A stretch of DNA of 64,000 nucleotides from Thermotogota bacterium. GTDB taxonomy: Bacteria > Thermotogota > Thermotogae > Thermotogales > Thermotogaceae. Below, piece after piece: positions 1 to 64,000 of this stretch (position 1 is the first letter of the stretch; each line of letters begins with the position of its first letter). The notes below the pieces were generated by a model. That model was not told the DNA's origin and searched no databases. It worked only from the letters and a program-made list of their open reading frames with translations. The translations under genes and the position numbers were made by a program. Location of the stretch: positions 1-64,000 of the forward strand of contig JAUQPE010000024.1 in assembly GCA_030550515.1 (NCBI GenBank). The letters are read 5' to 3'.

Positions 1-10
1 AGGTGGGGAG

Positions 11-511
11 GTGAAATCCTTGTCGGTTCAATTCGAAGTGGTTGATGTGCCGATTCCCGAAAGGTCAAACGTCATCATAGGACACGCACACTTCATAAAG
101 ACCGTTGAGGATCTGTACGAGGTGCTCGTGACCACAAATCCAAACCTCGAGTTCGGTATCGCCTTCAACGAAGCGAGTGGACCGTGTTTGGTGAGGTACG
201 AGGGAAACAGTGAGGATCTCGTAAAACAGGCTATTGAGACTGCCCAAAAGATCGGGGCGGGACACACTTTCGTGATCTACATCAGGGGAGGTTACCCTAT
301 AAACGTGTTGAACCAGATCAAGAACGTTCAAGAAGTTTGCAGGGTGCACGCGGCGACGGCCAACCCTCTGCAGGTGATCGTGGCAGTCACGCCACAAGGG
401 AGGGGAATCGTGGGGGTTGTGGACGGTTATCCCCCGAAAGGTGTGGAGACCGAGGAAGACAAAAAGAAGAGGCACGCGTTTTTAAGAGAGGTGACGAAAT
501 ACAAGAAATGA
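11..511 (+). CDS. Adenosine-specific kinase family protein (DUF355-type)
   Basis: A 166-residue protein that I recognise as the small archaeal/thermophile family annotated as adenosine-specific kinase (Adenosine_kin, formerly DUF355). Conserved-looking stretches are [13 protein letters not shown] near residue 25, [11 protein letters not shown] near 55 and the glycine-rich [13 protein letters not shown] near 127. It has no signal peptide or membrane segment, so it is probably cytosolic. Start is GTG at 11 behind a G-rich ribosome site in bases 1-9; the window edge hides anything upstream. The gene ends in a strong terminator and faces ttuA. The kinase name comes from the family; the physiological role is not established by the sequence. 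Confidence 0.8.
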
Positions 512-537
512 AGAGCCCCATCAAGTGGGGCTCTTTT
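511..537. terminator. Shared hairpin between two convergent genes
   Basis: A perfect 10-bp stem (511-520 pairing with 526-535) with loop TCAAG is followed by a T-run on the plus strand, a textbook intrinsic terminator for the gene at 11-511. The stem and loop also contain the last codons and the TGA stop (523-521) of ttuA on the minus strand. On the minus strand the tract after the stem is only CTTCATTT, so termination in that direction is less certain. Confidence 0.85.
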
Positions 538-1435
538 TCATCTTCTTATCGAGTTGTTCCTTCAGCCTGCAAATGGAACACTTGGTGGCCGTGGTGGGGT
601 AGCCGCACACTTCACACTCCCTGAGTTCCTCCACCACGTACCTTGGTTCTCCTTTCTTCCTCAAAAAACCCAAGTAAAAGTTCAACGTAACGCCTGGTTG
701 CTCTTCCTCCAACTCCCTCAGGAGTCTCTTGTACATCAGTGAGGTGGCCCCCACGGAGAACGGACACGCTTCCTGGACGTGAGGTATGCCGTTCAGGCGA
801 GCATAGGTTCTGATGTCCTCCTCGTAGTTGAAGACCAACGGTTTGGCCTTCGGTACGAGTTTTTCGTGCGTTTTCGGAAGGTACGGCCACTGGCGTTCCA
901 TGTATCCTTCTTGCCAGTGGATGATGTTGCCGAGTAGTACCGCTGCCTCGTCATCGAGGTTGTGACCCGTCGCCACCACTTCAAAACCGTTCTCGTAAGC
1001 GAACTTGTTCATCACGTACCTTCTTATAACACCGCAAACCGAACACACCGGCCTCCTCAAAGTGAAAGCGATCTGTTGAGGGGACAATCCTTCGAACATT
1101 TCGGTCGCGTCGACCACGTGTAACTTAGAGGAAAGCGTTTCTGCGTTCTTTTGGACGATTTCGAGAGTGTTTTGAACGATCTCATCCTTCGCCGTTTTTA
1201 TGAAAAGCGCCTCCACGTTGTAGTTGAGCTTCACGAGGATGTGCCATAGAGAAACGCTGTCCTTCCCTCCGGAGACAGCCACGAGCACTTTGTTTTTTCT
1301 TCCAAACATCTTAAACTTCTTTATCACCTTTTCTACACGACCTTCTATGAATTCGTTGAAGTGATCTTTACACAACTTCAGATTGTAATGTCTTAATTTT
1401 ATCAAAGCTTCTTTGCCACAAATGGTGCACTTCAA
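521..1435 (-). CDS. ttuA: tRNA 2-thiouridine synthetase TtuA (TIGR00269 family)
   Basis: TtuA thiolates U54 of tRNA to 2-thiouridine, a heat-stabilising modification, using an Fe-S cluster and a sulfur carrier. Visible in 304 residues: N-terminal zinc site C3, C6, C22, H25; PP-loop SGGKDS at about 55-60; catalytic/cluster cysteines in RRPVCSVCG (near 130) and EACPFS (near 222); C-terminal zinc site CEVCG and CSIC. Start chosen as TTG at 1435, because GGGAGG sits six bases upstream and the product then begins MKCT as in T. maritima; a GTG at 1450 would add five residues. It is divergent from clpC. Confidence 0.9.
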   Translation of the reverse strand: MKCTICGKEALIKLRHYNLKLCKDHFNEFIEGRVEKVIKKFKMFGRKNKVLVAVSGGKDSVSLWHILVKLNYNVEALFIKTAKDEIVQNTLEIVQKNAETLSSKLHVVDATEMFEGLSPQQIAFTLRRPVCSVCGVIRRYVMNKFAYENGFEVVATGHNLDDEAAVLLGNIIHWQEGYMERQWPYLPKTHEKLVPKAKPLVFNYEEDIRTYARLNGIPHVQEACPFSVGATSLMYKRLLRELEEEQPGVTLNFYLGFLRKKGEPRYVVEELRECEVCGYPTTATKCSICRLKEQLDKKMKKSPT

Positions 1436-1484
1436 AGGTCTCCCTCCCACAACGAAATATCGTCATTGAATTTGGTTCGCTTAA

Positions 1485-1490
1485 ATTTTA
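1485..1490 (-). promoter_or_regulatory. Predicted ttuA promoter -10
   Basis: On the minus strand TAAAAT is preceded by TGG, an extended -10 element. It would give a leader of about 40 bases before the TTG at 1435. The -35 region is weak. Prediction from pattern only. Confidence 0.5.
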
Positions 1491-1510
1491 CCACAACATA
1501 ATTCTTGGGA

Positions 1511-1527
1511 AAACGTTTTGAACGTTT
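1511..1527. promoter_or_regulatory. Inverted repeat between ttuA and clpC promoters
   Basis: AAACGTT-TTG-AACGTTT is a perfect 7-3-7 inverted repeat midway between the two divergent -10 elements, just upstream of where a clpC -35 would lie. It resembles a dimeric repressor site. It does not match CIRCE (HrcA) or the CtsR box. Confidence 0.45.
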
Positions 1528-1555
1528 CCGCAAGGAAAAGAGTCCATAGCGGTGA

Positions 1556-1561
1556 TATAAT
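1556..1561 (+). promoter_or_regulatory. Predicted clpC promoter (extended -10)
   Basis: TGATATAAT is an exact extended -10 (TG, one base, TATAAT) about 30 bases before the clpC ATG, leaving a short leader that holds GGAGGT seven bases from the start. No good -35 is seen. Confidence 0.6.
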
Positions 1562-1590
1562 GGAATTGGTCAGATTCGGAGGTGATATCC

Positions 1591-4056
1591 ATGTTCGACA
1601 AGTTCTCAGAAAAGACAGCACAGATCTTTGTAACAGCCCAAGAAGAAGCCAAAGAGTTGGGCCATTCGTACGTTGGAACGGAGCACTTGCTCCTGGCCAT
1701 TTTGAAAGTCGACAGGGGTCCCGTCGTGGAGCTCTTGGAAGAGATGGGAGTCACGTACTCGAAAGTGAGATCCGAGATCATCTCCATGGTCGGTATGGGG
1801 ATGCGTGGCTTTGTACCTTCACCCCAGATGACTCCCAGGGCGAAAAGGGTGACCGAACTCGCCTACGAAGAGGCGAAAATCCTTGGGAGCGATAAGATAA
1901 ACCCTGAACACATCCTCCTCGGCATACTCAGGGAAGGCGAGGGTATCGCTGTCCACATCCTGAGAAAGTTGGGCGTCGATCTGAACACCCTGAGAAGGGA
2001 AATCATAGACCTGTACTCCTTCTCGGACAGCAGGGACAGGTTCGACGAGGAGACCTTCAACTACTCCAGCGTGAAACAGCTCGAGGGTTTTGGTGTGAAC
2101 CTCACCGAGCTCGCCGCGAAGAAAGAGCTCGATCCGGTGATAGGGCGCGATCAGGAGATAGAGAGAGTGATGCAAGTTTTGGTCAGGAGAAAGAAGAACA
2201 ACCCGGTCCTCATAGGAGAACCCGGTGTTGGAAAGACAGCGATCGTTGAGGGGCTCGCTCAGAGGATCGTTGCCGGTGAGGTCCCGGAGATCCTGAAGAA
2301 CAAGATCATATTCTCGCTAGATGTGGCGGCCCTCGTGGCCGGCACCAAGTACAGGGGAGAGTTCGAAAAACGCATGAAGAAACTCTTGCAAATCGTCACC
2401 AAGGACAGAAACATAATACTCTTCATCGACGAGATACACACCATAGTGGGTGCCGGATCGGCTGAAGGCGCCATAGACGCGGCAAACATCCTGAAGCCCG
2501 CCCTCGCCCGTGGAGAGATTAGCTGTATCGGAGCCACCACCCCGGACGAGTACAGGAAGTACATAGAGAAAGATGCCGCACTCGAGAGAAGGTTCCAGAA
2601 GATCTACGTGAGGGAACCGTCGGAAGAAGAAACGCTTGCGATACTGAGGGGTCTCAGGAAGAAATACGAAAGTCACCACAGGGTGATCTACACCGACAAA
2701 GCTCTGGAAGCTGCTGTTTACCTGTCGAAGAGGTACATAACGGATCATTACCTCCCGGACAAGGCGATAGACGTGATAGACGAGGCTGGCGCCAGGGCGA
2801 GGCTCAGGGTGTTCGTGATACCCCCAGAACTGAAGGTGCTCAAAGAAGAACTAGAGAGGTTGAGGGCGGAGAAGGAACTCGCCGTGTTGAATCAAGATTA
2901 CGAAAAGGCCGCTCGTCTCAAAGAGCACGAAATGGAAATCGAAACTGAGTACAGGAAGAAGTACTCCGAGTGGAGGCGTTTTGCCGAGACTTCCGTGGTC
3001 AAAGTGGACGTCGACGACGTGGCGGATGTCGTCGCCTCCTGGACGGGTATTCCTCTCAAGAAACTCGAAGAAACGGAAGCCGAAAAGCTGCTGAAGCTCG
3101 AGGAGGCCCTCCACGAAAGGATAGTGGCTCAGGAGGAAGCCATCAAGGCCGTTGCGAGGGCGATAAGGAGGGCACGCAGTGGTTTAAAGGACCCGAGAAG
3201 ACCCATCGGTGTCTTCCTGTTCCTTGGACCCACCGGTGTGGGTAAGACGGAACTCGCGAAGGCGCTCGCGGAGTACTTGTTCGGTGACGAAAAGGCCCTT
3301 ATCAGATTCGACATGAGCGAGTACATGGAGAGGTTCTCCGTCTCCAGACTCATAGGGGCACCTCCAGGGTACGTCGGATACGAAGAAGGAGGAACTCTCA
3401 CAGAAAAAGTGAGAAGGAGACCGTTCTCCGTGATCCTATTCGATGAGATAGAGAAGGCGCACCCTGACATCTTCAACCTCTTGCTCCAGATAATGGATGA
3501 CGGAAGACTCACGGATTCTCAAGGTCACGAGGTCGACTTCAGGAACACCATCATCATAATGACCAGCAACCTCGGAAGCTCTTACATAAACAAGGCAAAA
3601 AAAGCTATAGGGTTTGTGACGGACGAAAACGACGAAAAGGACTTCGAACAGATCAAAAATCTCGTTCTGGATGAGGTAAAGCGCACTTTCAGACCAGAGT
3701 TCCTGAACAGGATCGATGAAATCATCGTGTTCCACCCTCTCAAGAGGGAGCACATAGAACAGATCATAGAAATCCTTTTGAAAGACATCAGAAAGAGACT
3801 CCAAGAGAAGAACATGAAGCTCGTGCTCACGAAAGGCGCAAAAGACTTCTTGGTGGAGAAAGGTTTCGATCCTGTCTACGGTGCAAGACCACTGAAGAGG
3901 GCCATCCAAAGGTATGTGGAGGATCCTCTCGCAGAAGAAATCTTGAGAGGCAAGTTCCAAGAAGGTGACACGATAGTCTGTAAGGCGACAAAAGACGGAT
4001 TAAAGTTCGTGAAGCAGAAGAGCGAAGAAAAAGCTCAAGAGAAGGTGGTGAAGTGA
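1591..4056 (+). CDS. clpC: ATP-dependent protease ATPase subunit ClpC
   Basis: HSP100 unfoldase that feeds proteins to ClpP; 821 residues. Order: Clp N-domain repeats (about 5-145), AAA-1 with Walker A GEPGVGKT near 209 and Walker B LFIDEIHT, a UVR-type coiled middle segment near 435-465, AAA-2 with GPTGVGKT near 546 and [11 protein letters not shown], then an IGF loop (KKAIGFVTD) typical of ClpP-binding partners. Start ATG at 1591 has GGAGGT seven bases upstream; a GTG at 1582 is in frame but lies inside that site. It heads a clpC-radA-disA operon, with radA starting on a GTGA overlap. Likely stress-regulated; the upstream inverted repeat is a candidate operator. Confidence 0.97.
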
Positions 4057-5435
4057 AAAAGTTTGTCTGTTCCAACTGCGGATACTCTTCTCCGAAATGG
4101 TTCGGAAGGTGTCCGCAGTGTGGAGAATACGATTCGGCCGAGGAAGCGATCTTGGAGAAGAAGGGCAGGGAGGCACACGCCTCCCTGCTTTTGAATTTGG
4201 AAGAGGCTTCGAGTCTCTCACTCGAAAGGCTCTCGACTGGCTTTTCCGAGCTCGACAGGGTCCTCAGGGGTGGCCTCGTCCCAGGTCAAGTGTTGCTTTT
4301 GTCAGGTGAACCAGGCATCGGAAAAAGTACTCTTGCACTCCAAGTGTGTGAAAAGTTCGCCGAGAAGGGAACAGTGGTTTACGTTTCGGGCGAGGAATCA
4401 CCACAGCAGATCAAGATGAGGGCGGACAGGTTGAAACTCAAGAACAAGGAGAACATCCTGCTGTCGACTGAGAACGACCTCGATGCGGTGCTCACCGAGA
4501 CGTCGGAAAAGAAACCCCGTTTTCTCGTGATCGATTCTCTTCAAACGGTCTTTTCTTCGGAACTAGGCAGCAGTCCCGGAAGCGTCTCCCAGGTGAAGGC
4601 TGTGACCATGAAGGTCATAAATTTCTCCAAAAAACGCATGATTCCAGCGATGATCGTTGGTCACGTGACCAAAGAGGGGGAGATCGCGGGACCCAAGATG
4701 GTGGAGCACATGGTTGACACGGTCACTTACTTCGAAGGGGACAGGAGGACGGGGCTCAGAATCTTGAAAGTGGTGAAGAACAGGTTTGGGCCTTCGGATG
4801 AGGTGGCGGTCTTCGAACTCGAAGAGAACGGATTCAAGCAAGTGGAAAGTCCCTCTTTCGTCGAGGAGGGTGTGGAGCTTCCCGGAAACGTCGTCACGTG
4901 TGTCTTCGAAGGCACGAAACCGTTCGTCGTGCAGGTTCAAGCGTTGGTCTCAAAGAACAGGGTCTTCGCCCCGAAAAGGGTGGGGAAAGGGATCGACACG
5001 AGTAGGATCATGCTCTTGGTAGCGGTCCTGAGCAAAGTTGTGAAGATACCGTTGGAGCACCACGACATCTACGTGAACGTCGTGGGCGGGTTGAGGATCA
5101 CCGATCCAGCTGCCGATCTCGCCATCGCTCTTGCCATCGTTTCGTCTTACCTCGAGTTGCCCATGCCTGGTGTTGCAGCGCTCGGGGAGATCGGTTTGGA
5201 TGGAAAGGTGAGGAAAGTTTACAATATTAAGAGAAGACTTGGCGCGTTGAAAGGCTTCAAAAAGATCATCGTACCCGCCCTCGAAGCGGAGAGCGAAGAA
5301 GAAAGCGTCATCGCCGTTCAGGATCTCAGAGAAGCGGTGAAAATTCTGGGAGGTGACTTCTCTGTATCCACCAGAGTTGATAGAGAAGATAAAGTTGATA
5401 TCCCCTGGGACCGCCCTGAGGAAGGCGTTGGATGA
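4053..5435 (+). CDS. radA: DNA repair protein RadA/Sms
   Basis: RecA-like branch-migration factor for recombination intermediates; 460 residues, normal length. It has an N-terminal C4 zinc finger (CSNC and CPQC in the first 25 residues), Walker A GEPGIGKST near 85, the RadA-specific KNRFG motif near 241 and a C-terminal Lon-protease-like domain from about 300. The GTG start overlaps the clpC stop (GTGA). Its 3' end overlaps disA by 83 bases, a long overlap. The clpC-radA-disA neighbourhood is also seen in Firmicutes, where RadA and DisA act together at recombination intermediates. Confidence 0.97.
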   Translation: MKKFVCSNCGYSSPKWFGRCPQCGEYDSAEEAILEKKGREAHASLLLNLEEASSLSLERLSTGFSELDRVLRGGLVPGQVLLLSGEPGIGKSTLALQVCEKFAEKGTVVYVSGEESPQQIKMRADRLKLKNKENILLSTENDLDAVLTETSEKKPRFLVIDSLQTVFSSELGSSPGSVSQVKAVTMKVINFSKKRMIPAMIVGHVTKEGEIAGPKMVEHMVDTVTYFEGDRRTGLRILKVVKNRFGPSDEVAVFELEENGFKQVESPSFVEEGVELPGNVVTCVFEGTKPFVVQVQALVSKNRVFAPKRVGKGIDTSRIMLLVAVLSKVVKIPLEHHDIYVNVVGGLRITDPAADLAIALAIVSSYLELPMPGVAALGEIGLDGKVRKVYNIKRRLGALKGFKKIIVPALEAESEEESVIAVQDLREAVKILGGDFSVSTRVDREDKVDIPWDRPEEGVG

Positions 5436-6420
5436 CATAATAAAGGCAAATTTTGGTGCCTTGTTGTTCCTTGTGGACGATCCAAAGAAGTACGCCGACG
5501 TAATACAAGGGGGATTCTGGTTGGACACCGAGTTCTCGGCCGAGAGGGTGTACGAACTCGCGAAGATGGACGGAGCAATCGTGATTTCCGAAGATCTTTC
5601 GCGCATATACTACGCGAACGTCCACCTGGTTCCAGATCCCACGATACCTACCTCGGAGACCGGCACGCGTCACAGAACCGCGGAAAGACTGGCAAAGCAA
5701 ACCGGGAAAGTGGTCATCGCTGTGTCGAGGAGGCGCAACGTGATCACCCTCTACTACAAGAACTACAAGTACGTGGTCAACCAGGTGGGTTTCCTCATCG
5801 CGAAAGTGACGCAAGCGATCAGCACGCTCGAAAAGTACAAAGAAAACTTCGTGAAGCTGCTTTCGGACCTTGAGGTCTTGGAACTCGAGAACCGCGTGTA
5901 CCTGTCGGATGTGGTGAGGACCGTCGTGAAAGGACTCGAGCTTTTGAAAGTTTCCGAGGAAGTGAAACCCTACCTCGTTGAACTCGGCGAGGAGGGAAGG
6001 CTTGCGAGGATCCAGATGAGGGAGCTCATCGAGGATGTCGACGATTTACTCGTGCTCTTGTTCATGGACTACGCTGCCGAAGAGATGGATGAGGAAACCG
6101 CGAAAGAACTCATCAAGGATTTCGTGGTGAAGAGAGATCCGACGCCTGTGTCGGTCGCGCGGTTTCTCGGGTACGACGTACAACAAGTGGGTCAGCTCGA
6201 CGACATCTCCGTCGCGGCGAGAGGTTTCAGACTTTTGAAGACGGCCGCACGGATTCCGTTGAGCATAGGGTACAACGTCGTAAAGATGTTCAAAACACTC
6301 GATCAGATCAGCAAGGCATCGATCGAAGAGCTCAAGAAAGTTGATGGAATCGGAGAGAAAAGGGCGAGAGCTATAACGGAGAGCATCAGCTCTTTAAGGC
6401 ACAGGAAGGCTTCGGAGTGA
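5353..6420 (+). CDS. disA: DNA integrity scanning protein DisA, diadenylate cyclase
   Basis: Makes cyclic di-AMP from two ATP and senses branched DNA. The 355-residue protein has the DAC domain with KMDGAIV (DGA motif, near 73) and GTRHRTAE (RHR motif, near 107), a helical spine, and a C-terminal helix-hairpin-helix (KVDGIGEKRARAI) that binds DNA. It aligns end to end with T. maritima DisA as I remember it. The GTG start at 5353 sits inside the coding end of radA. The GGGAG just before it is closer than usual, so initiation may depend on ribosomes finishing radA. Confidence 0.95.
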   Translation: MTSLYPPELIEKIKLISPGTALRKALDDIIKANFGALLFLVDDPKKYADVIQGGFWLDTEFSAERVYELAKMDGAIVISEDLSRIYYANVHLVPDPTIPTSETGTRHRTAERLAKQTGKVVIAVSRRRNVITLYYKNYKYVVNQVGFLIAKVTQAISTLEKYKENFVKLLSDLEVLELENRVYLSDVVRTVVKGLELLKVSEEVKPYLVELGEEGRLARIQMRELIEDVDDLLVLLFMDYAAEEMDEETAKELIKDFVVKRDPTPVSVARFLGYDVQQVGQLDDISVAARGFRLLKTAARIPLSIGYNVVKMFKTLDQISKASIEELKKVDGIGEKRARAITESISSLRHRKASE

Positions 6421-6428
6421 GGAAGTGT

Positions 6429-6434
6429 TAAAAT
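6429..6434 (+). promoter_or_regulatory. Possible hydrogenase promoter
   Basis: TGTTAAAAT shortly after the disA stop fits an extended -10 and would give a leader of about 70 bases containing a seven-T tract. A second AT-rich candidate (TAATAT, 6477-6482) lies closer to the gene. I cannot choose between them. Confidence 0.35.
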
Positions 6435-6509
6435 CGTAGGTAAGGGACTAGCTTTTTTTCAGAGAGAATTTGAGAATAATATCACAAAGTGATCGGGGAG
6501 GTGTTTCCG

Positions 6510-8258
6510 GTGGCGGAAGTGAACGTCGTCATAAACGGAAGGAATGTCACCGTACCCAGCGATATAACCGTCCTTGAAGCTTGTGAAAGAGTTGGGGTAG
6601 AAGTCCCCGCCCTCTGTCACCATCCAAGGCTCGGCGAATCCATTGGAGCTTGCCGAGTGTGCGTGGTAGAAGTGGAAGGAAGCAGAAACTTGCAGCCTGC
6701 CTGCGTGACGAAAGTGAGAGATGGCATGGTGATCAAAACGTCCACCGAAAGGGTGAAGACCGCCAGAAAATTCAACCTTGCCTTGCTTTTGTCCGAGCAC
6801 CCGAACGATTGTATGACCTGCGAGGCGAACGGTAGGTGTGAATTTCAGGACTTGATATACAAGTACGACGTTGACCCCATATTCGGTTATGGCCCCAAAG
6901 AAGGATTAATCGACAGAAGCAGTCCTGCGATCGTCAGGGAACTGTCGAAGTGCGTGAAGTGCCAGAGGTGCGTGAGGGTGTGTTCCGAAGTACAGGGAAT
7001 GCACGTCTACTCCATGGTCGGAAGGGGTTACAAGACATACCCTGGAACCCCCTTTGACATGCCTGTCTACGAAACTGATTGCATAAGCTGCGGTCAGTGT
7101 TCGGTCTTTTGCCCAACAGGAGCGATCGTTGAGAACTCGGCCGTGAAGGTGGTCCTCGAAGAGCTCGAGAAGAGAGAGAAGATCCTCGTGGTTCAAACGG
7201 CACCGTCCGTTAGGGTAGCGATAAGTGAGGAGTTCGGTTATGCACCTGGCACGATCTCCACAGGACGGCTCGTCGCCGCCCTCAGAAGACTTGGTTTCGA
7301 CTACGTGTTCGACACCAACTTTGGAGCTGACCTCACCATAATGGAAGAAGGGAGCGAATTCTTGCGCAGGTTGGAAGAGGGTGACCTTGAAGACTTGCCG
7401 ATGTTCACTTCTTGCTGCCCTGCGTGGGTGAACTTGGTGGAGAAGGTGTATCCAGAGCTCAGAACAAGGCTTTCAACGGCGAAATCCCCGCAAGGGATGC
7501 TCTCCGCCCTCGTCAAAACTTACTTCGCCCAGAAACTTGGGGTCAAACCCGATGACATCTTCCACGTTTCGATCATGCCGTGCACGGCCAAAAAAGATGA
7601 GGCTATGAGGAAACAACTCATGGTGAACGGCTCTCCCGCCGTCGATGTCGTGCTCACGACGAGAGAGCTCGGAAAACTTATAAGGATGAGGAAGATTCCG
7701 TTCGCCAACCTGCCGGAAGAGGACTACGATGCTCCTCTTGGGATCTCTACAGGTGCAGCTGCACTGTTTGGTGTCACGGGAGGCGTGATGGAGGCCGCTT
7801 TGAGGACTGCGTACGAGCTGAAGACGGGAAAAACACTTCCAAAACTCGTCTTCGAAGAAGTGAGAGGGTTGAAGGAAGTGAAAGAAGCGGAGATAGACCT
7901 CGACGGAAAGAAGATCAGGGCGGCTGTTGTGCACGGAACGGCGAACACGAGGAAGCTGGTGGAGAAGATACTCAACAGGGAAGTGAGGTACCACTTCGTC
8001 GAGGTGATGGCATGTCCCGGCGGATGCATCGGTGGTGGTGGACAACCGTACAGCAGGGATCCAGAGGTTCTGAGGAAGCGAGCAGAAGCCATCTACACCA
8101 TAGACGAGAGGATGACGATAAGGAAGTCTCACGAAAACCCCGCCATAAAGAAGCTCTACGAAGAATTCCTCGAACACCCGTTGAGTCATAGATCACATGA
8201 ACTGTTGCACACTCACTACGAAGACAGGTCTAGGAAGCGAAGGATAGCCGTGAGGTGA
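6510..8258 (+). CDS. [FeFe]-hydrogenase catalytic subunit, CpI-like domain order
   Basis: Evolves or consumes H2. The 582 residues carry, in order: a plant-type [2Fe-2S] domain (CHHPRLGESIGACRVC, then PAC), the His-Cys [4Fe-4S] site (HPNDCMTC...C), two ferredoxin [4Fe-4S] motifs (CVKCQRCVRVC and CISCGQCSVFC), the H-cluster loops TSCCPAW (near 300), MPCTAKKDE (near 355) and MACPGGCIGGGGQPY (near 500), and a C-terminal small-subunit-like tail ending HELLHTHY. The proton-path FGADLTIMEE is intact, so it looks active. GTG at 6510 has GGGGAGGT seven bases upstream. It lacks the C-terminal [2Fe-2S] domain found in trimeric HydA. No HydB/C gene is adjacent; NuoE/F-like genes lie at 32338-34433. Confidence 0.93.
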   Translation: MAEVNVVINGRNVTVPSDITVLEACERVGVEVPALCHHPRLGESIGACRVCVVEVEGSRNLQPACVTKVRDGMVIKTSTERVKTARKFNLALLLSEHPNDCMTCEANGRCEFQDLIYKYDVDPIFGYGPKEGLIDRSSPAIVRELSKCVKCQRCVRVCSEVQGMHVYSMVGRGYKTYPGTPFDMPVYETDCISCGQCSVFCPTGAIVENSAVKVVLEELEKREKILVVQTAPSVRVAISEEFGYAPGTISTGRLVAALRRLGFDYVFDTNFGADLTIMEEGSEFLRRLEEGDLEDLPMFTSCCPAWVNLVEKVYPELRTRLSTAKSPQGMLSALVKTYFAQKLGVKPDDIFHVSIMPCTAKKDEAMRKQLMVNGSPAVDVVLTTRELGKLIRMRKIPFANLPEEDYDAPLGISTGAAALFGVTGGVMEAALRTAYELKTGKTLPKLVFEEVRGLKEVKEAEIDLDGKKIRAAVVHGTANTRKLVEKILNREVRYHFVEVMACPGGCIGGGGQPYSRDPEVLRKRAEAIYTIDERMTIRKSHENPAIKKLYEEFLEHPLSHRSHELLHTHYEDRSRKRRIAVR

Positions 8259-8273
8259 GGGGACCCCCCTCAC
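8255..8273 (+). terminator. Hairpin after hydrogenase gene
   Basis: GTGAGGGG and CCCCTCAC form a perfect 8-bp stem with a 3-base loop overlapping the hydrogenase stop codon. The tract that follows is pyrimidine-rich (TTCCTTCTTCT) rather than pure T, so it may attenuate transcription or protect a 3' end instead of stopping all transcription into the ABC operon. Confidence 0.5.
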
Positions 8274-8302
8274 TTCCTTCTTCTGCAAGGTGGTGGTTGG
8301 GC

Positions 8303-9211
8303 ATGCGAAAAAACGTATTTGTTTTAGTTTCGATTCTTCTGATCTGCGTTCATATTTTCGCCGTAAAGCTCCTGAATCCACTGGGACCAGCGCTCATACC
8401 TGTGGTGCCGATCCTGGAGAAAAAAGTCCCCTCGGATGTCGAAGTGGTGATTTGGAGGAACCCAGAGGAGGCCATCGCAAGGCTCGTGTCAGGGGAGGCC
8501 GACTTTGCTGTCCTTCCCATCACCACGGCGGCCAACTTGTACACAAGGGGTATCAAGATCTCTCTTGTGGCCGTTCACGAGTGGAAAGTGTTCTACTTGG
8601 TCGTCGCGAAAGACGCGGTCTTCGAAGGATGGAAGAGCCTAAAGGGTAAGGAAGTTTACACCCCGCACGGTAGGGGACAAACTGTGGACGTTCTGATGAG
8701 GTACTTCCTTGTCAGAGAAGGTTTGAAACCCGACGAAGACGTGAAGGTACTCTACGCACCCCCGCAAGAGATAGTGGTTCTCTTCAAAACGGGGAAGGTG
8801 AAGTTTGCGGCGCTTCCGGAGCCTTACGCGACCATGTGTCTGGACAACGGATACCTCGCGTTGGATTTCCAGAAGGAATGGGGGAAGGTTATGAACCTTC
8901 CCGAGAGACTCCCCATAGCCGGTTTGTTCGTGAGAAAGGGTGTCGGAGAGGACGAGGTCGAGAGGATAGAAAATGTGCTCAAGAATTCGATGGAATGGAT
9001 GTTTAAGAACTTGGAAGCCACACTCTCCCTTGCCGAAAAACACTTAGGCGTCAGCAAAGACGTGTTGATGGACGCGTTTGAGAGGATGGGGTTTCAGTAC
9101 GTTCCAGTCGAACTTTGTAGGGAAGAAGTCGCCACCTTCCTTCAGAAGATGAACGAGCTCTACCCCGAAGGGATGCCTCAAGTACCAGATGCGGGTTTCT
9201 ACGGAAGATGA
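8303..9211 (+). CDS. ABC transporter substrate-binding protein, NMT1/SsuA-like
   Basis: Extracytoplasmic solute receptor of 302 residues with an N-terminal hydrophobic export segment (FVLVSILLICVHIFA) and the two-lobe layout of the NMT1/THI5/SsuA/TauA group (ADFAVLP, GRGQTVDVLMRYFL, AALPEPYATM). The ATG at 8303 is preceded by AGGTGG; an in-frame GTG at 8255 lies in the hairpin and would put a charged, unconvincing tail before the signal. ATGA overlap with the permease shows one operon with it and the ATPase. The substrate is not evident; aromatic sulfonates, taurine and pyrimidine or thiamine precursors are all carried by relatives. Confidence 0.85.
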   Translation: MRKNVFVLVSILLICVHIFAVKLLNPLGPALIPVVPILEKKVPSDVEVVIWRNPEEAIARLVSGEADFAVLPITTAANLYTRGIKISLVAVHEWKVFYLVVAKDAVFEGWKSLKGKEVYTPHGRGQTVDVLMRYFLVREGLKPDEDVKVLYAPPQEIVVLFKTGKVKFAALPEPYATMCLDNGYLALDFQKEWGKVMNLPERLPIAGLFVRKGVGEDEVERIENVLKNSMEWMFKNLEATLSLAEKHLGVSKDVLMDAFERMGFQYVPVELCREEVATFLQKMNELYPEGMPQVPDAGFYGR

Positions 9212-9939
9212 AGAGCTTACTTGGGATAGTCGTCTTCGTGATGATCTGGCAACTCTTGCACCTTCTCTTTCCCTCCTCTTTGGTGCTTCCAAGCCCGTTC
9301 GAAACCTTCGTCACCCTGACCAGAGTCATGAGCAGGGTGACTCTTTTGGCCATTCTCAGCACACTTTGGAAAGGCCTGCTCGCCATGTCTTTGGTTATCC
9401 TCGTAGGCCTTCCTTTGGGTTTCCTTATGGGCATCAACGAGAGCGTCTACGAATTCTTGAGACCCATCGTGACGGTGGTGCAAGTGATACCTGTGGTGTC
9501 TTGGCTTGCGGTGGTCATATTCCTGTGGGGTATTGGATGGAAAGGACCTGTGGTGATCACGTTTCTTGCGTTACTCCCAATCGCTGTGTTCAACACCGCG
9601 TCTGGCGTGAAGAGTGTGGACAGAAGACTTCTCGAGGTCATGAGGGTCTACAGGGTACCAAAGGGAAAGGTCTTCAGGTACGTTTACCTCGGTTCCTTAC
9701 TGCCTTTCGTTGTCTCGATACTGGACGTTTGTGTCGGGAACGTTTGGAAAACCATATTGATGGCCGAGTTCCTGTGCGGTAACAGTGGCCTAGGAGTGCT
9801 GATCTCTTGGGCCAGACAGTACGTAGACGTTCCAAGAGTCTACGCGCTTACGATACTGGCGGTGGCATTGGGTATCGCTTCTGAAAGGATTCTGAGGGTC
9901 TTCACAAAGAGGATGAGGGAGAGATGGGGGCTCTACTGA
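9208..9939 (+). CDS. ABC transporter permease, SsuC/TauC-like
   Basis: Inner-membrane channel of 243 residues with about six hydrophobic segments (near 5-22, 45-75, 85-110, 120-135, 170-190, 205-225) and an EAA-type loop EVMRVYRVPKGKVFRYVYLG near 150 that would dock on the ATPase. BPD_transp_1 fold by pattern. It overlaps the receptor gene by four bases and the ATPase gene by 16. Confidence 0.88.
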   Translation: MKSLLGIVVFVMIWQLLHLLFPSSLVLPSPFETFVTLTRVMSRVTLLAILSTLWKGLLAMSLVILVGLPLGFLMGINESVYEFLRPIVTVVQVIPVVSWLAVVIFLWGIGWKGPVVITFLALLPIAVFNTASGVKSVDRRLLEVMRVYRVPKGKVFRYVYLGSLLPFVVSILDVCVGNVWKTILMAEFLCGNSGLGVLISWARQYVDVPRVYALTILAVALGIASERILRVFTKRMRERWGLY

Positions 9940-10619
9940 GGGTCGTAAGACTCAGGAAGGCCTTTGGGAGGGTGACGGTGATAGATGGTTGGGATCTCGA
10001 GGTGGAGGAAGGAGAGAGGGTAGCCATACTGGGGCCGTCCGGTTGCGGCAAGACGACCTTCTTGAGGATAGTGGCGGGCATCGAGAAGAACTACGAAGGG
10101 GAAGTCACCCTTAAGGCAGAGAGAATCGGTTACGCCTTCCAAGAGCCCAGGTTGATCCCGTGGATCACGGTTGTGGAGAACCTGCGTTTGGTCAGAGATG
10201 AACCGTCGAAGATAGCGGAGCTTCTTGCCGAATTTGACCTCGAAGGCTTTGAGAAATTTTATCCCTGGCAGATCAGCGAAGGCATGAGACAGAGGGTAAA
10301 CCTGGCGAGGGCCCTACTGTTTGAACCTGATCTTTTGCTCCTGGACGAACCGTTCGATGCCTTGGACTTGAAGACGAAGATAAAGGTGATGGAGCACATC
10401 GTTTGGAAGTGGAAAGAAAAGCGATTTTCCATGGTGTTCGTCACCCACAACCTGAAAGAGGCCCTCTTTCTGGCCGACCGCATCCTCATAGTCTCAGGTA
10501 GGCCGACCAGGATACTCGACGAGTTCGTTGTGAAAGAGCGTCCCTCGAGTTTCCTCGACGAAGGCATATCGAAGATGGAACAGGAACTGACGAGGAGGAT
10601 CCTCAACCTACTTCGATGA
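9924..10619 (+). CDS. ABC transporter ATPase with divergent signature motif
   Basis: Energises the importer; 231 residues. Walker A GPSGCGKTT near 38, Q-loop AFQEPRLIPW, Walker B LLLLDEPFDALD and H-loop VTHNLKEA are all normal. The signature is ISEGMRQRV where most relatives read LSGGQRQRV; the serine and second glycine positions are kept, so activity is plausible. Its 3' end overlaps the convergent recG gene by 17 bases, so any terminator must lie inside a coding region. Confidence 0.9.
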   Translation: MGALLRVVRLRKAFGRVTVIDGWDLEVEEGERVAILGPSGCGKTTFLRIVAGIEKNYEGEVTLKAERIGYAFQEPRLIPWITVVENLRLVRDEPSKIAELLAEFDLEGFEKFYPWQISEGMRQRVNLARALLFEPDLLLLDEPFDALDLKTKIKVMEHIVWKWKEKRFSMVFVTHNLKEALFLADRILIVSGRPTRILDEFVVKERPSSFLDEGISKMEQELTRRILNLLR

Positions 10620-12894
10620 GTTTGAACTCCTCCGAAAGCTTGACGTTTTCGATATCGATTTCTTTGACGTCTTCCCTAGCCCAAGAGAGCAACCTCATGT
10701 CCTCGTAGAGGTTCACGACCTTGAACCCGGAAAGCCCGTGCTGGCGGACCCCGAAGAACTCACCTGGTCCCCTCAGCTTGAGGTCGTACTCCGCTATCTT
10801 GAAACCGTCCGTCGTAGACGCAAAGAACCTGAGCCTCTCCATCGCCTCCTCACCCAACTCTCCGACCACGAGGAAGCAGTACGCCTCTTGTCCGCTCCTT
10901 CCGACCCTTCCCCTCAACTGGTGAAGCTGTGCCAGGCCAAACCTTTCTGGATTCTCTATCACCATGACGTTCGCTCTGGGGACGTCTATACCGACTTCTA
11001 TCACGGTGGTGGAAACCAAGATATCGTACCTACCTTCCGCAAACTCCATCATCACACGATCTTTCTCTTCCTGCGTCAACCTTCCGTGCATCAACCCCAC
11101 CTTGAACTCGGGAAAGACTTTCTTCGAGAGGTACTCGTACATCTCGGTGGCGGCTTTGGCGTTGAGCTTCTCGGACTCCTCTATGAGTGGGTAAACTATG
11201 AAAGCTTGACCACCCTTTCTCACTTCTTCTCTCACGAACTCGTAGACCTCGTCCACTCTGTCGATGGACACCAGGGCCGTCTTCACTTCTTTCCTACCAG
11301 GGGGCATCTCGTCTATCACGGATATGTCCAGGTCTCCGTATATGGTGAGGGCCAAACTCCGTGGGATGGGAGTGGCGCTCATCACGAGCGTGTCGACCAC
11401 TCTCCCCTTGTTCATCAAGGTCTCTCTCTGTCTGACGCCGAACCTGTGCTGTTCGTCGATGATCACCAACCCCAGGTTCTTGAAGTGGACGTCTTCTTGT
11501 ATTAGAGCATGCGTTCCGAAAACAATGTCCACCTGTCCGTTCCTCAAACCCGCTTTTATCTTCTCTTTCTCGGCTGGGGATGTGGCCCCTATCAACAAGG
11601 CCACGTTTATCCCAAACCTAGAGAAGGCCTCTGACGTACGTCTGAAGTGTTGGATGGCGAGAATGGAAGTTGGGACCATGAATGCCGCCTGATAACCCGC
11701 CTCGTAGTTGTCCAAGAGGGCGAGCTGGGCCACCACTGTCTTTCCTGACCCCACGTCACCTTGAAGCAACCTATTCATCGGTTTTGGTGACATCATGTCG
11801 TTTCTGATCTCCACGTGTACCCTCTTTTGTGCAGCGGTAAGCTCGAAAGGGAGGGAAGCGATGAATTCTCTCGCCAACCTTCCCTCCACTTTCTTCGCTA
11901 TCCCTCCCAGTTTCTCTCTTTCCTTTCTCACCTTGTAGAAGGCAAGTTGTATGTGGAACAACTCCTCGTACGCCAACCTCTCTCTAGCCTTTTTGAGGTG
12001 GTACACGGTCTTGGGAAAATGCATGCCGTAGTAGGCGCTTCGTATGTCCAAAAGTTTCCTCTTCTTCAGGATCACCTCCGGTAACGTCTCTTCCAGAGCA
12101 CAGCATAGCTGTACAATGTTGTCTTCCATTATCCTCCTGATCTGTTTCTGGGATATACCGTTCGTGAGCCTGTATATCGGCAGAATCCTTCGAACGAAAT
12201 CTTTCTCAGCCGGCAGGACTTCTGGGTTCAACATTTCGTACTGTCCGTAGAAACCAGTTCTCACGGTTCCCGTCACGAACACCTCTTTTCCGACGTGTTC
12301 GGAAAGTTGATCGTAGAGGAAGTCCTGGTTGAACCACTTGAGCAGTATTTGGAAGATCCCGTCCACCAGTATTCCAACCAAAAGGCTCATATTCTGGATC
12401 CTCTTCTTTTCGAGTTTTATCAATTTCCCTGTTGTTGTGACTTTCTCTCCAGGCCTCACGTCCTTCAACTTCCATACCTTCCTCCTATCCTCGTAGTCCC
12501 TCGGAAAGAACTCCAAGAGGTCCCTGAGTGTTTCCACGTCGAACCTTTTCAGGAGTTTCTTCCTGTTCGGTCCCACACCTTTCGCGTACTGGACGTCCTT
12601 TGAGAGGTCAAGAGGTGTACAACTCCCGCAATCTGGACGCGCTATCAGGTACCAATCGCGCAACTTTTCCACCATGTCCAGCGAGTATTTGATGCGGATC
12701 GTCCTCCTCTTTTCTGGAAGGTTAGGGATCTCCTTGACGTAGTTCAGGAAGGCCTCCAACTTTTCCTTAAGGCCGGGGTCACCCAAGAAAGGATCATCGA
12801 GTTTTGCATAGAGCTCCTCAATCCTAGGGATCTCCCCTTCTTTTTTGAGTATCTCCTCCACTTTCTCGAGGAATTCCTCGAGAAGGAGAGTCAC
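10603..12894 (-). CDS. recG: ATP-dependent DNA helicase RecG
   Basis: Remodels stalled forks and Holliday junctions. The 763-residue protein has a long N-terminal helical extension characteristic of Thermotoga RecG, a wedge/OB domain (about 115-275), and SF2 helicase lobes with Walker A GDVGSGKTVV, the DEQH box (VIIDEQHRFG), SATPIPRS, and motif VI near QLRGRVGRSGQ. The GTG at 12894 follows GAGGTGA by six bases; a TTG one codon earlier is also possible. It is the last gene of the pfkA-recG run and overlaps the ABC ATPase gene tail to tail. Confidence 0.96.
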   Translation of the reverse strand: MTLLLEEFLEKVEEILKKEGEIPRIEELYAKLDDPFLGDPGLKEKLEAFLNYVKEIPNLPEKRRTIRIKYSLDMVEKLRDWYLIARPDCGSCTPLDLSKDVQYAKGVGPNRKKLLKRFDVETLRDLLEFFPRDYEDRRKVWKLKDVRPGEKVTTTGKLIKLEKKRIQNMSLLVGILVDGIFQILLKWFNQDFLYDQLSEHVGKEVFVTGTVRTGFYGQYEMLNPEVLPAEKDFVRRILPIYRLTNGISQKQIRRIMEDNIVQLCCALEETLPEVILKKRKLLDIRSAYYGMHFPKTVYHLKKARERLAYEELFHIQLAFYKVRKEREKLGGIAKKVEGRLAREFIASLPFELTAAQKRVHVEIRNDMMSPKPMNRLLQGDVGSGKTVVAQLALLDNYEAGYQAAFMVPTSILAIQHFRRTSEAFSRFGINVALLIGATSPAEKEKIKAGLRNGQVDIVFGTHALIQEDVHFKNLGLVIIDEQHRFGVRQRETLMNKGRVVDTLVMSATPIPRSLALTIYGDLDISVIDEMPPGRKEVKTALVSIDRVDEVYEFVREEVRKGGQAFIVYPLIEESEKLNAKAATEMYEYLSKKVFPEFKVGLMHGRLTQEEKDRVMMEFAEGRYDILVSTTVIEVGIDVPRANVMVIENPERFGLAQLHQLRGRVGRSGQEAYCFLVVGELGEEAMERLRFFASTTDGFKIAEYDLKLRGPGEFFGVRQHGLSGFKVVNLYEDMRLLSWAREDVKEIDIENVKLSEEFKLIEVG

Positions 12895-12900
12895 CAAACT

Positions 12901-13008
12901 TCACCTCATCATGGAAGAGATGAGACGATAAACTTGAAGAGAAACGAACAAGACGACGATCAAGATGAAGATGGAAAACAAAAGGATAAACCCTCTATTC
13001 TTCGACAT
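12901..13008 (-). CDS. Small single-pass membrane peptide, 35 residues, unknown
   Basis: Between hpt and recG on the minus strand an ATG opens a 35-codon frame ending in TGA. The peptide starts MSKNRG, continues with a strongly hydrophobic stretch (about residues 7-26, rich in I, L, V and F) and ends with a short basic tail (YRLISSMMR). It overlaps the hpt stop by 14 bases, and its TGA forms part of the recG ribosome site, so it fills the gap almost exactly. No clear ribosome site precedes it; coupling to hpt is likely. I do not recognise a family. Evidence is the intact frame, the membrane-like composition and the tight fit. Confidence 0.55.
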   Translation of the reverse strand: MSKNRGFILLFSIFILIVVLFVSLQVYRLISSMMR

Positions 13009-13507
13009 AACCGATGAACGGGAGGTTCCTGTACCTTTCGTTGTAATCCAAACCGTACCCGATGAGGAACACGTTTCCTACCTTGAACCCCACGAAATCG
13101 AGTTTCACTCCGTGGTCATGAACGGTTTTTTCTATGAGACTCACAATTTTGAGATCCTTTGGATTTTGCTTTTTGAGCTGTTTCACGATGTGTTGAAGCG
13201 TGAGGCCTGTGTCCACGATGTCTTCGACAAGGAGGACGTACTCGTTCTGGATGGGCTCATCGATCCAGTACTTCACCTGCAATCTACCCGTCGAAGCGGT
13301 TCCTTGGTAGCTAGAAACGTGGATGAACGAGTACTTGACGTTCATGTTCAAGTTCAAAACGAGATCGCTGAAGAAGTGAACGGAACCTTTCAGGATGCAG
13401 ATGGCGTGGATCGTGTCCGTCTTGTCTCGGTAGTAGTCTTCTATCTCCCTCGCCAACTCTTCCACGCGCTTTCTCAGGGTCTCCTGGTCGATCAGCACTT
13501 TTACCAT
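12995..13507 (-). CDS. hpt: Hypoxanthine phosphoribosyltransferase
   Basis: Purine salvage: transfers phosphoribose from PRPP to hypoxanthine or guanine. The 170 residues hold the PRPP-binding motif VLLVEDIVDTGLTL near 91-104, the SFIHVSSYQG loop and a C-terminal FLIGYGLDYNERYRNLPFIG typical of the family. ATG start with GAGGTG upstream, two bases after the stop of the MBL hydrolase gene. Confidence 0.95.
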   Translation of the reverse strand: MVKVLIDQETLRKRVEELAREIEDYYRDKTDTIHAICILKGSVHFFSDLVLNLNMNVKYSFIHVSSYQGTASTGRLQVKYWIDEPIQNEYVLLVEDIVDTGLTLQHIVKQLKKQNPKDLKIVSLIEKTVHDHGVKLDFVGFKVGNVFLIGYGLDYNERYRNLPFIGYVEE

Positions 13508-13509
13508 CG

Positions 13510-14133
13510 CTACACCTCCATCACCATCACCTTTTCCTCCCTCGGTTTTTCGAAGAACTCCAGGGTCTTTCCTGCCCTTTCGTATCCTTCGAAGAGTTTC
13601 AAGAAGTCGTCGACGGGGAGGAGGTTGAACTTCAGGTACCTGGTCTTGTAATGCATGGGGATCGTCACGGTGGGTTTTATAAGGTTCACCACTTCCCTCG
13701 CTTCTTTTGGACCTATGGTGAACGTTCCTCCCACGGGGACAAGGAGCACGTCCACTTCTCCAATGGATCTCACCTGATCGTTGGTGGGCACGTGCCCGAG
13801 ATCACCCAAGTGACAAACCCTCATACCCTCTCCTTCGAAGACGAACACGATGTTTTTACCTCTCTCTCGTCCAGATTTCGTATCGTGATAAGTTTCGATA
13901 CCCTTCACCTTGACTTTTCCGATCTCGTACTCTCCCGCTTCTTTGATCAGCCTGAAATTCCCTCTCACCAAGTGATGGGCGTTGTGATCGAAATGTTGAT
14001 GACTCTCCGTAACCACATCGGCGGTGACGTTCGGAATGGGATATCCCACGGTTTCGTCGAACGGATCGGTGACGATCCTTATCCCTTCCATCTCTATGAG
14101 AAAACACGCGTGACCAAACCAGGTGATCTTCAT
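13510..14133 (-). CDS. Metallo-beta-lactamase-fold hydrolase (UlaG-like)
   Basis: A 207-residue cytosolic metal hydrolase. The metal motif HxHxDH reads as HQHFDH near residue 46; further ligands are probably in CHLGDLGH (near 112) and MHYKTRY (near 167). The sequence begins MKITWFGHACFLIE, the usual start of the UlaG/L-ascorbate-lactonase-like branch. Substrate unknown. It lies between pyk and hpt in the minus-strand operon. Confidence 0.87.
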   Translation of the reverse strand: MKITWFGHACFLIEMEGIRIVTDPFDETVGYPIPNVTADVVTESHQHFDHNAHHLVRGNFRLIKEAGEYEIGKVKVKGIETYHDTKSGRERGKNIVFVFEGEGMRVCHLGDLGHVPTNDQVRSIGEVDVLLVPVGGTFTIGPKEAREVVNLIKPTVTIPMHYKTRYLKFNLLPVDDFLKLFEGYERAGKTLEFFEKPREEKVMVMEV

Positions 14134-14146
14134 AAGGGTCCCCCCT

Positions 14147-15547
14147 TCACTCCACCCTCAGCACCCTGATGGTGTTCGTGGCTCCCACCTTACCGGGAGT
14201 TCCGGAGGTGATCAGGATCAGATCCCCCGTTCTCAAAAATCCCATTCCCTTCAACTTTTCGATCCCGTTCATCACGAACTCCAACTCCTGTTCACGGCTT
14301 TCCACAAGCATAGGATAAGTGTTTCGCACGATTGAGAGCTTGTAGTAAGTTTGGAGGTTCGGTGTCAAAGCGAAGATAGGAGATTTCAAATTGTGTTTCG
14401 ACATGCGGGCAGCGGTGCAACCGGAGATGGTTGGGGTGACGATCGCGGTGGGTTTCAAAATTTCTGCCAGTTGCCAACACGCCTTCGAAATCGCCTCGGA
14501 AACATCTTCCATCTTGGTGTCGTACGTTCTGAAGTATTCCAACCTCTTTTCCGCTTCAACAGCCACCCTGTTCAAGACTCCTATGGCTTCCAACGGGAAG
14601 TTCCCCACTGCAGTTTCAGCTGTGAGCAAGAGGGCATCCGCTCCATCGAATATCGCGTTGGCAATGTCCGTGACCTCGGCCCGAGTCGGATAAGGGTTGT
14701 TGAGCATGGACTCCAGAATCTGGGTGGCCACTATGACCGGTTTGGAATACTCCTTGGAAAGCCTTATAATCTCCTTCTGAACGATCGGTACCTCTTCCAC
14801 AGGTACTTCGACTCCAAGGTCTCCCCTCGCCACCATCACCGCATCGCTCACTTTGATTATCTCTTCCAAGTTTTCCAGAGCTTTCTTGGTTTCTATCTTG
14901 GAGATCACAGCGATATCTTTGCCGTACTTTCTTATCTCTTCTTTCGCTTTAACGACATCTTCAGCCTTTCTGACGAAAGAGAGAGCGAAGAATTCTACGT
15001 CATGAAGTACACCCAATTTTATGAACTCCCTATCTCTGTCCGTGAGAGATTCCACAGAGAGATCGACGCCTGGAACGTTAACTCCTTGCCTGTGTGAGAT
15101 CTTTCCCCCCACTTTCACCAAGGTTTTCACTTCTCTCCCGCTGGCCTCCAACACCTCCAGGACAATCTCCCCATCCTTTATGAGTATCTTGTCTCCCCTC
15201 TTCACGTCCTTGGGAAGTGTCCGCAAGTTGACGGAGAGGACTCTCTCGTTCCCTAAAACTTCCTCCGTTGTTAAGATCAACTCCTGACCACTTTTAAGGA
15301 ACACTTCGTCTTTTTCGAGCGCGCCGGTTCTCACTTTTGGTCCCGCGAGATCCATCAGGATCGAAACGGGAAGTCCTTTCTTTTCTCTCAACTTTTTTAT
15401 CTTCAGGATCCTCTGCTCGTGCTCGTTCCAGTCGCCGTGGGACGTGTTCAACCTGAAGGAATTGACCCCCATGTCCATCATCTTTTCTATCATCTCGTAA
15501 CTTTCCGTCCTGGGTCCCACAGTGCAGACGATCTTGGTCTTCCTCAC
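14147..15547 (-). CDS. pyk: Pyruvate kinase
   Basis: Last step of glycolysis: phosphoenolpyruvate plus ADP to pyruvate and ATP. The 466-residue protein has the N-terminal CTVGPRTESY, substrate loop RLNTSHGD, the active-site lysine region ISKIETKKALENL, the metal/PEP motif VARGDLGVEVP and the signature LTAETAVG; C-terminal regulatory domain present. GTG at 15547 is chosen for its GAGGTGA ribosome site; a GTG at 15556 would add three residues. It directly follows pfkA, so two committed glycolytic steps share one transcript. Confidence 0.95.
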   Translation of the reverse strand: MRKTKIVCTVGPRTESYEMIEKMMDMGVNSFRLNTSHGDWNEHEQRILKIKKLREKKGLPVSILMDLAGPKVRTGALEKDEVFLKSGQELILTTEEVLGNERVLSVNLRTLPKDVKRGDKILIKDGEIVLEVLEASGREVKTLVKVGGKISHRQGVNVPGVDLSVESLTDRDREFIKLGVLHDVEFFALSFVRKAEDVVKAKEEIRKYGKDIAVISKIETKKALENLEEIIKVSDAVMVARGDLGVEVPVEEVPIVQKEIIRLSKEYSKPVIVATQILESMLNNPYPTRAEVTDIANAIFDGADALLLTAETAVGNFPLEAIGVLNRVAVEAEKRLEYFRTYDTKMEDVSEAISKACWQLAEILKPTAIVTPTISGCTAARMSKHNLKSPIFALTPNLQTYYKLSIVRNTYPMLVESREQELEFVMNGIEKLKGMGFLRTGDLILITSGTPGKVGATNTIRVLRVE

Positions 15548-15557
15548 ACCCCTCACC

Positions 15558-16520
15558 TCACGAGAGGAGATACGCCAACTCGTAAAGCCTCAGATCAAGC
15601 TTTTTCTTGGTCGAAAGAACGTTTGCAAGGGGAACCCTCACGTACTCCGTGCCCTGCAAGGCTATCATCGTGTCGACCTCTCCTTCCAACAGCGCGTTGA
15701 CCGCCTCCACTCCCATGCGCAGCGCCAATTCCCTGTCGAAGAACGTTGGTACGCCACCCCTCTGTATGTGACCAAGGATCGTGATCCTGGTCTCGTAACC
15801 GATCTTGTATTCCAAGTGCCTCGCGACGGTGTAAGCGCTTGCGGAACCCTCCGCAACCACTATTATACAGTTGATCTTACCTCTCTTCCTCTCCTCCAGT
15901 ATTCTCTCGGCCAGCTGGGAGTAGTCAACGGGAACTTCGGGTATTATCACGGCTTCTGCTCCAGTTGTGAGCCCAGCCATGAGCGCTATGTAACCGGAGT
16001 TTCTGCCCATCACCTCGACGATAAAGGCCCTTTCATGGGAACTAGCAGTATCCTTCAACTTCTGGATGGCGTCTATCACGGTGTTCAAGCAGGTGTCAAC
16101 GCCTATGCTCTTGTCGGTGTAACTTATGTCGTTGTCGATGGAGGCGGGGATACCGACGACTGGTATCTTGTGCTCTTCGTAGAGCAAGTGCGCACCTGTG
16201 AGGCTTCCTTCACCGCCTATGACCACGAGACCTTCGGCTCCAAGCTCCTTGAACTTCTTCGCGGCCCTTGCCCTTCCAGCTTCTGTTTTGAATTCTTCGC
16301 ATCGCGACGTTCTCAGGATGGTTCCACCCTTTTCTGTTATACCCGAAACGTCTTTGTATTCGAGTTTCACGAAGTCACCGTCTATGAGGCCTGCGTAGCC
16401 TCTCCTGACACCTATCACTTCGAGGCCTTTCTTCACACCGTACCTCACCACCGCCCTTATCGCGGCGTTCATTCCAGGAGCGTCTCCTCCACTCGTCAAG
16501 ACAGCGACTCTTTTCATCAA
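15558..16520 (-). CDS. pfkA: ATP-dependent 6-phosphofructokinase
   Basis: Phosphorylates fructose-6-phosphate. 320 residues, with [15 protein letters not shown] at the N-terminus, GGEGSLTG near 103, catalytic PASIDNDI near 125 and the effector/substrate stretch [10 protein letters not shown]. The small residues in these loops (G after GGE, A before SIDND) point to ATP rather than pyrophosphate as donor; PPi enzymes have D and K there. The usual GGDGS is GGEGS, as I recall for T. maritima. First gene of the minus operon, with AGGAGGG before the ATG pair at 16520/16517. Confidence 0.95.
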
Positions 16521-16556
16521 TCTTTCCCTCCTCCTCGCATCTTTTTCCTTTACCTT

Positions 16557-16585
16557 TTGATTATAAAATAGCGCTGGTGTAAAAT
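16557..16585 (+). promoter_or_regulatory. Predicted promoter of the glycine operon
   Basis: TTGATT (16557-16562) and TAAAAT (16580-16585) are separated by 17 bases, a good sigma-A type promoter. The start site would fall near 16592, only about 20 bases before the first gene, leaving no room for a glycine riboswitch. Confidence 0.6.
16560..16565 (-). promoter_or_regulatory. Predicted pfkA promoter -10
   Basis: A perfect TATAAT on the minus strand, about 40 bases before the pfkA start, with a weak -35. It overlaps the -35 of the opposite glycine-operon promoter, so the two could compete for polymerase. Confidence 0.5.
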
Positions 16586-16610
16586 CATCTGTCGAGGAGG
16601 TTTCAATGAT

Positions 16611-16823
16611 TTGAACTGGGTGACCATCTTCGAAGGTAGAATGCCCGAGGTAAAATTGATAGAGGAAATTTTGAAAGACGAAGACATTCCTTTTGTAACA
16701 GAAGTCGCAGATGAGATCACCCCAGCTGCGATTTTTGGGTTCTCCGCAATCTTCAGGGTGATGGTTCCGGAAGACAGATACGAGGACGCGAAGAAAGCTT
16801 TGGAAATGAGGGATTCACCATGA
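16611..16823 (+). CDS. DUF2007 family small protein
   Basis: A 70-residue protein matching the pattern of DUF2007 (putative signal-transducing, PII-like small domain): [21 protein letters not shown], then an [18 protein letters not shown] ending. Function unknown. Translation seems to start at TTG 16611, nine bases after AGGAGGT; a closer ATG at 16606 reads only two codons before a stop that overlaps this TTG. Its end overlaps gcvT by four bases, so it is the leading gene of the glycine operon. Confidence 0.75.
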
Positions 16824-17911
16824 AGAAAACCCCTCTCCACGATGAACACGTGTCTCTCGGAGCAAAGATGGTGGAATTCGCCGGTTGGCACATGCCACTT
16901 TACTATTCCTCAGTTTTCGACGAAGTCACGGCTGTGAGGAAGACGGTGGGACTCTTCGATGTGTCACACATGGGAGAAATCCTCGTGGAAGGGCCGGACA
17001 CGGAAAGATTCGTGGACTTCCTGGTAACTGGTGATTTCTCCTCCCTTCCTGTCGGGAAGGCCATGTACACTCTCATCTGCAACGAAAAAGGCGGAATCGT
17101 CGACGATCTGGTGGTGTACAAACTGGATCGAGAAGTGGCGCTTGCGGTGGTCAACGCGGCAAACACGGAGAAAGATTTTGCGTGGTTTGAGAAGTTCTCG
17201 AAACCCTTCAGAGTCGAGTTGAGGGACGAGTCGGATCATACCATCCTCCTCGCCTTTCAAGGTCCCTTTGCGCAGGAGATACTCCAAAAAACGACAAGCG
17301 TGAACCTCGACAGCATCCCTTATTACGGTTTCACGCACGGTCACGTCGATGGAATCCCTGTCCTGATCTCTCGCACGGGTTACACGGGAGAAGACGGTTT
17401 CGAACTCATGACGTCCAGCGACCACGCCGTGAGCCTTTGGCGGGTTCTCCTCTCCTTGGCAAAAGAAAACGGAGGAAGACCGGCAGGACTCGGAGCCAGA
17501 GACGTGTGCAGGCTCGAAGCCTCTTACCTCTTGTACGGTGAGGACATGAACGAGGAGACGAACCCATTCGAGGTGGGCCTTTCATGGGTTGTGAAACTCG
17601 AAAAGGGAGATTTTGTGGGCAGAGAGGTTCTTTTGGAGCTTAAAGAAAAGAACCAGAGAAGATCCGTCGCCATCGTTCTGGAAGGGAAAAGGATCGCGAG
17701 GAAAGGATACAAAGTCTTCAAGGACGGGTTGGAAGTTGGTTTCGTCACGAGTGGAACCTATTCTCCCACTTTAGAGAGATCGATCGCTTTGGCCATCGTC
17801 TCGAACAACGTGAGAGTGGGTGATACAATAGAGGTGGCCTTCAGGGAAGGAACCGTGAGAGGTGAAGTGGTGAGAAAACCATTCTACAGGGGTAGTGTAA
17901 GGAGGGATTGA
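16820..17911 (+). CDS. gcvT: Glycine cleavage system T protein (aminomethyltransferase)
   Basis: Transfers the methylene group from aminomethyl-lipoyl-GcvH to tetrahydrofolate, releasing ammonia. 363 residues, full length: N-terminal LHDEHVSLGAKMVEFAGW, folate-binding DVSHMGEI near 52, GYTGEDGFEL near 190 and LGARDVCRLEASYLLYG near 225. ATGA overlap with the DUF2007 gene; GcvH follows two bases after the stop. Confidence 0.97.
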   Translation: MKKTPLHDEHVSLGAKMVEFAGWHMPLYYSSVFDEVTAVRKTVGLFDVSHMGEILVEGPDTERFVDFLVTGDFSSLPVGKAMYTLICNEKGGIVDDLVVYKLDREVALAVVNAANTEKDFAWFEKFSKPFRVELRDESDHTILLAFQGPFAQEILQKTTSVNLDSIPYYGFTHGHVDGIPVLISRTGYTGEDGFELMTSSDHAVSLWRVLLSLAKENGGRPAGLGARDVCRLEASYLLYGEDMNEETNPFEVGLSWVVKLEKGDFVGREVLLELKEKNQRRSVAIVLEGKRIARKGYKVFKDGLEVGFVTSGTYSPTLERSIALAIVSNNVRVGDTIEVAFREGTVRGEVVRKPFYRGSVRRD

Positions 17912-17913
17912 GG

Positions 17914-18285
17914 ATGAAAAAATACACGAAAACCCATGAGTGGATTTCTGTGGAAGGTGACGTCGCGGTTGTTGGGATAACCGATCACGCTCAGGAAAAG
18001 CTGGGAGACGTCGTGTACGTGAACCTGCCCGCGGTTGGAAAAACCGTGAAAAAGGGAGAAGTCTTGGCGACCATCGAATCGGTGAAGAGCGCGGCGGATG
18101 TCTACGCACCGGTGAGTGGGGAAGTCACCGAAGTGAACGATCGATTGCGCTCAGAGCCAGAACTGGTGAACAAGAGCCCGGAAGGTGAAGGGTGGTTGGT
18201 CAAGATGAAGGTGTTCGACCTCGGAGAGTTGAACGATCTGCTCGATGAGCCCGCTTACAGGAAGTTCTGCGAAGAGGAGGGTTGA
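17914..18285 (+). CDS. gcvH: Glycine cleavage system H protein
   Basis: Lipoyl carrier that shuttles the aminomethyl group between P, T and L proteins. 123 residues with the lipoylation site [12 protein letters not shown], target lysine about K58. ATG at 17914 has AGGAGG eight bases upstream; a TTG two codons earlier is too close to that site. Needs lipoylation: the only candidate lipoyl-making enzyme in this window is the radical SAM protein at 48552-49409. Confidence 0.96.
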
Positions 18286-18286
18286 G

Positions 18287-19609
18287 ATGAAACATCCGTA
18301 CATCCCTCACACCGAAGAAGACGTGAAGGAGATGTTGAACTCTCTTGGTATAGATTCGATCGATGAGCTTTTCAAGGACATCCCGATCGTTCTGAAGAAA
18401 GAGCCAGATCTTCCCCCATCCCAAGACGAGTTCACCGTTTTTCGTAAACTCAAAGAAATTTCCGAAAGAAGCGCTTCGCTTGAGGATTTCTCCGTGTTTT
18501 TGGGGGCTGGCGTGTACTTGAGACACGTACCAACGGTCGTGTACGAGTTGGCCATGAAACCGGAATTTCTGACCGCTTACACACCGTACCAATCCGAAGT
18601 CTCCCAAGGGACGCTCCAAGCACTGTTTGAGTACCAAACCATGATCTGTGAACTCACAGGGATGGAGGTCGCCAACTCTTCCATGTACGACGGCGCAACG
18701 GCCTTAGCCGAGGCTGCACTGATGTGTATCAGGATCACCGGGAAAGAAAAAGTCGTGGTGGCCAGGTCTGTTCATCCGGAATACAGAGAGGTACTCAAGA
18801 CTTACCTGGAGAACAGGGGCTTCGGAGTAGTAGAGATCGGTTATGATGAGAGTGGGAGGGTTTCACTCCCGGAGCTGGAAACTTTCAGCACTGACACAGC
18901 TGCCGTCATCGTCCAGTACCCCAACTTCTTCGGGGTAGTGGAGGACCTGGAGTTGATAAAGAGGAAGCTGAGAGATTCGATGTTCGTGGTGGTGGCGGAA
19001 CCGGTGTCGCTTGGGGTGTTGGAGGCGCCGGGTGCATTCGGAGCGGACGTGGTGGTCGGTGAAGGACAGTCTTTGGGTATCCTTCCCTCCCTCGGGGGTT
19101 ATTCGATTGGGATATTCGCAACCAGGGAGAAATACGTGAGGTACATGCCGGGAAGGATCATAGGGGAGACGGTGGACAGCGAAGGTCGCAAGGCTTACGC
19201 CATGATCCTCCAAACTAGAGAACAGCACATCAGAAGGGCAAAGGCCACATCGAACATCTGTTCGAACCACGCCCACGCAGCGCTCATAGCTTCGATTTAT
19301 TTGGCAGTCATGGGCAGAGAGGGGATCAAAGAAGTGGCGTTGAGGTCTTACTCGGCTGCCCATTACCTTCAGGAAAGATTAGAGGAGAAAGGCTTCCGCA
19401 AGAAGTTTTCAGGGCCGTTTTTCAACGAGTTCGTGTTTCAAGTTCCGAAAGAGTACCCCAAGAGATGGAGAGAGATGGTGAAGAGTAAGATCCTCGGTCC
19501 CTTACCTCTGGAGAGGTTCTATCCGGAGCTTTCAGACTGCGCCCTCGCCTGCACCACGGAAGTGGTCAAAAGGGAGGACATAGAAAGGCTGATGGAGGCG
19601 ATGGGATGA
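18287..19609 (+). CDS. gcvPA: Glycine dehydrogenase (decarboxylating) subunit 1
   Basis: N-terminal half of the split P protein; together with GcvPB it decarboxylates glycine on PLP. 440 residues beginning [17 protein letters not shown], with typical [20 protein letters not shown] near 115 and [13 protein letters not shown]. The PLP lysine is in the other subunit. ATG at 18287 has GAGGAGGG upstream, right after the gcvH stop; it overlaps gcvPB by four bases. Confidence 0.96.
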
Positions 19610-21042
19610 CGATCTTCGAGAAATCCAAAGCTGGCAGGATCGCTTACAGGCTACCGGAAAACGACATACCTACTCGCGAGCTCGACCTTCCAACTCACCT
19701 GGTCAGGAAGCTTCCTCCGGAGCTCCCAGAACTCTACGAAGTGGACGTGGTGAGACACTACACGTGGCTTGCTAGAAGGAACTACGCCGTGGATGTCGGA
19801 ATCTATCCCCTTGGTTCCTGTACGATGAAATACAACCCAAAGGTCAACGAGAAGGTAGCGAGGCTGCCTGGTTTCACCATGGTGCACCCTTACCAACCCG
19901 AAGAGACCCTGCGTGGCGCCTTTGAAGTGATGTACGAGCTGAAGAAATTGCTCTGCGAGATCACAGGAATGGACGATATGACCCTCCAGCCAGCTGCTGG
20001 AGCACACGGTGAGCTGACGGGAATGTTGATAGTGAGGGCGTACTTCGAAGACGTGGGTGATACGAGGAGGAAGGTCGTGATCGTTCCCGATTCCGCTCAT
20101 GGCACCAACCCCGCTTCGGCGGCGATGGTGGGCTTCGATGTGATCGAGTTGAAGAGCAAAGAGGGTCTTGTGGACGTGGAAGAGTTAAAAAAACACTTGA
20201 ACGAAGAAGTGGCGGCCGTTATGTTGACGAATCCGAACACCTTGGGACTCTTCGAGAAGGACATACTGGAGATCGAGAGGATCACGCACGAGTGTGGAGC
20301 ACTGCTTTACTACGATGGGGCAAACCTGAACGCGATACTGGGAAGGGTACGCCCAGGCGACATGGGGTTCGACGTGGTTCACCTGAACCTTCACAAGACC
20401 TTCTCCACGCCGCACGGTATGGGAGGACCTGGCAGTGGTCCCGTGGGTGTGAAGGCGCACCTTGCGAAGTACCTCCCTTACCCCGTGATCGAAAGGCAAG
20501 GGGAAGATTTCGTGTTGAAGAGACCAGAAAAGAGTGTGGGACGCGTCAGAAGCTTTTTTGGGAATTTCCCCGTCCTGGTGAAGGCTTACGCCTACATCCT
20601 CACCATGGGGAAAGACGGTTTGAAGTCTGTGGGAGACATGGCGGTCTTGAACGCAAACTATTTGAAGAAGAAGATCTCCAAATTCCTTCCGGTACCGTAC
20701 GATGGTTTCTGCATGCACGAGTTTGTCGCCAGCGCCGAGAAGGTGTACAAAGAGACGGGTGTGAAGGCCTTCGACCTGGCCAAGAGGCTTTTGGATTACG
20801 GAGTACACCCGCCCACGATGTATTTCCCGCTCATTGTCAGCGAGGCACTCATGATAGAACCGACGGAAACGGAGAGCAAAGAGACACTGGACAGGTACGC
20901 CGAGATACTCGAGACTGTGGTGAGAGAAGCCTACGAAAATCCAGAACTCGTGAAGAAGGCACCGCACACCACTCCTGTGAGGAGGGTGGACGACGTGACC
21001 GCTTCGAAAAAACCTGTCTTCAGGTGGAGGCGAGGTACATGA
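19606..21042 (+). CDS. gcvPB: Glycine dehydrogenase (decarboxylating) subunit 2
   Basis: PLP-bearing half of the split P protein, 478 residues. The PLP lysine is in [19 protein letters not shown] near residue 263; [11 protein letters not shown] (near 165) and [13 protein letters not shown] (near 68) are family signatures. Start ATGA overlaps gcvPA, and its own stop overlaps the ridA start (ATGA). The two-subunit P protein is the normal form in Thermotoga, Firmicutes and archaea. Confidence 0.97.
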
Positions 21043-21428
21043 GGTACGTCAGTACCGACAAAGCCCCACGTGCCATAGGGCCTTACTCGCAGGCCGTCGT
21101 CGTCGGAAAGACGATGTTCGTCTCGGGACAGATACCGCTGGATCCAGAAACGGGTCAGATGGTGGAAGGTGGTATAGAAGAGAAGACGATGAGGGTTCTC
21201 GAAAACCTGAAGGCCATATTGGAGGCGGGAGGTTTTACCCTGAGGGACGTGGTGAAGGTGACGATCTTCGTGACGGACATGTCAAACTTTTCCAAGGTAA
21301 ACGAGGTCTACTCGCGTTATTTCACCGACCACAAGCCCGCAAGATCTTTTGTGGCCGTCGCAAAACTTCCCAGGGATGCCGAGATAGAGATAGAGGCCAT
21401 CGCAATGAAGGATGAGGAAGGGGCGTGA
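21039..21428 (+). CDS. ridA: RidA family enamine/imine deaminase
   Basis: Hydrolyses reactive enamine and imine products of PLP enzymes. The 129 residues contain [12 protein letters not shown] near 14, [21 protein letters not shown] and the C-terminal [22 protein letters not shown] with the conserved arginine and glutamate. Start is the ATG overlapping the gcvPB stop. Placement behind the PLP-dependent P protein suggests metabolite repair for the same pathway; that link is inference. Confidence 0.93.
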
Positions 21429-21432
21429 ATGG

Positions 21433-22278
21433 ATGTTCCTCCAAGACGTGATCATGAAGTTGAACGAATTTTGGGCGTCTAAGGGTTGTCTACTCGAACA
21501 GCCCTACGATCTGGAAGTGGGAGCGGGTACCTTCCACCCTGCCACCTTCTTCGGCAGCCTGAGAAAGGGACCATGGAAGGTTGCCTACGTCCAACCAAGT
21601 AGAAGACCAACTGACGGGAGGTACGGAGAGAACCCCAACAGACTCCAAAGGTACTTCCAGTACCAGGTGATCGTAAAGCCTTCCCCGGAGAATTCTCAAG
21701 AACTCTACCTCGAGTCACTGGAGTACCTCGGCATAAACATCTCACAACACGACGTGAGGTTCATAGAGGACAACTGGGAGTCCCCTACCCTCGGTGCTTG
21801 GGGTGTGGGTTGGGAGATCTGGCTGGATGGCATGGAGATCACCCAGTTCACTTATTTCCAACAGATAGGTGGCATCACACTGAAAGAGACACCACTTGAG
21901 ATCACGTACGGTCTCGAAAGAATAGCGATGTACCTGCAAGGTGTGGACAGCGTCTTCGAGGTCAAGTGGAACGAGGACGTGTTGTACGGTGACGTCTTCC
22001 TGGAGAACGAAAGGGAGTTCTCCATCTTCAACTTCGAAGAGGCCAACACCGAAATGTTGTTCAAACACTTTGAGGAGTACGAGAGGGAGTTCCACAGGTT
22101 GATAGAGAAGAAGCTCTACTTTCCCGCCTACGACTACGTGCTGAAGTGCTCGCACACCTTCAACCTTCTGGACGCGAGGGGAGCTATAAGCGTGTCTCAA
22201 AGACAAAGTTACGTGAAGAGGATTCAAAACATGGCCAGAAGGGTGGCTAGGGTCTTTCTGGAGGTGTCTGGGGAATGA
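21433..22278 (+). CDS. glyQ: Glycyl-tRNA synthetase alpha subunit
   Basis: Catalytic alpha chain of the alpha2-beta2 bacterial GlyRS: charges tRNA-Gly. 281 residues starting [14 protein letters not shown], with [37 protein letters not shown] and [14 protein letters not shown] (class II motifs). ATG at 21433 has GGAAGGGG upstream; an ATG at 21412 inside ridA is in frame but adds seven unconserved residues. It ends on ATGA with glyS. Co-transcription with the glycine cleavage genes makes a glycine-use operon. Confidence 0.96.
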
Positions 22279-24287
22279 AAAATGCCTTGCTTGAAATAGG
22301 AGTGGAGGAACTCCCGGCGAGCGAGTTTTCTTCTCTTCTCTCTCAACTTCAAGAGCTAACCGCGAGCACCCTCGAAAAGTTCGGGGTTCGTTGCTCTTCA
22401 TACGATGTCTTCGTTGGAAGTCGCAGGTTCGGTGTGTTGTTGAGAGGACTTCCGGACAGACAGGAAGACTCCCTGGAAGAGAAGAAAGGACCACCTGTAT
22501 CGATCGCCTACGAACAGGACCGCCCCACGAAGGCCCTTGAAGGTTTCCTGAAGAGTAACAACGCCTCACTCGATCAGATCACGGTGAGAAACGGTTATGT
22601 TTACTTGGTGAGGAAGGTGGAAGGCAAGCTCGTCGAGGAAGTCTTACCGGAGATCTTCAAAGAAATCGTTGTGGGTTTGTCCTTCAAGAAGACGATGAGG
22701 TGGGGAACTGGGGAGTACGAGTTCGTCAGGCCCGTCCACTGGATCGTGGCGATGGTGGAGGACAGGGTGTTGGACTTGGAACTCTTCGGCGTGAAGGCCT
22801 CAAACAAGACTTACGGGAAGAGGTATCACTCAGGTATCATACCAATTTCGCACGTGAACGAGTACTTCGAGAGACTGAAGGGCGGTTACGTGATCGCAGA
22901 CCACAGGGAGAGGAAAGAAACGATATTGAGACACCTCGAAGAATTCGAGAAGAGAACGGGTATGGTTGTGGAGAGGGATGAGAGTCTGATAGACGAGATC
23001 GTTGCCATAACCGAGTACCCCGTCCCGGTAGTTGGGAGGTTTTCTGGAGAGTACCTGTCCCTTCCAGAGGAAGTCATCGTGACAACCGTGAAGCACCACC
23101 AGAGGGCCTTCATAGCCAGACGGGATAGAGTAACGAACTTTTTCATCGCGTTCCAAGACGGTCCCCAGTCACCGGAACAAGTGGTGAAGGGATACGAGAG
23201 AGTCATAAACGCAAGGTTGGAGGATGCCCGTTACTACTTCCAGAAAGACCTCGCCACACCCTTAGAAGTGATGAACGAAAAGCTCAAAGAAATCGTCTTC
23301 CAGGAAAGATTGGGAACTTTGTACGACAAGGTCATAAGGATACAGAAGATCTCGGAGTCGGTATGTCACCAGCTTGACTTTCCAAAGGAATACCTGGATA
23401 AGGTCTTGAAAGCTGCGAGGATATGCAAGGCCGACATCGCTTCGAGGGTAGTCTTCGAGTTCCCAGAGCTTCAGGGCGTCATGGGTAGGATATACGCCCT
23501 CAGGGAAGGATTCGAAGAGGACGTGGCGTGGGCGGTGGAGGACCACTACTCCGAGTCACCCAAGACCGTCATCGGAGCAGTCCTCGGGATAGCCGACAGA
23601 CTCGACACCGTGTGCGGGAACTTCCTGATAGGGAACGTGCCCTCCGGTTCGAAGGATCCTTACGGCTTGAGGAGCAAGGTGGACGCTGTGTACAGGATCG
23701 TCAGGAAGTACGAGTGGGACCTGGACCTATGGGGACTTGTGGATGAAACGATGGATCTTCTAAACGCCGAGGTATCTGATGAACTCATCAGGTTCTTCGA
23801 GAACCGCTTCTACCAATTCCTCGTTGGTGAGCATGGAATCCGTTTCGACATAGCCAGGGCGGTGAACCACCTGTGGAGAAGGCCGCTGAGAGGCGTGCTC
23901 GCCGCAGAAGCTTTGAAAGAGTTCGCGGATCGGGAAGACTTCCAAGATCTGTTCGTTGGGTTTGAAAGGGTTCACAACATCGTGAAGAACCACGATTCCA
24001 CGTCTTTCGACGGATCACTCTTCGAACAGGAAGAAGAAAGGGAGTTGCTCAACAAGTTTCTGGAGGTGAAAGACAAGGTTTTGAAGGCCCTATCCCATCT
24101 GAATTACCGCGAAGCGCTCTCGCGTCTTGCCGAGCTGAAGCCTTACATAGACAGGTACTTCGACAACGTCTTCGTGATGGTGAAAAGAGACGACATCAGG
24201 CTCAACAGACTAGGCTTTCTGAAGAACGTGGACGAGCTCTTCGTGAAGGTGGGTGACATGTCCCACTTAGTCAAGAGAAACCCTTGA
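22275..24287 (+). CDS. glyS: Glycyl-tRNA synthetase beta subunit
   Basis: Beta chain for tRNA recognition, 670 residues, usual length. Begins [13 protein letters not shown]; contains [22 protein letters not shown] near 140 and a C-terminal helical DALR-like anticodon domain ([21 protein letters not shown]). Overlaps glyQ by four bases. Its 3' end overlaps convergent fliI by 21 bases with no hairpin terminator in between. Confidence 0.96.
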
Positions 24288-25586
24288 CGCGAGTTCCAAG
24301 AGTTTGCCGACGGTGACATCGAACGGTGCTTTCTCGAATATGCCTTGCCTCAGGAAGGAGTTGATTTCGTCTATCAGTTCCAAGGCTTTGTCCACAAGCT
24401 GGTTTGAGCCGGGTTTGTAGGCACCTATCTCTATGAGATCTTTGGCGTTGTTGTACGCCGAAAGGATGGAGCGCAGCTGTGCGGCGGCCTTTCTGTGCTC
24501 TTCCGATACCACATCGTTCATCAACCTGCTCACACTCGCCAAAACGTCGATGGGTGGGTAGTGGTTCGCCTCAGCCAGCTGTCTGGAGAGGACGATGTGC
24601 CCATCCACTATGGAGCGCACGGTGTCGGAGATGGGTTCGTTGAAGTCGTCCGCCTCGACCAAAACGGTGTAGACGGCGGTGATGCTCCCTCTGTCGGAAT
24701 TTCCAGCTCTCTCGAGGATCTTCGGCAAACCTGCAAAGACGCTTGGAGGATATCCCCTGGTCGTTGGAGGTTCACCCACCGCCAACCCCACTTCCCTCTG
24801 CGCCATCGCCCATCTGGTCAAAGAGTCCACCATGAGCAACACGTCGTATCCCAAATCTCTGTAGAATTCTGCTATACTGGTCGCCGTGAGAAGGGATTTC
24901 ACGCGAACCAAAGCGGGTTGATCAGAAGTGGAAACGACTAGGATGGATCTCTTCAATCCTTCTTCTCCTAGATCCCTCTCTATGAACTCCTTCACCTCTC
25001 TACCACGCTCTCCGATGAGTGCCAGCACGCAAACGTCAGCTGACGTGTTTCTGGCTATCATGCCCAAAAGTGTGCTCTTTCCCACACCACTTCCGGCGAA
25101 TATCCCTATCCTTTGTCCCTTTCCTATCGTTATGAGGGCGTCCACACTCTTCACGCCAACGGGTAGGGGATCCTTAATCCTCTTCCTCCTCAACGGATGG
25201 GGGGGTTGGTTCACGAGTGGGTACCTCGTCTCCGGCACGAAAGGCCTGCCGTCCATGGGCCTTCCGAGACCGTCGAACACCCTTCCCACCATGTTTCTGC
25301 CGACACCTATCTCGACCACTTTTCCCGTCCTGATGACCTCGCAACCCTGCTTCAACCCGGATATGTCTTCGTACGGCATGAGCACCACGTCTTCATCCCT
25401 GAATCCCACAACTTCCGCCAAAGCGTTCTTCCCGTTCCCAAGAGATATCTTGCAGAGTTCTCCCAAGAAGGCGTCGGGACCTCTGGACTCGATCGTCAAC
25501 CCAACGACCCTTCTGACTTTTCCGTTGAAGCGCTCGAAATCTTCCTCCTCAATCCTCTCCCTCAGCACTCGAAGGAGTTCCCTCAA
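24267..25586 (-). CDS. fliI: Flagellar export ATPase FliI
   Basis: Cytosolic ATPase of the flagellar type III export apparatus, related to F1-beta. About 439 residues: Walker A GIFAGSGVGKSTLL near 155, Walker B LLMVDSLTRWAMAQREVGLA, and EADDFNEPISDTVRSIVDGHIVLS split around 310. Start judged as TTG at 25586, eight bases after GAGGAGGT and overlapping fliH by 38 bases; reading further upstream gives serine/tryptophan-rich sequence that is the other frame of fliH. No fliJ follows; it ends against glyS. Confidence 0.93.
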   Translation of the reverse strand: MRELLRVLRERIEEEDFERFNGKVRRVVGLTIESRGPDAFLGELCKISLGNGKNALAEVVGFRDEDVVLMPYEDISGLKQGCEVIRTGKVVEIGVGRNMVGRVFDGLGRPMDGRPFVPETRYPLVNQPPHPLRRKRIKDPLPVGVKSVDALITIGKGQRIGIFAGSGVGKSTLLGMIARNTSADVCVLALIGERGREVKEFIERDLGEEGLKRSILVVSTSDQPALVRVKSLLTATSIAEFYRDLGYDVLLMVDSLTRWAMAQREVGLAVGEPPTTRGYPPSVFAGLPKILERAGNSDRGSITAVYTVLVEADDFNEPISDTVRSIVDGHIVLSRQLAEANHYPPIDVLASVSRLMNDVVSEEHRKAAAQLRSILSAYNNAKDLIEIGAYKPGSNQLVDKALELIDEINSFLRQGIFEKAPFDVTVGKLLELASRVSLD

Positions 25587-26238
25587 AACCGAAGACCTCC
25601 TCGAAGATGTCTTCCACCAGCTTCCACTGGTAAGAGAAGGTTTTGTCCAAGACCCCAAAATTTGTTTCCACGACGATTCCGCCTTTCTCAACCGAGGGAT
25701 CCGGAACCAACTTGACGTGTTCCAGACCGTCCAGATCCACGTACTTCATGTCTTCTGGGTTCACCCTCACAACCACTTCCTTCAGATCCATGATCTTCTT
25801 CAACACAGAACGGAGTTTCCTTGTGACGACCTCATCGTCCATATCTTTTTCCAAGATCTTCCTGTAGAGCACCTTGAGCACTGCGAGTGACTCTTGAACG
25901 ATCTCTTCCACTTTCTGTTCGATCTTTTCTTCGACGATTTTCCGGATCTTCGAAAGGAACGCACTCACTTCCTTTTTCTCGTTCTCGACCTTCACCAACA
26001 CCTCTTTGGCCTGCTGCAGAATGAAATCCGCCTTTTTCTTCGCCTCTTCGATGATCTCTTCCGCTTTTTCTTTAGCTTCTTTCAGAATCATCTCCGCCTC
26101 TTGGAGGGCGTCTCTCAGCAACTCTTCTTCCGCTTTCTCACGATCCGCGTCGCGCACACTTTCTCCGCGCTCTTCTTTTTCCACATTTATCTTCCTCGGT
26201 AGATCTATGTAAAACACATCTTCCTTCCTTATGATCAT
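25549..26238 (-). CDS. fliH: Flagellar assembly protein FliH
   Basis: Stator-like regulator of FliI, linking it to the rotor base. 229 residues: a long charged coiled coil (about 30-130, rich in E, K, A) followed by a C-terminal FliH/V-ATPase-E domain ending in YQWKLVEDIFEEVFG. The family is weakly conserved, so the assignment leans on coiled-coil form and position between fliG and fliI. Starts two bases before the fliG stop region ends. Confidence 0.88.
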   Translation of the reverse strand: MIIRKEDVFYIDLPRKINVEKEERGESVRDADREKAEEELLRDALQEAEMILKEAKEKAEEIIEEAKKKADFILQQAKEVLVKVENEKKEVSAFLSKIRKIVEEKIEQKVEEIVQESLAVLKVLYRKILEKDMDDEVVTRKLRSVLKKIMDLKEVVVRVNPEDMKYVDLDGLEHVKLVPDPSVEKGGIVVETNFGVLDKTFSYQWKLVEDIFEEVFGFEGTPSSAEGED

Positions 26239-26239
26239 C

Positions 26240-27247
26240 TCACATGATCAACTCCTCTCCACCGCCTCTCGCGATCACGATCTCGCCAGCTTCTTCGAGT
26301 CTCCTGATGACGTTTATTATCTTCTGCTGGGCTTCCTCGACATCTTTCAACCTCACGGGACCCATGTACTCCATCTCATCCTTCAAGAGCGCGGCAGCTC
26401 TCTTGGACATGTTCTTCATGATCTTCTCCTTGAGCTCGTCCGAGGCGCCCTTTAGTGCCAAGGCGAGGTCCCTCATGTCCACCTCCCTCAGAACGAGCTG
26501 CACAGACCTGTCGTCCAGCTTGAGGATGTCCTCGAACACAAACATCCTCCTTCGGATCTCTTCCGCAAGTTCCGGGCTCTCCTGCATCATCCTGTCCATG
26601 ATCTTCTTCTCCGTCGACCTGTCCATGTTGTTCATTATCTCGGCAGCGGTGTCTATACCCCCAACCTTGCTGTACGTTTGGCTGACGAAACCTGCGATTC
26701 TCTTCTCTAAGTTTTTCTCTATTTCCCTCACAATCTCCGGTGACGTCCGCTCCAAGAGGGCAACCCTCTTGAGGACCTCCACTTGGAGGTTGTCGGGTAA
26801 GGCACCAAGGATCTGCGCCGCAAGCGTCGGTTCCAGATAACTGAGGACGACCGCGATGGTCTGTGGGTGTTCGTTTTGAAGGAAGTTCACCAGTTGTATG
26901 GGGTCCGCATTCTTTATGAAACTGAACGGCTTCACTTGAAGGTTTGCCATGAGCCTTTCTATGATCTTCCTGGCCCTCTCCGGCCCGAAGGCCTTCTCCA
27001 AAACCTTCCGTGCGTACTCGAGACCCCCTTCCGCTATCATCTCTTTCGCCTTAACAAGACTCATAAACTCTTCCAGAACCTGCTTTCTCTCCTCAGGCGA
27101 CACCTTACCTATACCCGCTATCTCGACCACGATTTGCTCGACAGCGTCCTCATCCAGGTGTTTCATCACCTGGGCAGCTTTTTCCGGACCGAGGGCCACC
27201 ATCAGAATGGCTGCTTTCCTCTTCCCATCGATCTTCTTCTCAGGCAT
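26240..27247 (-). CDS. fliG: Flagellar motor switch protein FliG
   Basis: C-ring protein that meets the stator and couples ion flow to rotation. 335 residues: N-terminal FliF-binding part (KRKAAILMVALGPEKAAQ), middle EHPQ motif in NEHPQTIAVVLSYLEP near 125, GG linker in VGGIDTAAEIMNNMD, and C-terminal charged torque helix DDRSVQLVLREVDMRDLALA near 280. ATG start six bases after the fliF stop. Confidence 0.96.
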   Translation of the reverse strand: MPEKKIDGKRKAAILMVALGPEKAAQVMKHLDEDAVEQIVVEIAGIGKVSPEERKQVLEEFMSLVKAKEMIAEGGLEYARKVLEKAFGPERARKIIERLMANLQVKPFSFIKNADPIQLVNFLQNEHPQTIAVVLSYLEPTLAAQILGALPDNLQVEVLKRVALLERTSPEIVREIEKNLEKRIAGFVSQTYSKVGGIDTAAEIMNNMDRSTEKKIMDRMMQESPELAEEIRRRMFVFEDILKLDDRSVQLVLREVDMRDLALALKGASDELKEKIMKNMSKRAAALLKDEMEYMGPVRLKDVEEAQQKIINVIRRLEEAGEIVIARGGGEELIM

Positions 27248-27253
27248 GTACTA

Positions 27254-28843
27254 TCATCCCCGTTCGTAGAACCAGAGCCTAACGATTTCGGCTATCTCCG
27301 AAGGCGATCGTGCGAACACCTCCTCCAACTCCTCCAAGAGCTGCACGATCTCCGATTCCTCCGGTGGTGGAACGACTTCCTTCTTCATCTCCTCTTCCAG
27401 GACCTTCCTCACCTCTTCTTCCAGTTTCTTCCTTCTCTCCTCGATCAACCTTCTGGCCTTTATCTTCCTCAGCTGGAGTATCAGCAAGTATATGAAGAGG
27501 AACAAGAGAAAACCTAAAAGTCCTATTCCCAACGAGTAAGCTATGAAACGCCTCCTTTTCTCGAGGATTTCTCGCTCTCGTTTGAAAACCTCTTCGATCG
27601 ATCTGTCGAACGGGAGGAACGCCACGGCGACGTTCAACGAAGGACCGGACGAGGATGCGATACCTTTCTCTACTATCTCGTTCACAACGCTAGCCCATTT
27701 CTCTGGATCGTTGTTCAAGGCGGGAGAGGAAGCATCGATTATCACCGCAACGGAAAGGGAGGCAATCTCGCCTTCTTTGTTCTCCAAAATTTTCTGGTAG
27801 ATCTCGTTGAGTTCGTAGTTCGTGATCGTTCGGGTTCTCTCGTAAGAACTGGTACCTTCAAGTGTGATCGATGGGTAAGTCAGCGGAGGTATGTTTGACT
27901 CCGTACCCACTTCCCCACCAGGTTGAGGATAGTTCACACTCCTCTCCGTCTCCGTTTCCTGACTACGAACGAGCCCTTCCCTCCTGGCGGGGGCCTCGTA
28001 CTTCTTCATCACGGTTTCCACTTTCTGCCAGTTCAACCTTACGTCGGGAATGACCTCAACTCGTCCCACACCGAAGACGTTCTCCAGAGAGCTCTTGAGC
28101 TTTTTTTCGTAATACCTTTCGAGTTGAAGTTTCAAGCCCAATCGATTCATGGCCACAAGGGTCCCCTCTTCGGATACGATATCACTCAAGACCCTCGAGA
28201 AGTTATCGATGACCTTCACGTTTTCGGGTTTCAATCCCTCCACCGCACCTGCGACCAGTTGGACTATACCTTTCACCTGTTCTTTTGTGAGCTCAACACC
28301 AGGTTCCAGTTCAACAAGTACAGACGCCCTCGGTTCTGCCATTTCGCCGCGTACGTAGTACGTGTACTTCGGGAGAACCAAGTGTACCCTAGCGTTCCTG
28401 ACGCCTCTGATCGTCATCACACTCTTTTCCAACTCTTCTTGGAGGGCGATTTGGTAACGGACTTGTTTGTCGAAGCTGGTAGCCCCAAATCCTCTTTCCG
28501 AAAGTAAAGTGAATCCCTTTCTCGCTCCTCCCAACACACCAGACGATGCCAACCTCATCCTCACCTCGTAGACGTTGAACTTGTCCGGTATGTACACGCT
28601 TCCACCAGGTTGAACTTTGTAAGGTATCCCCATCTCCTCCAACTTTTGTGTGACGAGACCTGCCTCTTCATCGCTTAAACCCGACACCAGGAGGCGATAA
28701 CGTGGTGTTCCAACGATCACAACGAAGAGGACGATGGAAACAAAAAGAGCGGTTGCAAGGAGTATTATCAGCCTTTTCCTTTCCTTCGACATCGATGACC
28801 AGAAATTTTTCAACCTGTTCAAAAGTTCCCTCAATCGGTCCAA
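27254..28843 (-). CDS. fliF: Flagellar MS-ring protein FliF
   Basis: Forms the membrane ring on which the basal body is built. 529 residues: first membrane segment about 24-44, YscJ/FliF domain after it (VSGLSDEEAGLVTQKLEEMG), periplasmic region, second membrane segment about 440-465, and a cytosolic tail with an R/E/K-rich coil ending LVRLWFYERG-like for FliG docking. TTG start at 28843 with GGGGGGA six to seven bases upstream. First gene of the fliFGHI operon. Confidence 0.95.
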   Translation of the reverse strand: MDRLRELLNRLKNFWSSMSKERKRLIILLATALFVSIVLFVVIVGTPRYRLLVSGLSDEEAGLVTQKLEEMGIPYKVQPGGSVYIPDKFNVYEVRMRLASSGVLGGARKGFTLLSERGFGATSFDKQVRYQIALQEELEKSVMTIRGVRNARVHLVLPKYTYYVRGEMAEPRASVLVELEPGVELTKEQVKGIVQLVAGAVEGLKPENVKVIDNFSRVLSDIVSEEGTLVAMNRLGLKLQLERYYEKKLKSSLENVFGVGRVEVIPDVRLNWQKVETVMKKYEAPARREGLVRSQETETERSVNYPQPGGEVGTESNIPPLTYPSITLEGTSSYERTRTITNYELNEIYQKILENKEGEIASLSVAVIIDASSPALNNDPEKWASVVNEIVEKGIASSSGPSLNVAVAFLPFDRSIEEVFKREREILEKRRRFIAYSLGIGLLGFLLFLFIYLLILQLRKIKARRLIEERRKKLEEEVRKVLEEEMKKEVVPPPEESEIVQLLEELEEVFARSPSEIAEIVRLWFYERG

Positions 28844-28878
28844 GGGATTATCCCCCCCTCAACTTTCTTCAGAAGAGA

Positions 28879-28884
28879 TTTTAG
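28879..28884 (-). promoter_or_regulatory. Predicted fliF operon promoter (extended -10)
   Basis: On the minus strand TGCTAAAAT is an extended -10 giving a leader of about 30 bases to the fliF TTG. It lies five bases from the opposite ecfA -10. Confidence 0.5.
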
Positions 28885-28889
28885 CATGA

Positions 28890-28895
28890 TATAAT
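28890..28895 (+). promoter_or_regulatory. Predicted ecfA promoter, leaderless
   Basis: TGATATAAT is an exact extended -10. The next base able to start RNA (28902-28904) coincides with the GTG start codon of ecfA, so the transcript would have almost no leader. Confidence 0.55.
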
Positions 28896-28903
28896 TCTCG
28901 GAT

Positions 28904-29707
28904 GTGAAGGTAGAGCTGGTAGGAGTTTCACACGTCTTCAACCGCGGAACGCCCATGGAAAAAACGGCTCTTTCCGATGTAAACCTCGGAATCGAAGAGG
29001 GAGAATGTGTGTTGATAGGAGGGTGTACCGGTTCAGGGAAATCCACCCTTCTCCAGATCATGGCCTCTCTTCTGGAACCCACCTCCGGTTACGTTCTGTA
29101 CGACGGAGAAAGGAAGAAAGGTTACGAGATCAGAAGAAAGTTAGGTGTGGCGTTTCAATATCCCGAGGATCAATTCTTCGCCGAAACGGTCTACGAAGAA
29201 GTTTCGTTCGCCGTGAGAAACTTCTACCCAGGAGAGGACCCCACACCGTTCGTCAAGAGGGCCCTCGAATTTGTGGGACTCGACTACGAGGAATACAAAG
29301 ATAGATCGCCGTTTTTCCTTTCGGGTGGGGAAAAAAGACGCGTGGCCATCGCTTCGGTCATAGTCCACGACCCGGAGGTGCTCCTCTTCGACGAACCATT
29401 CGTGGGGTTAGACTCGGAAGGCAGGCACGATTTGGTGGAAATCATCAAGAGAGGAAAGGAGAAAGGGAAGACGATAGTGGTCGTTTCTCACAATCCGGAA
29501 GTGATCTTTCCCGTCGTGGACAGGGTGATCTTCCTGGAAAAGGGAAGGGTCGCGTTCGACGGCGGAAAAGGAGAATTCCTGATGCGGTACGAGAAGTATC
29601 TCACCCCAAGGTTGTCCCTGATGCGGAAGTTACTCCTGAAAGGTGAAGATCCATTCCAACTGGACGAAAGTGCCGTCTTGGAAAGGGCGTGCGAACTGTG
29701 CGAATAG
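28904..29707 (+). CDS. ecfA: ECF transporter ATPase (EcfA type)
   Basis: One of the two ATPases of an energy-coupling-factor vitamin importer. 267 residues: Walker A GGCTGSGKSTLLQ near 42, Q-loop AFQYPEDQFFAETV (typical of EcfA), signature FLSGGEKRRVAIAS, Walker B VLLFDEPFVGLD and H-loop VVSHNPE. No EcfT or S component adjoins, as in T. maritima where ECF genes are scattered. The GTG at 28904 is needed to keep the first beta strand; it has no ribosome site because the promoter lies directly upstream. The neighbouring birA suggests biotin as one cargo, by inference. Confidence 0.9.
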   Translation: MKVELVGVSHVFNRGTPMEKTALSDVNLGIEEGECVLIGGCTGSGKSTLLQIMASLLEPTSGYVLYDGERKKGYEIRRKLGVAFQYPEDQFFAETVYEEVSFAVRNFYPGEDPTPFVKRALEFVGLDYEEYKDRSPFFLSGGEKRRVAIASVIVHDPEVLLFDEPFVGLDSEGRHDLVEIIKRGKEKGKTIVVVSHNPEVIFPVVDRVIFLEKGRVAFDGGKGEFLMRYEKYLTPRLSLMRKLLLKGEDPFQLDESAVLERACELCE

Positions 29708-29931
29708 ACGTCTTCTTGAAAGTCGCCCTCGTCAAGAGGAGGGTGGTGGCCCAGAGGCTCCTGAGAGGGGAAAGGGTACTCGTGAATGGAAGGCCGGTGA
29801 AGCCGTCGTACGAAGTGAAAGACGGCGATGTGGTGGAAGTCCTACTTCCCGCGAAAAAGGTCATCTTGAAAGTGGTGGGAAACGGCGGATACGAAATCCT
29901 CAGGGAAGAGAAAGGGAACAGACCTTCTTGA
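29698..29931 (+). CDS. S4-domain RNA-binding protein, RqcP/YabO-like
   Basis: About 77 residues, almost entirely an S4 RNA-binding fold: MRIDVFLKVALVKRRVVAQ, GERVLVNGRPVKPSYEVKDGD, VVEVLLPAKK. Length and pattern resemble RqcP (YabO), which binds the 50S subunit in ribosome-associated quality control; Hsp15 is the alternative relative. GTG 29698 gives the conserved MRxD start and overlaps ecfA by ten bases; a GTG at 29689 is also in frame. Its 3' end overlaps convergent birA by 32 bases. Confidence 0.7.
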   Translation: MRIDVFLKVALVKRRVVAQRLLRGERVLVNGRPVKPSYEVKDGDVVEVLLPAKKVILKVVGNGGYEILREEKGNRPS

Positions 29932-30607
29932 GTTCCCCGTTACTCTCCACGAGGAGATGATCGGACGCGATTTTGACGATCCTCCCCCACTTCTCCTTTC
30001 CTTCATCCAAGAACAAGATCTCGTCCCCTTCTTTCTGCATCAACATTCCCTTCCAAACTCTCGTGAGCGCTTCTTTCTTCTTCGAATACTTTCTCAAAAG
30101 ACTGCGAGCGTACCTTAGAATCAACCTCAAAAGGGTCATCAGCTCCCACTCTTTAGACGTCAACACTTTCAAACTGATCGCTTTTTCGGCGAGTTCTTTT
30201 GGAATCTCGTTGTTCACGTTCACGCCCACCCCAACGATCAACGCCTTGACCTTTCTCCCCTCGAATATGCCTTCAGCGAGTATACCCGCCAGTTTCTTGC
30301 CGTGAACGTAGACGTCGTTGGGCCACTTGAGGTCGGCCCTCACTCCCAACCTTTCGAGCGCTCTCAGAACGGCCACGGCGAAGAGTTTGGTGTAGAAGTG
30401 TGGATCGACGCTCTGTCTTGGTTTGAAGAGCACGGAAAACCAAAGTCCCCCTCTGGGGGAATACCACCTCCTCCCCTCCCTGCCGTATCCCATGATCTGT
30501 GTGAGCGCAACCACAACCGTCCCATCCGGGAAGCGTTCGTAGTTTTCCTTCAAATAAAGGTTAGTGGAAGGTATCTCATCGAAAGTGATCAATCGCTCAC
30601 CGATCAT
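29900..30607 (-). CDS. birA: Biotin--protein ligase BirA, monofunctional
   Basis: Activates biotin with ATP and attaches it to carboxylase or decarboxylase carrier domains. 235 residues with catalytic LKWPNDVYVHGKKLAGILAE split near 95 and VVVALTQIMGYGREGRRW near 31-48. It has no N-terminal helix-turn-helix, so it cannot be a BirA-type repressor. The usual GRGRxGR reads GYGREGR here, with tyrosine replacing the first arginine. A C-terminal SH3-like domain is present. It overlaps the S4 gene tail to tail. Confidence 0.9.
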   Translation of the reverse strand: MIGERLITFDEIPSTNLYLKENYERFPDGTVVVALTQIMGYGREGRRWYSPRGGLWFSVLFKPRQSVDPHFYTKLFAVAVLRALERLGVRADLKWPNDVYVHGKKLAGILAEGIFEGRKVKALIVGVGVNVNNEIPKELAEKAISLKVLTSKEWELMTLLRLILRYARSLLRKYSKKKEALTRVWKGMLMQKEGDEILFLDEGKEKWGRIVKIASDHLLVESNGELKKVCSLSLP

Positions 30608-30624
30608 ACTTTTCCCTCTCGTGC

Positions 30625-30634
30625 TAGAATTCTA
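30625..30634. promoter_or_regulatory. Symmetric divergent promoter birA / D-cysteine desulfhydrase
   Basis: The palindrome TAGAATTCTA contains a -10 (TAGAAT) in each direction: plus strand 30625-30630 preceded by TGC, minus strand 30634-30629 preceded by TGG. Both are extended -10 elements that share two bases, so polymerase can occupy only one orientation at a time. Leaders would be about 15 bases each way. Confidence 0.5.
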
Positions 30635-30653
30635 CCAAAAAGGAGGGGAAAAG

Positions 30654-31598
30654 ATGCGTCTGGACCTCGCCTTCAAGCCGACACCTGTTCAGCACTTGAA
30701 GAGACTCTCCAAAGAGTATGGCTTCGAGTTGTACGTGAAGAGAGACGACCTAACGGAACTCGTTGGTAGCGGAAACAAGATCAGAAAACTGGAATACCTC
30801 TTCGCGGACGCACTGAGAAAAGGAGCGACAACCATTCTCACCTGTGGAGGCGTCCAATCCAACCACGCTCGAGCAACCGCATACGTGGCCCGCAGGTTCG
30901 GTCTGAGGGTGGTGCTCTTCCTGAGAAGGGGTGGAGAGAGGGAAAACGGTAACTACCTCCTCGACAGGCTCCTTGGAGCCGAAATTGTGGAGGTCACAGA
31001 GGAAGAGTACGAGAAAATCGATGAGGTGTTCGAGGAGTACAAGGGAATCTTGGAGAGGAAGGGAGAGAGGGTCTACGTCATACCGGAAGGGGGTTCCAAC
31101 TCCTTGGGGGCTTTGGGGTACTTCAACGTGGTCTTGGAACTGAACGAGCAACAGAACTTGGAAGAATTCGACGCCATCGTGTGTGCGGTGGGGAGTGGTG
31201 GCACGCTGGCGGGTCTTGTGGCTGGGTTGAATTTCCTCGGTTTGAAGTTGAAAGTGCTCGGTGTCAACGTCACGAAAAGACCCGCTTCGTTCTTTGTCGA
31301 GAAAGTGAAGGAGCTCGTCTCCGGGATGAAAGAGTACGGGCTACAACTGAACGTTTCGGAATTGAATTTCGAAGTGACAGACGAATTCCAAGGACCCGCC
31401 TACGCCGTTCCGAGCGATGAAGATGTCGCGATCATAAAGGAAGTCGCCAGCAAAGAAGCCCTCATCCTGGATCCCGTCTACACGGCGAAGGCCTTCAGGG
31501 GTATGCTCCAAACGTACGAAAACTCCGGGAAGAAGGTCCTTTTCGTTCACACTGGGGGACTCTTTGGAATATTCGCCCAAGCAAGGAGGTTGATCTGA
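30654..31598 (+). CDS. D-cysteine desulfhydrase / ACC deaminase family PLP enzyme
   Basis: Fold-type II PLP enzyme, 314 residues. KRDDLTELVGSGNKIRKLE near 25-43 contains the PLP lysine (GNKIRK), followed by CGGVQSNHARATA near 68 and the phosphate-binding VGSGGTLAG near 180. The family covers D-cysteine desulfhydrase and 1-aminocyclopropane-1-carboxylate deaminase; the former is more likely in a thermophilic anaerobe, but the sequence alone does not decide. ATG has AGGAGGGG seven bases upstream. The DUF554 gene starts immediately after the stop. Confidence 0.82.
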   Translation: MRLDLAFKPTPVQHLKRLSKEYGFELYVKRDDLTELVGSGNKIRKLEYLFADALRKGATTILTCGGVQSNHARATAYVARRFGLRVVLFLRRGGERENGNYLLDRLLGAEIVEVTEEEYEKIDEVFEEYKGILERKGERVYVIPEGGSNSLGALGYFNVVLELNEQQNLEEFDAIVCAVGSGGTLAGLVAGLNFLGLKLKVLGVNVTKRPASFFVEKVKELVSGMKEYGLQLNVSELNFEVTDEFQGPAYAVPSDEDVAIIKEVASKEALILDPVYTAKAFRGMLQTYENSGKKVLFVHTGGLFGIFAQARRLI

Positions 31599-32273
31599 AT
31601 GTTTCATTACGCCGTACTGGTGAACACCGTGGGTGTCCTGGTGGGAGCGGGATTTGGAACAATGTTCAAAAAGAGCATCCCTCAGCGCTTGAACGAGCTG
31701 CTCTTGTCCGTGGTGGGACTTTCCACGATAGGTATAGGCATAAGAATGGTGATGCAAGGGAAAGACTTCTTGATGATACTGATTTCCTTGGTTGTTGGGG
31801 GCATTTTGGGGGAACTCCTGGAACTTGAAAAGCGAATAGAGGGTATCGGTAGGAGGTTCAAGGGATCCCAAGGTTTTGCCGAGGCCTTCCTTGCTTCTTC
31901 CCTCCTGTTCTTGGTAGGTCCTATGACGATCATCGGCTCGATAAACATAGGACTCACCGGGAACGCCGAGTTGATCCTGACAAAATCCATTCTGGACACG
32001 ATCTCGGCGATGATTTTATCCGCCACGATGGGAAGTGGGGTCTTCCTGTCCGCAGGATCCGTTTTCGTGGTGCAGGGACTCTTGGTGGTGTTCTCGAAGA
32101 ACTTAACCTTTTTGATGGGTGAAAGTTTCCTCGGTGACTTCGTGGGAACGGGCGGCGTCATGGTGTTGGGACTCGGTATCAGGATCTTAAAGCTCAGGGA
32201 CGTCAAGGTGGGGAACCTCCTCCCATCTCTCCTGATGATAATCTTGATCGACTGGTTGAAAGGGCTCTTTTGA
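31599..32273 (+). CDS. DUF554 family membrane protein
   Basis: A 224-residue polytopic membrane protein with about six or seven hydrophobic segments and the family hallmark GPMTIIGSINIGLTGN near 106. DUF554 proteins (YdfK/YqgA-like) are putative transporters of unknown substrate. Zero-base spacing to the preceding PLP enzyme shows co-transcription, which hints at handling an amino acid or its breakdown product; that is inference only. Confidence 0.82.
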   Translation: MFHYAVLVNTVGVLVGAGFGTMFKKSIPQRLNELLLSVVGLSTIGIGIRMVMQGKDFLMILISLVVGGILGELLELEKRIEGIGRRFKGSQGFAEAFLASSLLFLVGPMTIIGSINIGLTGNAELILTKSILDTISAMILSATMGSGVFLSAGSVFVVQGLLVVFSKNLTFLMGESFLGDFVGTGGVMVLGLGIRILKLRDVKVGNLLPSLLMIILIDWLKGLF

Positions 32274-32287
32274 GCATCGTTAGATGT

Positions 32288-32293
32288 TATAAT
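32288..32293 (+). promoter_or_regulatory. Predicted nuoEF-like promoter (extended -10)
   Basis: TGTTATAAT in the 64-base gap is an exact extended -10, about 45 bases before the ATG at 32338, which has its own strong AAAGGGGGG-like ribosome site. Confidence 0.55.
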
Positions 32294-32337
32294 TCTTCCA
32301 AGAAAGCTCCTGCGTTCACAAAAAAGGGGGGAACGGG

Positions 32338-32811
32338 ATGAGAGAAGCCATCCTCGAGGTCATCGAGAAAGCCAGAAAGACGGCCGAGGAGAGGGATATC
32401 CTCATCAACACATTACACGAGATTCAGAGAATGTTTGGAAACTTCGTGCCGCCGGAGGCTATCGAAGTGATCTCAGAAGAACTCAAAGTCCCCCTCTCAA
32501 GGGTCTACGAGGTCCTCACCTTCTACACCATGTTCTCGACGAAGAAGAGGGGAAAATACGTGGTGAGGGTGTGCGAGAGTTTGCCTTGCCACGTGGAAGG
32601 TGGGCGTGAAATCGTGAGAGCCTTGAAAGAGGAACTGGGAATAGATTTTGGGCAGACCACCCCAGATGGTCTCTTCACTCTTGAGACCACCAGTTGCCTT
32701 GGTTTGTGCGGAGTAGCCCCCGTGATCATGGTGAACGACGAGTACTTCGGAAACGTTACACCGGAGAAGGTCAGGGAGCTTGTTAAGAAAATGAGGGGTG
32801 ATGCCAGATGA
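32338..32811 (+). CDS. NuoE/HydC-like [2Fe-2S] subunit
   Basis: A 157-residue thioredoxin-fold ferredoxin subunit. The [2Fe-2S] ligands are CESLPC near 80 and SCLGLC near 122; the N-terminal helices (INTLHEIQRMFGNFVPPEAI) are as in NuoE/HydC. It overlaps the NuoF-like gene by four bases. No other complex I genes are present, so this is an NADH-oxidising module of a soluble enzyme, most plausibly a hydrogenase or other bifurcating complex. Confidence 0.9.
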   Translation: MREAILEVIEKARKTAEERDILINTLHEIQRMFGNFVPPEAIEVISEELKVPLSRVYEVLTFYTMFSTKKRGKYVVRVCESLPCHVEGGREIVRALKEELGIDFGQTTPDGLFTLETTSCLGLCGVAPVIMVNDEYFGNVTPEKVRELVKKMRGDAR

Positions 32812-34433
32812 AACCCATCACCGTGCTGGTCTCCGTCGACTCCAACAGCGTGTTGCTCGGGGCGCGACACTTTTTGAACTATCTGAGAGATCTCGTGTAC
32901 GATCACAACCTCGGCGACGTGGTGGAGATACTGGAAACGGGGAGCATGGGTGTTTATCCAGAGGGTGTGATCGTTTCCATACTCCCAGACAACGTTTTCT
33001 ACCTCGTGAAGACGGAAGAAGACGTTCGAACGATCTTCGAAGAGCACATACTGAAGGGAAGAAGAGCCAGCAGGCTTTTGCTCGATGAAGGAAAGGTGAA
33101 GAGTTCCGTTGAGATCGAAAGGTTGACCCAGGAAACGAGGGTAGTCTTGAAGAACGTTGGAGAGATCGATCCGACCGATATAGAGGAGTACATAGCGAGG
33201 GATGGATACTTCGCCTTGGCCAAAGCCTTGCAGATGAGACCCGAAGAGGTGATAGAGGAAGTGAAGAAGAGTGGGTTGAGGGGTAGGGGAGGCGCGGGAT
33301 TCCCAACGGGTTTGAAGTGGGAGTTCACCGCAAAGGCCAAGAGCGATCAAAAATACGTCCTGTGCAACGCCGACGAAGGGGAACCTGGAACTTTCAAGGA
33401 CAGGTTGATCATGGAAGGAGATCCTCATTCCCTCATCGAAGGCATGGTGATCGCTGGATACGCCGTGGGGGCCACGAAGGGTTACATCTACATCAGGGGG
33501 GAGTACTACGGATCCATAGAGATCCTCAAGAAGGCCATCGAGCAAGCCTACGAATACGGTTTCCTTGGTGAGAACATCCTCGGGAGTGGTTTCAGTTTCG
33601 ACCTCAAGGTCAGGTTAGGTGCGGGCGCCTACGTGGCGGGAGAAGAGACCGCACTCATCGAGTCGATCGAGGGAAAACCCGCAAAACCCAGACTCAAGCC
33701 TCCCTATCCACCCACGTATGGTCTGTTCGGGAAGCCAACGGTGGTGAACAACGTCGAGACCTTCGTGAACGTTCCAAGGATCATCTTGAACGGTGCGGAT
33801 TGGTTCAGAAGTTTTGGAACCCCCTCTTCGCCCGGCACGAAGGTGTTCTCACTGGTTGGGAACGTGGTGAGGAAAGGAATTGTAGAAGTCCCAATGGGCA
33901 CGACGGTCAGAGACCTCGTTTTCAGGTTCGGCGGGGGCGTGGAGAAAGGTAGACAACTCAAAATGGTTCAGACAGGGGGAAGTGCCGGCACCTTCATAGG
34001 ACCTGACAAGTTGGACGTGCCTCTCGATTTCGATTCCTACGGAAAATATGGCGTTTCCATAGGATCTGGCGTGATCCTGGTGATAGACGACATCCACTGC
34101 GCTGTGGACCTCGCCCTTACCGTGATGCAATTTTTCGAACACGAATCCTGTGGCAAGTGCACGCCCTGCAGGGAAGGAACCAGGATGGCTGTGGATATCC
34201 TCACTCGAATCAGCAGAGGGCAAGGAAGGGAAGAGGATTTGGAATTGCTCAGAGAGATCGCCAAGAACGCAGGGGAAGCTTCTTTCTGCGGGATGGGACA
34301 GAGCGTGCCGGTACCACTTCTCTCCATACTCGATAACTTCGAGGAGGAGTTCAGGGCACACATAGGTGCCGAGAGGTGTCCAGTTGGTGTCTGCGAATTC
34401 GTCAGAACGTCCAAGAAACTGAAAGTCAAGTGA
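32808..34433 (+). CDS. NuoF/HydB-like NADH-binding flavoprotein subunit
   Basis: A 541-residue NADH/FMN subunit. After an N-terminal thioredoxin-like region (about 1-95) come the NADH/FMN motifs RGRGGAGFPTG near 158 and CNADEGEPGTFKDR near 183, GAGAYVAGEETALIES near 267, and the [4Fe-4S] site SCGKCTPC with the fourth ligand in FCGMG. Two features differ from trimeric-hydrogenase HydB: the N-terminal domain has no cysteine, so it cannot hold a [2Fe-2S] cluster, and the C-terminal two-cluster ferredoxin domain is absent (the protein ends soon after CPVGVCEF). Confidence 0.92.
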   Translation: MKPITVLVSVDSNSVLLGARHFLNYLRDLVYDHNLGDVVEILETGSMGVYPEGVIVSILPDNVFYLVKTEEDVRTIFEEHILKGRRASRLLLDEGKVKSSVEIERLTQETRVVLKNVGEIDPTDIEEYIARDGYFALAKALQMRPEEVIEEVKKSGLRGRGGAGFPTGLKWEFTAKAKSDQKYVLCNADEGEPGTFKDRLIMEGDPHSLIEGMVIAGYAVGATKGYIYIRGEYYGSIEILKKAIEQAYEYGFLGENILGSGFSFDLKVRLGAGAYVAGEETALIESIEGKPAKPRLKPPYPPTYGLFGKPTVVNNVETFVNVPRIILNGADWFRSFGTPSSPGTKVFSLVGNVVRKGIVEVPMGTTVRDLVFRFGGGVEKGRQLKMVQTGGSAGTFIGPDKLDVPLDFDSYGKYGVSIGSGVILVIDDIHCAVDLALTVMQFFEHESCGKCTPCREGTRMAVDILTRISRGQGREEDLELLREIAKNAGEASFCGMGQSVPVPLLSILDNFEEEFRAHIGAERCPVGVCEFVRTSKKLKVK

Positions 34434-34455
34434 CCGAAGAGTTGGAGGTGCTCGA

Positions 34456-35316
34456 ATGGAATTTGCGTTCTTGATAACGTTGGGCTACGCCTTCAAAGGG
34501 ATGTTCGGGGCGGAGGTTGGTGTTGTTCTTTCGAAGTTGATCGTGAATTTCACGTTGCCATCGGCCATCTTGTTCAGTTTCGCTACTTCCAGATTCGACC
34601 CATCAAAGTTTTCTTTCGCGCTGACAGCGGCTTTGAGTAACGTCACCTTGGTCTTTCTCGCCTTGACCGTGTTCTCTCGCGTGAAAGAAAAGGAAGTGAG
34701 GGTCCCGCTCCAGCTTTCCTTGATCGGTTTCAACACGGGGCTTTTCATGTATCCCTTGGCCGAAGGGCTTTGGGGTGCTCCCGCCGTCTTGAACTACGCC
34801 TTCTTCGACCTGGGAAACTCTTTCTTCATATTCGGTGTGGGCAAAGCCGTTTCTGAGGGATCGGGAGTTAAGGGGATTCTCAAGGCTTTCTCTTTTCCAC
34901 CTTTTCTCGCCGTCGTGTTGGGCTTGGCACTCAACTACTCGGGAGTTGGCCTTCCGGCGTTCGTCTTGAAAGTAATACAACACGTGAAGAACGCGAACGC
35001 TTTCTTGGTTTTTTTCCTTGTTGGATACTACCTCAACTTTCGAGCCGTCTGGAGGAGGATCGATTTGGTCAGTTTGGCGATGTTGCTGAAGTACGTCTCC
35101 GGCGTCATCATCTCTTTCTTTGCTTTGCGGTTCTTCAGCATGACACCCCTTGACGAAAAGATGCTCTTTCTCGGTCCATTGCTTCCGTCTGCCGTGATGA
35201 CGCTCGTCTACACCGTGGAGAAAGGGTACGACGGCGAATTGGCGAGTGGGTTGGTGACTCTTTCCACGGTTTTCTCTTACCTCGTCATCCTGCTGACCAA
35301 TCACCTTTGGGGGTGA
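34456..35316 (+). CDS. Auxin efflux carrier (AEC) family transporter
   Basis: A 286-residue integral membrane protein with about ten hydrophobic segments and AEC-type features: a conserved asparagine/proline half-site (KLIVNFTLPSAILFSFA near 25-41) and an equivalent C-terminal half. Bacterial AEC members export or exchange small organic acids; the substrate is not evident. ATG preceded by GGAGGTG. It ends on TGATG with the phosphodiesterase gene. Confidence 0.85.
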   Translation: MEFAFLITLGYAFKGMFGAEVGVVLSKLIVNFTLPSAILFSFATSRFDPSKFSFALTAALSNVTLVFLALTVFSRVKEKEVRVPLQLSLIGFNTGLFMYPLAEGLWGAPAVLNYAFFDLGNSFFIFGVGKAVSEGSGVKGILKAFSFPPFLAVVLGLALNYSGVGLPAFVLKVIQHVKNANAFLVFFLVGYYLNFRAVWRRIDLVSLAMLLKYVSGVIISFFALRFFSMTPLDEKMLFLGPLLPSAVMTLVYTVEKGYDGELASGLVTLSTVFSYLVILLTNHLWG

Positions 35317-35798
35317 TGACTGTGTGGTTGATCCTGAGCGACACGCACGATAACATGAGAATCCTCGAAAGAGTGGAGAATCTGATAGTGGAAAGGAAAG
35401 TACAGCGGGTGCTCCACTGCGGGGACTTCGTGGCTCCTTTCACCTTGGGAAAGATCATAAAGGACGGCGTGGACTTTCACGGGGTGTTTGGCAACAACGA
35501 CGGAGAGGTGCTTCTGCTCTCGAAGAGGTCGGATGGGAGGATCAAAAAACCCCCACTTGTTCTCGAAATCGATGGGTTGAAAGTGGTGATGATGCATGAG
35601 CCCCTCCTCGTAGAAACGCTTGCGAAATCCCAACAGTTTGACCTCGTAATCTACGGTCACACGCATCAAGTAGACCTCAGGAGAGAAGGCAAAACGATCA
35701 TAGTAAACCCAGGAGAGGCTTGCGGGTACCTCACCGGCAAGAGCACGGTTTACCTGTTCGATCCAGAAAGGGGAGAAGGGGCCATCTTAGAGCTCTGA
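35316..35798 (+). CDS. YfcE/MJ0936-type metallophosphoesterase
   Basis: Cytosolic calcineurin-like phosphodiesterase, 160 residues. The metal ligand motifs are all visible: LSDTHDN near 8, HCGDF near 36, GNND near 62, and GHTH near 113. Family members hydrolyse phosphodiesters such as cyclic nucleotides or nucleotide derivatives in vitro. ATG at 35316 shares one base with the AEC stop; an in-frame TTG at 35307 adds three residues. The last 49 bases overlap the 3' end of murC on the other strand. Confidence 0.9.
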   Translation: MTVWLILSDTHDNMRILERVENLIVERKVQRVLHCGDFVAPFTLGKIIKDGVDFHGVFGNNDGEVLLLSKRSDGRIKKPPLVLEIDGLKVVMMHEPLLVETLAKSQQFDLVIYGHTHQVDLRREGKTIIVNPGEACGYLTGKSTVYLFDPERGEGAILEL

Positions 35799-37123
35799 AG
35801 CTCCCTTATGAACTCCTTTGAAGCCTTCACTATGTCACCAGCCCCGACGAACAAGAAGACCGTGTTTCGGTCAGGTCTCAGCACTTCTTTGAGATCTGAA
35901 AGGTTCTCGACGAAAACCGCCTTCTTTCCGCCCTTGGCAAGGAAGTCCAAGATCATCCTCCCAGAGACTTTCTCCTTTTTTTCTTCGTACGCATCGTAGA
36001 CTTCTGTCACCACGATCTCATCGGCGAGAGCCAGCGCATCCGCGAGCTTCCCATCTTCCCTTTCCAACCTCGAATACCTGTGGGGCTGAAAGACCACCAC
36101 GATCTTTTCTTTGTAGAAAACTTCCTTCGTCGTCTCCAGAAGGCTTCTCACCTCATCCGAGGTGTGTGCGTAATCGTCGATCACGTACAGGCCGTTTTCC
36201 GCATCCTCGAACGAGATGGTAAACCTCCTGTAGACGTTCCTATAGGTTTCTAGCGCGGAGACCACTACCGAAAGATCGTACCCCAACGTATCCATAAGGG
36301 CGATTACGGCCAAGGCATTCAACACGTTGTGGAACCCCGGCACGTTCAGACAAAATTCCAAGAGTCTTTTACCCTTTTTTTCCACGATCACCCTCTGCTT
36401 GAACCTATCGGCAGTCCTCATTTGAAGAGTGTAATCCCCTCTCCGAACGCCGAAGGTGACTGTTCCAAAACGAGCGATGTTCTCGTCTTCTGCGTAAGTG
36501 ACAGTGACCTCGGCGTTCTTACAGATCCTCTCAAACGCACTCTTGTAGTGGTCAAGACTGTTTTGGTAGTTCTCCAAGTGATCGCCTCTGGCGTTCGTGA
36601 CTATCAAGAAGTCCGGCGTGAAGAAGCCGAATTCCTCGTTGCTCTCGTCCAGTTCGTAAACGAAAGGTCCAGTTCCCCTTTCGTAATTTCCGTGCTCGAA
36701 ATGTACGGAAATCCCTCCAAGGAAAACGGTGGGAGACAAGCTCAAATTCTTGAAGACGTGGGCGAGCATGGCAGTGGTGGTGGTTTTACCGTCTGTGCCG
36801 GTGACGGCGAACTGAGGTTTTTTCTGGTGGTTGAGGATTTCCCGGAAGAAAACCAACCTGTCCATCACTTCGACATTCTTTTCCTTGGCAAGTTCAACCT
36901 CTGGGTTGTTGATCGGAACGGCAGAAGACTTCACAACAAGGTCTGGATCCAACCAGTTGCCCCTGGAGTGTGGTACAAAGACCTTTATCCCGAACTTCCT
37001 CAGGTAAGAAGTCCTCTCCGTTTCCTCAAGGTTTGAACCGTACACTTCGTGACCCTCGAAGTACTCGTGCAAAGCTATAGAGCTCATCCCAATTCCACCG
37101 ATTCCGACAAAGTGAATTCTCAT
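35750..37123 (-). CDS. murC: UDP-N-acetylmuramate--L-alanine ligase MurC
   Basis: Adds L-Ala to UDP-MurNAc, first peptide step of peptidoglycan synthesis. 457 residues: N-terminal Rossmann GIGGIGMSSIALHE, ATP loop GTDGKTTTTAMLAH near 110 (D where most MurC have H), central motif around VYELDESNEEF, and a C-terminal domain with HRYSRLE. Last gene of the mur operon; its start overlaps murG by four bases and its end overlaps the phosphodiesterase gene by 49. Confidence 0.96.
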   Translation of the reverse strand: MRIHFVGIGGIGMSSIALHEYFEGHEVYGSNLEETERTSYLRKFGIKVFVPHSRGNWLDPDLVVKSSAVPINNPEVELAKEKNVEVMDRLVFFREILNHQKKPQFAVTGTDGKTTTTAMLAHVFKNLSLSPTVFLGGISVHFEHGNYERGTGPFVYELDESNEEFGFFTPDFLIVTNARGDHLENYQNSLDHYKSAFERICKNAEVTVTYAEDENIARFGTVTFGVRRGDYTLQMRTADRFKQRVIVEKKGKRLLEFCLNVPGFHNVLNALAVIALMDTLGYDLSVVVSALETYRNVYRRFTISFEDAENGLYVIDDYAHTSDEVRSLLETTKEVFYKEKIVVVFQPHRYSRLEREDGKLADALALADEIVVTEVYDAYEEKKEKVSGRMILDFLAKGGKKAVFVENLSDLKEVLRPDRNTVFLFVGAGDIVKASKEFIRELQSSKMAPSPLSGSNR

Positions 37124-38148
37124 CTTATCTCCTCCAGTATCGTTTTTGCGATTGTGACCGCAGGGTTCTCTCTCGTCGAAACTACCCTACCTTTTTTCAA
37201 GACCTCATCTACGGCACAGACCACCTTCTCGGGAGTTGCTTCACTTTCCCTCAACACGACCGCATATCCCATCCTTTCGGCTTCCCTCGCGTTTTCAAGC
37301 TGATGTGATTCTGCCGCTCCTTCCCACGGAATGAGCACCCCTCTCACCCCATGGTACACCATCTCTCCAACAGTTGCGGCTCCGGCACGTGCGATCACCG
37401 CTTTTGCCTTCTTCCAGAAAACAGAGGTGTTCTCGATGTACTCGTAAGCTTTCACGTGAGGAAACCTCTTCAACCTTTCGCACCACTCCTTGTTCCCGGC
37501 GGAGTGAACGAAGAAAAGATCCTTCCTCATCTCGTACACCTTCTCCATCAAGCTGTTTATGACATCGCTTCCAAGACTCCCACCCAAGACCAACACGAAA
37601 TCTTCGAACGGTGGTTTCTCACCCGAATTTGCCTCTCGGATGGGGAGACCCGTGACAACGAGTTTGTCCCTCAGACTCTCTGGAAAGCGTTCCACACTCT
37701 TCTCGAAGGAAAGAAAAACCTTTCTTGCGAACTTTGCGGAGAACTTGGTGGCTAGACCCGGCGTTACATTCTGTTCTTGAAGGTAAATAGGAACTCCCAG
37801 ATCTTTCGCCGCGAAAGCCACCACGGCGGACACGTAGCCTCCACTCAGGACGATCGCATCCGGTTTGAAATCCCTCAAGGCGTTCCTAACCACTTGGGTA
37901 GAGTACCACATTTTGAGAGCGTTGACGAAATTCTTCAGATGGTAGAGGGGCCTCAACAACCCTCGTACGTTCAAGGGAACGACCTTGTATTCTGGGTGCT
38001 CCTTCTTCACGACCCTTTCGTCTATCTTCCCGGAAACCACGAAGTACAGAACTTCTACGTTTTCCAATTCTGCCATGCGTTCGAGTATCGCAAGGAGCGG
38101 GTACAGATGTCCTCCCGTTCCTCCTCCGGCGGCTGCCACCTTCACCAT
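37120..38148 (-). CDS. murG: UDP-GlcNAc--lipid I GlcNAc transferase MurG
   Basis: Converts lipid I to lipid II on the inner leaflet. 342 residues: N-terminal AAAGGGTGGHLYPLLAI, and C-terminal UDP-GlcNAc site ARAGAATVGEMVYHGVRGVL and IPWEGAAESHQLENA near 255-290. Overlaps ftsW by seven bases and murC by four. Confidence 0.96.
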   Translation of the reverse strand: MVKVAAAGGGTGGHLYPLLAILERMAELENVEVLYFVVSGKIDERVVKKEHPEYKVVPLNVRGLLRPLYHLKNFVNALKMWYSTQVVRNALRDFKPDAIVLSGGYVSAVVAFAAKDLGVPIYLQEQNVTPGLATKFSAKFARKVFLSFEKSVERFPESLRDKLVVTGLPIREANSGEKPPFEDFVLVLGGSLGSDVINSLMEKVYEMRKDLFFVHSAGNKEWCERLKRFPHVKAYEYIENTSVFWKKAKAVIARAGAATVGEMVYHGVRGVLIPWEGAAESHQLENAREAERMGYAVVLRESEATPEKVVCAVDEVLKKGRVVSTRENPAVTIAKTILEEIR

Positions 38149-39248
38149 CGTTCGGTCCCCTTCTCCAACACCATGTTTCCGATTATACCGAGCCCCGCCA
38201 TAGAAACCGCCATGGAACTCCCTCCATGACTCACGAACGGTAAGGGCATCCCGGTGACAGGTATCAATCCTGCAACGACGCCGACGTTCACCATCACCTG
38301 AAGCATGATCAAAATTGCAAAACCCGCTATGAAATTTCTCACAACAAGATCATTGTACATCTTCGCGCTGAGCTTCACCAAAGTGTGAACCAAACCGTAA
38401 AAAGAGAACAAAACTATCGCCAAACCGATGTATCCAAGCTCTTCCCCCACTGCTGCTAGGATGAAATCGGTTGTTACGACGGGAACCACAAGCTTGCTTT
38501 CCCCCAACGCGATGCCTTTTCCAAGTACCCCACCTTCCTTTATGCTCTCCAAAGCTCTGGAGACCTGCTCCGATAGATTCCCACTCAGGAACATCTTCAA
38601 TCTTTCAAATTGGTATTCTTCAAGCAGGTGGCCCACAAAGCCGGTCTTGAACCCCATTACGCCTAACAAGACCAGCAAAGCGAGGAAACCCAGAACGTAA
38701 ATTCCCCGTGTTTCTCCGACGTAGAGCACGAAGAGAGTGGTTAGCAACAGAAGCAGAAAAGTGCTGAGGTTCGGTTCCATCAAAATGAGAAAGAGGATAG
38801 GACTGACCAAAAGTAGCGGTTTCAGGAAACCCGCAAAGAATTTTTTCATCTCATCTTGGTGTTTGTCGATGTACCAGCTCAAGAAGACGATCAGGTAAAC
38901 TTTCGCGAACTCTGAGGGTTGAAAGGAGAAGTAACCTAGGTTGAACCATCTCCTGGCTCCCAAATCCTTCTCCACAAAGGGTAGATCGAGGAACAAGAGA
39001 ATCAGCATCAAGACGCTCAAGAAGTATCCAACGACGATCACGCGCTTTTTGAAGAGCAGCTTGTAATCCAAGTAGAGGAAGAGAAGAAAAAACATGAAAG
39101 CCATCAGAACTTTCCCCAAATGCGACAAAAACAGGTTCCGCTTTCCCAAGGGTGAGGAGTATTCCTCGAGGAGTTCCAAACTCGCCATCGTCAAAAGTCC
39201 CACACTGATCAGGACCAACACAAAGAAGACGAGCGCCTTCTCATTCAA
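38142..39248 (-). CDS. ftsW: SEDS peptidoglycan polymerase FtsW
   Basis: A 368-residue SEDS-family glycosyltransferase with about ten membrane segments, acting at the division septum. Recognisable blocks: [19 protein letters not shown] near 130, a loop with GEELGYIG near 270 and the C-terminal [19 protein letters not shown] near 320. Its position inside the mur operon points to FtsW rather than RodA. Overlaps murD by eight bases. Confidence 0.92.
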
Positions 39249-40533
39249 CCTTCTCCCCCCTGTACCTCGAGAACACTTCCCTAAAGTGCTCGCCTCGAGC
39301 AGCGTAACTCTTGTACATATCGAAACTTGCCCCCCCTGGACTGAACAGAACGATATCCCCCTCTTTCGCCACCTCAGACGCTCTCTTGAAAGCCTCTTCC
39401 AAGTTGGAAACCACCGTGTGATCTACGATTGGAAGGAAAGGTTTCAGGTCCTTTGCGATCTCCCCAAACACCACGAGATGTTTCACTTTCCCTTTGATCT
39501 TCTCAAAGAAAGGAGCGTAATTTTCGTTCTTACCAATTCCACACATGATGAGTACGACCTTGTCGAAATTCTCCAAAGCGCCGAGCACGGCGTGCGTGGA
39601 AGTAGCTTTGGAGTCGTTGTAAAAGTGAACGCCGTTTATGCTCCCCAGGTATTCCATCCTGTGCGGAAGGGGCTTGAAAGATTCGAGGGCGTTCAAGAAA
39701 CCTTCAACATCATCGAAGATGGTGAGATAGGCAAGAGCTGAGGCCAAGATGTTCTCTCTCATCTGATAGGGATAGATCTTCTCGAGAGGGTATTCCCTCC
39801 CACGAACGACAAGCACATTTTTCCGGAAATCGTTCTCCCCACACCAAAAAGGTATCTTCCTTGGCTTCGTGCGTCTGATGTCCGCAAGATGCTCGCATTT
39901 TCTATTGTACACGAGGAAATCCTGACTCTTCTGGAAAAACGCGGGTTTGAATTTGCAGTTCACGTATTCTTCGAAAGATGAGTGCCAATCCAGATGATTC
40001 TCAGCAACGTTCAGGAGGACAAAGCGCGAAAACCTCGGTCTTTCACACCAAAACAGCTGGAAACTACTCACTTCGACAACGTAGTAATCGTAATCCCCAT
40101 TCAAAGCTTCCACGGCTGGTGTGCCGAAGTTGCCTCCGAGGAAGACTTTTTTACCTGCCGCTGATAGCGTATGGTGGATCAGGGCGGTGGTTGTGCTTTT
40201 ACCGTTGGTGCCCGTTACCCCGATGACTTTCTCAACGTCTACCTTGTCCAAGAAGAACTGAAGTTCAGTTGTGATTTTTATTCTATTTGCCACGATCTTT
40301 CTCACGATTTCGGAGGAAGGTTTCACGCCAGGACTGATGAAAACGATATCACACTCGAGCAACCTCTCCGAGTTTCCCCCTTCCTCGTACTCCACCCCCA
40401 AATTTTCCAACTCCTCTTTTGTTCTCTCGTCGAGTTTTCCAGCCTCGCTCACGAAAACTTCGTGACCCTCGTTCAACAGGAGTTTCAAGACAGCCCTGTT
40501 GCTCACCCCAAAACCTAGAAGCCCCACCTTCAT
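39241..40533 (-). CDS. murD: UDP-MurNAc-L-alanine--D-glutamate ligase MurD
   Basis: Adds D-Glu to the precursor. 430 residues: [17 protein letters not shown] start, [15 protein letters not shown] loop [16 protein letters not shown] near 112, [13 protein letters not shown] near 176 and [20 protein letters not shown] near the end. ATG at 40533 overlaps the mraY stop by four bases; reading further upstream only enters mraY in another frame. Confidence 0.96.
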
Positions 40534-41437
40534 CCGATCACCCCTGTTATCTCGAGGGCGACGAGGGCGGATATCAAGTTGAAAGCCGTGAACACCCCCA
40601 CCACTTTCTCCTCTTTCCAACCCAAGAGCTCGAAATGGTGATGAAGCGGTGCCATTTTGAACACCCTCTTCTTGAACAGCTTGTAAGAAGTCACCTGTAA
40701 CATGACACTCACGGTCTCGAGCACGATGATGGGAAAGAAAAGCAAAAGGTAAAATTCCGTTTTCGTGACGACCGCTACGGTACCGATGAAACCACCCAGC
40801 GCCAGCGCCCCCGTGTCGCCCATGAAGATCTTAGCAGGTTTCGAGTTGAACACGAGGAACGCTAGGACTCCCGCACACACCAACGGTAGAAACTTCTCGT
40901 CGATGCCCCTTGTCTTAAGAAAGAACCAGTACGGGATGGCACCGCTCAGAAAGACCCAACCCGCCAACCCATCGAGACCGTCTGTGAGGTTCACGGCGTT
41001 AGAACCGCCGACAATGACCAACACGGCAAAAATGTAATACCACAGACCGAGTTCCAACCCTTTTCCGAACACATCGATCGACGTGTCCACGTCGATCAAA
41101 AACAGAATCAAGATTGACGCCAAAATCTGAAAGAGAAACTTTTGCTTCGCAAACAATCCTTCTGCTCTCTTCTTTCTTATACTGGTCATATCGTCGAGGA
41201 GACCTATCGTGAAGAACGTTAGAATGGAGAGCAGAAAAACGGGCTCGACCTTCATCAAAAAACCAAAAAAGACGGATGTCAACACGAAGACGATACCCCC
41301 CATCGTTGGGGTACCTTCTTTGTAGTTGTGCAGGTCTGGTCCTTCTTTCCTTATGTACTCACCGAACTGCTTCTTCCTGAAGAGATTTATGACGAACGGG
41401 TAGAGGAGGAAGTTGAGAAAAAAATCGACCGCAAGCA

Positions 41438-41441
<4 letters not shown>
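40530..41441 (-). CDS. mraY: Phospho-MurNAc-pentapeptide transferase MraY
   Basis: Makes lipid I from UDP-MurNAc-pentapeptide and undecaprenyl phosphate. 303 residues with about ten membrane segments and all signature loops: [11 protein letters not shown] near 43, GLLDD near 79, [15 protein letters not shown] near 149, [12 protein letters not shown] near 208 and [13 protein letters not shown] near 265. On the short side for MraY but complete. Overlaps murD and murF by four bases each. Confidence 0.96.
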
Positions 41442-44222
<2,781 letters not shown>

Positions 44223-44260
44223 GCATTCGGAGTGGTTCCTTTCCAGGGAGGCCGAGCGAG

Positions 44261-44812
44261 ATGATTCTTCTTTACCATTTGGCACGGTGGGAAAAAGGAG
44301 AGTACGTGCACGTCGAAGTACGAGAAAGCCAACTCACGGGCGTTTCCTCGCTGGTTCCAGAGAGGAGTTTGGGAGAGAACTACAAAGTGCTGGTCGCAGT
44401 GATAGAAGAGTACGAAGCCCTCTTGAAGGAATCAAAGCCGGACAACTTGTTTGGATTGTTGGAGGACTTGAAACGACATTTTCCAAACCATCCGAAAATT
44501 GTTTTTTCGCTCTCCTGCGCCATCCTGGAGCTTTTTTGCAAGAAAGTAGGGCTGGAACTGGAAGAAATGTTCCGTACCCACTCATCGATCGAACCGAAAG
44601 AAGTGATACGAGAGACGCGTTCAGATCTCGTTTTCGTCGAGCCAGAAGCGTTAGGTCACGTGCTCGAAGTTATGGGAATCATATCCCTTTTGAAAAACAC
44701 TGGCAAAGATGTGGCGGTGGTGAAGAGGACGTATCCAGATCCCACAACTAACGTTGTTTTAAACTTTCTATCCAAAATAGCAGGGAACTTTTGTAGAGAT
44801 GATTGGAGATGA
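44261..44812 (+). CDS. Hypothetical protein, 183 residues, unknown
   Basis: I do not recognise a family. The product begins MILLYHLARWEKGEYVHVEV, is soluble in composition, mixes basic and acidic helices (VLVAVIEEYEALLKESKPDN, LEDLKRHFPNHPKIV), and has three cysteines (in SLSCAI, ELFCKK and GNFCRDD), not in a recognisable metal motif. ATG at 44261 follows GGGAGG; longer upstream reading gives only murE antisense. It is divergent from the mur operon, and the glgD promoter lies over its last codons. T. maritima appears to have a counterpart here, judged by position only. Confidence 0.7.
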   Translation: MILLYHLARWEKGEYVHVEVRESQLTGVSSLVPERSLGENYKVLVAVIEEYEALLKESKPDNLFGLLEDLKRHFPNHPKIVFSLSCAILELFCKKVGLELEEMFRTHSSIEPKEVIRETRSDLVFVEPEALGHVLEVMGIISLLKNTGKDVAVVKRTYPDPTTNVVLNFLSKIAGNFCRDDWR

Positions 44813-44818
44813 TAAAAT
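44791..44818 (+). promoter_or_regulatory. Predicted glgD operon promoter
   Basis: TTGTAG (44791-44796), 16-base spacer, then TGATAAAAT with TAAAAT at 44813-44818. It overlaps the stop codon of the preceding gene and gives a short leader containing AAAGGAGATG before glgD. Confidence 0.5.
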
Positions 44819-44846
44819 CTCTTAAAGGAAAGGAGATGTAGAAGGG

Positions 44847-45959
44847 ATGAGGGTGCTCGGTTTGATCCTCGCCGGAGGGAAGAGTGACAAACTTTGGCCC
44901 CTCACCAAGGTTCGCGCTAGCGCAGCTGTTCCGGTGTTTGGAAAGTACAGGGCAATCGACTTCACCCTCAGCAACATGGTGAATTCCGGTATCAAAAAAG
45001 TTGGTATCATCACTCAGTACAATCCGAGGAGCCTCATGGACCATCTTGGCTCCGGGAAAGAATGGGATTTGGATAGAAAGAGCGGCGGTTTGTTCATCCT
45101 CCAGCCGTACGTTGGTCCAAACAGGGAAACGTGGTATCACGGAACGGCTGACGCAATATTCCAGAACATGACTATATTGCGGAGGGGGGAAGAAGACCAC
45201 GTACTCATAGGGTCGGGAGATCACATATACAAGATGATATACAAGGATATGTTCTCCTATCACATTCGAAAAGGTGCGGATGTAACCCTCCTGGTGAAGG
45301 AGCTCGACGAAACTTACAACTTGAGTGAATACGGCATAGTTCAGTTGGATGGTGATATGAGAATCGTCGAGATAGAAGAGAAACCCACCAATCCAAAAGG
45401 GAACTTGGCTTTTCTTGGCGTTTACTTCATGAACAAAAACCTTTTGATGGAACTCCTCTACGCAACAGTTCCACACGGAAAGTACGACCTACTTCTGGAT
45501 GTCGTGATTCCAAATTTGCACAACCTCAAAGTCTACGCGTACAAATTCAACGGGTACTGGAGGAACGTAAAGAAAGGCATACATGAGTACTATCGGATCA
45601 ACATGGACATACTCAAGAAAGAGGTGCGCGAAGGGCTCTTCTACAAGAACGGAAAAGTTTACACCAAGTTGAAAGACCTTCCTCCTCCCAAGCTTACTTC
45701 CACTGCCGTTGTTGAAAATTCTTTGATAGCTGACGGAAGTATCATCGCGGGAACCGTGAGGAATTCCATAATCTTCAGAAACGTTTGGATAAAGGTTGGG
45801 GCTGTTGTGGAGAACTCCATCATCATGGAAAACACCGTCGTCGAGGAAGGAGCCGTGCTGAAAAATGTGATCTTGGACAAGAACTGCGTGGTGCGAGAAG
45901 GACAAATAGTCGTCGACGAGAGAGGGATCCCCGTTTTCGAGAAGAGGGCAGTTGTGTGA
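44847..45959 (+). CDS. glgD: GlgD, non-catalytic-type ADP-glucose pyrophosphorylase subunit
   Basis: Partner of GlgC in a GlgC/GlgD enzyme for glycogen precursor synthesis. 370 residues: nucleotidyltransferase fold followed by a left-handed beta-helix (hexapeptide repeats near 285-350). The pyrophosphorylase loop is degenerate: LILAGGKSDKLWPLT lacks the GTRL core seen in GlgC at the same site. GlgD proteins usually modulate GlgC rather than turn over well alone. GlgC follows ten bases later. Confidence 0.92.
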   Translation: MRVLGLILAGGKSDKLWPLTKVRASAAVPVFGKYRAIDFTLSNMVNSGIKKVGIITQYNPRSLMDHLGSGKEWDLDRKSGGLFILQPYVGPNRETWYHGTADAIFQNMTILRRGEEDHVLIGSGDHIYKMIYKDMFSYHIRKGADVTLLVKELDETYNLSEYGIVQLDGDMRIVEIEEKPTNPKGNLAFLGVYFMNKNLLMELLYATVPHGKYDLLLDVVIPNLHNLKVYAYKFNGYWRNVKKGIHEYYRINMDILKKEVREGLFYKNGKVYTKLKDLPPPKLTSTAVVENSLIADGSIIAGTVRNSIIFRNVWIKVGAVVENSIIMENTVVEEGAVLKNVILDKNCVVREGQIVVDERGIPVFEKRAVV

Positions 45960-45968
45960 GGTGAAAAG

Positions 45969-47240
45969 ATGGGTAACGTCGTCGCGATGATACTCGCGGG
46001 AGGGCAAGGAACGAGACTTGGAGTTTTGACTGAAAAAATCGCCAAACCGGCGGTGCCGTTCGGAGGAAAGTACAGACTGATAGATTTCACGCTGAGCAAC
46101 TGCGTGAACTCCGGGATCTACAGGGTGGGTGTCCTCACCCAGTACAAACCCCACGTTCTCGCAAAGCACATAGGTATAGGAAAACCTTGGGATCTCGATA
46201 GGAAGGATGGAGGGGTTCAGATCTTGCCACCTTACATAGGGCGTGGTGACTCGGATTGGTACAAAGGAACTGCAAATGCCGTTTACCAGAACCTTGAGTA
46301 CCTTGAAGAGAACGACGCCGAGATCGTTCTCATACTTTCTGGAGACCACGTCTACGCGATGAATTACAACGATCTCATCGAATATCACCTTTTAAAGAAA
46401 GCGGACGGTACCATCGCGTGCATGGAAGTACCCATGGAAGAGGCGAGCAGGTTCGGAATAATGATCACGGATTTGGACGGAAAAATTGTGGACTTCCAAG
46501 AAAAACCTGAAAGACCCAAATCCAATTTGGCTTCCCTTGGGATATACGTCTTCAACTACGAATTTCTCAAAGAAGTGCTCGTCGAAGACGAACACGATCC
46601 GAACAGTTCACACGATTTCGGAAAAGACGTTATCCCTCGGATTGTGAACGAAAAGAAAGGGAACCTGTACGCGTTCAGATTTGAGGGTTACTGGCGAGAC
46701 GTTGGAACCATCAGATCTTACTGGGAATCAAACTTGGAACTCGTCCTACCATTGCCACCTTTCAACCTGTACGATCCCAACTGGAGGTTCTTCACCCACT
46801 CTGAAGAGATGCCACCCGCTTATATCGCTCCGGAAGCAAGGGTCGTGATGTCGCTGGTGAGTGAGGGCTCTGAAGTCTATGGTTTCGTGAGCAACTCCGT
46901 GATTTTCCAAGGCGTGAGAATTGGAAAGGGTTCCGTGATCAAGAATTCTATCATCATGACTAAAACAGAAATAGGAGAGAATTGTCACATCGAAAACGCG
47001 ATAATCGCCGAAAACGTAAGGATAGGGGACGGCACAAGGATAGGTGTTGGAGAAGACGCGAGAAGCAAGTTGGATCCCAAGGTTTACACCGGTCTCCTCA
47101 CGGTTGTAGGGATGAACTCGATAATACCCGGTGGTGTGGTGATTGGGAAGAACTGCGTGATAGGTGTGGGCATCACACCCGAGGATTTCAAGAGCAAAGA
47201 GATACCCTCAGGTGACTTCTTGATCAAACAGGAGGAATAA
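45969..47240 (+). CDS. glgC: Glucose-1-phosphate adenylyltransferase GlgC
   Basis: Makes ADP-glucose from glucose-1-phosphate and ATP. 423 residues: [20 protein letters not shown] near 8-27 (intact GTRL), [24 protein letters not shown] near 97, catalytic [11 protein letters not shown] near 123, [11 protein letters not shown] (sugar-phosphate lysine) near 177, and a C-terminal beta-helix of hexapeptide repeats. Follows glgD; together they form the glycogen-precursor unit that leads the long plus-strand run. Confidence 0.96.
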
Positions 47241-47243
47241 GTT

Positions 47244-48278
47244 GTGGATTTGTACTTTGTGAAGTTCAGGGTGATCTCCAAACTCACCTCTGAAGTGGTT
47301 CAAGGTTACCTGCTCGGAAAGATGAATCAAGCTCCCGAGTACGACTTCTTTGTGGTGCCTGGCAGGTACGTGAGGACTTACTTTTTGGACCTCAAGGAGG
47401 GCTTCGAAAATTTTCTCACCCAATTCGAAAAGCACAAATCGCAAGCTTTGAAAGAGATTGCGGAAGCTTCTTTACTCACCGACCAATTCTCTGATTACTT
47501 GTCCGTTCAAATGAGGAAGCGAAACCCAAAACTCGTCGGAAACGAACTCTTCCGTTTCGTGGAAGAGAGAGACGTGGAAGTTCTGAAGGCTTACCTTGCG
47601 GAGCTTTTGTCGGAATGGGCGGAGAAAATGGAAATAGAAGTGGTAGCCGATCCTCTGAGATTCGAAGACGTCTCCATAGAGGTCGTGAAGGAGCATTTCG
47701 AGTTTCTCTCAAGCGAAGAGATCTTCAAGTTGCTCCAGAGGGAAGATATAAGAGACATTCCCGAGATTTTTCCTGTCCTCGATCCCTTGAACGGCAAGAA
47801 CATAAAAGACATCAACGTGGAAGAAACTCTCGATTTCGTGATCCTCAACTACGGAAACAAAGACCAATCCGATGTATTCAAAAGGTTTCTCAGGGAGAAG
47901 TTCGGAACGGAGAACGTGATGAGCCTTCCTGGTAAGATCGTCTCCAAAGAGGTTGTGAAAACAAAGAACGGGACCTTTTATCTCGTGAAGGTGGAGTTCG
48001 ACGAAGGAGTTTACGGAAAAGCGTTGATATCGCCGAACTTGAAGATCAAGTATGGAGAGCACAGGGTCATAACATCGGAAGAGAATTGGATGAGTAAACT
48101 CGGAGAGATTTTGGAGAAGGAGGCGAAACCATCGCAAACTCTCAAAAAAAGAAGTTTGGAAGCACAGGTGGCCTCGTACCAACACACCGTGGATCGAACG
48201 GATATATTCCTTGCAATCGCGTTGGCGCTCTTGGTGATGGGTATCCTACTCGTGCTGTCTTACCTTATTTTCAGTTAG
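47244..48278 (+). CDS. Hypothetical C-terminally anchored membrane protein
   Basis: 344 residues, family not recognised. Residues 1-315 are hydrophilic and alpha-rich, with a beta-rich stretch about 235-280 (GTFYLVKVEFDEGVYGKALI). One strong membrane segment (about 320-342) ends the protein, and there is no N-terminal signal, so it looks tail-anchored with its bulk in the cytosol. The region before the anchor (SQTLKKRSLEAQ) is basic. GTG start at 47244 has AGGAGG upstream, three bases after glgC. The next gene, also with one membrane helix, starts 11 bases after its stop; the two may act together. Confidence 0.7.
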   Translation: MDLYFVKFRVISKLTSEVVQGYLLGKMNQAPEYDFFVVPGRYVRTYFLDLKEGFENFLTQFEKHKSQALKEIAEASLLTDQFSDYLSVQMRKRNPKLVGNELFRFVEERDVEVLKAYLAELLSEWAEKMEIEVVADPLRFEDVSIEVVKEHFEFLSSEEIFKLLQREDIRDIPEIFPVLDPLNGKNIKDINVEETLDFVILNYGNKDQSDVFKRFLREKFGTENVMSLPGKIVSKEVVKTKNGTFYLVKVEFDEGVYGKALISPNLKIKYGEHRVITSEENWMSKLGEILEKEAKPSQTLKKRSLEAQVASYQHTVDRTDIFLAIALALLVMGILLVLSYLIFS

Positions 48279-48289
48279 GAAGTCTGACT

Positions 48290-48550
48290 TTGGAAATATT
48301 GATCGCGCTTGCTGTGGTGATGATCGCTTTTTCCATCTCGTGCAGAGTGTACCTCGATGCTCGAAACCGCTTTTTGTTGTTCCGCGAGTACGAGATCGCG
48401 AAAAGAACCGCCAGGAACGTCTCCATAAGGTTGCAGGGAAACCAGACGGTACCGTCCGTTGTGAACGGTTTCGAAGTATCGTTGGAAGGTGAAAGGATCG
48501 AGCTGAGGAGAGGCACAAGATTGTATAGGTTCAGTACGAACGACTTCTGA
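48290..48550 (+). CDS. Type IV pilin-like / pseudopilin-like small protein
   Basis: With TTG 48290 as start the 86-residue product begins MEILIALAVVMIAFS, the hydrophobic helix of type IV pilins, followed by a small C-terminal beta-type domain. Reading back in frame across 48278-48292 gives G-S-L-T-L-E before ILIALAVV: glycine at -1 and glutamate at +5, the prepilin peptidase motif. No ATG, GTG or TTG opens that frame upstream, and AGGA lies nine bases before TTG 48290, so the translated form may lack its leader. Function could be a minor pilin or DNA-uptake/secretion pseudopilin. No other pilus gene is near, though dprA lies 5 kb downstream. Confidence 0.55.
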   Translation: MEILIALAVVMIAFSISCRVYLDARNRFLLFREYEIAKRTARNVSIRLQGNQTVPSVVNGFEVSLEGERIELRRGTRLYRFSTNDF

Positions 48551-48551
48551 T

Positions 48552-49409
48552 ATGAATTTGAAGGCTTCGGTTGGTACCTTGCAAGTGCTCCAAGGAAAAA
48601 GTGACTTGTGGATGAAAACGGCTTATCTGCTTTTGGACGGTCGGTGCGTGTTCGACTGTTCGTATTGTTCTCACGCCAGATCCTCGAAAGCACCCTTGCA
48701 TTTTCTTTCACGAGTGGTTTGGAGAGAGATCGAGGAAGACGCGATTGAGAAGATAAACTCTTCTCAACTGTTCGAAAGGGTATGTCTGCAAGTCGTTTCC
48801 TACCCTGGTTATGAGAAGGACCTGGAAGTTTTGATACCCAAGTTCGCTGTCCCTGTTTCTGTCTCGGTAAGGGCGAAAAATTTGGAAGAGATCGAGCGAT
48901 ACTTTGATCTAGGAGCCGAGAGAGTGGGACTCGCCATAGATGTCGCAAATCCTGACCTCTTTGGGGAGATCAGGGGGGGAAGGTTTGAAAGTTACCTGCA
49001 ACTCCTCGAGGCCACATCGAAAAACTTCCCGGGGCGTGTCACCACCCACATAATCGTGGGGCTCGGAGAGACTGATAGGGATGTGGTGGAGCTGGTGTGG
49101 CGTTTGAAAGAAATGGGTGTGACCGTTGCGCTCTTCGCGTTCACACCCGTAAAGGGCACGCTACTCGAACACCACCCCAAGCCACCTCTAGAGCGTTACA
49201 GGAGGATCCAAGTGGTTACCTACTTGATCGAGCACGATCTCCTGGCGAGAAACGAGATACTCTACGATGAGCACGGGAACATTACGGAACCGAAATGGAG
49301 CGACTTTCTAACGGAAGAGGCGATCAGAACACGAGGATGTCCCGCGTGCAACAGGCCATTTTACAACGAAAGTCCCAAAGGGCCTCTGTACAACGTGCAC
49401 GGGAGGTGA
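48552..49409 (+). CDS. Radical SAM protein, biotin-synthase-like; possible LipS-type lipoyl synthase
   Basis: 285 residues. The radical SAM cluster site is CVFDCSYC near 33-40. The barrel contains GAERVGLAIDVANPDLF and HIIVGLGETDRDVVELVW. The C-terminus carries a second cysteine pair, RTRGCPACNRPFYNESPKGP near 258-277, which could ligate an auxiliary cluster with another residue. This matches the group once called uncharacterised biotin synthase homologues, some of which (LipS1/LipS2) together make lipoyl cofactor. Lipoylation is needed for GcvH in this genome. I am confident of radical SAM, not of the substrate. It starts one base after the pilin-like gene ends and leads into rnfC. Confidence 0.8.
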   Translation: MNLKASVGTLQVLQGKSDLWMKTAYLLLDGRCVFDCSYCSHARSSKAPLHFLSRVVWREIEEDAIEKINSSQLFERVCLQVVSYPGYEKDLEVLIPKFAVPVSVSVRAKNLEEIERYFDLGAERVGLAIDVANPDLFGEIRGGRFESYLQLLEATSKNFPGRVTTHIIVGLGETDRDVVELVWRLKEMGVTVALFAFTPVKGTLLEHHPKPPLERYRRIQVVTYLIEHDLLARNEILYDEHGNITEPKWSDFLTEEAIRTRGCPACNRPFYNESPKGPLYNVHGR

Positions 49410-49413
49410 TAAC

Positions 49414-50727
49414 GTGAAGATGGCTTTCAGAGGAGGTATACATCCACCGCAACTGAAGGAGTTCACAAAGGACAAACCGATAGAAACGATGCCGCTGCCC
49501 AACAAGGTTTTCGTCTTCTTGGCGAACCACGCTGGTAACCCCTCCAAGTTGATCGTCTCGCCCGGGGACGAGGTGAAGACGGGGCAGATCATAGGTGTGC
49601 CGGACGGCTACATCTCCTCTTACGTGCACTCCCCCCTCACTGGAAGGGTGGTCGAAGTGAAGAAAATCTTTCACCCTGTGCTTGGGAGACCCATGGATGC
49701 GGTTGTGATAGAGAGAATTTCGGAAGATCAAGATCAGTGGATGAGGCTCGATACGAGTGGGGACTTTGAAAGGATGACCAGGGAGGAGATTCTGGATTTG
49801 GTGAGAAGGGCTGGTGTGGTGGGACTCGGTGGAGCGATGTTCCCCACACACGTGAAGCTTTCACCTCCTCCGGAAAAAAAGGTGGACACACTGATAATAA
49901 ACGGCGCCGAATGTGAATCGGTACTCACCATAGATCACCGTTTGATGCTCGAGCGTGCCGAGGAGATCCTTCTTGGAATCTTAATCATGATGAAGGTTCT
50001 CAAAGTTGAGAAGGCTATGCTGGGAATAGAAGACAACAAGAGAGATGCTTACGAACACTTGAAGAGAGTGTTCAAGGGCTACCCTGTGGAGTTGAAACTT
50101 TTGAAGACTAAGTACCCGCAAGGAGCTGAAAAACAACTCATCTACACGCTCACCGGAAGGAGAGTCCCCCGTGGAGGTCTTCCAATGGATGTAGGGGTGA
50201 TCGTCCAAAACGTCGGAACGTGTGTGGCGGTGAAAGAAGCAGTAATCGATGGGAAACCTTTGGTAGAGAGAGGTCTCACGGTGAGTGGCGACGGTGTAAG
50301 GGAACCGAAGAATCTGATGGTTAGGATAGGAACTCCCGTTTCAGAAGTCCTAGAATACTGCGGTGGGATAGATGAGAAAACCGAAAAAGTGTTGTTGGGA
50401 GGACCTATGACAGGGATCTCGATCACGGATCTGAGCATACCCATCTTGAAGGGGACGTCTGGTATCACTGCCCTTCTTCCTAGGGAAACGGGGGTGCAGA
50501 AACCGTGCATCAGGTGCAGCAGGTGTGTGATCGCTTGCCCCATGAATCTCCAGCCTTACCTTCTGTACCTCCTCGCGACGAAGAGGAGGTACGACGACGC
50601 TGTGAATGAAGGGTTGATGGATTGTATCGAGTGTGGTTCCTGCTCTTACGTCTGTCCTTCCAAGATAGAGCACGTCAGGCACATAAAACTTGCCAAGAAC
50701 GTCTACAGGGCCACGAGGAGGGGTTGA
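49414..50727 (+). CDS. rnfC: Rnf electron transport complex subunit RnfC
   Basis: Peripheral subunit carrying NADH/FMN and two [4Fe-4S] clusters in the ferredoxin:NAD+ oxidoreductase that pumps ions. 437 residues: N-terminal barrel (FRGGIHPPQLKEFT), Rossmann/FMN part with RAGVVGLGGAMFPTHVKL near 130 and NGAECES, and clusters CIRCSRCVIACP near 367 and CIECGSCSYVCP near 405. GTG at 49414 has GGAGGTGAT five bases upstream. First of rnfC-D-G-E-A-B. Confidence 0.95.
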   Translation: MKMAFRGGIHPPQLKEFTKDKPIETMPLPNKVFVFLANHAGNPSKLIVSPGDEVKTGQIIGVPDGYISSYVHSPLTGRVVEVKKIFHPVLGRPMDAVVIERISEDQDQWMRLDTSGDFERMTREEILDLVRRAGVVGLGGAMFPTHVKLSPPPEKKVDTLIINGAECESVLTIDHRLMLERAEEILLGILIMMKVLKVEKAMLGIEDNKRDAYEHLKRVFKGYPVELKLLKTKYPQGAEKQLIYTLTGRRVPRGGLPMDVGVIVQNVGTCVAVKEAVIDGKPLVERGLTVSGDGVREPKNLMVRIGTPVSEVLEYCGGIDEKTEKVLLGGPMTGISITDLSIPILKGTSGITALLPRETGVQKPCIRCSRCVIACPMNLQPYLLYLLATKRRYDDAVNEGLMDCIECGSCSYVCPSKIEHVRHIKLAKNVYRATRRG

Positions 50728-50729
50728 GG

Positions 50730-51686
50730 ATGAAACTTGTCAGTGCGTATCCACCACACCTTCGCGACACGGACGACGTTCGGAAAGTCATGTACGACGT
50801 TTTGATAGCCTTGACACCGGTGGTGATAGGCGCTGCGTACTTTTTCGGTTGGTATGCCCTTCTTTTGTGTGTGCTCGGAACGGTCCTCGGCGAACTCTTC
50901 GACTTCTTCGTGATGAGGTTTCTGAGAAAATCAAAAGATTTCGTTCCTGACGGAAGCGGGGCGGTCACCGGTTTGCTGCTCGCTTTAAACGTGAGCACTA
51001 GGCTTCCCATTTGGGCCTTCGTGATCGGTTTGGTCTTCGCTTTAGGAGTAGGAAAGCACGTGTTCGGCGGCCTTGGACAGAACATATTCAACCCTGCGCT
51101 CACAGGGAGGGTTTTCCTGCTCATCTCCTTCCCCACCTACATGACGGAGTGGGTAGACCCCCTGTCCGGTTTTTGGAAGTCTCCTTGGGACGCGACAACT
51201 GCCGCTACTCCTCTCGCGCTCTTCAAAGAGAAAGGTATCGTAACTTCTTACTGGGACTTGTTCATAGGAAACGTGAGGGGATCGATAGGAGAAACGAGCG
51301 CCTTGCTGTTGATCGTTGGGTTTCTGTACCTAGTCGTCAGAAAGAGGATCAAGCTCCTCATCCCAATATCCTATCTGGGGACAGTCTTTCTACTCTCGGC
51401 TGTCTTCTACTCGGTCAATCCGAAGTACGGAGATCCCACATTCCACCTTCTGAGTGGCGGATTGATGTTGGGAGCACTTTTCATGGCAACCGACATGGTC
51501 ACAAGCCCCATTACACCCCTGGGTCAGGCGATATTTGGCTTTGGATGCGGTTTCCTCACGCTCATAATAAGGCTGTTTGGATCCTATCCTGAGGGTGTAT
51601 CCTTTTCCATCCTGTTCATGAACGCGCTGGTCCCCTTGATAGACAGGGTGACCAAACCACGCATCTTCGGGGAGGTAGGCAGATGA
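50730..51686 (+). CDS. rnfD: Rnf complex subunit RnfD
   Basis: Membrane subunit with covalently bound FMN, 318 residues, about nine hydrophobic segments. The flavinylation-type stretch is TTAATPLALF near 160 (threonine in A-T-P-L), with GKHVFGGLGQNIFNPALTGR upstream of it. ATG at 50730 has GAGGAGGGG before it, two bases after the rnfC stop; sequence further upstream in this frame is rnfC in another frame. Overlaps rnfG by four bases. Confidence 0.94.
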   Translation: MKLVSAYPPHLRDTDDVRKVMYDVLIALTPVVIGAAYFFGWYALLLCVLGTVLGELFDFFVMRFLRKSKDFVPDGSGAVTGLLLALNVSTRLPIWAFVIGLVFALGVGKHVFGGLGQNIFNPALTGRVFLLISFPTYMTEWVDPLSGFWKSPWDATTAATPLALFKEKGIVTSYWDLFIGNVRGSIGETSALLLIVGFLYLVVRKRIKLLIPISYLGTVFLLSAVFYSVNPKYGDPTFHLLSGGLMLGALFMATDMVTSPITPLGQAIFGFGCGFLTLIIRLFGSYPEGVSFSILFMNALVPLIDRVTKPRIFGEVGR

Positions 51687-52369
51687 TGAAAAAGGAAATG
51701 TTGAAAACCGGTTTGACGTTGATGGTGTTCACCGTAGTGGCAGGTCTCGCGCTGAGCCTTGTGTACGTTGCAACCAAAGATAGGATCAAGAAATCGGAAA
51801 TCTCGGCAAAGTTGGAAGCCATAAATCAAGTTTTGAGGGATCCAATCTCGGGAGCAATCATTGTTGATGAGAGAGAAGTGAACGAAATCGTTCGGAGAGA
51901 AGGCGTGGAGAGTCGAACACTGAAAGAGTACAAGGAAGGAACGGTGTTGGGACCTCTTTACACTTTTTTATCCAGGGACGGTAGAAAAGTGTACGTCCTA
52001 TCGGCTCAAGCGCCTGGTTATGGAGGAAACGTGGTGACGATGGCGTGTTTCATCGAAAACGGAGAGGGATTAATGTTGAACGCCATTCGGGTGTTGGATT
52101 ACTCCCAGGAAACCCCGGGATTGGGCGCGAAGATAGGTGAAACCACTGTTCAAGAGAGGTTTTCTTTGATTCCTCCCGAAGGGCTCGAACACGGCGTGAG
52201 GGTGGACAAAGATGCGGGCAGTCCGCAGGGAACGGTTGAGGAATTGAAGGCGAAGGGGATCGTCAAGGTGAGCGACGTGATGACCGGTGCAACTATCACC
52301 TCGAGGGCTGTGACCACCGCAATAAACCTCATGTACAAGTACCTGACCGAGGAGGTTTTGAGAAGATGA
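51683..52369 (+). CDS. rnfG: Rnf complex subunit RnfG
   Basis: Extracytoplasmic flavoprotein with one N-terminal membrane anchor (about 10-30). 228 residues. The covalent FMN attachment motif (S/T)GAT reads MTGATITSRAV near 200, and GYGGNVVTMACF and TPGLGAKIG are family features. Maturation requires an ApbE flavin transferase, which is not in this window. Confidence 0.94.
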   Translation: MMKKEMLKTGLTLMVFTVVAGLALSLVYVATKDRIKKSEISAKLEAINQVLRDPISGAIIVDEREVNEIVRREGVESRTLKEYKEGTVLGPLYTFLSRDGRKVYVLSAQAPGYGGNVVTMACFIENGEGLMLNAIRVLDYSQETPGLGAKIGETTVQERFSLIPPEGLEHGVRVDKDAGSPQGTVEELKAKGIVKVSDVMTGATITSRAVTTAINLMYKYLTEEVLRR

Positions 52370-52959
52370 GCCGAATGAAAGAACTGGTCAAGGGTTTTGT
52401 GAAAGAAAACCCAACCTACGTCCAGGTACTCGGTATGTGCCCCACACTTGCCGTCACAACAAACGCGGTGAACGGCCTCGGTATGGGGCTTGCTACCACC
52501 TTCGTTTTGACACTCTCCAACGTTGTCATCTCTTCCATCAGAAAGTTGGTGCCCGAAAAGATCAGGATACCGATTTTCATAGTGGTGATCGCCACCTTCG
52601 TCACGATCATAGACTTGCTTATGCACGCCTATCTCTACGACCTGTGGAAGACTCTGGGACTCTACATACCGCTCATAGTCGTCAACTGTATAATAATGGG
52701 GAGAGCTGAAGCCTACGCGTCCAAGCACGGTGCGCTCGATTCTCTGATGGACGGGATCGGAATGGGCCTAGGATTCACGGGATCCCTCGTTCTTCTGGGA
52801 AGTATCAGAGAGCTCTTCGGCAACGGAACAATATTTGGGATAAAGGTGTGGTCCCTGAGGGTGTTCCTGGGGATACTACCACCTGGTGCTTACATCACCC
52901 TTGGTCTTCTTTCCGGACTCTTCGTCTTCGTCGGCAAAAAGAGAGGTGATAAGAAATGA
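52366..52959 (+). CDS. rnfE: Rnf complex subunit RnfE
   Basis: Six-helix membrane subunit, 197 residues, paralogous to RnfA and inverted relative to it in the membrane. Conserved cysteines lie in [10 protein letters not shown] near 24 and [12 protein letters not shown] near 107, positions that in solved Rnf/NQR complexes help hold a [2Fe-2S] cluster within the membrane between RnfA and RnfE. Four-base overlaps on both sides. Confidence 0.94.
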
Positions 52960-53531
52960 AAGTTTTCCTTCTCTTCTTCGCCGCGATTTTCATAAACAAC
53001 TTCATACTCGCTAGGTTCCTCGGGATATGTCCGTTTCTTGGAGTTTCGAAAAAGCTGGAAACCGCTCTAGGGATGGGACTTGCTGTCATATTCGTTATGA
53101 CCGTTTCGTCGGCGATAGCGTGGACCCTAGACAGGCTCCTCATCAGTTTGGGATTGGATTTCCTGAGGACAATCGTTTTCATCGTGGTGATTGCCACGTT
53201 TGTTCAGTTCGTGGAGTTGTTCCTGAAGAAAACGAATCCCGGTTTGTACGAGGCGCTCGGTATATTCCTTCCTCTCATCACCACAAACTGCGCGATACTT
53301 GGCGTGGTGATTCTGAACAGCATGATGAAACTCGGTTTCCTCGAAGCCGTTTTTCACGCACTGGGCTCGAGCCTGGGTTTCACCATGGCCCTCGTGATCT
53401 TTGCGGGTGTGAGGGAGAAACTTGAAATGTACGATCTACCGGAACCGTTCAGAGGGACCGCAGGGGCCCTCATCACAGCCGGACTTCTCTCCATGGCGTT
53501 CATGGGTTTCCAAGGAATGGTGAAGATCTGA
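52956..53531 (+). CDS. rnfA: Rnf complex subunit RnfA
   Basis: Six-helix membrane subunit, 191 residues: [19 protein letters not shown] near 15-33 and [14 protein letters not shown] near 107 contain the cysteine pair equivalent to that in RnfE. Starts on ATGA with rnfE. The rnfB gene follows after 13 bases with a strong ribosome site. Confidence 0.95.
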
Positions 53532-53544
53532 GGAGGTGCTCTGT

Positions 53545-53829
53545 GTGGTAGTGGTTTACTCCGTTCTGCTCATGGGAGTTCTTGGGTTCAGCTTTGGGGT
53601 TTTTTTGGCGTACGCCGCTCAAAAGTTCAAGGTGGAAGAGGACAACAGGCTGAAGGAGATCTTAGGGATACTCCCAGGTATAAATTGCGGGGCGTGTGGT
53701 TTTCCAGGGTGCGAAGCCTACGCCAAAGCCATTTTGAGTGGGAAAGCTGACGTCAACCGGTGCCTTCCTGGAAGACCCCAAGGGGTACCCGAGAAGATAA
53801 AAAAAGTGCTCGAGGGTTCAAGCGGATGA
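53545..53829 (+). CDS. rnfB: RnfB, very short form without ferredoxin domains
   Basis: Only 94 residues: one membrane segment (about 1-22), then a single cluster domain, INCGACGFPGCEAYAKAI followed by the fourth cysteine in NRCLPG, ending at EKIKKVLEGSSG. Most RnfB proteins continue into at least two ferredoxin [4Fe-4S] motifs and run near 190-330 residues. The stop overlaps the dprA ATG (ATGA), and no CxxCxxC appears in any frame after it, so this looks like a genuine short subunit, not a frameshift. GTG at 53545 has GAGGAGG about eight bases upstream; a GTG at 53536 lies inside that site. Confidence 0.88.
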   Translation: MVVVYSVLLMGVLGFSFGVFLAYAAQKFKVEEDNRLKEILGILPGINCGACGFPGCEAYAKAILSGKADVNRCLPGRPQGVPEKIKKVLEGSSG

Positions 53830-54815
53830 CCCCTGTGGAGTTGGCGGTACTTTCCACTTACGGGCACTTTTCACGCGAAGAGATAGAGAGAGAACTTTCT
53901 TTGGAAGCGTTTTTGAGAAACGCCGACCCGAAGAAAGCGGAAAGGTTCTTGAAGATGGGGGGACTCGAGAAGATCGAAGAACAGGAAGAACTCTTGAAGA
54001 AGGCGGGAGCGAAGGCACTCTCATTCTGGGACGAAGGGTATCCAGAACTTTTGAGAAACGGTGTTCATCCCCCACTGGTTCTCTTCGTGATCGGAAACGC
54101 GAATCTTTTGAAAGAGCCTTCGATCTCCGTTGTGGGTACCAGGAAACCGACAAGTTATGGGGTGAAGGTCACCAGGGAGTTCGTCTCAGAACTCTCCAAG
54201 TACTTCGTCGTTGTCTCTGGGATGGCCTACGGAATAGACGCCGTCGCTCATGAGGTATCTTTGGAGAGCGGTGGAAAAACCGTGGCGGTATTGGGAACAG
54301 GTGTCGACGTGGTCTACCCGAAAACCAACGAGAAGCTGTACAGAAAGATCACCGAAAAGGGTTGTGTTGTGAGCGAGTTCCTGATGGGAACAGGTCCAAA
54401 GAAACATCACTTCCCCGCGCGAAACAGGATCGTGGCGGGTCTCTCCGTGGCCACGCTAGTCATGGAGGCGCCAGAGAAAAGTGGCGCTCTGATAACGGCA
54501 AACTTTGCGGCGGACGCCGGAAGGGATGTTTTTGCCGTGCCCGGAGACGTGGACAGGATCACGAGTGAGGGGACGAACGGATTGATCAAGTCGGGTGCTT
54601 ATCCTTTAACTGATCCAAGAGATGTGCTCGAAAGGTACGGTTTGAGAGTAAGAAGGGAAGAACCTCAGCTTGAGGGGGAAGAGGAGGTAGTGCTGGAGGC
54701 CCTCAAGGAAGGGAAAAGTCTCGAAGAAGTGGCCGAAACCCTAGGGTGGGAAGTGCAGAGGGTCCTCTCGATCGTTTCGGCACTCGAATTGAAGGGCTTC
54801 GTGAGATTTTCATGA
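53826..54815 (+). CDS. dprA: DNA processing protein DprA
   Basis: Loads RecA onto incoming single-stranded DNA during transformation. 329 residues: N-terminal helical/HhH part, Rossmann-like core with SVVGTRKPTSYGV near 102, SGMAYGIDAVAHE near 133, VAVLGTGVDVVYPKTNEKLY, FPARNRIVAGLS near 195 and PGDVDRITSEGTNGLIKSGA, then a C-terminal winged-helix-like segment (EVAETLGWEVQRVLS). ATG overlaps the rnfB stop. Its presence suggests natural competence is possible. Confidence 0.95.
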   Translation: MTPVELAVLSTYGHFSREEIERELSLEAFLRNADPKKAERFLKMGGLEKIEEQEELLKKAGAKALSFWDEGYPELLRNGVHPPLVLFVIGNANLLKEPSISVVGTRKPTSYGVKVTREFVSELSKYFVVVSGMAYGIDAVAHEVSLESGGKTVAVLGTGVDVVYPKTNEKLYRKITEKGCVVSEFLMGTGPKKHHFPARNRIVAGLSVATLVMEAPEKSGALITANFAADAGRDVFAVPGDVDRITSEGTNGLIKSGAYPLTDPRDVLERYGLRVRREEPQLEGEEEVVLEALKEGKSLEEVAETLGWEVQRVLSIVSALELKGFVRFS

Positions 54816-54837
54816 TAGAAGATGATGGGGTGAGAAC

Positions 54838-55089
54838 GTGCTCGTGTTGACGAGGAAGGTGGGCGAAAGTGTGATCATCGGAGACGAGATTGTCGTCACC
54901 ATCCTGAAAGTGGAGGGCAATTCTGTTAAAATCGGGATAGAAGCACCAAAGAACGTCAAGATATTGAGGAAAGAACTCTACGAAGACGTGAAGAGAATCA
55001 ATCTAGAAGCGTCAAAGGTATCGAAGGAGGATCTGAAGGAGGTCTGGAAGGATGATAAGGGTCACCCGAGAACTGGTACTTCACCTTGA
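54838..55089 (+). CDS. csrA: Carbon storage regulator CsrA
   Basis: RNA-binding dimer that blocks translation at GGA-containing hairpins, in many bacteria controlling flagellin and carbon metabolism. 83 residues: [18 protein letters not shown] start, [20 protein letters not shown] near 33-52, and an extended charged C-terminal tail. GTG start behind GGGGTGAGA. Overlaps gatC by 38 bases. Confidence 0.95.
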
Positions 55090-55342
55090 AAACCTGGCGC
55101 GACTCGAACTGAGCGAAGAAGAAAGGATTAGGTTGATGAGGGACTTCCAAGAGATACTGGATTACATGGAGCTCTTGAACGAGGTCGACGTACAAGGAGT
55201 GGAACCCATGTACACACCGGTAGAGGATCCCGCTTCTCTGAGAACGAGCGAACCGAGGTTCTTCGATGGGCGTGAACTCATAAAGTCGAACTTCCCCGAA
55301 GAGGAGAAGGGGCACATAAGAGTCCCTGGAATACACCAGTGA
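55052..55342 (+). CDS. gatC: Asp/Glu-tRNA amidotransferase subunit C
   Basis: Small stabilising subunit of GatCAB, which converts Glu-tRNA(Gln) or Asp-tRNA(Asn) to the amide form. 96 residues: [19 protein letters not shown] start, [22 protein letters not shown] near 33, C-terminal [15 protein letters not shown]. GatA and GatB are not in the window. ATG at 55052 is internal to csrA with GAGGTCTGGAAGG upstream. Ends on GTGA with yraN. Confidence 0.93.
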
Positions 55343-55662
55343 ACTGGAAGGAAGCGGAAGAGATCGCGTGTTCTTTCTTGAAAAAGAAAGGCTACAAGAT
55401 CCTCCAGAGGAATTACAGAACGCGTTACGGAGAAATCGACGTGGTAGCTTTGTATAGGGGAACGCTCGTTTTCGTCGAAGTGAAAAGCGGTAGTTCGAGC
55501 GTGGATCCGCTCGATAGGATAGACTCGAGAAAAGTTCGAAGCATCGTGTTGAGCGCACTGTGTTACATGAAGGAGAAAGGTGAGACACGACCGGTGAGAG
55601 TGGACTTCGTGAGGGTTCTACCGAATTCGATAGAACACATCGAAGGTGTCTGGTTGGGGTGA
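55339..55662 (+). CDS. YraN/UPF0102 family nuclease-fold protein
   Basis: 107 residues of PD-(D/E)XK-like fold: [22 protein letters not shown] near 18-39 contains the E-I-D metal-site part and LVFVEVKSG supplies the E-x-K part. UPF0102 proteins are thought to act in DNA processing; function is not established. Some genomes place it near dprA, as here. GTG start overlaps the gatC stop. Confidence 0.88.
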
Positions 55663-55666
55663 GAAG

Positions 55667-56116
55667 GTGAAGGTAGTCGCGACGAACAAGAAAGCCTACA
55701 CGGATTACGAGATACTCGAAACTTACGAGGCAGGCATCGTCTTGAAGGGAACAGAAGTGAAATCGCTCAGGGAAGGAAACGTTCACTTCAAAGACTCTTT
55801 CTGTAGGTTCAAGGATGGGGAGCTCTACCTCTTGAACCTCCACATCTCTCCCTACAGACACGGAAGCATCCACAACCACGATCCAGAAAGGCCGAGAAAA
55901 CTCCTCCTCCACAAAAGGGAATTGAAGAGGTTGATAGGAAAGGTTCAAGAAGAGGGAGTCACCATCGTTCCTTTGAAGATTTACTTCAACGATCGAGGAT
56001 TTGCGAAGGTGGAAATAGCGGTTGCGAGGGGTAAGAAGAAGTACGACAAGAGAGAAGCCATAAAGAAGCGCGAGCTGGAGAAAAAGCTGAGAGAGTACAT
56101 GAAATACACGCGCTGA
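55667..56116 (+). CDS. smpB: SsrA-binding protein SmpB
   Basis: Partner of tmRNA in rescue of stalled ribosomes. 149 residues: [20 protein letters not shown] near 6, [19 protein letters not shown] near 27-45, and a basic C-terminal tail ([20 protein letters not shown]). GTG at 55667 lies five bases past the yraN stop. The ssrA RNA gene is not in the window. Confidence 0.95.
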
Positions 56117-56129
56117 GAGTGGAGTGTGG

Positions 56130-56135
56130 TATACT
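56130..56135 (+). promoter_or_regulatory. Predicted rpmB promoter (extended -10)
   Basis: TGGTATACT in the 60-base gap after smpB is an extended -10 without a visible -35, giving a leader of about 35 bases that contains GGGAGGGAAGAGG before the ATG. Confidence 0.5.
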
Positions 56136-56176
56136 CAGGAGAGGATTCAAACAACACAATGGGAGGGAAGAGGATC

Positions 56177-56392
56177 ATGGCTAGAAGATGTGAAATATGC
56201 GGAAAAGAGACCAGGTCAGGTAAAAACGTGAGTCACTCGAACAAGAGAACGAACAGAAAGTTCAAACCCAACATTCAAAACGTTAGAGTGGTACTCGAAG
56301 ATGGTACCGTCAAGCGCATGAGAGTTTGTACCAAATGCCTGAAAGCTGGTAAAGTCAAGAAGTACGTCGGAAGGGTGGCAACGGAGGTGTGA
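56177..56392 (+). CDS. rpmB: 50S ribosomal protein L28
   Basis: 71 residues, zinc-binding form: [21 protein letters not shown] with CEIC at the N-terminus and CTKC near residue 55. Very basic. ATG at 56177 follows a purine-rich ribosome site; longer in-frame reading to 56126 passes through the promoter. Flanked by its own promoter and a strong terminator, so it can be expressed alone at high level. Confidence 0.96.
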
Positions 56393-56417
56393 TGCGGGCT
56401 CGTCCCGCGTCTTTTTT
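56391..56417 (+). terminator. Intrinsic terminator after rpmB
   Basis: GATGCGGG (56391-56398) pairs with CCCGCGTC (56404-56411) around loop CTCGT, then six T. The stem begins in the rpmB stop codon. The ATG of the next gene follows the T-run directly. Confidence 0.85.
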
Positions 56418-56810
56418 ATGACAATTTTCAGGTTCAGGTTGCCTTTCTGGTACAAGCTCCTCTTTCTCTTCCTTTGGGTAGCGAGTTTCAATTTAACGCT
56501 TTACCTCTTTTCAAAACCCCTCCATCCTGTGATGAAATACCCTTTGCTCGTGGTGGATTTGCTCTTTGGTGTGTGGGTGGTTTCCCTGTTCAAGCTCGAA
56601 GTGGTTGTCGACACAGAAGAAGGTTTCGTGAAACTCGGGAGAAAAATCTTGAGGATAGAAGAAATCTTGGAAGTGCGGCCGCGTTGGTTTACAGTGACGA
56701 TACTGACAAAGGATCAGAAAGTCTTGGTCTTCCTCCACTGCCTCGAGAACGTGGAGATCTTGAAGGAACTCGTTGAGAAGAAGGAGAGTGGAGAGGTTGA
56801 AACTGGGTGA
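56418..56810 (+). CDS. Small membrane protein with PH-like tail
   Basis: 130 residues: two membrane segments (about 12-32 and 40-59), then a cytosolic beta-rich part (VVVDTEEGFVKLGRKILRIE, FTVTILTKDQKVLVFLHC) and a final helix, the layout of bacterial PH-domain membrane proteins. That family guess is inference from pattern. The first ATG (56418) directly abuts the rpmB terminator T-run and has no ribosome site; no better start exists without losing the first membrane segment. It overlaps the HD-domain gene by 38 bases. Confidence 0.6.
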   Translation: MTIFRFRLPFWYKLLFLFLWVASFNLTLYLFSKPLHPVMKYPLLVVDLLFGVWVVSLFKLEVVVDTEEGFVKLGRKILRIEEILEVRPRWFTVTILTKDQKVLVFLHCLENVEILKELVEKKESGEVETG

Positions 56811-57813
56811 TCTTCTCCCCAAAGACTTTTTCGAGAGAGGGGAACTGTTCGTCAAGGATCTCGAGAGGTATCTGAACGCCAACGTTGACCTCGTGGCCAA
56901 GGTGAGGAGCAAAAAGCTCCAGGAAACGAAGGACAGTAAAAAATTTCTGCTGATCACACTCGAAGATAGGACAGGGTCCGTGAGGGTGGTGGACTGGTAC
57001 AACGCCGAAAAGAACGATTCCCGGATCAAGGAAGGCGATGTGGTGAGGGTGAGGGGGAGAGTTGTGTTCTTTGAAAACCGGTTGCAGATAAATCTGGAAG
57101 ACGAAGAAGACGCTTTGAAGATCCTCAAAGAGGACGAGTACGATTACACGAAGTTCGTCGCCCAAGCCAAAAAGGACGTGGAGATTTTGAGGAAGAAATT
57201 GATCAACTTGGTGGATCAAGTGAAAGATACTGATTACAAGAGACTCCTCAAGAGTTTTTTCGTGGACGACAACGTGTTCTTTGAAGAATTCTGCAAGGCC
57301 CCAGCCGGAATGAGGGTTCATCACGCCTACATGGGAGGTCTTCTGGAACACAGTGTGACTGTGGCTGAGATATGCAGGGAAATTGTGAGATTCTACAACG
57401 TGAACAGAGATCTGTTGATCGCAGGGGCTCTACTGCACGACGTGGGGAAAGTGAGAGAGTACACCATCACGAGCTCAGGGATAGAGGTGACAACCGAGGG
57501 AGAACTCAAAGGTCATATCGCCATAGGGGCGGAGATGGTGAGGGAAAGAGGAAAAAGCTTGAATCTTCCAGAAAAGAAGATCGTAGAACTTGAACACATC
57601 GTGCTCTCACACCACGGAGAACTCGAATGGGGATCTCCCGTGGTACCAAAGACCCTGGAGGCCCTGATCGTTCACTACATAGAGAGTTTGGACTCAAAAC
57701 TGGCGAGGTTTGCGGAAATGATGGAGACAGCGGAACCTGGAAAGAGTTGGTCCGAGTACGACAAGAACCTGGGAAGGAGGATCTTCCTGAGGGGCGGGGA
57801 AAGTTATGAGTGA
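56773..57813 (+). CDS. OB-fold/HD-domain 3'-5' exoribonuclease, YhaM-like
   Basis: About 346 residues. N-terminal OB-fold nucleic-acid-binding domain (near 30-125: LITLEDRTGSVRVVDWYN), then an HD phosphohydrolase domain with MRVHHAYMGGLLEHSVTVAE near 180, LLHDVGKVREY near 222 and VLSHHGELEWGSP near 275. This is the architecture of YhaM, a 3'-5' exonuclease in RNA and DNA turnover. Start uncertain: TTG 56773 has AAGGA five bases upstream; TTG 56797 would remove eight basic residues. Overlaps topA by eight bases. Confidence 0.85.
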   Translation: MRRRRVERLKLGDLLPKDFFERGELFVKDLERYLNANVDLVAKVRSKKLQETKDSKKFLLITLEDRTGSVRVVDWYNAEKNDSRIKEGDVVRVRGRVVFFENRLQINLEDEEDALKILKEDEYDYTKFVAQAKKDVEILRKKLINLVDQVKDTDYKRLLKSFFVDDNVFFEEFCKAPAGMRVHHAYMGGLLEHSVTVAEICREIVRFYNVNRDLLIAGALLHDVGKVREYTITSSGIEVTTEGELKGHIAIGAEMVRERGKSLNLPEKKIVELEHIVLSHHGELEWGSPVVPKTLEALIVHYIESLDSKLARFAEMMETAEPGKSWSEYDKNLGRRIFLRGGESYE

Positions 57814-59704
57814 AAAGAAAAAAAAGTACATAGTCGTCGAGTCCCCCGCCAAGGCCTCCACGATCAAGAAGATCTTGGGTGACAGTTATGAAGTGATCGC
57901 CTCCATGGGGCACGTTGTGGATTTACCCAAAAGCAAGTTTGGAGTGAAGGTGAAGGAAGGGTTTGAACCGGAATTTTCGGTGATAAAGGGAAAGGAAAAG
58001 GTCGTGGAAAGGTTGAAGAGGATTGCAAAGGAAGGGGAAATCTTGATAGCCTCCGACATGGACAGGGAGGGCGAAGCGATCGCTTGGCACATAGCCCGTC
58101 TGACCAACACCCTTGGGAGGAAGAACAGGATCGTCTTCTCCGAGATCACACCGAGGGTGATAAGGGAAGCCGTGAAGTCACCCCGCGAGATAGACATGAG
58201 GAAGGTCCAGGCGCAGCTCGCCAGGAGGATCCTTGACAGGATCGTCGGCTATTCCTTGAGCCCTATACTCTGGAGGAACTTCAAAGCGAACCTGAGCGCA
58301 GGAAGAGTGCAGTCCGCGACCTTGAAGTTGGTCTGCGATAGGGAAAGGGAGATCTTAAGGTTCGTACCGGAGCGATACCATAAGGTGATCGCAAGGTTTG
58401 GTGAATTGGAAGCGGAGCTTGAATCAAAGAGAAGGCTCTTCGATGAAGATACGCTGCTCGAACTAAAGGGAATAGACCATCTGTTGGTGGAGAAAGTCGA
58501 AGTTGCACGAAAGAAGTTCACGCCCCCTGAACCTTTCAAGACGAGCACCCTACAACAGGAGGCTTACTCCAAGCTGGGCTTTTCCGTGGCAAAGACCATG
58601 ATGATCGCACAGCAGCTGTATGAGGGCGTGGAGACGAAAGAAGGACACCTGGCGTTCATAACTTACATGAGGACGGACTCCACCAGGGTTTCAGACTACG
58701 CCAAGGAAGAAGCCCAGGAGTTCATTGAGAGAAATTTCGGGAAAGACTATTTGGGGAACGTGAGGAGGAGAACTCCCAAGAAGACCAACGTTCAGGACGC
58801 CCACGAAGCCATCAGACCCACCAACGTTTTCATGACCCCAGAAAAGGCTAGGAAGCTCCTCAACGAGGACCAGTACAAGCTCTACAAGCTCATCTGGGAG
58901 AGGTTCCTCGCATCCCAAATGAGCCACTCCGAGTACGAGGAAGTCAAGTTCACCCTGAAGTCGCTGGATGGGAAATATTCCTTCAAAGGGGTCGTTTTGA
59001 GAAGGCTTTTCGACGGTTTCGAAAAAATCTGGGAAGTGGAGAGGAAAGAGGGGAATTTCCCATACGCGGAGGGGGAAGTGATAAGACCCGTATCCGTGGA
59101 GATCAAAGAGATGGAGACCTCACCGAAACCCAGATTCACGGAAGGTTCATTGGTGAAAGAGATGGAAAGGCTGGGAATAGGTCGTCCGAGCACTTACGCC
59201 TCCACGATAAAGATCCTGCTGGAGAGGAAATACGTGAAGAAACAGAACGGTTACCTCTACCCTACCGTCCTCGGATCCGTCGTGATGGACTTTCTGGAGA
59301 AAAAGCACCCAGACATAGTCGACGTGACTTTCACCGCGGAGATAGAGAAAGAATTAGACGAGATAGAGAAAGGGGAAAAGAGCGAAAAAGACTTGCTCGA
59401 AAGTTTTTACTCGACATTTTCTCAACGCTTAAACGAGGCCGAGAACATAGAAGTGGATTATCCGACAAACCAGTTGTGTAGCTGTGGAAAAGAGATGAGA
59501 CTTTCTTTTGGAAGGTATGGTTTCTACTTGAAGTGCGCTTGTGGAGCCAGTAAGAGCGCGCGAGTTGACGAGGTGGCTGTGATAGACGGTGGAAGGATCT
59601 TTTTGGGGAGGAAGAACGATGAAGGTGGCGTTGCTCGTGGGAGGGATCTCTCGAGAAAGAGAGATCTCTCTTCGAAGCGGGGAAAGGGTAAGAAGGGCTC
59701 TTGA
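57806..59704 (+). CDS. topA: DNA topoisomerase I
   Basis: Type IA enzyme that relaxes negative supercoils. 632 residues: TOPRIM with VESPAKASTIKKIL and SDMDREGEAIAWH, active-site tyrosine in FITYMRTDSTRVS near 290, GIGRPSTYASTIKIL near 455. The C-terminus has a single zinc site CSC-X16-CAC near 557-577, the known Thermotoga variant, then a basic tail RGRDLSRKRDLSSKRGKGKK. The last 86 bases also encode the start of ddl in another frame. Confidence 0.97.
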   Translation: MSEKKKKYIVVESPAKASTIKKILGDSYEVIASMGHVVDLPKSKFGVKVKEGFEPEFSVIKGKEKVVERLKRIAKEGEILIASDMDREGEAIAWHIARLTNTLGRKNRIVFSEITPRVIREAVKSPREIDMRKVQAQLARRILDRIVGYSLSPILWRNFKANLSAGRVQSATLKLVCDREREILRFVPERYHKVIARFGELEAELESKRRLFDEDTLLELKGIDHLLVEKVEVARKKFTPPEPFKTSTLQQEAYSKLGFSVAKTMMIAQQLYEGVETKEGHLAFITYMRTDSTRVSDYAKEEAQEFIERNFGKDYLGNVRRRTPKKTNVQDAHEAIRPTNVFMTPEKARKLLNEDQYKLYKLIWERFLASQMSHSEYEEVKFTLKSLDGKYSFKGVVLRRLFDGFEKIWEVERKEGNFPYAEGEVIRPVSVEIKEMETSPKPRFTEGSLVKEMERLGIGRPSTYASTIKILLERKYVKKQNGYLYPTVLGSVVMDFLEKKHPDIVDVTFTAEIEKELDEIEKGEKSEKDLLESFYSTFSQRLNEAENIEVDYPTNQLCSCGKEMRLSFGRYGFYLKCACGASKSARVDEVAVIDGGRIFLGRKNDEGGVARGRDLSRKRDLSSKRGKGKKGS

Positions 59705-60590
59705 GAAACTGGGTTACGAGTTCGAAGTATTCGACGTCAGGGAGGATTTCTTGGAGAAGGTGAACAGGCTGAAAGAGTTCGACGTGGTGTTCAACGTCCT
59801 TCACGGCACGTTTGGGGAGGATGGCTCTCTTCAAGCGATCCTCGACTTTTTGGGTGTGAGGTACACCGGTTCCGGGATGATGGCGAGCCTCATCTGTTTC
59901 GATAAACTCTTAACCTACAAGTTCTTGAACGGTGTCGTCGATATACCGGAGTTCGTCGAGGTGAAGGAACACCTTGATACTTCTCCGATAGGCTATCCGT
60001 GCGTCGTAAAACCCAGAAGAGAAGGTTCAAGCATCGGTGTCTTCATCTGTGAAGACGATGAGGAGTTCAGACACGCCTTGAAGGAGGATCTCCCCCTCTA
60101 CGGGAGCGTGATCGTTCAGAGGTACATAAAGGGCAGGGAGATGACTGTCTCCATAATAGAGAGGGAAAACGGTTTTGAGGTGCTCCCAATTCTCGAGCTG
60201 AGACCCAAGAGGAGAAAATTTTATGACTACGTCGCCAAGTACACAAAAGGGGAAACGGAGTTCATCCTACCAGCCCCTCTCTCTAAAGAAGAGGAGGAAA
60301 TGGTGAAGAACGCCGCCCTGAAGGCCTTCGTCGAAGCAGGTTGTAGAGGTTTTGGAAGGGTCGACGGTATATTCAAAGACAAGTTCTACTTTCTCGAGAT
60401 AAACACGGTACCGGGCTTGACCGAGTTGAGCGATCTTCCAGCCAGCGCCCAAGCGGCAGGTATCTCGTTTGAGGAGTTGATCGAGATAATCCTGAAGAGC
60501 GCCTTCCTGAAAGGGGAGAAGACGGATGGCTTTCATCGAGAAACTCATACCACGCGAATCACCGGTGGACCTGCTCATACAGCTGGCTAA
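59619..60590 (+). CDS. ddl: D-alanine--D-alanine ligase
   Basis: Makes D-Ala-D-Ala for MurF. 323 residues, ATP-grasp: VALLVGGISREREISLRSG at the N-terminus, NVLHGTFGEDGSLQAILD near 60, KPRREGSSIGVF near 135, GRVDGIFKDKFYFLEINTVPGLTE near 255. ATG at 59619 has GGGGAGGAAG upstream. Both ends overlap neighbours unusually far: 86 bases with topA and 65 with the DUF47 gene. The last 20 or so residues (HRETHTTRITGGPAHTAG) look like readthrough past the normal family end. Confidence 0.94.
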   Translation: MKVALLVGGISREREISLRSGERVRRALEKLGYEFEVFDVREDFLEKVNRLKEFDVVFNVLHGTFGEDGSLQAILDFLGVRYTGSGMMASLICFDKLLTYKFLNGVVDIPEFVEVKEHLDTSPIGYPCVVKPRREGSSIGVFICEDDEEFRHALKEDLPLYGSVIVQRYIKGREMTVSIIERENGFEVLPILELRPKRRKFYDYVAKYTKGETEFILPAPLSKEEEEMVKNAALKAFVEAGCRGFGRVDGIFKDKFYFLEINTVPGLTELSDLPASAQAAGISFEELIEIILKSAFLKGEKTDGFHRETHTTRITGGPAHTAG

Positions 60591-61194
60591 AATGGCCGAA
60601 GAGGCCGTAGTTTCGCTGAAGAAGGCCATCCACGATTACTTTGCCGGTGCGTCTTTGGAGGATCACGTGAACACCACGATCGAATTCGAGAGAAAGGCGG
60701 ACGAATTGAAAACCCTCATAAAGAAGACTTACCCGAAGTACAAGTTCACGTATTTCGACAAAGGGGATTTCCTTTATTTCGTCCACAAAACCGACGAGAT
60801 CCTCGATATAGCGAGGGATATCGTGATCATGTTGGACATGAACCGCGTAGAAGGGAATATCCCAGAGGACGTGATAAGGGATATCGGAGAGTTGTTGGAA
60901 AACGTGATGGTCACGGTGAGGAACACGGTGAGATCCGTGGAAAACCTGAAACTCCTCGCCGAGTCGAGTTTTTCACCGCGCGACAAAGCGAAGGAAGAGC
61001 AGGAGATAAGAACGGTCTTCTACGAAGAAAGGGAAGTGGACACCGTATCCAGGAGACTCGGAAAGAAGATTTACGCCATGAAGCACACCCTCAACCCCGT
61101 CGACGTCGTCTTCCTGAACAAGATCTGTCGCCTCCTCTCGAAGATAGCAGATCAAGCCGAGGGCATAACGAAAAAGATAGACACCATCCTGTGA
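60526..61194 (+). CDS. PhoU-like DUF47 protein, Pit regulator
   Basis: 222-residue all-helical protein of the DUF47/PhoU-like group, with metal-type motifs ERKADELKT near 53, KTDEILDIARD near 86 and KIADQAEGI near 207. In many genomes it is paired with Pit and thought to modulate phosphate uptake. ATG has GGGGAG upstream, inside the ddl 3' end. The pit start lies 38 bases after its stop. Confidence 0.88.
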   Translation: MAFIEKLIPRESPVDLLIQLAKMAEEAVVSLKKAIHDYFAGASLEDHVNTTIEFERKADELKTLIKKTYPKYKFTYFDKGDFLYFVHKTDEILDIARDIVIMLDMNRVEGNIPEDVIRDIGELLENVMVTVRNTVRSVENLKLLAESSFSPRDKAKEEQEIRTVFYEEREVDTVSRRLGKKIYAMKHTLNPVDVVFLNKICRLLSKIADQAEGITKKIDTIL

Positions 61195-61232
61195 GCATGG
61201 CAACACACCTTGCAAAAAGGGAGGATAATCGA

Positions 61233-62435
61233 ATGGTGATCATCCTCACGGGATTACTCGGATTTCTGATGGCGTTCGCCATAGGGGCTAACGACGTAGC
61301 AAACTCTATGGCCACAGCTGTTGGAGCGAAGGCGATCACGGCAAAACAAGCCGCTCTCATAGCCATGTTCATGGAATTCGTTGGAGCCATAATGTTCGGT
61401 TCACACGTCTCACAGACGATAATAAAGGGCATCATTCAACCTCAAAAGTTGTCGCCTCAAGAGTTGATGTACGGATCCTTGGCGGCCATCCTGGCTTCCA
61501 CCGTTTGGATACTGCTGGCCACTGGGTGGGGTTATCCCGTCTCTACGACTCACTCCATCGTGGGAGGAATGTTGGGGTTTGGGTTGGTGGAATTGGGATT
61601 TCAAGGCGTAAACTGGCGTTCCCTCTCGATGATCGTTCTCTCGTGGATCATTTCACCGCTTTTAGGGGGACTTTTGGCTTTTGTGATCTTCAAAACGATG
61701 ACGTTCTTCGTGTTTCACACGAAGGACCCCAAGAAATCGTCGAAAGTGTTCGTGCCGGTTTTCATCGGTTTAGCGGTGTTCACGATGATCACCCTTTTCC
61801 TTTGGAGGACGGTCAAGCTGGACGTTCCTCTAGCGTTGTTCTGGGGAACCATCTCCGCAGTCGCTTCTGCCTTGTTCTCGATCTTCATCATGAAGAATTA
61901 CATGAGGAGGAATCACGACGAATACGAAACTGTGGAGAACTTCTTTAGGAAAGCGCAAGTGCTGACTTCTTGTTATGTGGCTTTCTCACACGGAGCGAAC
62001 GACGTGGCCAACGCAGCGGGTCCGTTCGCAGCAGTTTTGATCATAGCCTCCACGGGTAGCATCCCCAAAACGGTCCGAATTCCTAGACTCGCCCTCTTCC
62101 TAGGGGGGTTGGGGATATCCCTGGGAGTGCTCGCGGGGAAGAGAGTGATAGAGATGGTCGGTGAGAGGATAACGACCCTGACGAACACGAGGGGGTTCAC
62201 GGTGGACTTCTCCACAGCCACAACCGTGCTGTTGGCCTCGGCCTTGGGGATGCCCGTCTCCACCACGCACGTTGTGGTCGGTGCGGTGGCGGGTGTCGGT
62301 TTTGCGAGGGGGTTAGAGATGGTGAACGTCGGCATACTCAAAAACATCGTCATTTCTTGGTTTCTTGTGGTCCCGACGGTTGCCGCGTCTTCCGCAGGGG
62401 TCTACTACGTACTCAAGCTCGTATTAAAATTCTAG
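61233..62435 (+). CDS. Inorganic phosphate transporter, Pit family
   Basis: 400-residue polytopic membrane protein with the duplicated Pit signature: FAIGANDVANSMATAVGAK near 13 and SHGANDVANAAGPFAAV near 252, each followed by PVSTTH (near 107 and 345). Carries phosphate with H+ or Na+. ATG at 61233 has AGGGAGG eight bases upstream; a GTG at 61191 overlaps the previous stop but lacks a ribosome site. Probably works with the DUF47 protein. Confidence 0.93.
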   Translation: MVIILTGLLGFLMAFAIGANDVANSMATAVGAKAITAKQAALIAMFMEFVGAIMFGSHVSQTIIKGIIQPQKLSPQELMYGSLAAILASTVWILLATGWGYPVSTTHSIVGGMLGFGLVELGFQGVNWRSLSMIVLSWIISPLLGGLLAFVIFKTMTFFVFHTKDPKKSSKVFVPVFIGLAVFTMITLFLWRTVKLDVPLALFWGTISAVASALFSIFIMKNYMRRNHDEYETVENFFRKAQVLTSCYVAFSHGANDVANAAGPFAAVLIIASTGSIPKTVRIPRLALFLGGLGISLGVLAGKRVIEMVGERITTLTNTRGFTVDFSTATTVLLASALGMPVSTTHVVVGAVAGVGFARGLEMVNVGILKNIVISWFLVVPTVAASSAGVYYVLKLVLKF

Positions 62436-62448
62436 TGGGGGTGTGATC

Positions 62449-63549
62449 ATGAAAGTCATCACCACAACTACAGAACTGAAGGACAAGGTTGCGATGGCAT
62501 CGAAGGCGATCGCCAAAAAATCCGTCAAGCCCGTTTTGGCTGGTTTTCTGTTCGAAGTGAAGGATGGGAACTTCTTCATCTGTGCCACGGACTTGGAAAC
62601 CGGCGTGAAGGCTCAGGTGAACGCGATCGAAGTCGAGGGAGAAGCGAGGTTCGTGGTGCCTTCAGATGTGCTTCAAAACGTTGTGAAAGTGCTTCCGTCT
62701 GACAGCGTGGAATTGATCTTTGAAAACAATCTTTTGATCGTCTCTTCTGCGAGCACCACTTACAGGATATCTACCATGTCTGCAGAAGAGTTCCCGGAGA
62801 TAGCTCCTGCAGAGGCAGGGTTGTCTTTCGAAATCGACACGTCCTTGCTCGAGGAAATGGTGGAAAAGGTGATATTCGCCGCTGCAACTGACGAGTTCAT
62901 GAGGAATTTGAATGGGGTTTTCTGGGAACTCCATAAAGGGCTGTTGAGGCTTGTGGCAAGCGACGGTTTCAGACTCGCCCTTGCAGAAGAGCAATTGGAA
63001 GCGGAAGGTGAAGCCAACTTTTTGCTTTCTCTCAAGAGCATGAAAGAAGTGCAGAGTATACTCTCCAATACGACGGAACCTTCGGTGATCGTACGGTACG
63101 ACGGCAGAAGGGTCTCTATTCTCACGAGCGATGTGGAGACGGTGATGAGGGTGGTCGACGCTGAGTTCCCAGACTACAGGAGGGTTTTACCCAGTACTTT
63201 CAGAACCAAGGTAACGGTCTCCCGAAAAGACCTCCAAGAAGCGCTCAAGAGGATCATGGTGATCGCGAAGAAAGGTAGCGACTCGGTGAAGTTGGAGATC
63301 GAAGAGAACGTCATGAGGCTTTCCAGCAAAAGTCCCGATTACGGTGAGGTCGTGGACGAGCTCGAAATCCAGAAGGACGGCGAAGACCTCGTTATCGCTT
63401 TCAATCCCAAATTTTTGGTGGACGTCTTAAGACACATCGAAACGGAGGAAGTCGAGATGAACTTCGTGGACGCGACCAGCCCTTGTCAGATGAACCCCGT
63501 GGACATTTCGGGTTACCTCTACATCGTCATGCCCATAAGGTTGGCATGA
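62449..63549 (+). CDS. dnaN: DNA polymerase III beta subunit (sliding clamp)
   Basis: Ring-shaped processivity clamp. 366 residues with three repeated clamp domains (about 1-120, 125-245, 246-366) and the family C-terminus GYLYIVMPIRLA. ATG at 62449 follows GGGGGTGTGATC; a GTG two codons earlier is in frame. Here dnaN sits between pit and mnmG, not beside dnaA, as in T. maritima, so it is no sign of an origin. Confidence 0.97.
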   Translation: MKVITTTTELKDKVAMASKAIAKKSVKPVLAGFLFEVKDGNFFICATDLETGVKAQVNAIEVEGEARFVVPSDVLQNVVKVLPSDSVELIFENNLLIVSSASTTYRISTMSAEEFPEIAPAEAGLSFEIDTSLLEEMVEKVIFAAATDEFMRNLNGVFWELHKGLLRLVASDGFRLALAEEQLEAEGEANFLLSLKSMKEVQSILSNTTEPSVIVRYDGRRVSILTSDVETVMRVVDAEFPDYRRVLPSTFRTKVTVSRKDLQEALKRIMVIAKKGSDSVKLEIEENVMRLSSKSPDYGEVVDELEIQKDGEDLVIAFNPKFLVDVLRHIETEEVEMNFVDATSPCQMNPVDISGYLYIVMPIRLA

Positions 63550-63560
63550 GGTGATTCCTC

Positions 63561-64000
63561 TTGAGACCGGAAGACGACAGGTCTTACGACGTGATCGTGG
63601 TTGGTGCGGGGCACGCAGGTATCGAGGCTGCCCTTGCGTGTGCCCGAATGGGTTTCAAAACGCTCGTGCTCACCGTGAACCTGGACACGGTGGGTTGGGC
63701 TTCCTGTAACCCAGCCATAGGGGGACCCGCAAAGGGTGTGGTGGTCAGGGAGATAGACGCCTTGGGCGGTGAGATGGCCAAGACGACCGACGAGACGATG
63801 ATAAACGTGCGCATGCTCAACGTCAGCAAAGGCCCTGCCGTGAGGGCCTTGAGGGCGCAGATAGACAAGGTGCTCTACAGTCGAACGATGAAGAGAAAGC
63901 TTGAAACCACGGAAAACCTCGTTCTCAGGCATGGTATAGTCGAAAAACTCCTCGTGGAGAACGGGAAAGTCAAAGGAGTCGTGGACAACTACGGCATAGA
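63561..64000 (+). CDS. mnmG: tRNA uridine 5-carboxymethylaminomethyl enzyme MnmG (5' part)
   Basis: The first 146 codons run open to the window end. Sequence: FAD-binding [17 protein letters not shown] near 10, [19 protein letters not shown] near 48, and [21 protein letters not shown] near 82, all typical of MnmG/GidA, which with MnmE modifies U34 of several tRNAs. TTG start at 63561 has GAGGTGA six bases upstream, 12 bases after the dnaN stop. The 3' end lies beyond the window. Confidence 0.93.

Follow-up and report, generated by a model that had tools for sequence, protein, structure and literature searches.

A short RnfB at the end of a complete rnf operon

How do electrons enter an Rnf complex whose RnfB ends soon after its first iron-sulfur cluster? 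The question is raised by the window analyzed here, a 64,000-nt stretch of DNA from a Thermotogota bacterium, in which the gene order rnfC-D-G-E-A-B spans 49414–53829 and is followed by dprA. The features of the locus are as follows:

49414..50727 (+): rnfC (NAD/FMN, two [4Fe-4S]); basic C-terminal helix kept
50727..51686 (+): rnfD; PF03116, 382 bits
51683..52369 (+): rnfG, FMN-binding domain; PF04205
52366..52959 (+): rnfE; PF02508
52956..53531 (+): rnfA; PF02508
53532..53538 (+): Shine-Dalgarno-like GGAGGTG, 5′ of the rnfB GTG start at 53545 (from the sequence)
53545..53829 (+): rnfB, 94 aa; TM helix, FdI [4Fe-4S] domain and basic C-terminal helix (PF04060, TIGR01944, AlphaFold model)
53671..53769 (+): FdI FeS motif CX2CX4CX16C, one [4Fe-4S]; PF04060 positions 1–33
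53770..53826 (+): conserved basic tail 3′ of the fourth Cys (PGRPQGVPEKIKKVLEGSSG region), from alignment and charge comparison
53826..54815 (+): dprA, PF02481; its ATG overlaps the rnfB stop by 4 bp; outside the Rnf complex

The initial annotation had described a 94-residue RnfB behind rnfCDGEA, with the other subunits intact and the stop tightly coupled to dprA, and all of this was confirmed: rnfC, D, G, E and A are complete, each with its expected Pfam family. The rnfB frame runs from GTG at 53545 to TGA at 53827–53829 (~9.9 kDa), while the mechanical ORF start, a GTG at 53536, falls within the Shine-Dalgarno-like run. PF04060 was the sole Pfam family on the protein (59.2 bits versus a cut-off of 23), and the NCBIfam model TIGR01944 (rnfB) scored 76.8 bits (cut-off 68.7) over its positions 5–89 of 190. 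Two features of RnfB (TIGR01944) were present, namely an N-terminal TM helix followed by the FdI motif CX2CX4CXnC and occurrence with rnfCDGEA, as were those of a minimal RnfB of the Thermotoga maritima type (a frame closing soon after FdI, a single cluster motif and a basic C-terminal helix). An AlphaFold model (mean pLDDT, 82; helices 2–30, 37–45, 59–67 and 84–96 in a 97-aa numbering) agrees with this layout of TM helix, FdI and short basic helix. Foldseek searches with the model returned CFeSP domains, at weak E-values in keeping with its small size.

A C-terminal Fer4 polyferredoxin domain was absent from the window RnfB by both the Pfam scan and the end of the TIGR01944 match. The earlier wording that the protein has no ferredoxin domains accordingly needs a small correction: the Fer4 polyferredoxin (FdII/III) is missing, but the ferredoxin-type FdI domain (PF04060/CFeSP-type) is kept with its [4Fe-4S] motif. 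The window RnfB is a genuine minimal form, consisting of a membrane anchor and a single predicted Fe-S cluster. The polyferredoxin is the usual feature of RnfB, but given T. maritima, it is not universal.

Precedent and related systems

Although the initial annotation implied that such a protein was undescribed, short RnfB is already known, because its size, predicted cluster and activity in T. maritima as well as its FdI-only nature have been published. Specifically, T. maritima RnfB has a mass of 10.56 kDa and one predicted 4Fe-4S cluster, a number that is a prediction still to be established according to its authors (Kuhns et al. 2020, PMC7414866). The purified T. maritima Rnf displayed Na+-dependent Fd:NAD+ oxidoreductase activity with Clostridium pasteurianum ferredoxin and transports Na+, and all six subunits were confirmed by MALDI-TOF in a further purified preparation (PMC7414866). 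That this RnfB consists of FdI only has been used to argue that FdI must bear a cluster (Vitt et al. 2022, PMC9588780). The T. maritima and window proteins share one FdI domain, a mass of ~10 kDa and the last place in rnfCDGEAB, and come from different genera of the same family. In our set, a genome from another genus of this family (G090), presumably that of T. maritima, encodes a 100-aa RnfB that is 69% identical to the window RnfB and precedes dprA.

The RnfB proteins of C. tetanomorphum, Acetobacterium woodii and Azotobacter vinelandii (PDB 7zc6, 9eri and 8ahx) align with the window RnfB over ~75–85 residues of TM helix and FdI but continue into a C-terminal Fer4 polyferredoxin with two to seven further clusters, of which the window RnfB has none. 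FdI is the mobile one-cluster domain in RnfB proteins of known structure; no structure of a short-RnfB complex was found in the PDB. In A. woodii, the [2Fe-2S] cluster of RnfA/E receives electrons from B8, the cluster equivalent to that of FdI (Kumar et al. 2025, PMC11889175), and FdI, as the proposed donor to RnfA/E, has been probed there with cluster mutants (PMC11889175; PMC9588780). The Fe-S domain and motif of FdI also occur in the N-terminal [4Fe-4S] domain of the CFeSP large subunit (4djd, 2ycl and 4c1n), which, unlike RnfB, belongs to a cytosolic corrinoid protein. According to the literature, NqrF of Na+-NQR works in a similar manner, with a TM-tethered mobile one-cluster domain feeding NqrD/E, the homologues of RnfA/E; however, it has a [2Fe-2S] cluster and an FAD/NADH domain and shares no homology with RnfB.

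Probable electron entry through FdI

Three entry routes had been proposed for the window complex: the single cluster, RnfC or a separate ferredoxin-like protein. We favor the first and consider it likely that FdI receives its electron straight from a soluble acidic ferredoxin and hands it on to the [2Fe-2S] cluster of RnfA/E, making RnfB the Rnf entry subunit cut down to its essential shuttle module. Direct entry at FdI is favored because the T. maritima complex, with a like short RnfB, works with C. pasteurianum ferredoxin (PMC7414866). The acidic, single-[4Fe-4S] ferredoxin would dock on a basic surface formed by FdI and its C-terminal helix, perhaps assisted by the basic C-terminal helix of RnfC, and would reduce the FdI cluster. 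Tethered FdI would then swing into the RnfA/E groove and hand the electron to the [2Fe-2S] cluster, from where, judging from published work on other Rnf complexes, it would follow the canonical U-shaped path RnfG → RnfD → RnfC → NAD+, pumping Na+.

The proposed dock, FdI with its C-terminal helix, is suggested by the charge of the tail, defined as the 22 residues that follow the fourth Cys and compared between long RnfB and short or double forms (the latter with two FdI domains; see below). The mean charge was ~+1.4 for short and double forms versus −1.0 for long forms; by family, the means of the former ranged from +0.3 to +3, with family f10 near neutral (~0). Family means differed from long forms with a Mann-Whitney p of ~1e-6 in a test that ignores phylogeny, and thermophily may account for part of the difference. 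In the alignment, the basic tail occupies the place of the linker to FdII/III, and the short forms have a basic C-x-P-G-[K/R] motif at the site where long forms have PGG (PG[K/R] in 69 of 73 short or double forms; PGG in 40 of 48 long forms). The soluble one-cluster ferredoxin of the window genome is acidic, with a net charge of −7.

Alternatively, a separately encoded Fe-S protein might substitute for FdII/III on the complex, relaying electrons to FdI. This would fit with the retention in RnfC of the basic C-terminal helix, which binds RnfB in A. woodii (PMC11889175), and with the several small 2×[4Fe-4S] proteins encoded in the window genome. However, none of these has the C-terminal architecture of RnfB, and they look like parts of other enzymes. 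We found 13 PF12838 stretches in the window genome, which by inspection belong to hydrogenase subunits, RnfC, and DUF362-like, glutamate-synthase-like, PorD-like and dehydrogenase Fe-S proteins. The C-terminal part of long RnfB as a query matched only generic Fer4 stretches of ~50 aa, so that neither search revealed the split-off RnfB polyferredoxin that the initial annotation had suggested looking for. In addition, no ferredoxin-like gene adjoins the examined rnfCDGEA operons that are separated from rnfB, and the purified T. maritima complex was active when clostridial ferredoxin was added (PMC7414866). We therefore regard a relay protein as unlikely. The only other PF04060 match in the window genome lies at the C terminus of a 539-aa [FeFe]-hydrogenase-like protein (G000:C6:89320-89403; L033).

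Entry through RnfC is disfavored because it would skip RnfA/E/G and, with them, the route of ion pumping reported from A. woodii (PMC11889175). No compensating change was detected in RnfC of short-RnfB complexes: the C-terminal helix has kept its length and charge, and fixed differences are confined to two columns. As this basic helix is unchanged, RnfC may still accept a partner, perhaps ferredoxin itself.

The short form suggests that the Rnf ion pump requires no input module beyond the mobile FdI cluster. If FdI alone suffices, the variable polyferredoxin of RnfB is an optional adaptor. With the natural series of one FdI, two FdI, and FdI with several further clusters, what the additional clusters contribute can be tested directly.

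Short RnfB across Thermotogota

Whether the short form is general had been raised by the initial annotation, and we scanned 103 Thermotogota genomes with PF04060 (RnfB) and PF02508 (RnfA/E). RnfB-type PF04060 matches occurred in 99 genomes, 83 of which, from ten families, have a short RnfB (open frames of 91–136 aa) with cysteines and tail conserved in the alignment. The other 16 are the Kosmotogaceae genomes with RnfB, all of which are reduced differently, with frames of 231–240 aa and two PF04060 domains; no Fer4 was found in nine aligned and two scanned proteins of this kind. These comprise a TM helix, FdI, a linker and a second FdI-type domain (e.g., L065 7909–8601 and L068 7919–8617).

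RnfA/E was present in 100 genomes and co-occurred with RnfB in 99. Three genomes lack both (G003, G011 [96% complete] and G054), and a single, incomplete one (G031) has RnfA/E without RnfB. Since their presence and absence coincide, short RnfB tracks the Rnf complex. A role for the short protein in some other membrane redox process, outside Rnf, could be read from families f3 and f11 and part of f10, in which rnfB lies apart from rnfCDGEA (in f3 still adjoining dprA). Yet rnfB persists even when it is unlinked, rnfCDGEA is present at another site in those genomes without a further RnfB being seen there, genomes devoid of RnfA/E are also devoid of short RnfB, and the purified T. maritima complex contained all subunits (PMC7414866), which together make this reading very improbable. 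Behind rnfA, no replacement gene was present in the examined operons separated from rnfB. The idea that f3 genomes with an orphan RnfB had lost rnfCDGEA was rejected, as the operon was located elsewhere in them.

A sequencing or assembly error near the stop, or a pseudogene remnant of long RnfB, for which only the unusual length speaks, can be dismissed with near certainty because 82 other Thermotogota genomes have a frame that likewise stops soon after FdI, cysteines and tail are conserved across ten families, and the T. maritima orthologue is published (PMC7414866).

Origin of the short form

Beyond Thermotogota, we scanned genome contigs and considered the 80 best loci, using the organism labels of the MAG records. 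Open frames among these loci fell into a short (93–125 aa) and a long (262–392 aa) class, apart from a contig-cut frame of 193 aa and a double-FdI form of 236 aa that lie between the two. Short RnfB was found in rnf operons of Anaeroplasma/Acholeplasmatales-type and Bacillales-labelled MAGs (L150, L161, L162 and L181) and of a Clostridiales MAG (L131), as well as in a Brevinematales MAG without rnf neighbors (L164).

In a tree of RnfA+E+D rooted on Nqr, from which a mislabelled Nqr-like set (L047) was left out, Thermotogota grouped in a single clade of 53 tips (support, 1.0) that lies within the long forms. The short-form group of Bacilli (support, 1.0) was placed outside this clade, as was L131, and the double-FdI forms made up one clade (support, 0.999); the deeper nodes have modest support. 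Nesting among long forms indicates that short RnfB is derived, the loss having occurred independently at least twice and probably three times. The polyferredoxin arm would have disappeared a single time in the Thermotogota Rnf ancestor and independently in other lineages; judged from the tree, short RnfB arose separately in Acholeplasmatales/Bacilli and probably also in the Clostridiales MAG. An additional rnf operon with long RnfB in one Thermotogota genome (G102; L106) fell outside the Thermotogota clade and looks acquired.

We see about an even chance that loss of the polyferredoxin arm is a recurrent path to a minimal Rnf, taken in Thermotogota, Acholeplasmatales/Bacilli, the Clostridiales MAG and perhaps Brevinematales, with the basic PG[K/R] tail evolving on FdI into a site where ferredoxin docks directly, and with Kosmotogaceae regaining a two-cluster input at a later stage through duplication of FdI. 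In a limited novelty test, we did not find the phylum-wide or convergent reduction, the basic tail, the Kosmotogaceae double FdI or the unlinked rnfB in the open-access literature. As far as this search shows, these appear to be new, as do the derived nature of the short form and the lack of a split partner in the window genome.

Neighboring genes and related complexes

The L131 locus (25–8273; MAG Pmx449_bin21) comprises rnfDGEAB behind cytochrome c-like and cytochrome-biogenesis-like genes, and rnfC was not found there. In Anaeroplasma-type operons, a protein of 73–75 aa that contains Cys and has a single apparent TM helix is encoded between rnfA and rnfB (L161 7770–7991, L162 7686–7910 and L181 7767–7994); it is perhaps a cluster-maturation factor like NqrM.

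Many Thermotogota encode a second, NqrBCDEF-like complex with a short NqrB (L108 3613–7405 and L110 6517–10390; also L109 and L111–L113), as reported for T. thermarum and T. lettingae (PMC4148951). No NqrA (PF05896) was found at the Thermotogota nqr loci, the listed matches being RnfC of rnf operons, with a few weak exceptions elsewhere. A small ORF lies behind nqrF in L108 and L110. Finally, several Thermotogota carry a fusion of an ArsP-type permease (PF03773) with a PF04060 Fe-S domain at its C terminus (L006, L020, L090–L093 and L107).
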